Assembly (NCBI RefSeq): GCF_022808855.1
Contig: NZ_JAKZLF010000034.1
Span: 1-55,165 of the forward strand
Length of the DNA stretch: 55,165 bases
Origin: Anaeromyxobacter soli
Lineage (GTDB): Bacteria; Myxococcota; Myxococcia; Myxococcales; Anaeromyxobacteraceae
Direction: 5' to 3'
Under the pieces are notes generated by a model. That model saw only the letters and a program-made list of their open reading frames with translations. It did not search any database and was not told where the DNA came from. Position numbers and translations under genes: made by a program. Each line of letters opens with the position of its first letter. Position 1 is the first letter of the stretch. Below, in pieces: positions 1 to 55,165 of this stretch.

Positions 1-159
1 GGCGAGGGCGCGCCGGGCGGCGATCTCGGCGGCCGCTCCATCGCCGTCCGCCTGCGCCTGCGCGGCCTCCGAGATGCCGGAGAGCCAGTCGCACAGCGGC
101 TCCCGCGCGGCGGCCCGGGCCGACCCAACCCAAAGTAAAGCAAGCAACGCAAAACCCAC
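1..159 (-). CDS. Partial exported protein, N-terminal part only
   Basis: This is the start of a minus-strand gene that runs off the left edge of the window. The frame is open for 53 codons. From a GTG at 159 it begins with a short basic start, a hydrophobic stretch (GFALLALLWVG) and a small-residue cleavage site (ARA-A), which is a typical Sec signal peptide. The mature part that can be seen is Ala-rich with a Cys at about residue 25. No domain can be recognised from so little sequence. No strong ribosome binding site precedes the GTG, so the exact start is uncertain. It points away from the small gene at 434. Confidence 0.5.
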   Translation of the reverse strand, partial: MGFALLALLWVGSARAAAREPLCDWLSGISEAAQAQADGDGAAAEIAARRALA

Positions 160-189
160 GCGGACGTAAGCCCCGGCGCGTGCAAATCT

Positions 190-209
190 TTCCTGATCGC
201 GCTCAGGAA
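190..209. repeat. Perfect 7-bp inverted repeat with 6-nt loop
   Basis: TTCCTGA and TCAGGAA flank TCGCGC. The repeat lies about 30 bp upstream of the minus-strand exported protein and upstream of the small gene at 434. It could be an operator or a small RNA hairpin. No T-tract follows it on either strand. Confidence 0.4.
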
Positions 210-235
210 TGGGTTCACTCGGCGTCCGGTGGGGC

Positions 236-265
236 TTGACTCGCTGCATCGAGCGGCGCCATATA
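236..265 (+). promoter_or_regulatory. Possible sigma-70 promoter of the four-cysteine protein
   Basis: A TTGACT element at 236-241 is followed after 18 nt by CATATA at 260-265 in an AT-richer patch. The -10 match is weak, and the leader to the gene at 434 would be about 160 nt. Confidence 0.3.
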
Positions 266-433
266 GCGCGCGCGCCCGGCCCCTGTCGATGAGGGGCTCG
301 CGCGAGCCACGGCGCTTGCACCGGCGCCGGGTCGTACGCCGGTTCTCGAGGGGGGACCGGGACGATCGGACGGGGGAGAGCTGCGCCTTCGCGCGGCTTG
401 GAGGGATGGCCCGGCCATCCAGAGGAGTCCATC

Positions 434-658
434 GTGCTCGACAAGCCTTGCCCCACCGAGCTCACCGCTCCGATCAACCCCGACCGTGGTGTCGAGGGTC
501 ACCGCAACCTCTTCTGCAACTACTACGACGCCTGTCTCGACGAGGCCGTGAAGCAGGGCTGGAACAGCTGGACCTGCACCCGCTGCCCCCTCCACGCCCT
601 GCAGCCCGAGGTCGAGGGGGGACTCGAGAGCTACGCCACCCAGCGGAGGCTCGTCTAG
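434..658 (+). CDS. Small four-cysteine protein (74 aa), function unknown
   Basis: A short soluble protein with no signal peptide or membrane segment. Its centre carries four cysteines in the arrangement C-x5-C, about 14 residues, then C-x2-C (CNYYDAC ... WTCTRC), which suggests a small metal-binding, probably zinc, fold. I recall similar aromatic-rich mini-proteins with a W-x-C-x2-C end in Deltaproteobacteria, but no function is known to me. The GTG start at 434 is chosen because AGGAG at 423-427 sits 6 nt before it. An upstream ATG at 398 in the same frame has no comparable site. The gene stands alone between two minus-strand genes. Confidence 0.7.
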   Translation: MLDKPCPTELTAPINPDRGVEGHRNLFCNYYDACLDEAVKQGWNSWTCTRCPLHALQPEVEGGLESYATQRRLV

Positions 659-725
659 CCCCGCCGGACGCACACGGCAGCCCCGGCCGACCCGGGCGCG
701 CGCGACGGGCGCCGCATCGAGCGCT

Positions 726-2330
726 TCAGTCCGTGTAGATCACCGCGATCCAGAGCCGCCGCGCGCCGTAGCGCCGGCTGTCCCCCGTCGCCACGCCGAC
801 CCCCACGCGATGGAAGCGCGGGTCGGGCAGGTTGCGCGAGCGGATCGTCTCCGCCGGGGCGCTCGCCACGAACACGTCCACCGCCGAGAGGGCCCGGCCG
901 GCGAGCGCCCGCGCGCCGAGGTCGCCTGCCTCGGGCGAGTCCGCGCGCCGCATCGTCTCGGCGGCCTCGCGCGCCAGGGCGTCGAGCGCGGGATCCCCGA
1001 GGAGCGGCGGGCGCCCGAGCCGGGCGCGCTCGCGCCAGAGCGCCTCGCGGACGCGCGCGTCGGGGAGGAGCGCGCTCTCCCCGCCGTCGTCGGGCGGCTG
1101 CACGAGGATTTCGGTGACGTAGACGGCGGGCGCGCCGGAGCGGAGCGTGCCGTGCGCGAGGCCCACGCCCACGAGCGTCGCCGGCGCGAGGAGGTTCGCG
1201 AGGTGCGCCGGGCTCTCCTCGATCTTGGCGTGCGCCAGGAGCGCGCGCGGCGCCTGGGCGACGTTCTCGTACGCGAAGCGGTACGCCACCCCGGCGTGCC
1301 GGAGCCGATCGCCGACCTCGCCCGAGCCCGGGAGGACGTGCGCCACCGTCGCCGCGTCGCGCATCGCGGCGCTGTGCCGGCGAGCCACCGCGGCGAGCTC
1401 CGCCGAGGCCGCGACCGGCGGCAGGCCGCGACGGCGGCGCGTCGCGTTGATCGCGCGGACGATCGCCGCCTCCGCGGCGGCAGGGTCCCCGGGATCGGCG
1501 GCCGCGCGCGCGGGGCCTTCCGGCGCCTCGACCGTGGCGCCGCCCGCCGCGACGGTCAGGATCGCGGCGACCTCGGGCCCGCGCGGGCCCTCGCCGACGA
1601 CCTCCACCGTGTACCGCCCGCGCTCAGGGAAGGAGAGCCGCGCTCGAAAGCCGCTCCCGCGCGCCTCGGTGTCCACCTCGCGCACGTCGCCCGCCGGGAG
1701 CGTGACGAACACGCGGGCGGCGCGCAGGCCGCGCGCGAGCCTGCCGGAGAGCACCGCCGAGGTGCCCGCGGACACCTCGCGCGGGAACGGCTCGAGCCCG
1801 ACCTTGCGCTGGGCCGCGAGCACGAACGCGTGGAGCACGCCGTCGCGCTCGACGGCCCCGGCCCCGACGTGGCTCGCCGTCGAGCCGGGCAGGAGGCGCG
1901 CCAGCGCGTCGGCGGCGTCCTCGGGGCGGGCGCGCAGCGCGTACACGGAAGGTGACGGGTCGAAGGAGAGAGCGCGCGCGAGCGCCGCGCGCGAGGCCGG
2001 CCCGGAGCGCGCCTCCGGATCGCCCGCCGCGGCTCGGGCCGCGAGCTCTCGCGCCGCGAGCGAGAGCGCCCCGGAGGACTGCGCGCCGCCCAGGCGCGCG
2101 CGCGCGACCTCGAGGAGCCGCTGCTCGACGGGGGCGAGCGCCGTCTCCGGCTCGGGGCCGTAGCTCCCCTGCGCGGGCGCCGCCGTGCGCGGCGGCGCAG
2201 CTTCGGACGAACGTGGGGCGGGAGCGGAGGCGCCAGGAGAACGCGGCGAGGCGCACCCCTGGAGGAGAGCCGCGACCGAGCACGCGAGCGCGGCGAGCGT
2301 CCGGGCGCGCGTCGGCGCTCCCGTGCGCAT
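726..2330 (-). CDS. CAP/SCP-domain lipoprotein (534 aa)
   Basis: Predicted exported lipoprotein. The N-terminus has a hydrophobic signal ending in LLQGC, a lipobox-like site, followed by a Pro/Ala/Ser-rich linker. The C-terminal part from about residue 270 resembles a CAP (SCP/PR-1-like) domain: a region starting with IVRAINATRRRRGLPP is followed by an ARRHSAAMRD helix, a HVLPGSGEVGDRLR segment and YENVAQA, all typical of bacterial CAP proteins. A second, degenerate copy may follow at about residues 420-530 (LLPDARVREALWRERARLG). CAP domains bind lipids or act as peptidases; which applies here is unknown. The start codon overlaps the stop of the upstream DciA-like gene by one base (TGATG), so the two are probably translationally coupled. 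Confidence 0.75.
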   Translation of the reverse strand: MRTGAPTRARTLAALACSVAALLQGCASPRSPGASAPAPRSSEAAPPRTAAPAQGSYGPEPETALAPVEQRLLEVARARLGGAQSSGALSLAARELAARAAAGDPEARSGPASRAALARALSFDPSPSVYALRARPEDAADALARLLPGSTASHVGAGAVERDGVLHAFVLAAQRKVGLEPFPREVSAGTSAVLSGRLARGLRAARVFVTLPAGDVREVDTEARGSGFRARLSFPERGRYTVEVVGEGPRGPEVAAILTVAAGGATVEAPEGPARAAADPGDPAAAEAAIVRAINATRRRRGLPPVAASAELAAVARRHSAAMRDAATVAHVLPGSGEVGDRLRHAGVAYRFAYENVAQAPRALLAHAKIEESPAHLANLLAPATLVGVGLAHGTLRSGAPAVYVTEILVQPPDDGGESALLPDARVREALWRERARLGRPPLLGDPALDALAREAAETMRRADSPEAGDLGARALAGRALSAVDVFVASAPAETIRSRNLPDPRFHRVGVGVATGDSRRYGARRLWIAVIYTD

Positions 2331-2626
2331 CAGGGCTCCGGGGCCACGCGCACCTCGAGCCCGCGCGCGACGGCGCGACCGAGGCGAGCGTTCACGCGCT
2401 CGCACAGCGGCCTCTCGAGGGCGACGAGCTGAGCCGCCCACTCCTCCGAGCGAACGAGCACGAGGAGGCGGCCGTCGCGCAGCAGGCCTCGCATCGAGAC
2501 CTCGCGCGCGAGGCGCGGTCCGCAGGCATCGGCGAAGGCGGTGATGAGCGCTGCCCCTTCCGCGGCGGGCCAGTGCGCGAACGCATCGGCGAGCACGGCA
2601 GCGACGGTTCGGCGGCGGCCTCTCAC
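2330..2626 (-). CDS. DUF721/DciA-like protein (98 aa)
   Basis: A small basic protein that matches the DUF721 pattern: an N-terminal amphipathic helix, GPRLAREVSMRGLLRDGRL, then a SEEWAAQL segment and an RVNARLG helix leading to a strand ending in VRVAP. DUF721 includes DciA, which helps load the replicative helicase DnaB in most bacteria that lack DnaC. At 98 residues it holds little beyond that core, so a DciA role is an inference from the family. It is read in the same direction as the CAP lipoprotein and its stop overlaps that gene's start. Confidence 0.65.
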   Translation of the reverse strand: MRGRRRTVAAVLADAFAHWPAAEGAALITAFADACGPRLAREVSMRGLLRDGRLLVLVRSEEWAAQLVALERPLCERVNARLGRAVARGLEVRVAPEP

Positions 2627-2757
2627 GGGGGTGGCAACCTACGGTCAGCGCGCGACATGCGTCAAGCAGCCGCGCCGTGGCGCACGTCTGCGGCAACGGG
2701 TCGCGGCCGGCGCCGCACGCGTTCGGGTGTGGTAGTTTCGCCTGGAGGTATCGGCTG

Positions 2758-4134
2758 ATGCGCGTGCCGCAGTCCCAGATGGCGACCGTGGAAGCACCCG
2801 CGACCCCCCCCGTCCTACAGCACGCGACGCCGCACGGCGAGACGCGCGTCGGGCGCGCGCGGCTGAACCTCTCCTGGATCGTCCAGCTCCACTGGTGGGC
2901 GATCCTCGGCCAGGTCGTGATCGTGGTCGGCGCCTCGTCGTGGACGCACATCGGCGTCCCCCTCGTGCCGCTCGTCGCGATGCTCGTGCTCGAGGTCGGC
3001 GGCAACCTCGCGCTCCGCGCGTGGGCGCAGCACGCCAGCCCGAACGCCACGAGCGCGAGCGTCGCGGCCGTCATGTTCCTCGACGCCGCGGTGCTCACCG
3101 TCCTCCTGGATCTCACCGGCGGCGCCTCGAACCCGTTCTCGACGCTCTACCTCGTGAACGTCGCGCTCGGGGCGGTCCTCCTGCCGCCGCGCTGGTCCTG
3201 GACGCTGATGGTGGCGAGCCTCGCGGGGTTCGCGTCGCTCTATTTTCACGAAGAGGCGACCTCGCCGGCGCACCACATCCGCACGCACATGGACCCGGCG
3301 CAGATGATGGACTCGCACCTGCGCGGCATGTGGGTCGCGTTCGCGATCGCGTCGGTGTTCATCGTGTTCTTCGTCCAGCGCGTCTCGCGTGCGCTCGCCG
3401 CGCGCGAGCGGGAGCTGCAGCAGGCGCGGGCGCTCGTGGATCGGCGCGAGAAGCTGGCCTCGCTCGCGACGCTCGCCGCGGGCGCGGCGCACGAGCTCTC
3501 CACGCCGCTCTCCACGATCGCGGTCGTGGCGAAGGAGCTGCAGCGCTCGCTGCCCGAGGACGTGCCCGCCGAGGTGCGCGGCGACCTCCAGCTCGTCCGC
3601 GAGCAGGTGGGGCGCTGCCGCGACATCCTCGATCGCATGTCCGCCAACGCGGGCGAGCACGCCGGAGAGCCGCTCGCGCCGATGAGCGTGCGCGTCTGGG
3701 TGGAGACCGCGCTCGACGGGCTTCCGGCGCGAGAGCGCGTCGAGCTCGCGCCCGAGGAGGGCTCGCTCGACGCGTGCCTCGTCGGGCCGCCGCGCGCGCT
3801 CGGCGACGCGCTCCGGGGCCTGCTCAAGAACGGTATCCAGGCCTCGCCTCCGGACGAGCGCGTGACGCTGCGGCTCGCGGCGACGGAGGGCTGGGTTCGC
3901 GCGCGGGTGGTGGACCGCGGGCGCGGCATGACGACCGACGTGCTCCGGCGCGTCGGCGAGCCGTTCTTCACCACCAAGAGTCCGGGGGAGGGCATGGGGC
4001 TCGGGCTGTTCCTCACCCGGGCCCTCGTCGAGCAGCTGGGGGGAAGCTTTCAAATCACCTCGCGCCCCGGAGTCGGGACCGAGGCCTGCATCGATCTGCC
4101 GGCGGCGGAGGCCGCCGAGAGGAGCGGCACATGA
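2758..4134 (+). CDS. regB: RegB/PrrB-type redox sensor histidine kinase
   Basis: A membrane histidine kinase of about 458 residues. The N-terminal half has roughly six hydrophobic segments and contains GGASNPF at residues 121-127, the heptapeptide associated with quinone sensing in RegB, PrrB and ActS. The H-box HELSTPLSTI has the phosphorylated His at residue 245. GRCRDIL follows with Cys287, at the place of the redox-active cysteine of RegB. N- and G-box motifs (KNGIQAS, DRGRGM, GMGLGLFLT) complete the ATPase domain. In alphaproteobacteria the family controls respiration, photosynthesis and carbon or nitrogen fixation genes in response to redox state. GGAGG at 2744-2748 supports the ATG at 2758. 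The stop overlaps the response regulator start (ATGA). Confidence 0.88.
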   Translation: MRVPQSQMATVEAPATPPVLQHATPHGETRVGRARLNLSWIVQLHWWAILGQVVIVVGASSWTHIGVPLVPLVAMLVLEVGGNLALRAWAQHASPNATSASVAAVMFLDAAVLTVLLDLTGGASNPFSTLYLVNVALGAVLLPPRWSWTLMVASLAGFASLYFHEEATSPAHHIRTHMDPAQMMDSHLRGMWVAFAIASVFIVFFVQRVSRALAARERELQQARALVDRREKLASLATLAAGAAHELSTPLSTIAVVAKELQRSLPEDVPAEVRGDLQLVREQVGRCRDILDRMSANAGEHAGEPLAPMSVRVWVETALDGLPARERVELAPEEGSLDACLVGPPRALGDALRGLLKNGIQASPPDERVTLRLAATEGWVRARVVDRGRGMTTDVLRRVGEPFFTTKSPGEGMGLGLFLTRALVEQLGGSFQITSRPGVGTEACIDLPAAEAAERSGT

Positions 4135-4682
4135 ACATCGAAGGGACGACGCACGAGACGCTGCCGAGCATCCTGCTCGTGGACGACGACGAGGTCCTGC
4201 GCGAACGCCTGGCGACGGCCATCCGCGCCCGCGGCTACGAGGTCCGCACCGCCGGGAGCGCCGACGAGGCGCTGCGCGAGGCGGCGAAGGAGTCGCCGGA
4301 GATGGCCGTCCTCGACCTGCGCATGCCGGGCGGAGGCGGGCTCGATCTGCTGAAGGAGCTGCGCCGGCACGATCCCGCGACCCGCGTGCTCATGCTCACC
4401 GGCTACGGCAGCATCTCCACGGCGGTGGAGGCGGTCCGCGAGGGAGCCGTCGGGTATCTCCCGAAGCCGGCCGACGCCGACGAGATCCTTGCCGCGCTGA
4501 ACGGCACGAACACCGCGAAGCAGTCCGGCGTCGAGACGCCCTCGCTCGCGCGCGCCGAGTGGGAGCACATCCAGCGCGTGCTCACCGACTGCGGCGGCAA
4601 CATCTCCGAGGCCGCACGGCGGCTCGGGATCCACCGGCGCTCGCTGCAGCGGAAGCTGCACAAGTATCCGCCCTCGCGCTGA
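4131..4682 (+). CDS. regA: RegA/PrrA/ActR-type response regulator
   Basis: A 183-residue response regulator. The receiver domain has the acidic pair (VDDDE), the phosphoacceptor Asp62 in AVLDLRMPG, the Thr in MLTGYG and the Lys in LPKPAD. A linker leads to a short Fis-type helix-turn-helix, GGNISEAARRLGIHRRSLQ followed by RKL, which is the distinctive RegA/PrrA/ActR output domain. It overlaps regB by four bases (ATGA), so the two are co-translated as a redox-responsive pair. The target genes cannot be read from this window, although icd-mdh-sucCD downstream is a plausible type of target. Confidence 0.9.
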   Translation: MNIEGTTHETLPSILLVDDDEVLRERLATAIRARGYEVRTAGSADEALREAAKESPEMAVLDLRMPGGGGLDLLKELRRHDPATRVLMLTGYGSISTAVEAVREGAVGYLPKPADADEILAALNGTNTAKQSGVETPSLARAEWEHIQRVLTDCGGNISEAARRLGIHRRSLQRKLHKYPPSR

Positions 4683-4879
4683 TCCGAGCGCTCGCACGGG
4701 CGGCGTGCTGGACGGGGTACCGCCGGCACGTCGCTCGCCGCTCCGCCGGCCCTGGAGGGGCGTCCCTGGGCGCCGCGCCGCCCGTGGACGCCCTGAATCC
4801 TTTCGCAGACCGGCGGGTCCAATCTTTCGTGTGGCGCCGAGGGCCGATGGACGGCGGGGGGCGCTGAAAGGGATTGGAG

Positions 4880-5275
4880 ATGGGGAACACGACGGTCGAG
4901 ATCACCGGCAAGAACTTCAAGGAGACGGTCGAGAAGGACGGCATCGTCCTCATCGACTGGTGGGCGCCCTGGTGCGGGCCGTGCCGGGTGTTCGGACCGA
5001 CGTACGAGAAGGTCGCGGGGAAGCACCCGGACATCACCTTCGGCAAGGTGAACACCGAGGTCGAGCAGGAGCTGGCCGGTGCGTTCGACATCCGCTCCAT
5101 CCCCACGCTCATGATCCTGCGGGACAAGGTGCTCCTGTTCTCCCAGCCGGGCGCGCTGCCGGAGGCCGCCCTCGAGGATCTCATCCGCCAGGTCCGGACG
5201 CTCGACATGGAGAAGGTCCGCGCCGAGATCGCCGCGCAGGAGCGCGACGGCGCCGCGAAGCGCGCGTCCATCTAA
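4880..5275 (+). CDS. trxA: Thioredoxin (131 aa)
   Basis: A cytoplasmic thioredoxin with the catalytic motif WCGPC (Cys32 and Cys35) in an APWCGPCR context and the cis-proline loop IPTLMI. It reduces protein disulfides using electrons from thioredoxin reductase and probably serves the class II ribonucleotide reductase encoded nearby. The domain is followed by about 20 extra charged residues (LDMEKVRAEIAAQERDG) not found in the shortest thioredoxins. The ATG at 4880 is preceded by AAAGGG about 8 nt away. A TTG two codons upstream is less likely because it would sit inside that spacing. Confidence 0.9.
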   Translation: MGNTTVEITGKNFKETVEKDGIVLIDWWAPWCGPCRVFGPTYEKVAGKHPDITFGKVNTEVEQELAGAFDIRSIPTLMILRDKVLLFSQPGALPEAALEDLIRQVRTLDMEKVRAEIAAQERDGAAKRASI

Positions 5276-5345
5276 CGGGGGGCTGCGCCCCCCGCCCCGC
5301 CGAGCGAAGCTCGTCGGGGCCCCGCCCCCGCTCGCCGGGTCCCGT
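5276..5345. repeat. GC-rich palindromic intergenic repeat, copy 1
   Basis: Directly after the thioredoxin stop lies a G6-CTGCG-C6 hairpin, followed by a pattern shared with the repeats at 26294-26525: CCCCGCCGA, a short arm, TCGTCGGGGCCCC, CCCC, GCTCG, CGGG and CCCGTG. A shorter version follows the stop at 37241. A REP-like family is the simplest reading. Copy 1 may also help end transcription of the thioredoxin gene. Confidence 0.55.
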
Positions 5346-5422
5346 GCGCCGCCGCGAGCGGCTTCGCCGCTTCCGCGGCGTCGCCCCGGCGGCTCGCTTC
5401 GCGCGCGCAGGTGCGACACAGC

Positions 5423-5456
5423 AAAAGGGCGGGCGCCCCTGCGGCCGCCCGCCCTT
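5423..5456 (-). terminator. Rho-independent terminator of the 5478-6224 gene
   Basis: An 11-bp perfect stem (AAGGGCGGGCG at 5425-5435 against 5446-5456) with a 10-nt loop. Read on the minus strand it comes just after the stop of the low-complexity exported protein and ends in TTTT. Confidence 0.75.
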
Positions 5457-5477
5457 CGTTCATCCTGCCGGGATTAG

Positions 5478-6224
5478 CTAGTAGCCCTTGCTCGGGGGCG
5501 GAGTGGTGCCGCTCGAGCCGGAGCCCGTCGTGCCCGAGTCCGACGGAGGCCGCGTCGTGCCCGTTCCCGTGTCCGAGGGCGGCGTGGTCGTCGTGCCCGT
5601 GCCGGTGCCCGTGCCCGTGCTGGTGTCCGAGGGCGGCGTGGTCGTCGTCGTGCCCGTGCCAGTACCCGTGCCCATGCCGGTGCCGGTGCCCATCGACCCG
5701 GCGGTCATCACGTCGATGCGGTTCACCTGCAGCGTGTCGCCCGAGCCGGAGAAGCTGGCGCGGACCTGGTCGCCTTCCTTGATGTCGCTGAGGGAGGCGC
5801 GCTGCCCGTCCTTCATCACGCGCGTGCTGTCGCTCACCTTCAGCTTCTTGTCGCTGTTCGCGAGCGTGAGCTCCTTCGTGTCACGGTCGAACTTCTCGAC
5901 CTTGCCCGTGAGCTCGTTCTTGCTCATGGACGTGTCGCTGGCAGAGGCGCTGGAGCCGGTGCCCATGTCGGTCGCCGTGCTGCTGGACCCCGTGCCCGTG
6001 CCCATGGTCGAGCCGCTCTGTGACGAGCCGCTCTGTGACGAGCCACTCTGGGACGACGTGGTGCCGCTCTGAGACGACGTCGAGCCGCCCATCCTGTCGT
6101 CGCTCGACTGGCCGCTGGTCGTGGAGCCGGCCGTCGAGCCCGACTGCGCGTGCGCGGGGATGCCCGCGACGAGAAGGCCTGCGACGCCGATACCGGCCAC
6201 GGTTCCCCATCCAAGACGCTTCAT
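5478..6224 (-). CDS. Exported low-complexity protein with DUF5666-like core
   Basis: A 248-residue secreted or periplasmic protein. Residues 1-26 form a signal peptide ending in PAHA. Residues 27 to about 102 are a Ser/Gly/Thr/Gln tract containing SQSGS pentapeptides, three of them encoded by a 15-bp tandem repeat at 6011-6055. Residues from about 103 to 172 form the only globular part (LTGKVEKFDRDTKELTLAN ... IKEGDQVRASFSGSGD), a small beta-barrel pattern like DUF5666. The C-terminal tail is Gly-Thr repeats broken by PPSDT units. The function is unknown; surface or envelope stress roles are guesses. GGGAGGG precedes the ATG at 6224. It is divergent from imuA. Confidence 0.8.
   Translation of the reverse strand: MKRLGWGTVAGIGVAGLLVAGIPAHAQSGSTAGSTTSGQSSDDRMGGSTSSQSGTTSSQSGSSQSGSSQSGSTMGTGTGSSSTATDMGTGSSASASDTSMSKNELTGKVEKFDRDTKELTLANSDKKLKVSDSTRVMKDGQRASLSDIKEGDQVRASFSGSGDTLQVNRIDVMTAGSMGTGTGMGTGTGTGTTTTTPPSDTSTGTGTGTGTTTTPPSDTGTGTTRPPSDSGTTGSGSSGTTPPPSKGY
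6011..6055. repeat. Three tandem 15-bp repeats within the exported protein gene
   Basis: The unit AGCCGCTCTGTGACG occurs twice exactly and once with two changes. On the coding (minus) strand it encodes SQSGS repeats, so copy number changes would keep the frame. Confidence 0.8.
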
Positions 6225-6342
6225 TCCAATACCCTCCCTGCTCCGAATGACGGAGCCCGGCCGAACTGCCGTGGCTCTCTGGTGTGCGCATAGGGTGAGC
6301 ATCACGTCCCCGCGTGTCAGAGCGAGTTGCTACGCCTTGCGA

Positions 6343-6359
6343 CCTGAACGCGTGAGCAG
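6343..6359 (-). promoter_or_regulatory. LexA-box candidate in the imuA promoter
   Basis: Read on the minus strand the site is CTGCTCACGCGTTCAGG. It agrees with the Myxococcus xanthus LexA box as I recall it, CTRHAMRYBYGTTCAGS, at 16 of 17 positions. It sits 29 bp before the chosen imuA start, where a repressor would block the promoter. This fits the known LexA control of imuA-imuB-dnaE2 cassettes. Confidence 0.65.
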
Positions 6360-6388
6360 TTATGTTCCTGGGCGGAGGCAGCGGCGGC

Positions 6389-7126
6389 ATGTCGGCGGGT
6401 GCGGAGCGTCATCAGCTGGTAGAGCGGCTCCGCGACGAGATCCGTCGTATCGAGCGGCGCCCCGCTCGGCGGGCGGGTGCGCTCGCGTGCGGTCGCCCCG
6501 AGATCGACGCGCTCCTGCCCGAGGGCGGCTTTCGCCGCGGAGCGCTCACGGAGCTGGCGGGCGGGCGGGCGAGCGGGAAGACCGCGATCGCGCTGGCGCT
6601 CTTCGCGGCGCTGGGACCGGGAGACCTCGCCGCCTACGTCGATGGCCGAGGCGAGCTGTATCCGCCGGCGGCCGCGGCGCTCGGGGTCGACCTCGCGCGC
6701 CTGCTCGTCGTGCGGCCCCCGCCGCGCACGTCCGCCGAGGGGCCGGCGCGCGACCCCGCGCTCGTCGCGCTGTGGGCCGCGGAGGCGCTCCTCGCCTCGG
6801 GCGCGTTCGCGGCCGTGGCGGTCGACGTGCCCGTCGCGCGCGCGGTGCGCGGGGCGGACGCGGCCGCGCGCCGCCTCCAGGCGGCCGCCGAGAAAGGCGG
6901 GGCGGTGGGGCTGTGGCTCGCTGCGGTCGGCGGGACGGCGCTCCGCGTGCCGGTGGCCGTGCGGCTCGAGCTGACCGCCGAGGACGGACGGATCGTGGGG
7001 CGCCAGCGGCACGCGGCGGACGAGGCAGCGTGGGCGGGCGGCGCGTCGCTCCTCTCGCGCGCCGCCGGGGTGCGCGGATCGTGGCGCCCTCGGGTGGCGG
7101 ACCCGGAGGATGGCGATGCGGCGTGA
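6389..7126 (+). CDS. imuA: ImuA, RecA-like mutasome accessory protein
   Basis: A RecA/SulA-like protein of 245 residues and the first gene of a translesion-synthesis set. A Walker A-like GGRASGKT with Lys64 follows a GALTELAGG strand, as in ImuA. In other bacteria ImuA acts with ImuB and DnaE2 to copy past DNA damage after SOS induction. The ATG at 6389 has GGAGG at 6374-6378. The earlier ATG at 6362 is rejected because it lies 3 bp after the likely LexA box. The reading frame overlaps imuB. Confidence 0.85.
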   Translation: MSAGAERHQLVERLRDEIRRIERRPARRAGALACGRPEIDALLPEGGFRRGALTELAGGRASGKTAIALALFAALGPGDLAAYVDGRGELYPPAAAALGVDLARLLVVRPPPRTSAEGPARDPALVALWAAEALLASGAFAAVAVDVPVARAVRGADAAARRLQAAAEKGGAVGLWLAAVGGTALRVPVAVRLELTAEDGRIVGRQRHAADEAAWAGGASLLSRAAGVRGSWRPRVADPEDGDAA

Positions 7127-8687
7127 GGCGAGCGGGCTGCGCGTCATCGCGCTGTGCCTCCCCGAGCTGCCGCTCCAGCGGGCGCGGCGCCAGCGCGCCG
7201 ACGGCTGCGACGGGCCGCTGGCGGTCGTCTCCGAGGGTCGGATCGTGCACTGCGATGGCGCGGCGGCCGCCGACGGCGTCCGCCCGGGAGCCACGCTGTC
7301 GGAGGCGCTCGCCGCGTGCGGCCGGCTGCGCACGGTCCCGCTCGATCCCGCGGCCGATCGCGCTGCGCTGCGCGCGGTCGCCGAGGCGGTGCTCCTGCTC
7401 GCGCCCGCGGTCGAGCCGTGCGCGCCGGACGTGGTGCTCCTCGACGCGAGCGCCGCCGGGCTCCTCGCCGGAGGCGCGGGGCGGAACGCCTCGCCAGACG
7501 CCGGAGAGCGGGTCCTCGCGGAGCGCGCGATCGCCGCGGCGGCGGAGATGGGGTACGCGGCGCGCGCGGCGGTCGCGGACGGTCGCGCGGCGGCGCGTGC
7601 GCTCGTGCGGCACGGCGCGTTCTCCGCCCGCACCGGGGAGCTCCTCCACGTCGCGCCCGGGGCGACCGCGGGGGCGATCGCCGCGCTCCCGCTCGAGGCG
7701 CTCGGGCTAACGCCGGCGGTGACGGCGCGGCTCCGCGGGCTCGGGATCGCCGACGCGGGCGCGCTCGCGCGGCTCCCGGCGGGCACCCTCGCGCACCGGT
7801 TCGGGCCGGACGGCGTTGCGGCGGCCCGCCTCGCCCGCGGAGAGGACGACACCCCGCTCTCTCCCTACTTGCCGGAGACGCTGCCGGTCGAGGCGCTCGA
7901 GCTCGAGGCGCCCGCGGAGAGCGCCGAGCCGCTCCTCTTCGCGCTGAAGCGGCTCGCCGACCGGGTCGCCGCGCGCCTCGCCGGGCGCGGCCTCGGTGCG
8001 ACGCGGCTCAAGGTGGTCCTGAAGCTCGATCCGCGCGGCGAGGAGCGGGTCATCGTACCGCTCGCGCAGCCGACCGCCTCCGCCGCGCGCTGGCTCGTGC
8101 CGGCGAAGGAGCACGTGTTCTCGCTGCGGCTCCCCGGGGCGGTGACCGCCGTCGAGCTCGCCGCGATCGAGGTCGCGCCGATCGCGGTGGAGCAGCTCGC
8201 GATCGACGATCGCCCCGAGGCGCTCGCCGCGCTCGAGACCGTCCTCGCGCGGCTCGGGGTCCGGCTCGGCGAGGGCGCGATCTTCGCGGCCGAGCCGGTC
8301 GAGCGGTACCGCCCCGAGGCCGCGTACCGCGCCGTTCCGTTCCGCCCCGCCGTCGCGCGCGCCTCCGCCCTGCGGAGCCTCGGCGGCTCGCCTGGCGCCG
8401 GCGCGCTCGCGCCGTCCGCGGCCGAGCCACGGCCGACGCGGCTCGTGGATCCCCCCACGCCGATCCAGGCGGAAGGCGAGGGGGGACGCGTGACGGCGCT
8501 CCGGGTGGAGGGACGCGCGCGCGCGGTGCTCGCGATGGAGGGGCCGGAGCGGCTGCGGGGGGAGTGGTGGGTGCCCGCGCCGTTCGATCGCGACTACTAC
8601 CGCGTCCGGCTCGACGGCCTGGGGGACTGCTGGGTGTACCGCGACGCCGCCGACGGGCGGCTCTACCTGCACGGATACTTCGACTGA
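7116..8687 (+). CDS. imuB: ImuB, Y-family polymerase-like mutasome hub
   Basis: A 523-residue protein of the Y-family fold. It begins with RVIALCLPELPLQRAR instead of the acidic metal-binding motif of active Y-family polymerases, which is the hallmark of ImuB as a non-catalytic hub that tethers DnaE2 and the sliding clamp. Little-finger-like sequence follows at about residues 240-380. The last 60 residues end in FDRDYYRVRLDGLGDCWVYR and YLHGYFD, a C-terminal pattern typical of ImuB. GGAGG at 7105-7109 is 6 nt before the ATG at 7116, which overlaps the end of imuA; the ATG at 7110 touches the ribosome binding site and is rejected. Confidence 0.87.
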   Translation: MRREASGLRVIALCLPELPLQRARRQRADGCDGPLAVVSEGRIVHCDGAAAADGVRPGATLSEALAACGRLRTVPLDPAADRAALRAVAEAVLLLAPAVEPCAPDVVLLDASAAGLLAGGAGRNASPDAGERVLAERAIAAAAEMGYAARAAVADGRAAARALVRHGAFSARTGELLHVAPGATAGAIAALPLEALGLTPAVTARLRGLGIADAGALARLPAGTLAHRFGPDGVAAARLARGEDDTPLSPYLPETLPVEALELEAPAESAEPLLFALKRLADRVAARLAGRGLGATRLKVVLKLDPRGEERVIVPLAQPTASAARWLVPAKEHVFSLRLPGAVTAVELAAIEVAPIAVEQLAIDDRPEALAALETVLARLGVRLGEGAIFAAEPVERYRPEAAYRAVPFRPAVARASALRSLGGSPGAGALAPSAAEPRPTRLVDPPTPIQAEGEGGRVTALRVEGRARAVLAMEGPERLRGEWWVPAPFDRDYYRVRLDGLGDCWVYRDAADGRLYLHGYFD

Positions 8688-8688
8688 C

Positions 8689-11600
8689 GTGAACCACGAG
8701 CGACGCAGGATCGACACGGGCGAGGTCGGCGCTCCCGGAGCGCGGCGGGAGCCGCGGCCTGCGGGGCCGCCGTATGCGGAGCTCCGCTGCCACTCCTGCT
8801 TCTCCTTCCTCGAGGGCGCGAGCCATCCCGAGGAGCTCGTCGCTCGCGCCGCGGAGCTCGGGCTCTCGGCGCTCGCGCTCACCGACGTGAGCGGGCTGTA
8901 CGGGATCGTCCGTGCGCACACCGAGGCCAAGCGGCGCGGGTTCCCGCTCGTCGTCGGCGCGGAGCTCGTCGTGACGGGGCTCACGCCGGGCCGCCCGGCG
9001 CGGCTCGTGCTGCTCGCTCAGGACCGTGAGGGGTACGCGGGCCTGTGCCGGCTGGCGACGCGCGCCCACGGGGCGGAGGATCCGGCGCGGGCGGCGCCGC
9101 GGCGCCCGCGCGAGGAGGTCGTCCTCGCGCTCGACGCGGTGGCGGGGCGCGCGCGGGGGCTCTTCGCGCTCTATCCCGGCGCCGACGGCGACGCGGCCGC
9201 GCGGCTGAAGGAGATCTTCGGCGCGCGCCTCGCGCTCGCGGTCGCGCGCCACCGGGTGGCGGGCGAGGAGGCGCGCGTGCTCGCGGCGCGCGCCATCGGC
9301 CGGCGGCTCGGGATCCGCGTCGCGGTCACGAACGACGTCCACACGCACGACCGGCGCCGGCAGGTGTTGCAGGACGTGCTCACCTGCGTCCGCCACGGGA
9401 CCACCGTCGATCGCGCGGGCCGCCGCCTCTTCCCGAACGCGGAGCGGACGTTGAAGGGCCCCGAGGAGATGGCGCGGCTGTGGAGCGACTTCCCCGAGGG
9501 GCTCGAGGCCGCGGGGGAGATCGCGGAGACGTGCCGGTTCCGGATGGAGGAGATCCGGGGCGAGCACCCGCTGCCGCCCGTCGTCGTCGATCGCACCGCC
9601 CTCGCCGGCGGCGCGGCGGTCGCCATGTCGAGCCCGCCCCAGGACGAGCGCGCCGTCGCGCCGGTGCCGAACCGCTCGTTGCGAACGACCTCGACCCCGA
9701 CCCCGACCCCGACCCCGACCTCGACCTCGACCTCGACCTCGACCTCGACCTCGGACGACTCAGTCGAACCCGTCACCGGCATGGCGCTCCTCCGCGAGCT
9801 CGTGCGCGAAGGGGCGCGCTGGCGCTACGGCGGGGCGCCTCCGGAGGAGGTCGCCCGGCAGCTCGCGAGGGAGCTCGAGCTCGTCGAGCAGCTCGGGTAC
9901 GCGAGCTACTTCCTCACGGTCTGGGACATCGTTCGCTTCGCGAGATCGCGCGGGATCCTGTGCCAGGGGCGCGGCAGCGCTGCGAACTCCGCGGTCTGCT
10001 TCGTGCTCGGCATCACCGCGATCGACCCCGTCCGCATGGGGCTCCTGTTCGAGCGGTTCATCTCGGCGGAGCGCGGGGAGCCGCCGGACATCGACGTCGA
10101 CTTCGAGCACGAGCGGCGCGAGGAGGTGATCCAGTACGTCTACGAGCGGTACGGGCGCGATCGCGCCGGCATGGTCTGCGAGGTCATCTCCTACCGGGGC
10201 AAGTCCGCGCTCCGGGACGTGGGCAAGGCGCTCGGCCTGTCGCTCGCGCAGGTCGATCGGCTCGCGAAGCTCGTCGGGATGTACGAGGACCTCTCGCAGG
10301 TCGGGCCGGAGCTCCTCGCGCAGGCGGGGCTCGACGTCGAGGCCTCGGAGCGGGTGCGGATGACGCTCGACCTTGCGCGCGAGCTGCAAGGGTTCCCGCG
10401 CCACCTCTCGATCCACGTCGGCGGGTTCGTGATCACGCGCCGGCCGCTCTGCGAGACGGTGCCCATCGAGCCCGCCGCCATGCCCGGGCGGACCATCGTC
10501 CAGTGGGACAAGGACGATCTCGCCGATCTCGATCTGCTGAAGGTCGATCTCCTCGGGCTCGGCATGCTCACCGCGCTCTCTCGCGCGCTCGCGCTCCTCG
10601 CCGCCCATCGGCCGGCGCCGGCGCTCGGTCCCCCTGACCGTCGCGAGGCGGGCGCCGCGGCAGGCCAGTGGCCACACCCGGACTCGCTCGCGACCATCCC
10701 CTCCGAGGACCCGGCCGTCTACGACATGCTCTGCAAGGCGGACTCGATCGGCGTGTTCCAGATCGAGTCCCGCGCGCAGATGTCGCTCGCCCCGCGGCTC
10801 AAGCCCCGGAACTTCTACGACCTCGTCATCTCGGTCGGGATCGTGCGCCCCGGCCCGATCCAGGGCGGGATGATCCACCCGTACCTGCGCCGGCGCGACG
10901 GCAAGGAGCAGGTCCGCTATCCGTACCCGCCGCTCGAGCCCGTCCTCGCGAAGACCCTCGGCGTGCCGCTCTTCCAGGAGCAGATCATGCGCCTCGCCGT
11001 GGTCGCGGCGGGGTTCACGCCCGGCGAGGCCGACGAGCTGCGCCGCCTCATGACGCACCGGCGCTCGCACGAGAAGCTCGCCGCGATGCGGGCACGCCTC
11101 CTCGCGGGCATGGAGCAGCGCGGCATCTCCGCGGCGGACGCGGAGCTCATCTTCCACCAGCTGCTCGGGTTCGCCGGGTACGGCTTCCCGGAGTCGCACT
11201 CCGCGTCGTTCGCGCTGCTCGTCTACGCGTCCGCCTGGATCCGCCGCTACCACCCCGCCGCCTTCGCCTGCGCCCTCCTGAACAGCCAGCCGATGGGCTT
11301 CTACGCGCCGCACACGCTCATCGAGGACGCGAAGCGGCACGGGGTCGAGGTGCGGGGGATCGACGTCTGCGCCAGCGGCTGGGAGAGCGCGCTCGAGGGC
11401 GCGAGGTGCGCGCCTGCGGCTCCCGGCGACACGCCTGCGCTCCGGCTCGGGCTCCACCTCGTGCGCGGGCTGCCGCGCGACGTGGGCGACGCGATCGTCG
11501 CGGCCCGGCGCGCGCGGCCGTTCGCGGACCTCGGAGACCTCGTGCGCCGCGCGGGCGTCTCGCGCGCCTGGCTCGTGCGGCTCGCGGAGGCGGACGTCCT

Positions 11601-12138
11601 GGGACCGCTCGCGCCGGATCGGCGCAGCGCGGTGTGGCGGAGCCTCGCGATGGAGGCGGACGGGGGCGACCTGTTCGCGGGCGTGACCCCGGCGGAGCCG
11701 GACACGGCGCTGCCGCAGGCGAGCGCCGAGGAGGAGGTCTCCGCCGACTTCACGACCACCGGCGTCTCGGTGCGCGGCCACCCGATGGCGGTCCTCCGCG
11801 CCGCGCTCCCGAGCGCGACCGTGCGCACCGCGCGCGAGCTCGCTCGCCTCCCGGACCGTGCCCCGGTGGAGGTCGCCGGGCTCGTCATCGTCCGGCAGCG
11901 ACCCCAGACCGCCGCGGGGATCGTGTTCTTGAGCCTCGAGGACGAGACGGGGATCGCGAACCTCGTCGTGATGCCCGACGTCTACGAACGCTTCCGGCCG
12001 GTGGTGCGCGGCGCGCCGTTCCTCGTCGCGCGCGGCCGGGTGGAGCGGAGCGGGGAGGTCGTGAACGTGCGCGTGAGCTCGGTCGCGCCGCTCGCGCTCG
12101 CCCCGCAGGTGGGGAACCGCGCGCGCGAGTTTCGCTGA
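8689..12138 (+). CDS. dnaE2: DnaE2, error-prone DNA polymerase III alpha subunit
   Basis: A 1149-residue C-family polymerase. The order is an N-terminal PHP domain (YAELRCHSCFSFLEGASHPE), a palm with GRGSAANSAVCFVLGIT and PDIDVDFEHERREEVI carrying the catalytic aspartates, a thumb and finger region, then a helix-hairpin-helix region and a C-terminal OB fold (FLSLEDETGIANLVV). The GTG start lies one base after the imuB stop. DnaE2 inserts nucleotides opposite lesions with ImuA and ImuB. The gene carries a hexanucleotide array at 9688-9753 that adds a Thr-Pro/Thr-Ser tract of about 22 residues between the PHP domain and the palm, a linker not expected in the family. Confidence 0.93.
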   Translation: MNHERRRIDTGEVGAPGARREPRPAGPPYAELRCHSCFSFLEGASHPEELVARAAELGLSALALTDVSGLYGIVRAHTEAKRRGFPLVVGAELVVTGLTPGRPARLVLLAQDREGYAGLCRLATRAHGAEDPARAAPRRPREEVVLALDAVAGRARGLFALYPGADGDAAARLKEIFGARLALAVARHRVAGEEARVLAARAIGRRLGIRVAVTNDVHTHDRRRQVLQDVLTCVRHGTTVDRAGRRLFPNAERTLKGPEEMARLWSDFPEGLEAAGEIAETCRFRMEEIRGEHPLPPVVVDRTALAGGAAVAMSSPPQDERAVAPVPNRSLRTTSTPTPTPTPTSTSTSTSTSTSDDSVEPVTGMALLRELVREGARWRYGGAPPEEVARQLARELELVEQLGYASYFLTVWDIVRFARSRGILCQGRGSAANSAVCFVLGITAIDPVRMGLLFERFISAERGEPPDIDVDFEHERREEVIQYVYERYGRDRAGMVCEVISYRGKSALRDVGKALGLSLAQVDRLAKLVGMYEDLSQVGPELLAQAGLDVEASERVRMTLDLARELQGFPRHLSIHVGGFVITRRPLCETVPIEPAAMPGRTIVQWDKDDLADLDLLKVDLLGLGMLTALSRALALLAAHRPAPALGPPDRREAGAAAGQWPHPDSLATIPSEDPAVYDMLCKADSIGVFQIESRAQMSLAPRLKPRNFYDLVISVGIVRPGPIQGGMIHPYLRRRDGKEQVRYPYPPLEPVLAKTLGVPLFQEQIMRLAVVAAGFTPGEADELRRLMTHRRSHEKLAAMRARLLAGMEQRGISAADAELIFHQLLGFAGYGFPESHSASFALLVYASAWIRRYHPAAFACALLNSQPMGFYAPHTLIEDAKRHGVEVRGIDVCASGWESALEGARCAPAAPGDTPALRLGLHLVRGLPRDVGDAIVAARRARPFADLGDLVRRAGVSRAWLVRLAEADVLGPLAPDRRSAVWRSLAMEADGGDLFAGVTPAEPDTALPQASAEEEVSADFTTTGVSVRGHPMAVLRAALPSATVRTARELARLPDRAPVEVAGLVIVRQRPQTAAGIVFLSLEDETGIANLVVMPDVYERFRPVVRGAPFLVARGRVERSGEVVNVRVSSVAPLALAPQVGNRAREFR
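9688..9753. repeat. Hexanucleotide array (11 units) inside dnaE2
   Basis: Eleven consecutive 6-bp units: one ACCTCG, four ACCCCG and six ACCTCG. They encode (TS)(TP)4(TS)6. Because the unit is six bases, gain or loss of copies keeps the frame. The same unit type forms the intergenic array at 12783. Confidence 0.95.
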
Positions 12139-12177
12139 TCGCGCCGGCTCCTGCCCCGCGCGCCGCAGCCCGGAGCC

Positions 12178-12609
12178 CTACGGGCAGACCCGGTACGGCA
12201 CCCGTCCCGGGGCGGCGCCGAACGCGCCGATGAACACGCGGAGCGGACGCGGATCTTCGTCGATGTAGAGCGCCACGTTCACGCAGCCTCCCCCGAAGTC
12301 GAACCCGGCCTCGTCTCCCGCCAGGAACGAGAAGCGGACGCGGCCGCCGCCCGCGCTCACCGCGTCCGGCGCCACGCCTTGCGGGGTCACCCGGCCGGCG
12401 CCCGCGATCTCGCCGTGGAATCGCCGGGGCAGGTCGGACCGCGCCCGCAGATGCCAGCCGGCGCCGTCGTGCCACAGCCTGTACGCCTCCGACCCGGGAT
12501 CCTCCAGCGGCGGCCCGGGCTCGACCCGGCGCGCGAGCACCGCGCCCCGCGAGAAGCCGCAGCCCCCCGCGAGGAGGAGCAGGAGGGCGGTGGCGGCACG
12601 CGCGGTCAT
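12178..12609 (-). CDS. Small lipoprotein, function unknown (143 aa)
   Basis: A signal sequence ([17 protein letters not shown]) ends in a lipobox-like LAGGC, so the mature protein is probably lipid-anchored at about Cys17. The rest has no membrane segment and holds a likely small beta-rich domain ([51 protein letters not shown]). I recognise no family. GGAGG in the mRNA lies 6 nt before the ATG at 12609; an in-frame ATG farther upstream would remove the signal peptide from the start. It lies downstream of nrdJ on the same strand, separated by the hexanucleotide array and hairpins, so it is likely transcribed separately. Confidence 0.72.
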
Positions 12610-12735
12610 GGGGGACCTCCGCCACGAACGTTCGGCGTCCCGATCGTCCAGGCAACGCATCGCGGAGGGTGAAACCGGGGCAGGGGAGGAGGGACCCGGC
12701 GCTGGCTGGTGGAGGGGACGCTCGGCGGTCCGTTG

Positions 12736-12856
<121 letters not shown>

Positions 12857-12923
12857 GGAACCCCGAGCAAGAACGCGACCTCTGCCCGCACCGGAAACCC
12901 CGACGTGGGCGGGCCGAGAACGG

Positions 12924-12987
12924 CGCGCGCCGGAGCGGAAGGTCCGCCCCGGCGCGCGTGATGTCAGGCCGCCGCGATCCGCGGCGG
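12924..12987 (-). terminator. Two GC-rich hairpins downstream of nrdJ
   Basis: The first hairpin met after the nrdJ stop has an 8-bp stem and 3-nt loop (12969-12987). The second has a 10-bp outer stem (12924-12933 with 12949-12958) plus an inner GCGGA/TCCGC stem. Neither has a T-tract, so termination is possible but not shown. Confidence 0.4.
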
Positions 12988-13001
12988 AGGTCGGGCGGAG
13001 G

Positions 13002-15785
<2,784 letters not shown>

Positions 15786-16018
15786 GTCCCTCGTCCTCCG
15801 CCCCGCGCGCTCCCGGTGAGCGCGGGCAAACGCCTGCCCCTACGGCGCACACGCGTTCACGCGTGCGGCCGGCCGATCGAACGTGCCTGCGGCATCCCTC
15901 AGTGGTGTGCCGAAGGTCTACCAGCCGCCTCTGTCAGAGGCAGCGATGTCTTGGATTTCCCCTCGCGTAGCGCCGCATTTCCGCCCTTCGCCCTTGCGAC
16001 GCCGCCGTACTCCCGACC
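15786..16018 (-). promoter_or_regulatory. Long hairpin-rich 5' leader of nrdJ
   Basis: From the predicted start near 16018 to the nrdJ ATG the leader is about 230 nt. Read on the minus strand it contains GCCTCTG-A-CAGAGGC (15927-15941), CGGCA ... TGCCG around CACCACTGAGGGA, ACGCGT-GA-ACGCGT and GGGCA-GGCGTT-TGCCC. This is unusually structured for a housekeeping leader. It does not show the ordered motifs of a standard cobalamin riboswitch. Control by a ligand, a protein or none is open. Confidence 0.4.
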
Positions 16019-16022
16019 GCTA

Positions 16023-16050
16023 ACTCTACCAGCCGACCGCCTGATGTCAA
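16023..16050 (-). promoter_or_regulatory. Sigma-70-type promoter of nrdJ
   Basis: A perfect TTGACA (-35, 16045-16050) and TAGAGT (-10, 16023-16028) with a 16-nt spacer on the minus strand, in the most AT-rich patch of the neighbourhood. The distance to nrdJ leaves a leader of about 230 nt. Confidence 0.65.
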
Positions 16051-16057
16051 CGCGTGA

Positions 16058-16073
16058 CTACAATATATGGTGC
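16058..16073 (-). promoter_or_regulatory. NrdR-box-like site upstream of nrdJ
   Basis: CTACAATATATGGTGC on the plus strand matches the NrdR box (ACACAATATATTGTGT as I recall it) at 12 of 16 positions. It sits 7 bp upstream of the -35 element. NrdR usually needs two boxes about three helical turns apart, and I found no convincing second one, so the call is tentative. Confidence 0.35.
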
Positions 16074-16376
16074 CATACACGTATATCAACACAACCCACG
16101 GGTATTGCAGGGGCTCCTCTTAAGGGTGAGCCAGGGTGGGGTGCAAGCGACCGGGTTCATCGGGACGCGGCGCGGGTCGCGCGCGCCAGGGCTCCTCGGC
16201 TCGCCTCCGCGAGGCGCGTGATGCCGAGCGCGGCGGACCGATATCACGTCGGCCTGCCATCCGAGCGTGCCGCGTTGCCGCGGGGCTCGGCCGCTCGAAG
16301 CGGCCGCCGGAGCGAGGCAGGTCGTGGAGGGCGGCGTGGCCCCTGGGGAACGCGCGTGTTACAAGCCCCGCGTTCC
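16074..16376. other. Gene-free stretch upstream of lepA
   Basis: No credible gene. It must contain the lepA promoter, but no clear -35/-10 pair stands out. TGTTACAAG at about 16357 is AT-rich enough to be a -10 region without a recognisable partner. Confidence 0.5.
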
Positions 16377-18182
16377 ATGCCCCAGTCGAACGCGCACATC
16401 CGCAACTTCTCGATCATCGCCCACATCGATCACGGCAAGTCCACGCTCGCGGATCGCCTCCTCGAGCACACCGGGACCGTGAGTGAGCGGCACGCGCAGG
16501 CGCAGTTCCTCGACAACATGGAGCTCGAGCGCGAGCGCGGGATCACCATCAAGGCCCAGACCGTCCGCATGCGCTACCGCGCCCGCGACGGGAAGGACTA
16601 CGAGCTGAACCTCATCGACACCCCCGGTCACGTGGACTTCGCCTACGAGGTGTCGCGCTCGCTCGCCGCGTGCGAGGGCGCGATCCTCGTCGTCGACGCC
16701 ACCCAGGGCGTCGAGGCGCAGACGCTCGCGAACGTCTACCAGGCGCTCGACCACGACCTCGAGATCATCCCGGTCATCAACAAGGTCGACCTGCCGAGCG
16801 CGGACGTCCCCGGCGTGCGCGCCGAGATCGAGGAGGTCATCGGCCTCGACGCCTCGGAGGCGGTGCCGGCCTCGGCCAAGGAGGGCATCGGCATCGGGGA
16901 GATCCTCGAGGAGATCGTCCGCAAGGTGCCGCCGCCGAAGGGCGATCCCGAGGCGCCGCTCAAGGCGATCATCTTCGACTCCTGGTACGACTCGTACCGC
17001 GGCGTCGTCATGCTGGTCCGCGTGTTCGAGGGGACGCTCGCGCCGAAGCAGAAGATCCAGCTCGTCTCGAACAAGAAGCGGTTCGAGATCCAGGAGCTCG
17101 GCATCTTCGCGCCGTTCGCGATGCCGGTGCAGCAGCTCACGGCGGGCGAGGTGGGGATCGTCGTCGCCAACGTGAAGGACGTCCAGGACGCCAAGGTCGG
17201 CGACACCGTCACCGAGGCGGACCGGCCCACCGAGGACCCGTTCCCCGGCTTCAAGGTCGTGAAGCCGATGGTCTTCTCCGGCGTCTTCCCCATCGAGGCG
17301 AAGGACTACGAGCAGCTCCGCGACGCGCTCGAGAAGCTGCGCCTCAACGACTCCGCCTTCACCTTCGAGCCCGAGACCTCGACCGCGCTCGGGTTCGGCT
17401 TCCGCTGCGGCTACCTGGGGCTCCTGCACATGGAGATCGTCCAGGAGCGGCTCGAGCGCGAGTACAACCTCGCCCTCATCACCACCGCGCCCTCGGTCGT
17501 CTACCGCGTGACCGACACGCTGGGCGAGGTGCTGGAGATCGACAACCCCGCGAAGCTCCCGCCGGTCCAGCGGATCGCGAAGCTCGAGGAGCCGCACCTC
17601 ACCTGCCACATCCACGCCCGCACCGACGACGTGGGCGCGATCCTGCAGCTCTGCCAGGACCGGCGCGGGGTGCAGCGCGACCTCAAGTACGTCGGCACGA
17701 AGCGCGTCCAGATCACCTACGACATCCCGCTCGCCGAGGTGGTCTTCGACTTCTTCGACAAGCTGAAGAGCGTGTCGCGCGGGTACGCGAGCCTCGACTA
17801 CGAGCTGAAGGGCTACGAGGAGGCCGACCTCGTGAAGCTCGACATCCTCATCAACGGCGAGCCGGTCGACGCCCTCAGCGTCATCGTCCACCGGGAGCGC
17901 GCCTACCACCGCGGCCGCGAGCTCTGCCAGCGGCTCCGCGAGGTCATCCCGAAGCAGATGTACGAGGTCGCCATCCAGGCGGCGATCGGGGCGAAGATCA
18001 TCGCCCGCGAGACGGTGAAGGCCTTCCGCAAGGACGTCATCGCGAAGTGCTACGGTGGCGACATCAGCCGCAAGCGCAAGCTCCTCGAGCGCCAGAAGGA
18101 GGGCAAGAAGCGCATGAAGCAGGTCGGCTCGGTGGAGATCCCGCAGGAGGCCTTCCTCGCCGTGCTGAAGGTCGAGGAGTAG
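16377..18182 (+). CDS. lepA: Elongation factor 4 (LepA)
   Basis: A translational GTPase of 601 residues, the usual length. G1 is AHIDHGKS at residues 15-22, followed by [13 protein letters not shown] and NKVD. The domain order of EF4 (G domain, beta-barrel, EF-G-like domains, then a C-terminal domain ending in [20 protein letters not shown]) is complete. EF4 acts on the ribosome and is linked to back-translocation and assembly under stress. The ATG at 16377 is the first in-frame start next to the N-terminal motif; no clear Shine-Dalgarno site precedes it. lepB follows after 7 bp, the common lepA-lepB order. Confidence 0.96.
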
Positions 18183-18189
18183 CGCCGGC

Positions 18190-19212
18190 GTGGATCGCGA
18201 CGCCCGCCGGCTCGCCCGGGCTCGCAAGGACGCGCGCCGCTTCGCGCGCGACGCCCGCCGGCTCGCGGCCCGCGACGCCCGAAGGCTCGGGGCGGCCCGC
18301 GCGGAGATCCTCGCCGCCGCCGACGAGGTGGACGCGGCCGCGGCGGAGGGCGAGCCCGCGCGGCTCTCGGCCGCCCTGCGCGCGCTCGACGCGCTGTGGG
18401 AGGTGCACCTCGCCCGGCGCGCGCGGCCGCTCTGGCGGGAGTACGCCGAGTCGATGCTCGTGGCGGTGGTCGTCGCGCTCTTCCTGCGCGGCTTCGTGGT
18501 CGAGGCCTTCAGGATCCCCTCGGGCTCGATGGTCCCGACGCTCCTCGTCGGGGACCACATCTTCGTCTCGAAGCTCGCCTACGCGATCCGGGTCCCCTTC
18601 ACGCACCTGCGACTCCTGGAGCTCGGCGTGCCCAGGCGCGGGGACGTCATCGTGTTCGAGAACCCCCGCGAGCCGGCGAAGGACTACGTGAAGCGCGTGG
18701 CGGGCGTTCCGGGCGACGTGATCGAGCTCCGGGAGCAGGTCCTCTACGTGAACGGCGTGCCGCAGCCGCGCTCCCCCGATGGAGAGCTCCCCTACGAGGA
18801 GCGGAGCGACGCCACCGGGGCGCTCTTCTCGGACACCTGCCGCCGCTACCGCGAGGCGCTCGCGCGCGGCGAGCTGGCGCGGCCGGACGCCGCGGACGCC
18901 GCCGGTGCGGAGGCGAGCTGGCAGACGGGCGCGGCCGCGGGCGTCGCGACCTACGACGTGCTCCAGTGCCGGCGCGCGCGCCTCGCCGCGCGGGAAGGGC
19001 CGTTCGAGATCGTCCGGCCCGGCCACGTGTTCGTGCTGGGGGACAACCGAGATCGCTCGGCCGACAGCCGGGGCGAGGGCGGCTGGCAGGTGCCGTTCGA
19101 TCACATCGCCGGGCGGGCGACGGTCGTGTTCTGGAGCTGGGGGGACGGGGGAGGGCTCCGGGGCGACGGCCGCGGGCCCCGGCTCGATCGCCTTTTCAAA
19201 CGCATCGAGTAG
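18190..19212 (+). CDS. lepB: Signal peptidase I with long N-terminal extension
   Basis: A type I signal peptidase (S26 family) of 340 residues that cleaves signal peptides at the outer face of the inner membrane. The nucleophile is Ser113 in RIPSGSMVPTLL and the general base Lys168 in DYVKRVAG. The GDNRDRSADSRG box is near the C-terminus. A single membrane segment (MLVAVVVALFLRGFVVEAF) precedes the catalytic part. About 85 residues before it are rich in Arg, Ala and Asp with DARRLA-like repeats, and an insert at about residues 195-270 widens the domain. GTG at 18190 is 7 bp after lepA. Both features may be myxobacterial additions. Confidence 0.93.
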   Translation: MDRDARRLARARKDARRFARDARRLAARDARRLGAARAEILAAADEVDAAAAEGEPARLSAALRALDALWEVHLARRARPLWREYAESMLVAVVVALFLRGFVVEAFRIPSGSMVPTLLVGDHIFVSKLAYAIRVPFTHLRLLELGVPRRGDVIVFENPREPAKDYVKRVAGVPGDVIELREQVLYVNGVPQPRSPDGELPYEERSDATGALFSDTCRRYREALARGELARPDAADAAGAEASWQTGAAAGVATYDVLQCRRARLAAREGPFEIVRPGHVFVLGDNRDRSADSRGEGGWQVPFDHIAGRATVVFWSWGDGGGLRGDGRGPRLDRLFKRIE

Positions 19213-19232
19213 CTGGTAGAAGATCCACCTCG

Positions 19233-19751
19233 ATGCACGTCCCTCCCGTCGACCCCGCGCGCGCCCACGGCGCGCCGCGTCCTCGGGACGCGCGTTCGGG
19301 CCCCCGCCGCGCCGAGCGCGGCGCCGTCTCCTGGGTGACCCTGGTCCTCCTCGCCGGCCTCGGCGGCGGCGCCTACTGGCTCTGGGTGTGGGGACCGGTC
19401 TACGTGGTCCACTACGAGGTGAAGCAGGTCGTCCACGAGTACATCAACCAGGCGGTGCGGAACCCGCGGGACGCCGAGCTGGTGCGGAACATGGTCCACA
19501 AGCTCGAGACGCTCGCGAAGGTGGACGGGGTGGACGCCTACGGCGGCCCGGCCCGAGTCCCGGCGGTGGTGGTCGATCCCGCCGACGTGACCTGGGAGCG
19601 CGACGCGAACGCGGCGCCGCCCACGCTGCACGTCGCCTTCCAGTACGAGCGGTCCGTCACGTACCCGTTCCTCGATCGGACGGGGACGCGGGTGTTCACG
19701 GTCGACGTCGACGGCGACCTCTCCCGGCCGAACTGGGGACCGGAGCGCTGA
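19233..19751 (+). CDS. Single-pass membrane protein, possibly DUF4845-like
   Basis: A 172-residue protein with a proline/arginine-rich start, one hydrophobic segment (SWVTLVLLAGLGGGAYWLWV) at about residues 33-52 and a C-terminal soluble part. In many proteobacteria a short single-pass DUF4845 protein follows lepB, and the position and topology here agree, but the sequence similarity I can judge by eye is weak. It lies 20 bp after lepB and one base before the ATG at 19751, so it belongs to the lepA-pyr transcript. No function is assigned. Confidence 0.65.
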   Translation: MHVPPVDPARAHGAPRPRDARSGPRRAERGAVSWVTLVLLAGLGGGAYWLWVWGPVYVVHYEVKQVVHEYINQAVRNPRDAELVRNMVHKLETLAKVDGVDAYGGPARVPAVVVDPADVTWERDANAAPPTLHVAFQYERSVTYPFLDRTGTRVFTVDVDGDLSRPNWGPER

Positions 19752-19762
19752 TGGAGGTGGAG

Positions 19763-20299
19763 ATGAACGCACAGGAGCTTCAGCGCGCCGTGAAGCGGCT
19801 CGCCGAGGAGATCGCCGAGCGCGCGAGGGCCGCCGGCGCGGCGCCGCGCGACGTGGCCATCGTCGGGATCCGCCGCGGGGGCGTCCACCTCGCGGAGCGG
19901 ATTCGCGCCGAGCTCGCCCGGAGCCTCCGCGCGGAGCCGCCGCTCGGGACGCTCGACATCGCGCTCTACCGCGACGACCTCTCGGAGCGAGGGGCGGCCC
20001 CCATCATCGGACCGACCGACATCCGGTTCCCGGTCGCCGGCAAGCTCATCGTGCTCGTGGACGACGTGCTCTACACCGGGCGGACCGTCCGCGCCGCGCT
20101 GGACGAGCTCGTGGACTTCGGCCGCCCGCGCCGGGTGTGGCTCGCGGTGCTCGTCGACCGCGGCGGGCGCGAGCTGCCCATCGCCGCCGACTTCGTCGGC
20201 GTCCGCCTCCAGGTCGCGGACGAGGACGTCGTCGAGGTCCGGCTCACCGAAGGCGGCGCCCCCGAGGACGCCGTCGTCGTGAAGAGGAGGGGGACGTGA
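19763..20299 (+). CDS. pyrR: PyrR, pyrimidine regulatory protein/uracil phosphoribosyltransferase
   Basis: A 178-residue protein of normal PyrR length. The PRPP-binding loop VLVDDVLYTGRT is at residues 97-108, with GIRRGGVHLAERI near the N-terminus and DIALYRDDLSE between them. PyrR binds pyr mRNA in response to UMP and PRPP and also makes UMP from uracil. The start at 19763 is chosen because GGAGG (19753-19757) is 5 nt before it; ATG 19751 lies ahead of that site. The stop overlaps the pyrB GTG. No classic PyrR attenuator hairpin is obvious ahead of pyrB, so the target RNA may be elsewhere. Confidence 0.92.
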   Translation: MNAQELQRAVKRLAEEIAERARAAGAAPRDVAIVGIRRGGVHLAERIRAELARSLRAEPPLGTLDIALYRDDLSERGAAPIIGPTDIRFPVAGKLIVLVDDVLYTGRTVRAALDELVDFGRPRRVWLAVLVDRGGRELPIAADFVGVRLQVADEDVVEVRLTEGGAPEDAVVVKRRGT

Positions 20300-21246
20300 T
20301 CGGTCGCCACAAGCATTGCATCGCGCTCGCCGACTACTCGCGCGCGGAGATCCTCGAGGTCCTCGACCTCGCCGTCTCCATGAAGGAGGTCCTGCAGCGG
20401 CCCATCAAGAAGGTGCCGAGCCTGCGGGGCAAGTCGGTCGTGAACCTCTTCTTCGAGGCCTCGACCCGCACGCGCAGCTCCTTCGAGATCGCCGCGAAGG
20501 TCCTGTCCGCCGACGCGCTCAACTGGACCTCCTCGTCCTCCTCCGTGACGAAGGGCGAGACGCTCATCGACACCGCCCGGAACCTCGAGGCGATGCGCCC
20601 GGACGTGCTCGTCATCCGCCACTCGGCGGGCGGCGCGCCCCAGCTCGTCGCCGAGCACGTGGGCTGCGCGGTCGTCTCCGCGGGGGACGGCGCGCACGAG
20701 CACCCGAGCCAGGGGCTCCTCGACTGCTTCACGCTGCGGGAGAAGCTCGGGACGCTGGAGGGGAAGACCGTCGCCATCGTGGGCGACATCAGCCACTCGC
20801 GGGTCGCGCGCTCCGACATCCACGCCATGACGAAGCTCGGCGCGCGGGTGCGGCTCTGCGGGCCGCCCACCATGATCCCCGCCGGCGTCGAGGCCCTCGG
20901 CGCGACGGTGCACTACGGGCTCCGCGAGGCGATCGAGGGGGCGGACGCGGTGGTGATGCTCCGCATCCAGCACGAGCGCATCGGCGACCCGCTCATCCCG
21001 GGCACGCGCGAGTACTCGAAGCTCTGGGGGCTCAACGCGAAGAAGGCGGCCGAGTGGCTGCGTCCGGAGTGCGTGATCCTCCACCCCGGCCCGATCAACC
21101 GCGGCGTCGAGCTGTCGCCCGAGGTCGCGGACGGGCCGCAGAGCGTCATCCTCGATCAGGTGCAGAACGGGGTGGCGGTGCGGATGGCGATCCTGTACCT
21201 GCTCGCCGGCGGCAACCCCGCCGAGTCGGGCGAGGCGAAGGCGTGA
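20296..21246 (+). CDS. pyrB: Aspartate carbamoyltransferase catalytic subunit
   Basis: The enzyme joins carbamoyl phosphate and aspartate to form carbamoyl aspartate, the committed step of pyrimidine synthesis. It has 316 residues. STRTRSSFE at residues 56-64 binds carbamoyl phosphate, and HPSQGLLDCF, VGDISHSRVARS and HPGPINRGVE are further family motifs. The GTG start overlaps the pyrR stop (GTGA). No regulatory subunit gene (pyrI) is next to it. Confidence 0.95.
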   Translation: MIGRHKHCIALADYSRAEILEVLDLAVSMKEVLQRPIKKVPSLRGKSVVNLFFEASTRTRSSFEIAAKVLSADALNWTSSSSSVTKGETLIDTARNLEAMRPDVLVIRHSAGGAPQLVAEHVGCAVVSAGDGAHEHPSQGLLDCFTLREKLGTLEGKTVAIVGDISHSRVARSDIHAMTKLGARVRLCGPPTMIPAGVEALGATVHYGLREAIEGADAVVMLRIQHERIGDPLIPGTREYSKLWGLNAKKAAEWLRPECVILHPGPINRGVELSPEVADGPQSVILDQVQNGVAVRMAILYLLAGGNPAESGEAKA

Positions 21247-21282
21247 CGCGCGCGGCCGGACCGGCGCGTGAGCGGGGACGAC

Positions 21283-22584
21283 ATGGCTGAGGTGCTCTTC
21301 ATCGAGGGTGGTCGGGTCATCGACCCGGCGAGCGGCACGGACGGCGTCCGCACCGTGGTCGTCCGCGACGGGAAGATCGCGGAGGTCGCGGAGCGCCTGG
21401 AGCGTCCGCGCGACGCCCGGGTGTTCGACGCCCGCGGCAAGTGGGTCACCCCGGGCTTCATCGACCTGCACGTGCACCTGCGCGAGCCGGGGCAGGAGTA
21501 CAAGGAGACCGTCGCGACCGGGGCGCGCGCCGCCGTCGCGGGCGGCTTCACCGCCGTCTGCGCGATGCCGAACACGAAGCCCGTGAACGACAACGCGTCG
21601 GTGACGGAGCTCGTGCTCGCCCGCGCCGCCGCGGCGGGGCTCGCCCGCGTCTATCCCGTCGGCGCCATCTCGAAGGGCTCGAACGGCGAGGAGCTCGCCG
21701 AGTTCGGGGAGCTCCTCGCGGCCGGCTGCGTCGCGCTCTCCGACGACGGCCGCCCGGTCCTCTCCTCGGCGCTCATGCGCCGCGCGCTCGAGTACGCCAA
21801 GGCCTTCGGGTTGCCGCTCACGGTCCACGAGGAGGATCTGCAGCTCGTGGGCAAGGGCGTGATGCACGAGGGGGCCGCCTCCACCCGGCTCGGGCTGAAG
21901 GGCATCCCGGGCGCCGCGGAGGACGTGATGGTCCTGCGGGACATCGCCCTGGCGGAGCTGACCGGCGGCCGGTTGCACATCGCGCACGTGTCGAGCCAGG
22001 GCGCGGTTCGCGCCGTCCGCGCCGCCAAGGCGCGCGGGCTCGCCGTGACCGCGGAGGTGACGCCGCACCACCTCGCCCTCACGGACGAGGACGTCGCTGC
22101 GTCCGGCTACTCGACCGACTACAAGATGAACCCGCCGCTCCGCTCGGCCGAGGACGTGCGGGCGTGCCGGGAGGGCCTCGCGGACGGGACGATCGACGCC
22201 ATCGCCACCGACCACGCGCCGCACTCGGCGGTGGAGAAGGACGTCGAGTTCGACGCGGCCTTGAACGGGATCACCGGGCTCGAGACGGCCTTCCCCGTCT
22301 GCCTGTCCCTCGTCCGGGCGGGCGCGCTGCCGGAGCGGCGCCTCGTGGAGGCGCTGACCATCGGCCCCGCGCGCGCGTTCGGCCTCGCGGGCGGGGCGCT
22401 CGCCGGCGGGGCGCCGGCGGACGTCGCGGTCCTCGACCCCGTAGCGGAGTGGACGGTCGACCCCGCGCGGATGTACTCGAAGAGCCGGAACACCCCGTGG
22501 AAGGGAAGCCGCCTCACCGGGCGTTGTGTGATGACGATCGTGGGCGGCCGGATCGTCCACGAGGAGGGCAGGACGGAAAGATGA
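21283..22584 (+). CDS. pyrC: Dihydroorotase (PyrC, amidohydrolase type)
   Basis: A 433-residue dihydroorotase that closes carbamoyl aspartate to dihydroorotate. The zinc motif [10 protein letters not shown] has His63 and His65. EDLQLV, HIAHVSS, EVTPHH and ATDHAPHS carry further metal and substrate residues. The length fits the larger amidohydrolase class. Upstream in-frame GTG at 21268 is possible, but the ATG at 21283 fits the family start ([14 protein letters not shown]) better. The stop overlaps carA by four bases. Confidence 0.94.
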
Positions 22585-23699
22585 AGCGGGCCATCCTCGC
22601 GCTAGCGGACGGCACGACGTTCGAAGGTCGCTCGTTCGGCGCGGCCGGGGAGGCGACCGGCGAGGTCGTCTTCAACACGTCGATGACCGGGTACCAGGAG
22701 ATCCTGACCGACCCTTCGTACGTCGGGCAGATGATCTGCATGACGTACCCGGAGCAGGGGAACTACGGCGTCAACGGGCCCGACGACGAGTCGGTCCACC
22801 CGCACGCGACCGGGTTCATCGTGAAGAACTACGCCGAGGAGCCCTCGAGCTTCCGCGCGGAGCGGAGCCTCGAGGCCTACCTGGCCCGGTACGGCATCGT
22901 CGGGATCGCGGGGATCGACACCCGCCGGCTCACGCGGCACCTGCGCACCGCCGGCGCGCAGATGGGCGTCATCGCGACGGACGGGAGCGCGAAGGCGCTG
23001 GTCGAGCGCGCCCGGGCGCTGCCCGGGATGGAAGGGCAGGACCTCGCGACGCGCATCTCGACCGATCGCCCCTACTCCTGGAGCGAGACCGGCGCCGACG
23101 CGTGGTCGGACTCGGAGCGGCCGCAGGCGGAGCCGCGCTTCCACGTGGTCGCGTACGACTGGGGCCTGAAGCGCGCGATGCTGCGGCTCCTCGCCGAGCA
23201 GGGCTGCCGCGTCACCGTCGTGCCGGCGCGCACGACCGCCGCGGAGGCGCTCGCGCTGAAGCCGGACGGCGTGTTCCTCACGAACGGGCCCGGCGATCCC
23301 GCCGCGGTCGTGGGCGCGCAGGAGACCGTCGCGGGGCTGCTCGGGAAGACGCCGATCTTCGGGATCTGCCTCGGCCACCAGATCCTGGCCCTCTCCGTCG
23401 GCGCGAAGACCTACAAGCTCAAGTTCGGCCACCGCGGCGCGAACCAGCCCGTGAAGGATCTCGCCACCGGCAAGGTGGACATCACGGTCCAGAACCACGG
23501 GTTCGCGGTCGACGACAAGACGCTCGGCAAGCGCGCCCGGGTCACGCACCTGAACCTCAACGACGGCACGGTCGAGGGCATCGAGATCCTCGACGCGCCG
23601 GCGTTCAGCGTGCAGTACCACCCCGAGGCCTCCCCCGGCCCCCACGACGCGCGGCAGCTCTTCGGCCGCTTCGCAGCGCTCATGGAGCGCTCGCGATGA
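22581..23699 (+). CDS. carA: Carbamoyl phosphate synthase small subunit
   Basis: The glutaminase subunit of carbamoyl phosphate synthase, 372 residues. It feeds ammonia to CarB, which is not in the window. The amidotransferase triad is Cys263 in GICLGHQ plus His347 and Glu349 in YHPEASPGP. The N-terminal half ([12 protein letters not shown] ... [13 protein letters not shown]) is the CarA-specific domain. It overlaps pyrC at its start and the unknown gene at 23696 at its end (both ATGA). Confidence 0.95.
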
Positions 23700-24385
23700 G
23701 GCTCGGGGAGCTCCAGGAGCGGCTCCTCGCGTGGGCGACGGCGGAGGAGCGGAAGGAAGAGCTGCTCGCCGCGCGCCGCGTGCACTTCGAGGCCTACGGC
23801 GAGCCGCACGACGAGGACCGCACCTACGAGGTCCGGCTGAACGGGATGCTGGACTTCTACCTCTACGACTTCCGCCCGTCCGGCGGCACGGGCACGACGC
23901 TCGAGCGGTTCCTGGAGTCGGAGGGGGCGGCGCTCTCGGCGGAGGACGCGAACGCCTACCACGAGCTCTCGAAGACGCTCCACGGGCTGTTCGAGGTCCG
24001 CAAGCTCTCGGAGGGCAAGGTCCGGGTGCGCGACGTGTTCACGGGTGGTGACTACGACGTGACCGAGCGGCGCACCACCGCCGGGCTCGAGAAGGGCGAC
24101 CTCCTCGAGGCGCGGCTCCTGCCCTACGACGGGACCCTGCTCTTCTCCGGCGCGTTCCTCTACCACCCGCGCGAGGCGCGCAAGCCCATCCTGGCCGAGG
24201 TGAAGCGGCTCAAGAAGGCGGCCGGGAAGGGCAACTCGGCGGACGTGCCCGCCTTCCTCGCGCGCCTGGCGCGGATGGCGATGAAGCTCGAGCGGTACCG
24301 GAACGTGCGGCTCGAGTCGATCTACGACTTCTCGCCGGAGCAGCAGCACGCGGCGACGCCGCGCCCGCCGGCGAAGACCGGCTGA
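23696..24385 (+). CDS. Conserved-looking protein of unknown function (229 aa)
   Basis: A soluble protein with no signal or membrane segment. It has an acidic N-terminal helical half ([37 protein letters not shown]) and a beta-rich middle with alternating [34 protein letters not shown] and AFLYHPREA, followed by a basic helix ([12 protein letters not shown]). I recognise no family. It overlaps carA (ATGA) and ends the operon, so it is co-expressed with pyrimidine synthesis. A nucleotide or nucleic-acid role is only a guess from context. Confidence 0.75.
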
Positions 24386-24439
24386 GCGCCGTCACCGGCC
24401 CCGCGGCACGCCGAGGCTCCGCGCAAGCGGCGGGCGCCA

Positions 24440-24988
24440 TCAGAGCCGCAGCGGGTCGTCGCCCGCCTTCGCGGTCAGCGCCGCGTGAGACTCCCGGAGC
24501 TCCTCGGGCGTGAGCCCGGCCTTGGCGAGCAGCCGCCGGCTCGTGAAGATCGGCACCCGCGAGGCGAGCGCGAGGGCGAGCGACTCCGAGGGGCGGGCGG
24601 TGACCTCCACCTCGCGCCCCCCCTGCTCGAGCCGGACCCGCGCGCCGGTCGAGGTCTCCTCGGCGGCGTCGATCTCCACCGCGCGGACGCGCGCGCCGAG
24701 CGCGTCGAGCGCGCGACCCAGCAGGCTCTCCTGCGCCCGCCCCAGACGCGCCCCCACCCCCAGCGCCTCGCCGTCCGGGACGAGCAGCGGGAGCACCGTC
24801 CCGCTCGCTCGGTCGCGCAGCACGACGAGCGCCGCGGGTCCCTCCGGCATCGGCAACGCCGCGGCGAGCTCGAGCTCGACCCGCCCGTCGGGCGCGGACG
24901 CGGGCTTGGGCGCGGCGGTGGTGAGCAGCGCCAGCGCCGCCGCCGCGGAGATCGCGATGGGCAACGAGATCGACCCGGCGGCAGGCAT
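24440..24988 (-). CDS. Exported bifunctional nuclease-domain (DUF151) protein
   Basis: A 182-residue protein with a signal-like N-terminus (LPIAISAAAALALLTTAAPKPASA) followed by a BFN/DUF151 domain: LLVPDGEALGVGARLG, LLGRALDALGARVRAVEID, EVTARPSESLALALASRVP and a final KAGLTPEELRE. BFN proteins are usually cytoplasmic and can have DNase and RNase activity, so export would be unusual. GGAGG in the mRNA lies ahead of the ATG at 24988. It is divergent from the histidine kinase and has no close partner on its strand. Confidence 0.77.
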   Translation of the reverse strand: MPAAGSISLPIAISAAAALALLTTAAPKPASAPDGRVELELAAALPMPEGPAALVVLRDRASGTVLPLLVPDGEALGVGARLGRAQESLLGRALDALGARVRAVEIDAAEETSTGARVRLEQGGREVEVTARPSESLALALASRVPIFTSRRLLAKAGLTPEELRESHAALTAKAGDDPLRL

Positions 24989-25151
24989 CGGACGGTCGCT
25001 CCTCCCGGCGCGCGCCGGCGCGCCTCGCTCGAATGTGGGGTCCGCTCCTCTTCGCGCGCCACCGCGCCCCTGGGCGTCCGGCCCCGCGGGCGCCCGCACG
25101 GCGGGCGGGCGGGACTTCTTTCCGGCGGCCCGGGGCAACACCCTCAATGCG

Positions 25152-26288
25152 GTGGACTTCTCGCTGCTCGACTCCGTGCCGGACGCGATGGTCATCGCCG
25201 ACGAGGGCGGCGAGATCGTGCACGTGAACGCGGAGGCCGAGCGGCTGTTCGGCTGGCCGCGCGCGGAGCTCTCGGGCCAGCCGATCGAGGTCCTCCTGCC
25301 TGGGAGGTTCCGGGCCATGCACCGCGCCCACCGCGGCGGGTATCACGCGGCGCCGCGGCGGAGGCCGATGGGGCTGGGCCTCGACCTGTCCGGCCTCCGG
25401 CGGGACGGGGCGGAGTTCGCCGCCGAGATCAGCCTCTCGCCCATCGAGGTGGACGGGCGGCGCTGCGTCGTCGCGGCCGTGCGGGACGTCAGCGAGCGCA
25501 AGCTGCTCGAGGAGCGGGCGCGGCAGTGGAGCCGCGCGCAGGAGAAGGCGCAGGAGGAGGTCCGCGAGCGGGACGAGTTCCTCTCCGTCGCGTCGCACGA
25601 GCTGCGCACGCCGGTCACGGCGCTCCAGCTCCAGCTCCAGCTCCTCCACCGGCTCACCGCGCGCGCGGGGACCGACATCCCCCGCATGCTCGAGCCGCGC
25701 GTCGAGGCGCTCGAGCGTCAGACGCGGCGCATCGCCATCCTCGTGAACGAGATCCTCGACGTCTCGCGTATGCGCCTCGGGCGGCTCCAGCTGCGCTACG
25801 AGCCGCTCGATCTCGCCGACGTCGCGCGCGAGGTGGCGGAGCACCTCCGCGAGGAGGTGGCGCGATCGGGATCGACGCTGCGCCTCGAGCTCGGCGCCGT
25901 CGTCGGACGGTGGGACCGGACGCGGCTCGAGCAGGTGGTCACGCACCTGCTCGTGAACGCGGCCAAGTTCGGGGAGGGGAAGCCCATCACGCTCACCGTC
26001 GAGGCCAGCGGGGCCCACGCGCGCATGCGCGTGAGCGACCAGGGCATGGGGATCGCGCCCGAGCACCACGCGCGCGTGTTCGAGCGGTTCGAGCGCGCCG
26101 TCCCCATCGCAAACTTCGGGGGGCTCGGCCTCGGTCTCTACGTCGCGCGCCAGATCGTCGAGGCGCACGGCGGGGAGATCCGCGTCGAGAGCGTGCCCGG
26201 CTCGGGGGCGACGTTCGTCGTGGACCTGCCGCGCGAGCCGCCCTCGGCGCGCGCGCCAGTGACCGTCGACGGGGCGGCGCTGCATTGA
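25152..26288 (+). CDS. PAS-domain sensor histidine kinase
   Basis: A soluble histidine kinase of about 378 residues. A PAS domain at residues 1-120 (LLDSVPDAMVIADEGGEIVHVNAE is its start) is followed by a short coiled coil, an H-box SVASHELRTPVTA, and an ATPase domain with HLLVNAAKFGEG, DQGMGIAP and GGLGLGLYVA. There is no membrane segment. The partner regulator is not next to it, so it is an orphan. The start is uncertain: GTG at 25152 sits just before the PAS domain, and GTG at 25035 in the same frame would add 39 residues of low-complexity sequence. Confidence 0.82.
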   Translation: MDFSLLDSVPDAMVIADEGGEIVHVNAEAERLFGWPRAELSGQPIEVLLPGRFRAMHRAHRGGYHAAPRRRPMGLGLDLSGLRRDGAEFAAEISLSPIEVDGRRCVVAAVRDVSERKLLEERARQWSRAQEKAQEEVRERDEFLSVASHELRTPVTALQLQLQLLHRLTARAGTDIPRMLEPRVEALERQTRRIAILVNEILDVSRMRLGRLQLRYEPLDLADVAREVAEHLREEVARSGSTLRLELGAVVGRWDRTRLEQVVTHLLVNAAKFGEGKPITLTVEASGAHARMRVSDQGMGIAPEHHARVFERFERAVPIANFGGLGLGLYVARQIVEAHGGEIRVESVPGSGATFVVDLPREPPSARAPVTVDGAALH

Positions 26289-26668
26289 TTTTGCGGGGAC
26301 TGCGTCCCCGCCCCGCCGACGGCTGGCCGCCGTCGTCGGGGCCCCACCCCTGCTCGGCGGGGCCCGTGAACGGTCGCGCCCGCTTCGCGGGTTCGCGCAG
26401 GGGTGATCGCACGGGGACTGCGTCCCCGCCCCGCCGACGGCTGACCGCCGTCGTCGGGGCCCCACCCCTGCTCGGCGGGGCCCGTGGTCGCGCCCGCTTC
26501 GCGGGTTCGCGACCGTTCCCCGCCGGAGGGGCTTCGCCCCTCCCGCGCTTCGCGCGGGGCCCTCCCGCGAATGGGACCGCGCTCGCGCTCGCCCCGTCGC
26601 GGCGAGCGGGTTCCGACACGCTCTTGCGTGCTTGACCGGCGCGCCCGCGGGGGCGACGCTTCCGGAGC
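26289..26668. other. Gene-free, repeat-filled region after the histidine kinase
   Basis: No credible gene. Besides the tandem repeats it contains GAGGGGCTTCGCCCCTCC and GCGCTTCGCGCGG hairpins up to about 26560, then short sequence leading to the next TTG start. Confidence 0.7.
26294..26525. repeat. Two tandem copies of a GC-rich 118-bp repeat
   Basis: CGGGGACTGCGTCCCCG opens both copies, at 26294 and 26412. Each continues with CCCGCCGACGGCT(G/A)CCGCCGTCG-like arms, TCGGGGCCCCACCCCTGC, GGCGGGGCCCGTG and CGCGCCCGCTTCGCGGG. Copy 1 carries four extra bases and a GGGGTGATCGCA end. They are followed by a further hairpin (GGAGGGGCTTCGCCCCTCC). The pattern matches the copies at 5276 and 37241. Confidence 0.85.
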
Positions 26669-27376
26669 TTGAAGCTCCTCGTCGTCAACGCCGACGACCT
26701 CGGGTACGACCCCGAGATCGACCGGGGCATCTTCGAGGCGCACGCGCGCGGCCTCGTCACGAGCGCCACGGCCATGGTGGACACGCCGTTCGCGCGCGCG
26801 GCGCTCGCGGCGGCCCCGGCCACCCTGGGGGTGGGCCTCCACGCCGTCCTGGATCCGGGCATGTCGCGCGGCGCCGCGGAGGAGGCGCTCCGCGCGCAGC
26901 TCGCGCGGTTCGTGGAGCTCCGCGGGGCCGAGCCGACGCACCTCGACAGCCACAAGCACGCGCACGCGGCGCCCGCGGTCCTCGACGCATTCGCCGACCT
27001 GGCGCGGGAGCGCGGCCTGCCGGTGCGGGCCATCGACGAACGGATGCGCGACGCCCTGCGCGCCCGCGGCGTCGTCACTCCCGATCGATTCCTCGGGGAC
27101 GCCGCGCTCCGGCCCGCCTGGACGGAGGAGGCGCTCGTCGCCGCGCTCGCGAGCCTCGGCGAGGGCACGACGGAGCTCATGGCCCACCCGGGTTACGCCC
27201 CGCTCCACGCGCGGACCTCGTTCGGGCGGGAGCGCGAGATCGAGCTCGCCGCGCTCTGCAGCGCCCGCGCGTGGACCGCCCTGGAGGCCTCCTGCGCGAC
27301 GCGCAGTAATTTCGCGGGAGTGGCCGCGCGGGCCCGTTCGGGACCCCTCCAGGGCGCACGGATCGTCGACTCCTGA
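26669..27376 (+). CDS. ChbG/YdjC-family carbohydrate deacetylase
   Basis: A 235-residue protein of the YdjC family (polysaccharide deacetylase-like). The metal-binding residues are expected in [15 protein letters not shown] and [14 protein letters not shown], and a conserved HPG is in [11 protein letters not shown]. Known members deacetylate chitooligosaccharides or hopanoid-linked sugars (HpnK). The substrate here cannot be told. The start is a TTG at 26669; a stop lies 12 codons upstream in frame, and GGAG is close ahead. It stands alone after the repeat region. Confidence 0.78.
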
Positions 27377-27488
27377 AGTCTGTAAGCCACCGATTTTCCG
27401 GGGCGTTTGCCGATGGCGCGCCTTTACTCCCCCTGGGCTGGGTGATAAGACCCGGCTCCACGTTTTCCCCACACGCGAGGTCCACCGT

Positions 27489-29777
<2,289 letters not shown>

Positions 29778-30099
29778 CGTCGGGTGGGCGTCCCGAGGGG
29801 CCGGCGCTGCCCGCGCCGCCCCCACCTCCCAAGTCCCCGCGCCGCGCGCCACGCGCGGGTGCGGTCTCGACCCGTGGCCGCCGGCGAGCGCGCGCCGCGC
29901 GGTGGCTCGCCGCAGGCGCGGGAGCGTCCTCAGGCCCTGATGGGCCCGGGGTGGAATCCAGCACTGCGGGAAGCGCCGGATCTGTGTAGAGGAGTGCCCC
30001 AAATCGATCCCGCTCACGCCCTCCGGCGCCGGGACGTGCCGAGCGCGCACGCCGGGCGAACGAGGGCGGACGCGCGCGGAGGCGAGGGAGTAACCCGCC
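29778..30099. other. Gene-free stretch between mdh and sucC
   Basis: I see no credible gene in these 322 bp. A TGTGTAGAG patch near 29980 could be a -10 region for sucC, but no convincing -35 accompanies it. The spacing means sucC may have its own promoter. Confidence 0.5.
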
Positions 30100-31263
<1,164 letters not shown>

Positions 31264-31305
31264 CGGGGCGAGTCGAACGATACGGGTCGAAGGCGCGGAG
31301 GGCGC

Positions 31306-32325
31306 GTGAGCATCTACGTCGATCGAGACACCCGGGTGCTGGTGCAGGGCATCACCGGCTCGGCCGGGAGCTTCCACACCGAGCAGATGCTCGACTACGG
31401 GACGCGGGTCGTGGCCGGCGTGACGCCGAACCGCGGCGGCACCAAGTTCCAGGGGACGGTCCCCATCTTCCACACCGTCGACGAGGCCGTGCAGGAGACC
31501 GGCGCCAACGCGGCGGTCATCTTCGTGCCGCCGCCGTTCGCGGCCGACGCGGTCATCGAGTCGTCGGAGGCGGGCATCCCGCTCGTCATCGCGATCACCG
31601 AGGGCATCCCGGTCCTGGACATGATCCGGGTGCGGCGGTACCTCGCGGATCGCCCGCAGACGCGCCTCGTCGGGCCGAACTGCCCGGGCCTCATCACGCC
31701 GGGCCAGTGCAAGATCGGCATCATGCCCGGACACATCCACCGGCCCGGGCGGATCGGGGTGGTCTCGCGCTCCGGCACGCTCACCTACGAGGCGGTGAAG
31801 CAGCTCACCGACCTCGGTCTCGGCCAGTCCTCGGCGGTCGGCATCGGCGGCGACCCGGTGCACGGCACCGACTTCGTCGACGTGCTGCGCGAGTTCGAGG
31901 CGGACGGGGAGACCGAGGCGGTGATCATGATCGGCGAGATCGGCGGCACGGAGGAGGAGCGCGGGGCCGCGTTCGTGCGCGATCACATGACCAAGCCAGT
32001 CGTCGGCTTCATCGCCGGCCGCACCGCCCCCCCCGGCAAGCGCATGGGCCACGCCGGCGCCGTCGTCTCCGGCGGGAGCGGCACCGCCGAGGCGAAGATC
32101 GCGGCGATGCGCGAGGCGGGGATCAACGTGGTAGAAGGACCGCACCTGCTCGGCCGCGCGATGAAGGAGGCCCTCGAGCGTCGGAGCCGGCACCGGCCCG
32201 CCGCCGCGGGCAAGCGCGCGTCCTCCCAGGCGCCGGCGCGCAAGGGGGCGGCGTCCCGCAACGCGGCCCCCTCCCAGCGCGGCGGCAAGTCCGCCCGGAA
32301 GGCGGCGAAGCGGGTGCGCGACTAG
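31306..32325 (+). CDS. sucD: Succinate--CoA ligase alpha subunit with basic C-terminal tail
   Basis: The alpha subunit, with the CoA-binding Rossmann domain ([15 protein letters not shown]) and the phospho-histidine His249 in [18 protein letters not shown]. The usual SucD ends near residue 290; this one has 339. The extra 45 or so residues are Arg, Lys, Ala, Ser and Pro-rich ([17 protein letters not shown] and more) with no predicted fold. The frame is uninterrupted, so the tail is probably real. GTG start with GGAGG upstream. It forms the enzyme with SucC. Confidence 0.94.
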
Positions 32326-32369
32326 GGCGCGCCCGCGATCACCCATCGAAGCACGAGGAGCAACGCAAC

Positions 32370-32810
32370 ATGGCGATCGAGCGCACCCTCTCCATCATCA
32401 AGCCCGACGGCGTCGAGAAGGGCGTCATCGGCCAGGTCATCGCCCGGTTCGAGAAGTCCGGCCTGAAGCCCGTGGCGATGAAGCTGGCGCACCTCTCCCG
32501 CAGCGAGGCGGAGGGGTTCTACGCGGTCCACAAGGCGCGTCCCTTCTTCAACGATCTCGTGAAGTTCATGACGAGCGGCCCCGTCGTCCTCATGGTCCTC
32601 GAGGGCGAGGGCGCGGTCGCGAAGAACCGCGAGATCATGGGCGCGACGGATCCGGCGAAGGCGGCGGCGGGCACGATCCGCAAGGACTTCGCCACGGACA
32701 TCGAGAAGAACACCGTCCACGGGTCGGACAGCCCGGAGAACGCGAAGGTCGAGGTGAGCTACTTCTTCCCCGAGATCGCGATCCATTCGTACGCGTGGAA
32801 GAAGGTCTAA
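32370..32810 (+). CDS. ndk: Nucleoside diphosphate kinase
   Basis: A 146-residue kinase that passes a phosphate between nucleoside di- and triphosphates through the phospho-histidine His117 in [12 protein letters not shown]. It follows sucCD by 44 bp, which fits use of the GTP or ATP made by that enzyme. The final YAWKKV extends slightly past the common family end. Transcription probably ends in the hairpin at 32834. Confidence 0.95.
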
Positions 32811-32833
32811 CGTTCGGATGTTGTTAGGTTTAG

Positions 32834-32865
32834 TCGGGCCGGTACCCGATCGGGTGCCGGCCCGA
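32834..32865 (+). terminator. Strong hairpin after ndk
   Basis: A 14-bp stem (CGGGCCGGTACCCG with CGGGTGCCGGCCCG, one G-T pair) with a two-base AT loop, extended by one more pair. It lies 24 bp after ndk; the following tract is only ATTGCCGTTTCC, so it is a moderate rho-independent terminator. Confidence 0.6.
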
Positions 32866-32951
32866 TTGCCGTTTCCGGTTACAATCAGTTCAACCCGTCC
32901 CCCCCGGACGGGTCTCGTCTCTGTCTCTCAGGGCAAAAGGAGCACGCGGGC

Positions 32952-34325
32952 TTGGATGCGGTGCCGACATGGAAGTGGCTGCTCGGGATCTTCTTCCTCG
33001 TCGCGTCCGCGTTCTGCTCCGGCACCGAGACGGCGCTGACGGCGCTCGGTGACGCGCGCGCGCGGCAGCTCCGCGACGCGGGTGGTCGGCGCGCCCGGAT
33101 GCTCGGCGTCTGGATCGCGCACCCCGAGCGCATCCTCTCGACGCTCCTCATCGGCAACACCCTCGTGAACATCGGCGCGGGCGCGCTCGCCGCCGCCATC
33201 GGCGCGACGCTCGCCGCGCGCGCCGGCTGGAACGACGCCACGGGCGTCACCGGGGCGACGGCCGTGGCCACGATCGTCATCCTGTTCTTCGGCGAGATCA
33301 TCCCGAAGACCCTCGCGAAGCGGCACCCGATCAAGGTGTCGCTCGCCCTCATCCCGTTCGTGAAGGCGCTCGCGTGGCTCATGTGGCCCCTCTCGTCGGC
33401 CGTCACGCGGGCGACGAGCGGGCTGTTCCGCCTGTTCGGCGGAGCGCAGGGAGCCACCGGCCCGGGCGTCACGAGCGAGGAGATCGAGTACCTCATCGAA
33501 ATGGGCACGCGGGAGGGCGTCCTCGACGAGGTGAAGGAGGAGCTCCTCAACAGCGTGCTCGAGTTCGCCGACCGCGTCGCCCGGGAGATCATGGTGCCGC
33601 GCACCCGGATGGTGGCGGTCGACCGGGACGCGCCCCAGGACGAGCTCTTCCGGATCGTCACCGAGAACCCGTACAGCCGCATGCCCGTCTACGAGGGCTC
33701 GATCGACAACGTCGTCGGCGTGCTCCTCGTCCGCGAGATCATCCAGGACCTCCGCCAGGCGCGCGCCATCTCGCTCGAGCGGTGCGTGAAGCCGGCCTTC
33801 TTCGTGCCGGAGGGCATGAAGATCTCGCGGCTCCTCAAGGAGATGCAGCGCCGGCGCACGCACCTCGCGATCGTGGTGGACGAGTTCGGCGGGACGAGCG
33901 GCCTCGTCACCCTCGAGGACGTCATCGAGGAGATCGTGGGGGAGATCCAGGACGAGGGCGACGTGGAGGCCGCGCCGGTGAAGGCGATCGCGCCCGGCGT
34001 CTGGCTCGCCGAGGCGGGGATCCCGCTGCACGATCTCGAGGCCTACCTGAACGAGCGGCTCGAGGAGGCCGCCACCGCCGCGGGGGAGGAGCGCCCGCCG
34101 GAGGTGCGCTTCCCGGAGGAGGGGGACTACGAGACGCTGGGCGGGTTCGTGACCGCCACGGCCGGGCGCGTCCCCGCGGTGGGCGCGATCGTCGCCTGGG
34201 ACGGGCTCACCTTCACGGTCCGGGCGGGCGACGAGCGGCGCGTGACGCGCGTCGAGATCGCCCGGCGCGCGGCGGCTCCCGAGGCGCCGACGGAGCCCGC
34301 GGCGCACGCGGCCAGCGGCGCTTAG
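32952..34325 (+). CDS. CNNM/CorC (HlyC/CorC) family protein
   Basis: A 457-residue membrane protein. The N-terminal DUF21 domain has four hydrophobic segments (GIFFLVASAFCSGTETALTA, STLLIGNTLVN and others). Two CBS domains follow (VPRTRMVAVDRDAP, PVYEGSIDNVVGVLL ... AIVVDEFGGTSGLVTLEDVIEEIVGEI), then a C-terminal CorC_HlyC domain from about residue 345. The family handles magnesium or cobalt transport or resistance. The TTG at 32952 has AAGGAG 9 nt before it; GTG at 32961 is a weaker alternative. Confidence 0.87.
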   Translation: MDAVPTWKWLLGIFFLVASAFCSGTETALTALGDARARQLRDAGGRRARMLGVWIAHPERILSTLLIGNTLVNIGAGALAAAIGATLAARAGWNDATGVTGATAVATIVILFFGEIIPKTLAKRHPIKVSLALIPFVKALAWLMWPLSSAVTRATSGLFRLFGGAQGATGPGVTSEEIEYLIEMGTREGVLDEVKEELLNSVLEFADRVAREIMVPRTRMVAVDRDAPQDELFRIVTENPYSRMPVYEGSIDNVVGVLLVREIIQDLRQARAISLERCVKPAFFVPEGMKISRLLKEMQRRRTHLAIVVDEFGGTSGLVTLEDVIEEIVGEIQDEGDVEAAPVKAIAPGVWLAEAGIPLHDLEAYLNERLEEAATAAGEERPPEVRFPEEGDYETLGGFVTATAGRVPAVGAIVAWDGLTFTVRAGDERRVTRVEIARRAAAPEAPTEPAAHAASGA

Positions 34326-34337
34326 AAGAGAGGCCCG

Positions 34338-35465
34338 ATGACCGCGTTGCTCGACCCCGAACGGCCGGAGGCCCGGCCCGACCTCCGATCGTTGCCCCTC
34401 GACCACCTGACCGCCCTCGTGGCGTCGCTCGGGGAGCGTCCGTTCCGGGCGCGCCAGCTCTTCCGCTGGCTGCAGCAGAAGGGCGCGGCCTCGCTCGACG
34501 AGCTCTCGGACGTGCCGCGCGCGCTCCGCGCGGCGCTCTCCGAGCGCACGACGCTCACGACGCTCGAGCGGGCGACCGAGCAGCGCTCGGTCGACGGGAC
34601 CATCAAGTGGACCTGGCGCACCCACGACGGGAAGCTCATCGAGTCCGTGTACCTGCCGGAGCCGGATCGCCGGACGCTCTGCGTCTCCTCGCAGGCGGGC
34701 TGCGCGGTCGGCTGCACCTTCTGCCTCACCGGCACGATGGGCCTCGCGCGGAACCTCACGCCCGGCGAGATCGTGGACCAGGTCCATCGGGCGAACCGGC
34801 GCATCGTCGAGCTCGGGGAGGGGGAGGGCCCGCGGCCCCTCACGAACCTCGTGTTCATGGGGATGGGCGAGCCGCTCGCGAACTACCGCAGCCTCAAGAT
34901 CGCCCTCGACCTCCTCCTCGCCGAGGACGGCCCGAACTTCTCGCACCGCCACGTGACGGTCTCGACGAGCGGCCTCGTGCCGGTGATGCGGAGGCTCGGC
35001 GAGGAGACGCCGGTGAAGCTCGCCGTCTCCCTCAACGCGACGACCGACGCGCAGCGCGACGCGATCATGCCGATCAACCGGCGCTACCCGCTCGCCCAGC
35101 TGCTCGACGCGTGCCGCAGCTTCCCGGTCCGGAACGGGCGCCGGATCACGTTCGAGTACGTGCTCCTCGGCGGGGTGAACGACTCGCTCGAGGACGCGGC
35201 GCGGCTCGTCGGCCTCGTGCGCGGGATCCCGACGAAGGTGAACCTCATCCCCTACAACGCGAACCCCGGGCTGCCGTTCCACGCCCCCGCGCCCGAGCGC
35301 GTCGTCGCGTTCCAGGAGGCGCTCGCCGCGCGGAACCTGACCGCCGTCGTGCGCAAGAACCGCGGCCGCGACATCTCCGCCGCCTGCGGACAGCTCGCCG
35401 CGGAGGGCGGGCCCGGCGATCCGCGCCGCGCGCAGGCGTTGACCCGCCTGCCCGTGGCGGGCTAA
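34338..35465 (+). CDS. rlmN: Dual-specificity rRNA/tRNA m2A methyltransferase RlmN
   Basis: A radical SAM enzyme that methylates A2503 of 23S rRNA and A37 of certain tRNAs. The iron-sulfur cysteines are Cys122, Cys126 and Cys129 (CAVGCTFC), and the second catalytic cysteine is Cys350 in ISAACGQL. VFMGMGEPLANY, VSTSGLVPVM and VSLNATTD are further family motifs. It has 375 residues, within the normal range. It starts 12 bp after the CorC gene. Confidence 0.95.
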   Translation: MTALLDPERPEARPDLRSLPLDHLTALVASLGERPFRARQLFRWLQQKGAASLDELSDVPRALRAALSERTTLTTLERATEQRSVDGTIKWTWRTHDGKLIESVYLPEPDRRTLCVSSQAGCAVGCTFCLTGTMGLARNLTPGEIVDQVHRANRRIVELGEGEGPRPLTNLVFMGMGEPLANYRSLKIALDLLLAEDGPNFSHRHVTVSTSGLVPVMRRLGEETPVKLAVSLNATTDAQRDAIMPINRRYPLAQLLDACRSFPVRNGRRITFEYVLLGGVNDSLEDAARLVGLVRGIPTKVNLIPYNANPGLPFHAPAPERVVAFQEALAARNLTAVVRKNRGRDISAACGQLAAEGGPGDPRRAQALTRLPVAG

Positions 35466-35508
35466 TCAGGCGGCCGGCCGGCTCAGCCGGCGGAAAGGTC
35501 GCGTGGAC

Positions 35509-36450
35509 ATGGCGCTGCTCGCCGTCGGCTCGGTCGCCCTCGACTCCCTGGAGACGCCGTTCGGCGCCCGCGAGGAGGTGCTCGGAGGCTCGGCCTCGTA
35601 CTTCGCGACGTGCGCGAGCTTCTTCGGCCCGACGCGGGTGGTCGCGGTCGTCGGGGAGGACTTCCCGGACGAGCACGTCCGGTTCCTCGCCTCCCGCGGG
35701 ATCGACCTCGGCGGGCTCGTGCGCCGGCCGGGGCGGACCTTCCGCTGGAAGGGACGGTACGAGTTCGACCTCAACACGGCGCACACGCTCGACACCCAGC
35801 TGAACGTGTTCGCCGAGTTCCGGCCCGAGCTGCCGGAGCACTACCGCGACTCGGAGTTCGTGTTCCTCGGGAACATCGACCCCGATCTGCAGCGCGCGGT
35901 CCTCGACCAGGTCCGGGGCCCGCGGTTCGTGGCGTGCGACACGATGAACTTCTGGATCTCCTCGAAGCGCCAGAGCCTGCTCGAGACGCTCCGCCGGGTC
36001 GACCTGCTGTTCGTGAACGACGCGGAGGCGCGCCAGCTCGCCGAGGAGCACAACGTCGTGAAGGCGGCGCGGCGGATCCTCTCGTTCGGGCCGAAGGCCG
36101 TCGTCGTGAAGCGCGGCGAGTACGGGGCGCTCTTCTTCTCGGGCGAGGAGGTCTTCGCGGCCTGCGCGGTCCCGCTCGCCTCCGTGTTCGATCCGACCGG
36201 CGCGGGCGACAGCTTCGCGGGCGGGTTCATGGGCTACCTCGCCCGGAACGGCGGCCTGGATCACGCCGCGATGCGGCGGGCGATCGTGCTCGGGAGCGTG
36301 CTCGCGAGCTTCACGGTCGAGCGGTTCTCGCTCGACCGGCTGCGCTCCCTCGAGCCGGCGGAGATCCTGTCCCGCTACGCGGAGGCGCGCCGCCTCGCTC
36401 ACTTCGACGACCTCGAGCTGGACCTGTTCGGCGGCGCGTCCCTGGGTTGA
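35509..36450 (+). CDS. PfkB-family sugar or nucleoside kinase
   Basis: A 313-residue kinase of the ribokinase/PfkB family. The N-terminal LLAVGSVALDSLETPFG and GGSASYFATCASFFG are the substrate-side motifs, and DPTGAGDSFAGGFMGYLA near the C-terminus holds the catalytic Asp. The substrate cannot be told. The GTG at 35503 is in frame two codons before the chosen ATG at 35509. It follows rlmN by 43 bp and precedes the phosphoesterase by 56 bp. Confidence 0.88.
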   Translation: MALLAVGSVALDSLETPFGAREEVLGGSASYFATCASFFGPTRVVAVVGEDFPDEHVRFLASRGIDLGGLVRRPGRTFRWKGRYEFDLNTAHTLDTQLNVFAEFRPELPEHYRDSEFVFLGNIDPDLQRAVLDQVRGPRFVACDTMNFWISSKRQSLLETLRRVDLLFVNDAEARQLAEEHNVVKAARRILSFGPKAVVVKRGEYGALFFSGEEVFAACAVPLASVFDPTGAGDSFAGGFMGYLARNGGLDHAAMRRAIVLGSVLASFTVERFSLDRLRSLEPAEILSRYAEARRLAHFDDLELDLFGGASLG

Positions 36451-36506
36451 CGCCGCTTCGCCGCGGCGGCTACCATCCCGACGCGTCCGGGGGGGCGCGC
36501 CCGCGC

Positions 36507-37241
36507 ATGCGCATCGGCATCCTGTCCGACATCCACTCGAACCTCGAGGCGCTCACCGAGACGCTCGGGGCACTCGAGAGGCTCCGGCCGGACACGATCA
36601 TCTGCCTCGGGGACGTCGTCGGCTACGGGGCGAGCGTCAACGAGTGCTGCGCGCTCGTCCGGAAGCGCGCGGCGGTGACCCTGCTCGGCAACCACGACGC
36701 CGCGGTCGCCGGACGGATGGACTACAGCTTCTACTACGACGCGGCGCGACACGCGCTCGACTGGACCGCGTCGCGGATCGACCCCGATCACCTCGAGTGG
36801 CTGCGCGGCCTGCCGTACGCGCATCGGATCGAGAGCGCCCAGTTCACGCACGCGAGCCCGGTGGATCCCGAGGCGTACGAGTACGTCTTCGCGATCGAGC
36901 AGGCGCGGGAGCTCTTGCCTCACCTCGACGCGCTGGCGGACGTGAACTTCCTCGGGCACTCGCACCTCTGCAAGGCGTTCGCGCTCAACGCGGCGGGCGA
37001 CGTGACCGAGGTCGTGGCGCCGCGCTTCGGGCTCCGCCGCGGCTACAAGTACGTGATCAGCGTCGGCTCGGTCGGGCAGCCGCGCGACTGCGACAACCGC
37101 GCGTCGTTCGTGCTGTACGACTCGGACGAGCGGGTGGTCGAGTTCCACCGCGTCCCGTACGACGTCGAGTCGGCGGCCCAGAAGATCTTCGACGCCGATC
37201 TCGCGCTCAACTTCGGCAAGCGGCTGTTCATCGGTGTGTAG
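36507..37241 (+). CDS. Calcineurin-like metallophosphoesterase
   Basis: A 244-residue phosphoesterase of the YfcE/MJ0936 type. Metal ligands appear in order: LSDIHSN, CLGDVVGYGA, LLGNHD, FTHASP and LGHSHL. The protein is cytoplasmic and its substrate is unknown (phosphodiesters or protein phosphates in the family). It follows the PfkB kinase on the same strand and may act on a related metabolite, but that is inference from position. Confidence 0.88.
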   Translation: MRIGILSDIHSNLEALTETLGALERLRPDTIICLGDVVGYGASVNECCALVRKRAAVTLLGNHDAAVAGRMDYSFYYDAARHALDWTASRIDPDHLEWLRGLPYAHRIESAQFTHASPVDPEAYEYVFAIEQARELLPHLDALADVNFLGHSHLCKAFALNAAGDVTEVVAPRFGLRRGYKYVISVGSVGQPRDCDNRASFVLYDSDERVVEFHRVPYDVESAAQKIFDADLALNFGKRLFIGV

Positions 37242-37280
37242 CGGGGGGCTGCGCCCCCGCCCCGGGCCAGCGGCCCCGCC
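37242..37280. repeat. Short GC-rich repeat after the phosphoesterase
   Basis: GGGGGCTGCGCCCCC, the same opening as the copy at 5276, sits right after the stop, followed by CCCCGGGCCAGCGGCCCCG. It lies between converging genes and may act as a bidirectional terminator. Confidence 0.55.
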
Positions 37281-37286
37281 GCAGCG

Positions 37287-39539
37287 TCACGCCACCAGGC
37301 TGAGATGCGTCGCGACGCGGTAGCCGGTCGCGAGGCCGTCCGCGTCCATCAGCGCGAGCCCGAGCGTGGCGTCCACCGCCAGGCGCGCGGGCGCGACGCC
37401 CGGGATGGCGCCGACGATCTCGCCCGTGCGCGCGTCGAGCGCGGTGACGCCGTCCGCCGCGACGAGGACGGTGCCCCGGGCGATCGCGGGCGGCACGGCG
37501 CCCGAGGGCGCCGGCGCCCCGGCCGGCGGGGGACGGCTCCAGCGCACGGTGCCTTCGCGCCCGAGGGCGACGACCCCTCCCGCGGGATCGCGCGCGACGA
37601 GGAGCGCGCCCGCGGCCGCGATGGTGGGAGGGCCGGCGAGCGGCGCCACCACCGTCCAGGCCGGGGCCCCGCCCTCGTCCAGCGTCGCGACGATGGGATC
37701 GCCCGCGAGCGCGCCCGCGATCGCGAGCCGTCGCCCCCACGCGATGGGCGGGCCGGAGGGGACGAGCTCGAGGCGCGCCTCCCAGCGTCGGGCGCCTCCC
37801 GCGGGATCGAGCGCGAGGGCGACGGCGCCGACGCCCGAGTCGGCGGCGCACAGGACGAGCGCGAGCCCCGCGAGCGCCGCGGGGGGCCGCACCACCGGGC
37901 CGGGGCCCCGCACGCGCCACACGACGCGTCCGGTCCCGTCCACGCCGTAGACGAACCCGGTGTCCGCTCCCACCGCGACGATGCCGCCGAACGCCGCCGC
38001 GAAGAGCCGTCCGGCGCCCGGCGGCAGGAGCCGCCACAGGATCCGTCCGGTGGCGGGGTCGAGCGCGGTGAGCGCTCCACCTCCGACCACGAGGAACGGC
38101 CCGTGCGCGAAGGAGAGCGCGGTGAACGCGGAGGGACCGGGCAGGGGCTCCGTCCAGAGCGGGCGGCCGGTGCGGAGCGCGAGCGCCTCGAGCGCGCCGC
38201 CGCGCGAGACGAGCAGCGTCCCGGGCAGCGCCGCGGCGTGGGCGGCGCCCGGGGCGCGCCAGAGGACGCGGCCGGTGCTCCGCTCGACCGCGGCGACCGC
38301 CGCCGCGCCCGCCGCGATCGCCACGCCACCGCGCACGTACAGGCCGGGGCCGGCGGGGGCGCCGGCGTCGAGCTGGAAGACGCGCCGGAACGCGAGGCGG
38401 CGCAGCTGGCCCGGCCCGAGCGGCCGCTGCGACGTCGCGCGCGCGCTCGGCGCGCGGACCCGGTCCGCGCCGGGGCTCGCCTCGGCCGGGCGATCGCCCT
38501 CGACCAGCTCCTCGATGTGAGCGAGCCGCTCCGCGGCTGCGCTCTCCAGATCCGCGAGGTGCGCGTTCTCCGCCTGCCGCGGGTTTCGGGCGCGCGCGAG
38601 GTGCCCGAGCTCCACGGCGGCCTCGGCGAGCGCCCGGGCGAGCTCGAGCGGCGGGCAAGGTGCGGGACCCTCCGGGCGCAGGAGCTGGCCCTCCCGGAGA
38701 TCCAGCACGAGCGTCGTCACGCCGCCGCGGCCCGGCCGCGCGAGGGCGATCTCGCACCGGGGCTCGCCGCGGCGGAACGCGGCGAGGAGGCGATCCACGC
38801 CCGCCCCGAGGTCGCGCAGCGCGAGGAACGGGATCCCGGGGACGAGGGCGAGCGGCGTCCCGTCGGCGCCGCGCAGCGTGAGGCGGCCCGGGACGAGCAG
38901 CGATCCCAGATCCGGCCGCCCCCCCTCGTAGGCGAGGAGGTGTCCCTCCTCGTCGGAGAGCTCGAGCTCGCAGGTGACCCTCCCGCCGGGCGCGGCGGAG
39001 CGGGACGCGCGCGCCCGGCCACCGCCGCGGGGGCGGGGCGCGGGCGCCTCGGCGCGCCGGATCGCCCGCGCCGCGGCGCGAAGCCGCCGGCCCTCGCGTG
39101 CGGCCTCCTCCGGCAGGATCTCGCCGAGCTCGCGGCAGAAGGCCGCGGCGGCGTCCAGCGCGGCGGCGGCGAGCGCCTCCACCTCCACCTCGACGTCCCG
39201 GGCGAGGACCCGCGACGGGCGGGCGAGCGTCACCACGGTCAGCAGCGCGCTCGGGCCGCGCCTGCGGATGACGAGCTCGAGCTCGCCGTCGCGGAACGGG
39301 ACGGTGGCGTGGGCCTCCCCGCTGACCACGCGGGAGATGGCCCGCAGGAGCGCCTCGAGCGAAGGAAGGAGCGCCCCCTCCGCCCGCCCGGAGGTGATGT
39401 CGATCCCGTCGACCTCGATGGCGAGCGCGTCCACGACGGCGCGCGCCGCGGCGACCCGCGCCGGCCCCTCCGCGCGGCTCAGAGAGGCGGTGAGCCCGGG
39501 GTCGTGCTTCCAGCTTGCGCCCGTTCGGATCCGGATCAT
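37287..39539 (-). CDS. PQQ-like beta-propeller protein, probably cytoplasmic (750 aa)
   Basis: The C-terminal 390 or so residues show regular propeller repeats (STGRVLWRAPGAAH, RTGRPLWTEPLPG, ATGRILWRLLPPG, GTGRVVWRVRGPG) of the PQQ/quinoprotein type, without an obvious catalytic cofactor site. The N-terminal 330 residues are a mix of Ala/Arg-rich helix and beta stretches that I do not recognise (DGIDITSGRAEGALLPSLE, ELELSDEEGHLLAYEGG). No signal peptide is seen, which is unusual because this propeller family is often exported. It is divergent from the HARE-HTH gene. The function is unknown; a scaffold or binding role is possible. Confidence 0.75.
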   Translation of the reverse strand: MIRIRTGASWKHDPGLTASLSRAEGPARVAAARAVVDALAIEVDGIDITSGRAEGALLPSLEALLRAISRVVSGEAHATVPFRDGELELVIRRRGPSALLTVVTLARPSRVLARDVEVEVEALAAAALDAAAAFCRELGEILPEEAAREGRRLRAAARAIRRAEAPAPRPRGGGRARASRSAAPGGRVTCELELSDEEGHLLAYEGGRPDLGSLLVPGRLTLRGADGTPLALVPGIPFLALRDLGAGVDRLLAAFRRGEPRCEIALARPGRGGVTTLVLDLREGQLLRPEGPAPCPPLELARALAEAAVELGHLARARNPRQAENAHLADLESAAAERLAHIEELVEGDRPAEASPGADRVRAPSARATSQRPLGPGQLRRLAFRRVFQLDAGAPAGPGLYVRGGVAIAAGAAAVAAVERSTGRVLWRAPGAAHAAALPGTLLVSRGGALEALALRTGRPLWTEPLPGPSAFTALSFAHGPFLVVGGGALTALDPATGRILWRLLPPGAGRLFAAAFGGIVAVGADTGFVYGVDGTGRVVWRVRGPGPVVRPPAALAGLALVLCAADSGVGAVALALDPAGGARRWEARLELVPSGPPIAWGRRLAIAGALAGDPIVATLDEGGAPAWTVVAPLAGPPTIAAAGALLVARDPAGGVVALGREGTVRWSRPPPAGAPAPSGAVPPAIARGTVLVAADGVTALDARTGEIVGAIPGVAPARLAVDATLGLALMDADGLATGYRVATHLSLVA

Positions 39540-39548
39540 GGGATCCCA

Positions 39549-39577
39549 AGAATCACCGCGGAATCAGGTACTTTCAA
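39549..39577 (-). promoter_or_regulatory. Possible promoter of the beta-propeller gene
   Basis: TTGAAA (39572-39577) and GATTCT (39549-39554) read on the minus strand with a 17-nt spacer. The -10 is weak. It would put the start about at the ATG, so the call is tentative. Confidence 0.3.
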
Positions 39578-39579
39578 CG

Positions 39580-39608
39580 TTGACAGGGCAGGGGCCCCGC
39601 ACGAAGAT
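39580..39608 (+). promoter_or_regulatory. Likely promoter of the HARE-HTH gene
   Basis: A perfect TTGACA at 39580-39585 with GAAGAT at 39603-39608, spacer 17 nt. The leader to the ATG at 39676 would be about 60 nt. The -35 is clear and the -10 is weak. Confidence 0.45.
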
Positions 39609-39675
39609 GTCCACTCCGGTGCGGGCCCCCGACGCGTGGGCCGCCCCTCCTTCTTTCCCTCTACCAAGGACGTAC

Positions 39676-41508
39676 ATGACCTTCACGGAAGCAGCGATCG
39701 AGGTGCTGCGGCGCGAAGGAAAGCCCCTCCACTTCAGGAAGCTCACGGAGATCGCCATCCGCGAGAGCCTGCTCGACCACGTCGGGAAGATTCCCGAGGA
39801 GACGATGGCCGATCAGCTCGCCGCGCACTGCCGCCTTCCGCACGAGGACCGGCGGGTGATCCCGGTGCAGCAGGGCACCTTCGCGCTGACCGAATGGGGA
39901 CTCGACGAGGACCCCGCTGGGCTGGAGGCGCTCGTCGAGCCGCCTCCCGACGGGGAGCCCGCTTATCGGGGGCGCGAGCGCCACCCGATCCCCTCCCGCG
40001 AGCTCGCCCGCAGCACCGGGCGTGGCGAGGCGGGCAAGCCGCGTCGCAGGGAGGAGGAGGAGCGGCGCGGGCGCCGCTTCCCGCCGCCCGCGGAGGTCGC
40101 CTACGAGATCCTGGCCGGCGCCGGCCGCGCGCTCTCGCTCGCCGACATCGCCGCGCAGGGCGCGGAGCGGCTGCTCATGCCGGACGCGTTCGTCCGCGAC
40201 GGCGGCTCGCTGCGGGCCGCGCTCGTCGAGGACAACCGCCGGCGCGAGTCGGCCGGGCGCAAGGCGCTGTTCCTCGTCGACGGGGACTCCGTGACGCTCG
40301 TCGCGCAGCCCGAGCCGGGCGAGCGTGTCGCCGCTCCGGCTGCCGCGCGTGCCGCGCCGGTCCAGACCGCGACCGAGCTGCGCCGGGCGGCCCTCGCCGG
40401 GCTGCGCCGCCGCCTGCGCGAGTGCGACGCCGCCACGATCGAGCACGTCGCGTCCCGGCTGCTCGACAAGATGGGGTTCCGCGAGCTCAAGGTCGCGAAG
40501 CGCAGCCGCGAGCACGTGATCTACACGGCGCGGCTCAAGATGGGGCTCGGCGACCTGCGCCACGGGATCCGGATCGTGCGCAACGGCGCGGACGCGTCGC
40601 GGCGCGACGTGACCGAGCTCCGCCGCGACCTCGCCCACTACGGCGCCCAGATCGGCATCGTGGTCAGCGCCGGAGAGGTGGCGCGCGAGGCGCGCGCCGA
40701 GGCGACGGCGGCGGGGCAGCTGCCCATCGTGCTCCTCTGCGGCGAGGCGCTCGCCGAGGCGTTCGCGGACGCGGGGCTCGGCACCGTCCCGGTGGTGATC
40801 CCGGAGGTCGACGACGGCTTCTTCCGCGCCGCGGCCGAGGAGGCCGAGAAGGAGGAGGCGGCCCGGCGTGCCCGGCGCGAGGAGCGCGATCGCCGCGAGG
40901 GCAGGGAGCCTCGCGAGCGCGACCGGGAGCGGGACCGGGACCGGGACCGGGACCGGGAGCCGCGCGGGGCCCGCCGCGAGGAGCGGACCGTGTCCGTCGA
41001 GGCGGTTCAGGCGGCGTCGGAGGAGCCGAGCGGCGCACCGATCGCGGAGCCGGCTGCGGGCGAGGTCATCGCGAGCGCGGCGGCGGCTGCCGAGGCGGTC
41101 GCGCCGTCGCGTCCGCCGCAGCCCGTCGCGCCGCGGGGCGAGACGTCCATCGAGGTGCCCGCAGAGCTGGACGACGAGGGGCCGGAGGGCGAGGAGGACG
41201 AGGACGAGTCCGAGGCCTCGGCCGAGGGTGAGCCCGCCACCGCGTCCGAGGCGAGCGCCGGCGAGGCCGGAGCCGGCGCAGACCGTCGCCGTCGCCGCCG
41301 GCGCAGGCGCCGGCGTGGCGGTCGGGGTCGCTCGCGAGAGGGCGCTCCCCAGGGGCAGGCCGCGGCCGGCGCGGAGGGCGCTGCGGGCGAGGCACCGGCG
41401 CAGGGCGCTCGCGAGGGCGTCGCCGCTCCCGAGGCGCCTGTCGCCGCTCCGCAGTCCGCGCCACCTCCCCCGGCTGCGCGGCAGGACGACGGGGACACCG
41501 GCGGGTAA
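39676..41508 (+). CDS. HARE-HTH protein with Mrr-like domain and Arg-rich tail (610 aa)
   Basis: The first 75 residues (TFTEAAIEVLRREGKPLHFRKLTEIAIRE, VIPVQQGTFALTEWG) match the HARE-HTH winged helix found in restriction enzymes and RNA polymerase delta. A second winged-helix-like unit follows at about 135-205. From about 240 to 378 the sequence resembles Mrr_cat restriction folds (ASRLLDKMGFRELKVAKRS ... AHYGAQIGIVVSAGEVAREA ... LPIVLLCGEALAEAF) but lacks the usual acidic and QxK catalytic residues, so it is probably inactive. An Arg-Asp tract (about 413-427), an acidic part and 11 consecutive Arg (537-547) end the protein. AAGGA is 5 nt before the ATG. No partner methylase is present; a nucleic-acid-binding role is inferred. 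Confidence 0.75.
   Translation: MTFTEAAIEVLRREGKPLHFRKLTEIAIRESLLDHVGKIPEETMADQLAAHCRLPHEDRRVIPVQQGTFALTEWGLDEDPAGLEALVEPPPDGEPAYRGRERHPIPSRELARSTGRGEAGKPRRREEEERRGRRFPPPAEVAYEILAGAGRALSLADIAAQGAERLLMPDAFVRDGGSLRAALVEDNRRRESAGRKALFLVDGDSVTLVAQPEPGERVAAPAAARAAPVQTATELRRAALAGLRRRLRECDAATIEHVASRLLDKMGFRELKVAKRSREHVIYTARLKMGLGDLRHGIRIVRNGADASRRDVTELRRDLAHYGAQIGIVVSAGEVAREARAEATAAGQLPIVLLCGEALAEAFADAGLGTVPVVIPEVDDGFFRAAAEEAEKEEAARRARREERDRREGREPRERDRERDRDRDRDREPRGARREERTVSVEAVQAASEEPSGAPIAEPAAGEVIASAAAAAEAVAPSRPPQPVAPRGETSIEVPAELDDEGPEGEEDEDESEASAEGEPATASEASAGEAGAGADRRRRRRRRRRRGGRGRSREGAPQGQAAAGAEGAAGEAPAQGAREGVAAPEAPVAAPQSAPPPPAARQDDGDTGG
40921..40962. repeat. GACCGG hexanucleotide tract within the HARE-HTH gene
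   Basis: About seven units of GACCGG/GAGCGG encode an Arg-Asp/Arg-Glu run. The unit differs from the GACCCC arrays near dnaE2 at only two positions. Confidence 0.75.
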
Positions 41509-41510
41509 CG

Positions 41511-42425
41511 ATGCGGAGCGCGCGCCGAGGCGTCACCGGGGTGATCGTGGCCGTCGCGGCCCTGATCGCCGCGGTGCCGGCCTGCCGCCGCGGTGCCCAG
41601 CCGGCGTCGATCGCGAGCGTTCGCATCGCCGACGGTGCGCTGGCGGAGCCGCTGCGGGAGGCGGGCCTCGACGTCCCCAGCCTGGAGAGCGCCGCGCGCG
41701 CAGCGCTGGGGGAGGCGGGCTTCCGGCTCGCCGACGGCGAGCGCTCCTACCGCGCGCGCATCGACGTGCTCGGGGTGCGGCTCGCGCCCGACGGCTTCGC
41801 GGGGAGCGCGCCGCGGGTGGAGATCGCGATCGAGCTCCAGCTCGCCCCGGTGAACCCGGAGGCGGGCGAGATCGTGCGCGAGACGAGCACCGCCACCGCG
41901 ACGCTCGCCGGCCGGACGCCCCGGGACGCCTGGCGCACCGCGTTCGGCGCCGCGGCGGCGGACGCGGCCAAGGGGCTCGCGCTCGGGTTCGCCGCCGAGG
42001 CGAAGCCCCTCGACGCGCTCCTCGCCGATCTCGGCTCGCGTGATGCCCGGGTTCGCGATCACGCCATCCGCGTGCTGGCCGACCGGCGCAGCCCGGAGGC
42101 GGTCCCCGCGCTGCTCGAGCGGCTGCGGGACGCCGATCCCGAGATCGTCCAGCGCGCGGTGGGCGCGCTCGCGCAGATCGGCGACCGCCGCGCGGTGGCC
42201 CCGCTCATCGAGGTGGCGCAGGGCGGTGACCCCGCGCTGACCGCGCGCGTCGCCCGGATCGTGGGCGAGCTCGGCGGCTCCGAGGCGGAGGGGTACCTGC
42301 TCACGCTCGAGGCCGGTCACCCCGATCCCGCCGTCCGCCGCGCCGCGCGAGAGGCGCTCGCGGAGCTCTCCGCGCGCGCGGAGGCCTCGGGCTCGGCGGT
42401 TTCCGCTAAGATGCGGGCCCCATGA
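41511..42425 (+). CDS. HEAT-repeat lipoprotein (304 aa)
   Basis: The N-terminus (VTGVIVAVAALIAAVPAC) is a signal with a lipobox-like end at about Cys25. The middle is a beta-rich domain (SIASVRIADGALAEPLREAG, AIELQLAPVNPEAGEIVRE). From about residue 165, HEAT/PBS-lyase-like repeats follow (DARVRDHAIRVLADRRSPEAVPALL, DPEIVQRAVGALAQIGDRRAVAPLI, ...). Such repeats serve protein binding. It begins right after the HARE-HTH gene and overlaps the next lipoprotein by four bases (ATGA). Its function is unknown. Confidence 0.8.
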   Translation: MRSARRGVTGVIVAVAALIAAVPACRRGAQPASIASVRIADGALAEPLREAGLDVPSLESAARAALGEAGFRLADGERSYRARIDVLGVRLAPDGFAGSAPRVEIAIELQLAPVNPEAGEIVRETSTATATLAGRTPRDAWRTAFGAAAADAAKGLALGFAAEAKPLDALLADLGSRDARVRDHAIRVLADRRSPEAVPALLERLRDADPEIVQRAVGALAQIGDRRAVAPLIEVAQGGDPALTARVARIVGELGGSEAEGYLLTLEAGHPDPAVRRAAREALAELSARAEASGSAVSAKMRAP

Positions 42426-43012
42426 GGCTCCGCTCCCTCGCCGCCGTCTCCCTGATCGCTCTCGCCTGCGCCCGCGCGCCCACCCCACGGGCCGCGGCCG
42501 CCGCCCCCGGCGCCGGGCCCGCCGACTACTTCCCGCTCGCCGTCGGGAACGAATGGATCTACCGCGACGAGTCGCCCGTCCTGCCGCCCGCTCAGCGCGG
42601 GAACGAGCGCACGGTCCGGATCGTCGAGCGCACGGCGGACGGCTACTTCAAGGACACGGAGCGCGGAGAGCTGCGCGCCGACGCCGGCTGCCTGCACGAT
42701 CGGACGCGCCGCCTGCTGTGCGGCCCCATCGCGGCGGGCACGCGCTGGACCTCCATCGTCTCGGCGAGCTCGACGGAGCGGTACGAGATCGCGGGGGTGG
42801 GCGAGGCGGTGACCACCCCGGCAGGCGCGTTCCAGGGCTGCGTGCGCGTGCGGGCGCACAACCGCGCGGGGCCGGACGCGGACCACGTGCTCGAGATCAC
42901 CTACGCGCCCGGGGTGGGGCCGGTGAAGCTCGAGACGTTCTCGGTCGTGGGCTCGGCGGTGACGCCGCAGGTGCGGGCGGTGCTGCGCGCGTACCGGATC
43001 GGAGGCAAGTGA
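42422..43012 (+). CDS. Lipoprotein, function unknown (196 aa)
   Basis: The lipobox is LIALAC with Cys16. The mature protein starts with a segment (ADYFPLAVGNEWIYRDESP) seen in many bacterial exported proteins of unknown function, and has Cys residues at CLHDRTRRLLCG and GCVRV. It overlaps the preceding HEAT-repeat lipoprotein and the following hom by a few bases, so all three are probably made from one mRNA. No link between homoserine synthesis and the lipoproteins is known to me. Confidence 0.78.
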   Translation: MRLRSLAAVSLIALACARAPTPRAAAAAPGAGPADYFPLAVGNEWIYRDESPVLPPAQRGNERTVRIVERTADGYFKDTERGELRADAGCLHDRTRRLLCGPIAAGTRWTSIVSASSTERYEIAGVGEAVTTPAGAFQGCVRVRAHNRAGPDADHVLEITYAPGVGPVKLETFSVVGSAVTPQVRAVLRAYRIGGK

Positions 43013-44337
43013 TGCGCGAGGTCGGCATCGGGATCGCCGGGTTCGGCACCGTCGGCGGCGGGGTGCTCTCCATCCTCCGCAGCCACGCGGACGACATCGA
43101 GGCGCGGCTCGGCGCGCGCATCGCCGTGCGCCGCGTGGCGGTGCGCGACGCGACCAAGGAGCGCGCCGTCGGGCTCGATCCCGCGCTCCTCACCACGCGC
43201 CCGGAGGACCTGCTGGAGGATCCGGAGATCGCGGTCGTGGTCGAGCTCATGGGCGGCGTCGACAGCGCGTTCGACCTCGTCCGCGGCGCGCTCGAGCGCG
43301 GCAAGCACGTCGTCACCGCGAACAAGGCGCTCCTCGCCGCGCGCGGCGAGGAGATCTTCCGGCTCGCCCGCCGGCAGGGCGTGGACGTCTACTACGAGGC
43401 GGCGGTCTGCGGCGGCGTGCCGATCATCCGCACGCTCCGCGAGGCCCTCGCCTCCGACCGGATCAACTCCCTCCACGGCATCGTCAACGGGACGACGAAC
43501 TTCATCCTCACCGCGATGGACGAGCAGGGCGCGCGCTTCGAGGACGCGCTCCGCGAGGCGCAGCGGCTCGGCTACGCCGAGGCGGATCCCACCCTCGACG
43601 TGTCGGGCGGCGACGCGGCGCAGAAGCTCTGCGTGCTCGCGCAGCTCGCGTTCGGGGCGCGGCTCAAGCCCGAGGACGTCCTGACGGAGGGGATCACCGC
43701 GCTCAGCCCCGAGGACTTCCGCTGGGGGCGCCAGTTCGGCTACGCGCTCAAGCTGCTCGCCATCGCCCGGCGCACCGGGCCGGCGGAGGGGGCGGGCGCG
43801 GGCGCGCCCGACCAGATCGAGGCGCGCGTGCACCCTGCGTTCATCCCGGCGGGCTCGCTCCTCGCCGGCGTCCGCGGCGCCATGAACGCGGTCGTGCTCC
43901 GCTCCGAGGCGCTCGGGCCCTCCATGCTCTACGGGCAGGGGGCCGGCGCGATGCCCACCGGCAGCGCGGTGGTGTCGGACATCATCGACCTCACCCGCAA
44001 CATCCTCGCCGGCAGCCCCGGGCGCGTCCCGCTCCCGCCGGACCGGCCGCTCGTCGAGCTGCGCCCGCACGACGAGGTCCGCTGCGCGTACTACCTGCGC
44101 TTCTCGGTGAAGGACGCGCCGGGCGTGCTCGCTCGCACCGCCTCCAAGCTGGCCGAGCACCGCATCTCCATCGCGGCGGTGCAGCAGCGCGAGCAGAACG
44201 ACCAGGGGCAGCCCGTGCCGCTCGTCATCGTGACCCACCTCGCGCGCGAGGCGGACCTGCGCGGCGCGATCGGCGAGATCGATCGCTACTCGACGACGCT
44301 CGCGCCCACGCGGCTCATCCGTATCGAGACCGTCTGA
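43012..44337 (+). CDS. hom: Homoserine dehydrogenase
   Basis: The enzyme reduces aspartate semialdehyde to homoserine, the branch point to threonine and methionine. It has 441 residues. GIAGFGTVGGGV is the NAD(P)-binding loop, VVTANKALLA and YEAAVCGGVPIIRTLRE follow, and the catalytic lysine region is AEADPTLDVSGGDAAQK. A C-terminal ACT domain (LRFSVKDAPGVLARTASKLAEHRISI) suggests feedback control by threonine. The start ATG shares one base with the preceding stop. Confidence 0.95.
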   Translation: MREVGIGIAGFGTVGGGVLSILRSHADDIEARLGARIAVRRVAVRDATKERAVGLDPALLTTRPEDLLEDPEIAVVVELMGGVDSAFDLVRGALERGKHVVTANKALLAARGEEIFRLARRQGVDVYYEAAVCGGVPIIRTLREALASDRINSLHGIVNGTTNFILTAMDEQGARFEDALREAQRLGYAEADPTLDVSGGDAAQKLCVLAQLAFGARLKPEDVLTEGITALSPEDFRWGRQFGYALKLLAIARRTGPAEGAGAGAPDQIEARVHPAFIPAGSLLAGVRGAMNAVVLRSEALGPSMLYGQGAGAMPTGSAVVSDIIDLTRNILAGSPGRVPLPPDRPLVELRPHDEVRCAYYLRFSVKDAPGVLARTASKLAEHRISIAAVQQREQNDQGQPVPLVIVTHLAREADLRGAIGEIDRYSTTLAPTRLIRIETV

Positions 44338-44429
44338 CCGGCGGGCGCGCGCGCCCGGCCTTGCCTGGTGCGCGCGCCTCCTGCTAAACCCGGCGCCCCC
44401 GCGCTCGGGGCTTCGGCGAGGCGTCGATC

Positions 44430-44843
44430 ATGGTGAGCACCGAGCTCCGCGTCATCTACGGCGACACGGATCAGATGGGCGTCGTCTACTACGCGAACTA
44501 CCTGCGCTACTTCGAGGCGGGGCGGAACGAGTTCATCCGCGCGAAGGGGCTCCGCTACCGGGACTTCGAGGAACGGCACCAGCTCCTGCTGCCGGTCGTC
44601 GAGGCGCAGGTGAGCTACCGCACCCCGGCGCGCTACGACGATCTCCTCACCGTGGAGACGGCCCTCGTGGAGGCGCGCCGCGCCTCGGCGAGGTTCGGAT
44701 ACCGCATCGTCCGGGACGGCGACGTCGTCGTCACCGGGTACACCGTGCACGCGTGCGTGGACCGGGAGGGCAAGGTCCAGCGCATGCCCCGCGAGCTGCT
44801 CGAGCGCCTGTCGGCGGGCGAGGGGCTCGCGGACCCGACTTGA
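44430..44843 (+). CDS. ybgC: YbgC-type acyl-CoA thioesterase
   Basis: A 137-residue hotdog-fold thioesterase of the 4-hydroxybenzoyl-CoA/YbgC type. The active-site segment is YGDTDQMGVVYYANYLRYFE with the catalytic Asp. YbgC usually lies with the tol-pal genes, but none are seen here. It follows hom by about 92 bp and precedes glpX by 14 bp. The substrate (short or medium acyl-CoA) is not known. Confidence 0.87.
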   Translation: MVSTELRVIYGDTDQMGVVYYANYLRYFEAGRNEFIRAKGLRYRDFEERHQLLLPVVEAQVSYRTPARYDDLLTVETALVEARRASARFGYRIVRDGDVVVTGYTVHACVDREGKVQRMPRELLERLSAGEGLADPT

Positions 44844-44857
44844 AGGAGCAGGAAGGC

Positions 44858-45823
44858 ATGGATCGAAACCTCGCGCTCGAGGTGGTGCGCGTCACGGAGG
44901 CGGCCGCGCTCGCGTCCGCCCGGCTCATGGGCCGCGGCGACCGGAACGGCGCCGATCGGGCCGCCGTGGACGCGATGCGCCGCGTCTTCGACCACGTGAG
45001 CGTCCGCGGCGAGGTCGTCATCGGGGAGGGCGAGCGCGACGAGGCGCCCATGCTCTTCATCGGCGAGAAGGTGGGCCGCCAGGGGGAGGGGGACGTCGAG
45101 GTGGAGATCGCCGTCGACCCGCTCGAGGGGACGAACCTCTGCGCGACCGGCGCGCCCAACGCGGTCAGCGTCATCGCGATCGGCGAGAAGGGTAAGCTCC
45201 TGCGCGCGCCCGACGCGTACATGGAGAAGATCGCGGTCGGCCCGGGGGCCCGGGGCGCCATCGACCTCCGCCTCTCGCCGACCGAGAACCTGCGGCGCGT
45301 CGCCGACGCGCTCGGGAAGTACCTCGAGGATCTCACCGTGGTGATCCTCGATCGTCCTCGCCACGAGCGCCTCGTCGCCGAGGTGCGCGCGGCCGGGGCG
45401 CGGATCAAGCTCATCGGCGATGGCGACGTGTCGGGCGCGCTCAACACCTGCTTCCCCGAGTCCGGCGTGGACGTGCTCATGGGCACCGGCGGCGCGCCCG
45501 AGGGCGTGATCGCCGCCGCGGCCCTCCGCTGCGTGGGCGGCGACATGCAGGGCCGGCTCCGCTTCGCCAGCGAGGAGGAGCGCGCCCGCGCGACGCGGAT
45601 GGGCCGCTCCGACCCGGACAAGGTGCTCTCGCTCGAGGAGCTCGCCGGCGGGAACGTGATGTTCGCCGCGACGGGCGTCACGAACGGCGACTTCCTCCGA
45701 GGGGTGCACTTCACGGGGGACGGCGCCCGCACGCACTCCGTCGTGATGCGGTCGAAGAGCGGGACGATCCGTTACATCGAGACCATCCACAGGTTCGCCC
45801 GCGCCCCGGACTACGGGCACTAG
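44858..45823 (+). CDS. glpX: Class II fructose-1,6-bisphosphatase
   Basis: A 321-residue GlpX-type phosphatase that turns fructose-1,6-bisphosphate into fructose-6-phosphate in gluconeogenesis. VVIGEGERDEAPMLFIGEKVG and AVDPLEGTNLCATGAPNA hold the metal ligands, and GTGGAPEGVIAAAALRC and GDMQGRL are further family motifs. AAGGAGCAGGAAGG precedes the ATG. No class I enzyme is in the window. The order with ybgC has no known functional meaning. Confidence 0.94.
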   Translation: MDRNLALEVVRVTEAAALASARLMGRGDRNGADRAAVDAMRRVFDHVSVRGEVVIGEGERDEAPMLFIGEKVGRQGEGDVEVEIAVDPLEGTNLCATGAPNAVSVIAIGEKGKLLRAPDAYMEKIAVGPGARGAIDLRLSPTENLRRVADALGKYLEDLTVVILDRPRHERLVAEVRAAGARIKLIGDGDVSGALNTCFPESGVDVLMGTGGAPEGVIAAAALRCVGGDMQGRLRFASEEERARATRMGRSDPDKVLSLEELAGGNVMFAATGVTNGDFLRGVHFTGDGARTHSVVMRSKSGTIRYIETIHRFARAPDYGH

Positions 45824-45897
45824 GGCGCCGCCCCGCCGTCGCGCCGCGCGGCAGGCGGGAGAGCCGCCGCGGGGCGCGACGCCCCTGGAGGAGACGA

Positions 45898-46338
45898 ATG
45901 GCCGCCATCTCGCGTGAGGTCGTCATCGACGCGCCCGTGGAGCGCTTCTTCGATCTGGTCGTGGACTACGGGCGCTACCCGGAGTTCGTGCCCGGAATCC
46001 ATGCCTGCCGGGTGAAGGGCGGCGGCCCGGCGAGCCGCGAGGTCGAGTACGAGCTCGACGTCGGCGTTAAGAAGATCCGGTACGTCCTCCGTCACGTGGA
46101 GGAGCGACCGCGGCGCGTCGCCTGGTCGCTCGTCTCGGGAGACATGATGAAGGTCTCGAGCGGCTCCTGGGAGCTCGAGGACGCGGGCGGGAAGACGCGC
46201 GCCCGGTACACGGTGGACATCCAGATCGCGAAGCCGCCGCTCGTGCCGCAGGTCATCGTCGACCGCGTGGCCGACGAGCTCACCCGCGTGCAGCTGCCGC
46301 GGACGCTCGAGGCGTTCAAGCGCCGCGCGGAGCTCTAG
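45898..46338 (+). CDS. SRPBCC/START-domain protein (COQ10/RatA-like)
   Basis: A 146-residue ligand-binding fold of the polyketide cyclase/COQ10 group: EVVIDAPVERFFDLVVDYGRYPEFVPG at the start and KPPLVPQVIVDRVADELTRVQLPRTLEAF at the end are the family pattern. Members bind lipids, including quinones (COQ10) or act on ribosomes (RatA); neither role is shown here. GGAGGAG precedes the ATG. It is 74 bp after glpX. Confidence 0.85.
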   Translation: MAAISREVVIDAPVERFFDLVVDYGRYPEFVPGIHACRVKGGGPASREVEYELDVGVKKIRYVLRHVEERPRRVAWSLVSGDMMKVSSGSWELEDAGGKTRARYTVDIQIAKPPLVPQVIVDRVADELTRVQLPRTLEAFKRRAEL

Positions 46339-46451
46339 CAAGTCGCTCGAAGCGTGCGCAGCTGGCACAGCCCCGTGTGGCTCGCCGACGCCTGCCGGCC
46401 CGCATGCCGATCGTCTCCGGCTAGCTCCGAAGAGAGCGCGGGCGCGCATCC

Positions 46452-46481
46452 TTGACCCCCCATCTCGGCGGGGTTTACGAT
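46452..46481 (+). promoter_or_regulatory. Likely promoter of the 59-residue protein
   Basis: TTGACC (46452-46457) and TACGAT (46476-46481) with an 18-nt spacer. The leader to the ATG at 46627 would be about 140 nt. Confidence 0.5.
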
Positions 46482-46626
46482 GATTCTTGGCCCTGGTCGG
46501 GACATCTGAATGCGCCGCCGAGGCGCATCGTTAAGACAGGAGAGCGCGAACGGAGAGCCGTCCCAGAGGGAACGCAGCTTGCACATCCAGGGACCGGAGA
46601 CGAGGACGAGGCCGAGGGGACGAGAC

Positions 46627-46806
46627 ATGCTGGACGCCTACGTCATCGAGGAGATCAAGCGGCGCGAGCGAGAGCAGCGCCGTGACGATCGTCCGGTCAT
46701 CGAGCTGCCCATCCCCCAGCCTGCGCACCGGCCGGGCGGCGAGGAGCCTGCCGACCGCGACGACGGCCGGAAGGATCGCGGCGTCGTGATCATCGACCTC
46801 GGCTGA
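46627..46806 (+). CDS. Small conserved-looking protein, 59 aa
   Basis: A short soluble protein: a basic helix (AYVIEEIKRREREQRRDD), a proline-rich middle (ELPIPQPAHRPGGEEP) and a short strand-like end (GVVIIDLG). I recall similar small ORFs with an N-terminal IKRRERE helix and a C-terminal IIDL/IIDF in myxobacterial genomes, but no function. GAGGGGAC is just before the ATG at 46627; an upstream in-frame extension to 46510 is possible but has lower-quality sequence. It has its own promoter and is followed by a strong terminator before eno. Confidence 0.65.
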   Translation: MLDAYVIEEIKRREREQRRDDRPVIELPIPQPAHRPGGEEPADRDDGRKDRGVVIIDLG

Positions 46807-46850
46807 CCAGATTCGTAGGAGGCGCTCGCCAGAGGCGAACGCCGACGAGA

Positions 46851-46887
46851 GGGCGCGGACCGCGAGGTCTCGCGCCCGATTTCTTCT
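46851..46887 (+). terminator. Terminator with GCGA tetraloop before eno
   Basis: An 11-bp stem (GGGCGCG-GACC with GGTC-T-CGCGCCC, one bulged T) capped by GCGA, followed by GATTTCTTCT. It lies 45 bp after the small gene's stop, so that gene and eno are likely separate transcripts. Confidence 0.75.
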
Positions 46888-46920
46888 CTGCGTCCTTCGG
46901 GCCGGGTCTCGGAATACCGA

Positions 46921-49970
<3,050 letters not shown>

Positions 49971-50125
49971 GCCGTAAACGGCCGCGAGCCCGCCGGGGCC
50001 CCTCCGCGATCGCGGCGTGGCCCGCTGCGGTCGCGCGTCGCGAGCGGCCGCCCAGCCCGGACCCGCCCCTCGGGGACGTGGGACGCGAAGTGTCGCCGAG
50101 CCCGCGCCGGGTTAGGATCCGCGCG

Positions 50126-51058
<933 letters not shown>

Positions 51059-51102
51059 CGCGGGCGCTGGATCGAGGCAGGGACGGACCCCGGGAGGCGC
51101 AC

Positions 51103-51882
51103 GTGAGGCAGCTCCGGATCGATCGTCGCGACGGCGGCATCGAGGTGTGGACCATCGACGGCGAGGCGCGGCGAAACGCGATCTCGCGCGCGCTCCTGCG
51201 CGATCTCGAGGAGCACCTCGCCCGCGCGGCCGCGGATCGCGCGCTCCGCTGCGTGGTCGTGACCGGCGCGGGGGACAAGGCGTTCTGCGCCGGGGCGGAC
51301 CTCAAGGAGCGCGCCGCGATGTCCGCGGAGGACGTCCACGCCTTCCACCACGGGCTGCGACGGGCGCTCCGCGGCATCGAGGAGGCGCCCCAGCCGTTCG
51401 TCGCGGCCCTGAACGGCGCGGCGCTGGGCGGCGGCCTCGAGCTCGCGCTCGCCTGCGATCTGCGCCTCGCGGCGGAGGGGGCGGAGCTGGGCCTGCCGGA
51501 GGTGGCGCTCGGGATCATCCCCGGCGGCGGAGGGACGCAGCGCCTCGCCCGGCTCGTGGGCGTGGCCCGCGCGAAAGATCTCGTCCTCACCGCGCGCCGC
51601 GTCTCCGCCGCCGAGGCGCTCGCGATGGGGCTCGTGACGGGCGTCGCCCCGGGCCACCGTCTCCTGGAGGACGCGGTGGCGCTCGCCGCGCGCATCGCGC
51701 GGAACGCGCCGGTCTCGCTGCGGCAGGCGAAGCGGGCGATCGACGGCGGCTTTCACCTGCCGCTCGAGGAGGCGCTGGAGCTCGAGAACCGGCTTTACCA
51801 GGACTGCCTCGGCACGAAGGACCGGGTGGAGGCGCTCCGCGCGTTCGCGGAGAAGCGGCCGCCCGTCTTCACGGGCGAGTGA
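51103..51882 (+). CDS. Enoyl-CoA hydratase/isomerase family protein
   Basis: A 259-residue crotonase. The oxyanion-hole segments are [12 protein letters not shown] and [18 protein letters not shown], and [21 protein letters not shown] holds the second catalytic Glu of typical hydratases. With HMG-CoA lyase next to it, methylglutaconyl-CoA hydratase (LiuC-like) of leucine breakdown is the best guess, but a general enoyl-CoA hydratase is possible. GTG at 51103 has GGGAGG 5 nt before it; the GTG at 51055 overlapping the lyase stop is the alternative start. Confidence 0.87.
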
Positions 51883-51968
51883 CCGTCCCCCGGACTCGGG
51901 ACTCCCCGGCGCTCCCGCGACGGCGATTCTGAGGTAACCTCCGTCGCCGAAAGGGTCCGCGGCACCGA

Positions 51969-53282
51969 ATGGGCGAGGGCGAGCACACCATCATCGGGAA
52001 GATCCCGCGGGAGCGCCTGAACCAGATCGCCTCCCGCAAGCTCTCCGCCCTCGGCATCCCGGTGCGGCTCGGCTCCGACCGCGAGACGCTCGAGGGTGAG
52101 CTCGCGCTCTCTCGCGCCGTCCACCCCGCGACCGGCCAGCCGATCCCGCGCGCCCGCTTCGTGGTCGCCGGCCACGACCACCTCCGCTTCGTGGACGCGC
52201 CCCTCGCCGCGCTCGGCCCCGTGCCGTTCCAGGCTCACGAGCGCGCCGCGCAGCTCGATCAGGCCGTCGCCGCGCTGCTCCAGGAGCGCGCCGCGGCCCT
52301 CTCGGACGTCGCCGCGAGGCTCCGCGCGCTCCGCCTCGAGGCCGGGCTCGAGGCCGACCGGCTCGCGGTGCGGGCGATCGTGAAGACGCCGCGGCACGCG
52401 TTCGAGCTCCTCGGCGGGCCCGAGGGCATCCGCGTCTCGCGGGTCGCGCCGGTCGGCGGGGCGCCGTTCGAGGTCTCCCCGGAGTTCCCGCCGCTCGAGC
52501 TCTCCGGGCTGCGCACGCCCGCGGAGCTCGAGCAGCACCTCGTCGGCGCGCTCTCGCGGATGACCCCGGTCCACGCGCGCGACGCCCGGACCCCCGCGCC
52601 CGTCGCCTCGCGGCTCGAGGTCACCCCGCCGCCGCGGAACGCGCTCACGCTCGCCACCCTCGCTGCCGTCTTCGGGGAGGACGCCATGCTCGCGCCGAAC
52701 GCGATGGTGGAGCTCGTGCAGGAGTTCGAGCACGGCGGGACGCGCTACCGCTTCGTCGCGAGCCGCGAGATGGGGACGCGCTTCAAGGGGCGCCTCATCG
52801 GCCCGAGCGGCGACGTCTGGTCGGACCGCTTCGAGCTCGGCGCGTTCCCGGGCACGCGCGCGCTCGTCGCGCTCGCGCTCGGCCTCGCCCCGGGGCAACC
52901 CTCCGCGCCCGAGCCGGGCGGCGCCGCCGTCGCCTCCGCCGGCGCGGCCGGTCTCCCCGGGCACCTGCAGCCGAGCCCGGGCGAGGTGTGGGTCATGAAC
53001 GTGGTCGTCGAGGACGCACGCGACGGCGACGTGCGGTACGTCGGCACGGACATCGACGGCCGCCCCTACGGCGCGGCGCGCGTCCTCCCCCGCGCCGACT
53101 TCGAGGCGGTGTTCTCGCAGGAGCGGGGCGGCTGGCGCCTCCTCGTCCTCGTGGACCAGGTGCAGGACGGCAGCGTGATCTATCGTCAGCTCGACGCGAG
53201 CCGGCAGCCCATCGGCGCCCCCCGCAAGATGGCGGCGGCCATCCTCGTCGCGAACTTCGTGCCGGAGGCGGCGGCCTACTGA
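51969..53282 (+). CDS. Protein of unknown function (437 aa)
   Basis: A soluble protein without signal or membrane segments. The N-terminal third has a mixed helix pattern (GKIPRERLNQIASRKLSALG, ETLEGELALSRAVHP). The middle is helical (AHERAAQLDQAVAALLQERAAALSDVAARL). The last 110 residues look like a beta-rich domain (EVWVMNVVVEDARDGDVRYVG, RADFEAVFSQERGGWRLLVLVDQVQDGSVIYRQLD). I know no family. The stop shares one base with the meaB start, so it is probably co-translated with that GTPase. A link to acyl-CoA or methylmalonyl-CoA metabolism is only suggested by position. Confidence 0.75.
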   Translation: MGEGEHTIIGKIPRERLNQIASRKLSALGIPVRLGSDRETLEGELALSRAVHPATGQPIPRARFVVAGHDHLRFVDAPLAALGPVPFQAHERAAQLDQAVAALLQERAAALSDVAARLRALRLEAGLEADRLAVRAIVKTPRHAFELLGGPEGIRVSRVAPVGGAPFEVSPEFPPLELSGLRTPAELEQHLVGALSRMTPVHARDARTPAPVASRLEVTPPPRNALTLATLAAVFGEDAMLAPNAMVELVQEFEHGGTRYRFVASREMGTRFKGRLIGPSGDVWSDRFELGAFPGTRALVALALGLAPGQPSAPEPGGAAVASAGAAGLPGHLQPSPGEVWVMNVVVEDARDGDVRYVGTDIDGRPYGAARVLPRADFEAVFSQERGGWRLLVLVDQVQDGSVIYRQLDASRQPIGAPRKMAAAILVANFVPEAAAY

Positions 53283-54304
53283 TGACGACCGGGAACCCCA
53301 TCGCCGACCGCGTGCTCGCGGGTAACGTCCGCGCCGCGGCGAGGCTCATGCGCGATCTCGACGACCGCCAGCCCGGCGCGGAGGCGGCGCTCCGGGCGCT
53401 GTTCCCGCGCACGGGGCGCGCCTACGTGGTCGGCCTCACCGGCGCGCCGGGCGCGGGGAAGTCGTCCCTCACCGATCGGCTCATCGCGCACCACCGCGCC
53501 CACGGCCGGACCGTGGGCGTCGTGGCGGTGGACCCCACGAGCCCGTTCACCGGCGGCGCCATCCTGGGCGACCGGATCCGGATGCAGGACCACGCGCTCG
53601 ACCCCGGCGTCTTCATCCGCTCGCTCGGCACGCGCGGCCACCTCGGCGGCCTCTCTCGCTCGACGTCGGACGTCGTGCAGGTGCTCGACGCCATGGGGAA
53701 GGACGTCGTGATCGTCGAGACGGTCGGCGTGGGGCAGGACGAGATCGAGGTGGCGAACCTCGCGCACACGGTGGTGGTGGTCGCGGTGCCCGGGCTCGGT
53801 GACGACGTCCAGGCCATCAAGGCCGGCGTCCTCGAGATCGCCGACGTGTTCGCGGTGAACAAGGCCGACCGGGAGGGCGCGGATCGCACCGTGCGCGACC
53901 TGCAGGGGATGCTCGAGCTGCGCCGCATGGTGGCGGCGCGGCCGGGAGACCACGACGCCGCGCATCGCTTCGGGGGAGCGTTGGGCCTCGCGGCGCCGGA
54001 CGGCTCCTGGGAGCCTCCCATCGTGCGGACCGTGGCGCTGCGCGACGAGGGCATCGCGGAGCTGGCCGCGGCCGTGGACGCGCACCAGGCCCACCTCGAG
54101 ACGTCCGGCGGCCGCCGGATCCGCGACGCGGCGCGCGCGAGGGCCGCGTTCGTCGCGGTGCTGCGAGAGCGCCTCGTGCAGGGCGCGCTCGAGCGGCTCG
54201 AGGCCGAGATGGGCGAGCTCGACGCGGTGGCGGCGCGCATCGCCGCGCGCGAGGCGGATCCCTACGCGCTCGCCGACGAGCTCGCCGCCCGCCTGCGCAC
54301 ATGA
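53282..54304 (+). CDS. meaB: Methylmalonyl-CoA mutase-associated GTPase (MeaB/ArgK)
   Basis: A 340-residue G3E GTPase that guards and loads adenosylcobalamin-dependent methylmalonyl-CoA mutase. GLTGAPGAGKSSLTDRL is the Walker A, GVVAVDPTSPF, RSLGTRGHLGGLS and VIVETVGVGQDE are typical of MeaB/ArgK, and NKADREGAD is the G4 motif. The mutase genes are not in the window. Its presence with NrdJ shows that B12 enzymes are used. The ATG shares one base with the preceding stop and its own stop overlaps ATG 54301. Confidence 0.93.
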   Translation: MTTGNPIADRVLAGNVRAAARLMRDLDDRQPGAEAALRALFPRTGRAYVVGLTGAPGAGKSSLTDRLIAHHRAHGRTVGVVAVDPTSPFTGGAILGDRIRMQDHALDPGVFIRSLGTRGHLGGLSRSTSDVVQVLDAMGKDVVIVETVGVGQDEIEVANLAHTVVVVAVPGLGDDVQAIKAGVLEIADVFAVNKADREGADRTVRDLQGMLELRRMVAARPGDHDAAHRFGGALGLAAPDGSWEPPIVRTVALRDEGIAELAAAVDAHQAHLETSGGRRIRDAARARAAFVAVLRERLVQGALERLEAEMGELDAVAARIAAREADPYALADELAARLRT

Positions 54305-54312
54305 GGACCGGC

Positions 54313-55165
54313 ATGAACGACGCGAACGACCCGGGCCGGAGCGCGACCTCCCCGGGCGAGGAGAGACCCGCCGATCCGGTCGCGGCGCTGGAGGCGCGGC
54401 TCGGGCTCGCCGTGGGGGACCGCGCCATCGCGCTCGCGGCGCTCACGCACAAGTCCTACGTGAACGAGCACCGGGACGAGGCGGGCCTCACCGACAACGA
54501 GCGGCTCGAGTTCCTGGGCGACGCGGTGATCGACCTCGCGGTGTCGCACCGGCTCATGGACCGCTTCCCGGGGGCGCGCGAGGGCGATCTCTCCAAGATG
54601 CGCGCCGCCGTGGTGGACGAGCAGGGGCTCTCGGAGATGGCGCGCGCGCTCGACCTGGGCTCGCTCCTGCGGCTCGGGCGCGGGGAGGAGCTGACCGGCG
54701 GGCGCCGGAAGTCCTCGCTCCTCGCCGACGCCATGGAGGCCGTGGTGGCGGCGCTCTACCTCGGCGACGGGCTCGCGCCGGTGCTCGTGCTCATCGATCG
54801 CTTCCTGGGCGAGGCGTTCGCGCGGGCCGCGGCCGGCACGCTCGACCGCGACTTCAAGACCCAGCTCCAGGAGCTCTCGCAGAGCAGGCTCCGCGCCACC
54901 CCCCGCTACCGCGTCGTGGGCGAGCACGGCCCGGATCACTCGAAGACCTTCGAGGTGGAGACGGACCTGCGCGGCGAGGTCGTCGGGAAGGGCGCCGGCC
55001 GCTCGAAGAAGGACGCGGAGCAGGCCGCCGCGAAGCTCGCCCTCGACCTGCTCGCGAGGAGGTTCGCGGAGGCGGGCGCGACCGAGGCGGCGGCGTCGCC
55101 GTCCGGGCCCGCCGCGCCCGCGGGCGCGCCGGCCGTCGCGGTCGTACCGCTGGCCGAGGCCCTCG
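54313..55165 (+). CDS. rnc: Ribonuclease III, cut at the right edge
   Basis: The first 284 codons of an RNase III gene run off the window. LTHKSYVNEHRDE and NERLEFLGDAVIDLAVS form the signature with the catalytic acidic residues, and DAMEAVVAALYLG follows. The double-stranded RNA-binding domain is FKTQLQELSQSRLRATPRYR to AEQAAAKLALDLL. An Ala/Pro-rich tail continues to the edge. ATG 54313 has GAGG 6 nt before it; ATG 54301, overlapping the meaB stop, is also in frame. Confidence 0.93.
   Translation, partial: MNDANDPGRSATSPGEERPADPVAALEARLGLAVGDRAIALAALTHKSYVNEHRDEAGLTDNERLEFLGDAVIDLAVSHRLMDRFPGAREGDLSKMRAAVVDEQGLSEMARALDLGSLLRLGRGEELTGGRRKSSLLADAMEAVVAALYLGDGLAPVLVLIDRFLGEAFARAAAGTLDRDFKTQLQELSQSRLRATPRYRVVGEHGPDHSKTFEVETDLRGEVVGKGAGRSKKDAEQAAAKLALDLLARRFAEAGATEAAASPSGPAAPAGAPAVAVVPLAEAL

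Follow-up and report, generated by a model that had tools for sequence, protein, structure and literature searches.

The Hexanucleotide Array in dnaE2

The window, i.e., the whole stretch of 55,165 nucleotides of Anaeromyxobacter soli DNA analyzed here, contains an error-prone polymerase gene, two further genes of the same cassette and two arrays of the hexanucleotide CGACCN:

6362–7126, + strand: imuA-like RecA homologue, 254 aa (PF00154; NF033429 at 63 bits, not reaching the cut-off of 150)
7110–8687, + strand: imuB-like Y-family polymerase homologue, 525 aa (PF00817, PF11799)
8689–12138, + strand: dnaE2/imuC, error-prone C-family DNA polymerase, 1149 aa (NF004225, Pfam, fold match)
9586–9768, + strand: predicted disordered PHP–palm linker of DnaE2, residues 300–360, of lineage-variable length (pLDDT about 25–34; comparison with relatives)
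9686–9753, + strand: CGACCN array, 11 perfect units, in frame, encoding 11 Thr-Ser/Thr-Pro dipeptides
12738–12856, + strand: second CGACCN array, intergenic, 600 bp downstream of dnaE2 (19.5 copies of CGACCC by TRF)

The initial annotation had assigned the gene at 8689–12138 to dnaE2, and this assignment held. The product matches the NCBIfam error-prone DNA polymerase model NF004225 at 1283 bits (cut-off, 939), and Pfam finds a PHP domain (PF02811, residues 31–170), a polymerase domain (PF07733, residues 367–623) and also PF17657, PF14579 and PF01336, meaning that the PHP, polymerase, HhH and OB domains of the C-family are present. The palm motifs PDIDVDF and KVD could be recognized, with D467, D469 and D620 invariant across 35 sequences, and the predicted fold matches solved PolIII alpha subunits. 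The imuA-like and imuB-like genes lie directly upstream, in the cassette arrangement of DnaE2/ImuC; the imuB-like product scores above threshold with Pfam IMS, and the imuA-like product does so with Pfam RecA while remaining below the NCBIfam ImuA cut-off.

The array is detected by TRF with a period of 6 (11.3 copies, 96% matches, score 108), and direct reading of positions 9686–9751 gives 11 exact CGACCN units whose sixth bases are T, C, C, C, C, T, T, T, T, T and T. It had been placed before at 9688–9753, which is the identical array taken in reading-frame phase. Within the ORF the units read ACC TCG or ACC CCG, encoding one Thr-Ser, then four Thr-Pro and then six Thr-Ser dipeptides, 22 residues in all (about 334–355 of DnaE2), which do lie between the PHP domain and the palm, as had been proposed. 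The tract shows no synonymous variation and is thus a nucleotide repeat rather than a protein sequence written in varied codons. A chance origin was rejected: five consecutive CGACCN units gave 34 + 21 overlapping matches in the genome, and none when the pattern was reversed.

Linker Disorder and Length

In an AlphaFold2 model of DnaE2 (pTM 0.80, from an input alignment of 35 DnaE2 proteins), residues 300–360 have a pLDDT of about 25–34 and are flanked by confident blocks at 85–97, so the linker is predicted to be disordered. A second low-confidence loop, Ala/Pro-rich and with pLDDT <50, is found at residues 642–665 (10612–10683 of the window). DnaE2 proteins of other phyla have a short, near-constant loop at the position of the linker, about ten residues from the EYP motif to the next helix; long PHP–palm linkers are a feature of the host's bacterial family.

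Between the anchors EHPLPP and YFLTVWD, the segment measures 122 aa here, 152 in the nearest species (G003), 203 in G007, 136–147 in five other congeners and 65–151 in the family's other genera, a range that omits one outlier (L047) whose left anchor matched early. The G003 dnaE2 gene, whose flanks are about 95% identical to ours, carries 27 CGACCN units in a homologous array that starts identically (AACGACCTCGACCCC). There are 22 units in the G007 gene, at a different site in the linker and between two in-frame palindrome copies, and 18 and 11 units in G011 and G014, respectively, each elsewhere in the linker. The G007 palindrome is REP-like and reads as AAHPERSDSASAEARSRGTT, in frame on either side of the hexamer array (L046/L157). 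The dnaE2 genes of five congeners (G001, G002, G004, G005 and G006) contain no CGACCN unit, and in several congeners the hexamer tract is replaced by an unrelated linker rich in Ala and Pro. Longer dnaE2 tracts occur in genomes with a heavier CGACCN load.

These unequal unit counts (11, 27, 22 or 0) mean that linker length varies in frame through the repeats, as had been anticipated; the initial annotation had envisaged differences between strains, and what our comparison establishes, with one genome per species, is a difference between species. At that level neither a constant tract length nor varied codons was found among relatives: copy number differs and the codons are uniform. Because the sites differ among relatives, arrays arrived in the DnaE2 linker more than once, and the existence of several separate sites within the family might be a sign that a long linker is selected for.

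A Lineage-Specific Family of CGACCN Arrays

The same motif is spread through the genomes of relatives, which makes the dnaE2 tract one member of a lineage-wide family. About 16 arrays are present in this genome and about 45 each in G007 and G003. Overlapping matches to five consecutive units number 55 here, 1048 in G003, 1271 in G007, 250 in G011 and 257 in G009; there are none in G001, G002 and G005, and none with the reversed pattern. When array starts were counted in 195 Myxococcota genomes, 13 had CGACCN arrays, 9 of them within the host's family, with the reversed control near zero. The arrays thus occupy many unlinked loci, are lineage-restricted and occur far above chance, but their unit is not invariant, position 6 being a mixture of C, G and T.

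An even sample of G007 (1.195 Mb) yielded 16 period-6 arrays, 13 of which were CGACCN, and five arrays in total at periods 2–5 and 7–11, so that CGACCN is almost the sole microsatellite there. No arrays at the tested periods of 3 to 12 were detected in 400 kb sampled from G002. By eye, the list of G007 arrays revealed no bias of array strand relative to replication direction. In the window, TRF also reports period-6 arrays of other motifs, outside the CGACCN family, at 5592–5691 and 40921–40958 (CGTGCC; GACCGG), as well as a palindrome-rich 118-bp tandem duplication at 26294–26511 (1.9 copies, 95% identical).

Array Hosts and Reading Frame

Twelve of the 16 arrays classified in this genome, a count that omits one further array duplicating another in sequence, lie inside called genes. 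The gene caller was home-made; around the tract it recovers imuA, imuB, dnaE2 and other expected genes. Eleven of the 12 genic arrays have sense orientation and are read as ACC NCG codons, encoding Thr-Pro/Ser/Ala; in G007, 5/5 use the Thr-Pro/Ser/Ala frame. The twelfth is antisense; it falls in the part by which a lysyl-tRNA-synthetase-like ORF is extended at its N-terminus, and probably lies upstream of the true start.

The hosts include two Ser/Thr kinase-like proteins, a SpoIID-like protein, an usher, a TPR protein and an ABC-permease fusion. In a CheA-like hybrid kinase the array follows the Hpt domain, in a PilQ-type secretin it sits between N-terminal AMIN parts, and in a tandem ABC ATPase it separates the two domains. 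For the secretin two sequences were usable: the array has seven units in this genome, where G003 has two units together with the remnant of a palindrome.

Double-CGACC seeds in genes are in the Thr frame in 9% of cases in G002 and 20% in this genome, the Asp frame and antisense orientations being commoner. Set against that 20%, 11 Thr-frame arrays out of 12 correspond to p = 2e-7, so genic expansion is filtered toward uncharged Thr-Pro/Ser/Ala linkers. Selection acts chiefly as a reading-frame filter, and a repeat that spreads at the DNA level can add length to linkers in the repair and essential proteins of a genus.

Five Fixed Bases and One Free

In G007, positions 1–5 of the unit are CGACC at 97–100%, while C, G or T stands at position 6 (A, 0–0.6%), and the 5 coding arrays show the same pattern as the 40 noncoding ones; the invariance of the core is partly ascertained, since most of these arrays were retrieved with a pattern requiring it, the 13 from the even sample having been chosen otherwise. 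In coding arrays the free position alters the amino acid (Pro, Ser or Ala) and the synonymous third positions are fixed, the reverse of what protein-level selection would leave.

The position-6 letters of G007 agree at lag 2 (z = 10, a large share of which comes from one long alternating array) more than at lag 1, as duplication of 12-bp blocks would give. Simple slippage does not account for substitutions confined to one position out of six, and the five-fixed/one-free pattern recurs across separate arrays and genera. Shared by coding and noncoding DNA, it offers a testable handle on the way in which such arrays originate.

Elements Adjoining Arrays in G007

Many intergenic CGACCN arrays of G007 adjoin an element of about 1.85 kb that recurs in the genome, its copies being 91–93% identical. 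The ends of this element are inverted repeats (GATGTGATGAAT/ATTCATCACATC), its ORF codes for an HNH endonuclease domain (PF01844), and it was found between arrays at L326, L327, L328, L329 and L332. Its closest relatives are in this genome, G003 and G011. A second array-flanked repeat of G007, about 1.3 kb long (L330; L332, 872–2240), encodes PF05635 proteins, which are four-helix bundles of the 23S-rRNA-intervening-sequence type.

Origin and Effect of the Tract

We favor, with a probability of roughly 0.78, lineage-specific growth of a CGACCN repeat that is tolerated in a disordered and already variable linker of DnaE2, where its length drifts with little effect on the polymerase. The dnaE2 tract is a coding member of the family and presumably grew as blocks of 6 and 12 bp were duplicated in the DNA, through slippage or unequal recombination. 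Its survival in dnaE2 presumably owes to a unit that leaves the frame intact and encodes uncharged, flexible Thr-Pro/Ser, and to its location in a disordered, variable linker; being tolerated there, it would be free to drift in length between species. The presence of arrays between the domains of unrelated multi-domain hosts agrees with this reading. The effect on DnaE2 is probably small, near-neutral, and most likely leaves the polymerase little changed.

The initial annotation had instead seen in the tract a property of dnaE2 that might tune the polymerase. Such a linker, adjusting DnaE2 activity or the contact with ImuB or the clamp in the manner of a contingency locus, would fit the in-frame length differences between species and the repeated arrival of arrays in the DnaE2 linker, in three genera. 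The same hexamers, however, occur in intergenic DNA and in linkers of unrelated proteins, tract length tracks the genome-wide repeat load, five congeners have an equally intact dnaE2 without an array, some with an unrelated Ala/Pro-rich linker, and DnaE2 in general makes do with a short loop. An adaptive linker is therefore unlikely, and a tuning role, while possible, is unsupported. Somewhat less plausible still is that a mobile element, either the HNH element or the REP-like palindromes of G007, makes or spreads the arrays, the dnaE2 tract being a relic of insertion. The arrays on both sides of the 1.85-kb elements in G007, and the two palindrome copies around its DnaE2 array, would be explained in this way. 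As a general generator of arrays, the HNH element was nevertheless rejected, since arrays occur in G009, where the HNH element finds no match, and the three copies inspected in A. soli have no array nearby (nor was one seen near those inspected in G011); we take the element to have invaded the arrays of G007 rather than to have generated them. Seeding by palindromes could be at most a minor route, a remnant lying directly upstream of only 5 of the 45 G007 arrays, against a 2.4% background, and no element adjoins the tract in our window.

Two further accounts carry very little weight. Codon preference could have produced the DNA repeat as a by-product of a conserved Thr-Pro/Thr-Ser protein element, given that ACC, CCG and TCG are presumably favored in a genome of 73% GC. 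This is highly improbable: it is the amino-acid-changing base that varies in the tract, the element is missing in congeners, and the identical DNA pattern occurs outside genes. Uniform codons and loss in congeners are grounds for rejecting conservation at the protein level. An assembly artefact is the least credible account, even for a draft genome in 80 contigs, because the 66 bp of the array are shorter than a common read, the reading frame stays intact, a homologous array with the same start is present in the nearest species, and the reversed control is zero.

Going beyond tolerated repeat growth, one may speculate that CGACCN is an actively spreading repeat, its core kept by a sequence-specific DNA-level process, that supplies Thr-Pro/Ser/Ala linkers to core proteins of one family, including a mutagenic polymerase; this seems to us doubtful, if worth bearing in mind. 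In any event, the wider repeat family is a more interesting result than a polymerase-specific story.

Comparison with Known Repeat Systems

The short tandemly repeated repetitive (STRR) sequences of heterocystous cyanobacteria are lineage-specific arrays of short, heptameric units spread through the genome; set beside them by description only, the CGACCN arrays are likewise lineage-specific and dispersed, with units of six bases rather than seven. We found no report of CGACCN-type repeats in Anaeromyxobacter in the open-access literature.

The GGGAATC heptamers of Xanthomonas and Nostoc (PMC4692102) resemble the CGACCN family in that one short motif occupies many loci in certain lineages only and, where a genome is heavily loaded, is mostly intergenic. 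However, their unit is a fixed seven-base sequence described as G-quadruplex-forming, whereas CGACCN has six bases, one of them free, and has in-frame copies in protein linkers. The TAACTGA repeats of Beggiatoaceae, cyanobacteria and Bacteroidetes are also single-motif, dispersed tandem repeats of patchy distribution; they are reported to sit, for the most part, immediately before start codons (PMC4679880), and a regulatory role in translation has been proposed for them; the abstract mentions no free position in these direct repeats.

With phase-variable contingency microsatellites such as the tetranucleotides of Haemophilus influenzae (PMC2651432), the dnaE2 tract shares the location of a microsatellite in a coding region. 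Unlike those loci, it cannot switch frame, a 6-bp unit within an ORF keeping the frame; its host is a repair polymerase, and no switching phenotype is known for it. The distribution of the CGACCN family is thus like that of the known heptamer families, from which it differs in unit length, in its free position and in its placement within protein linkers.
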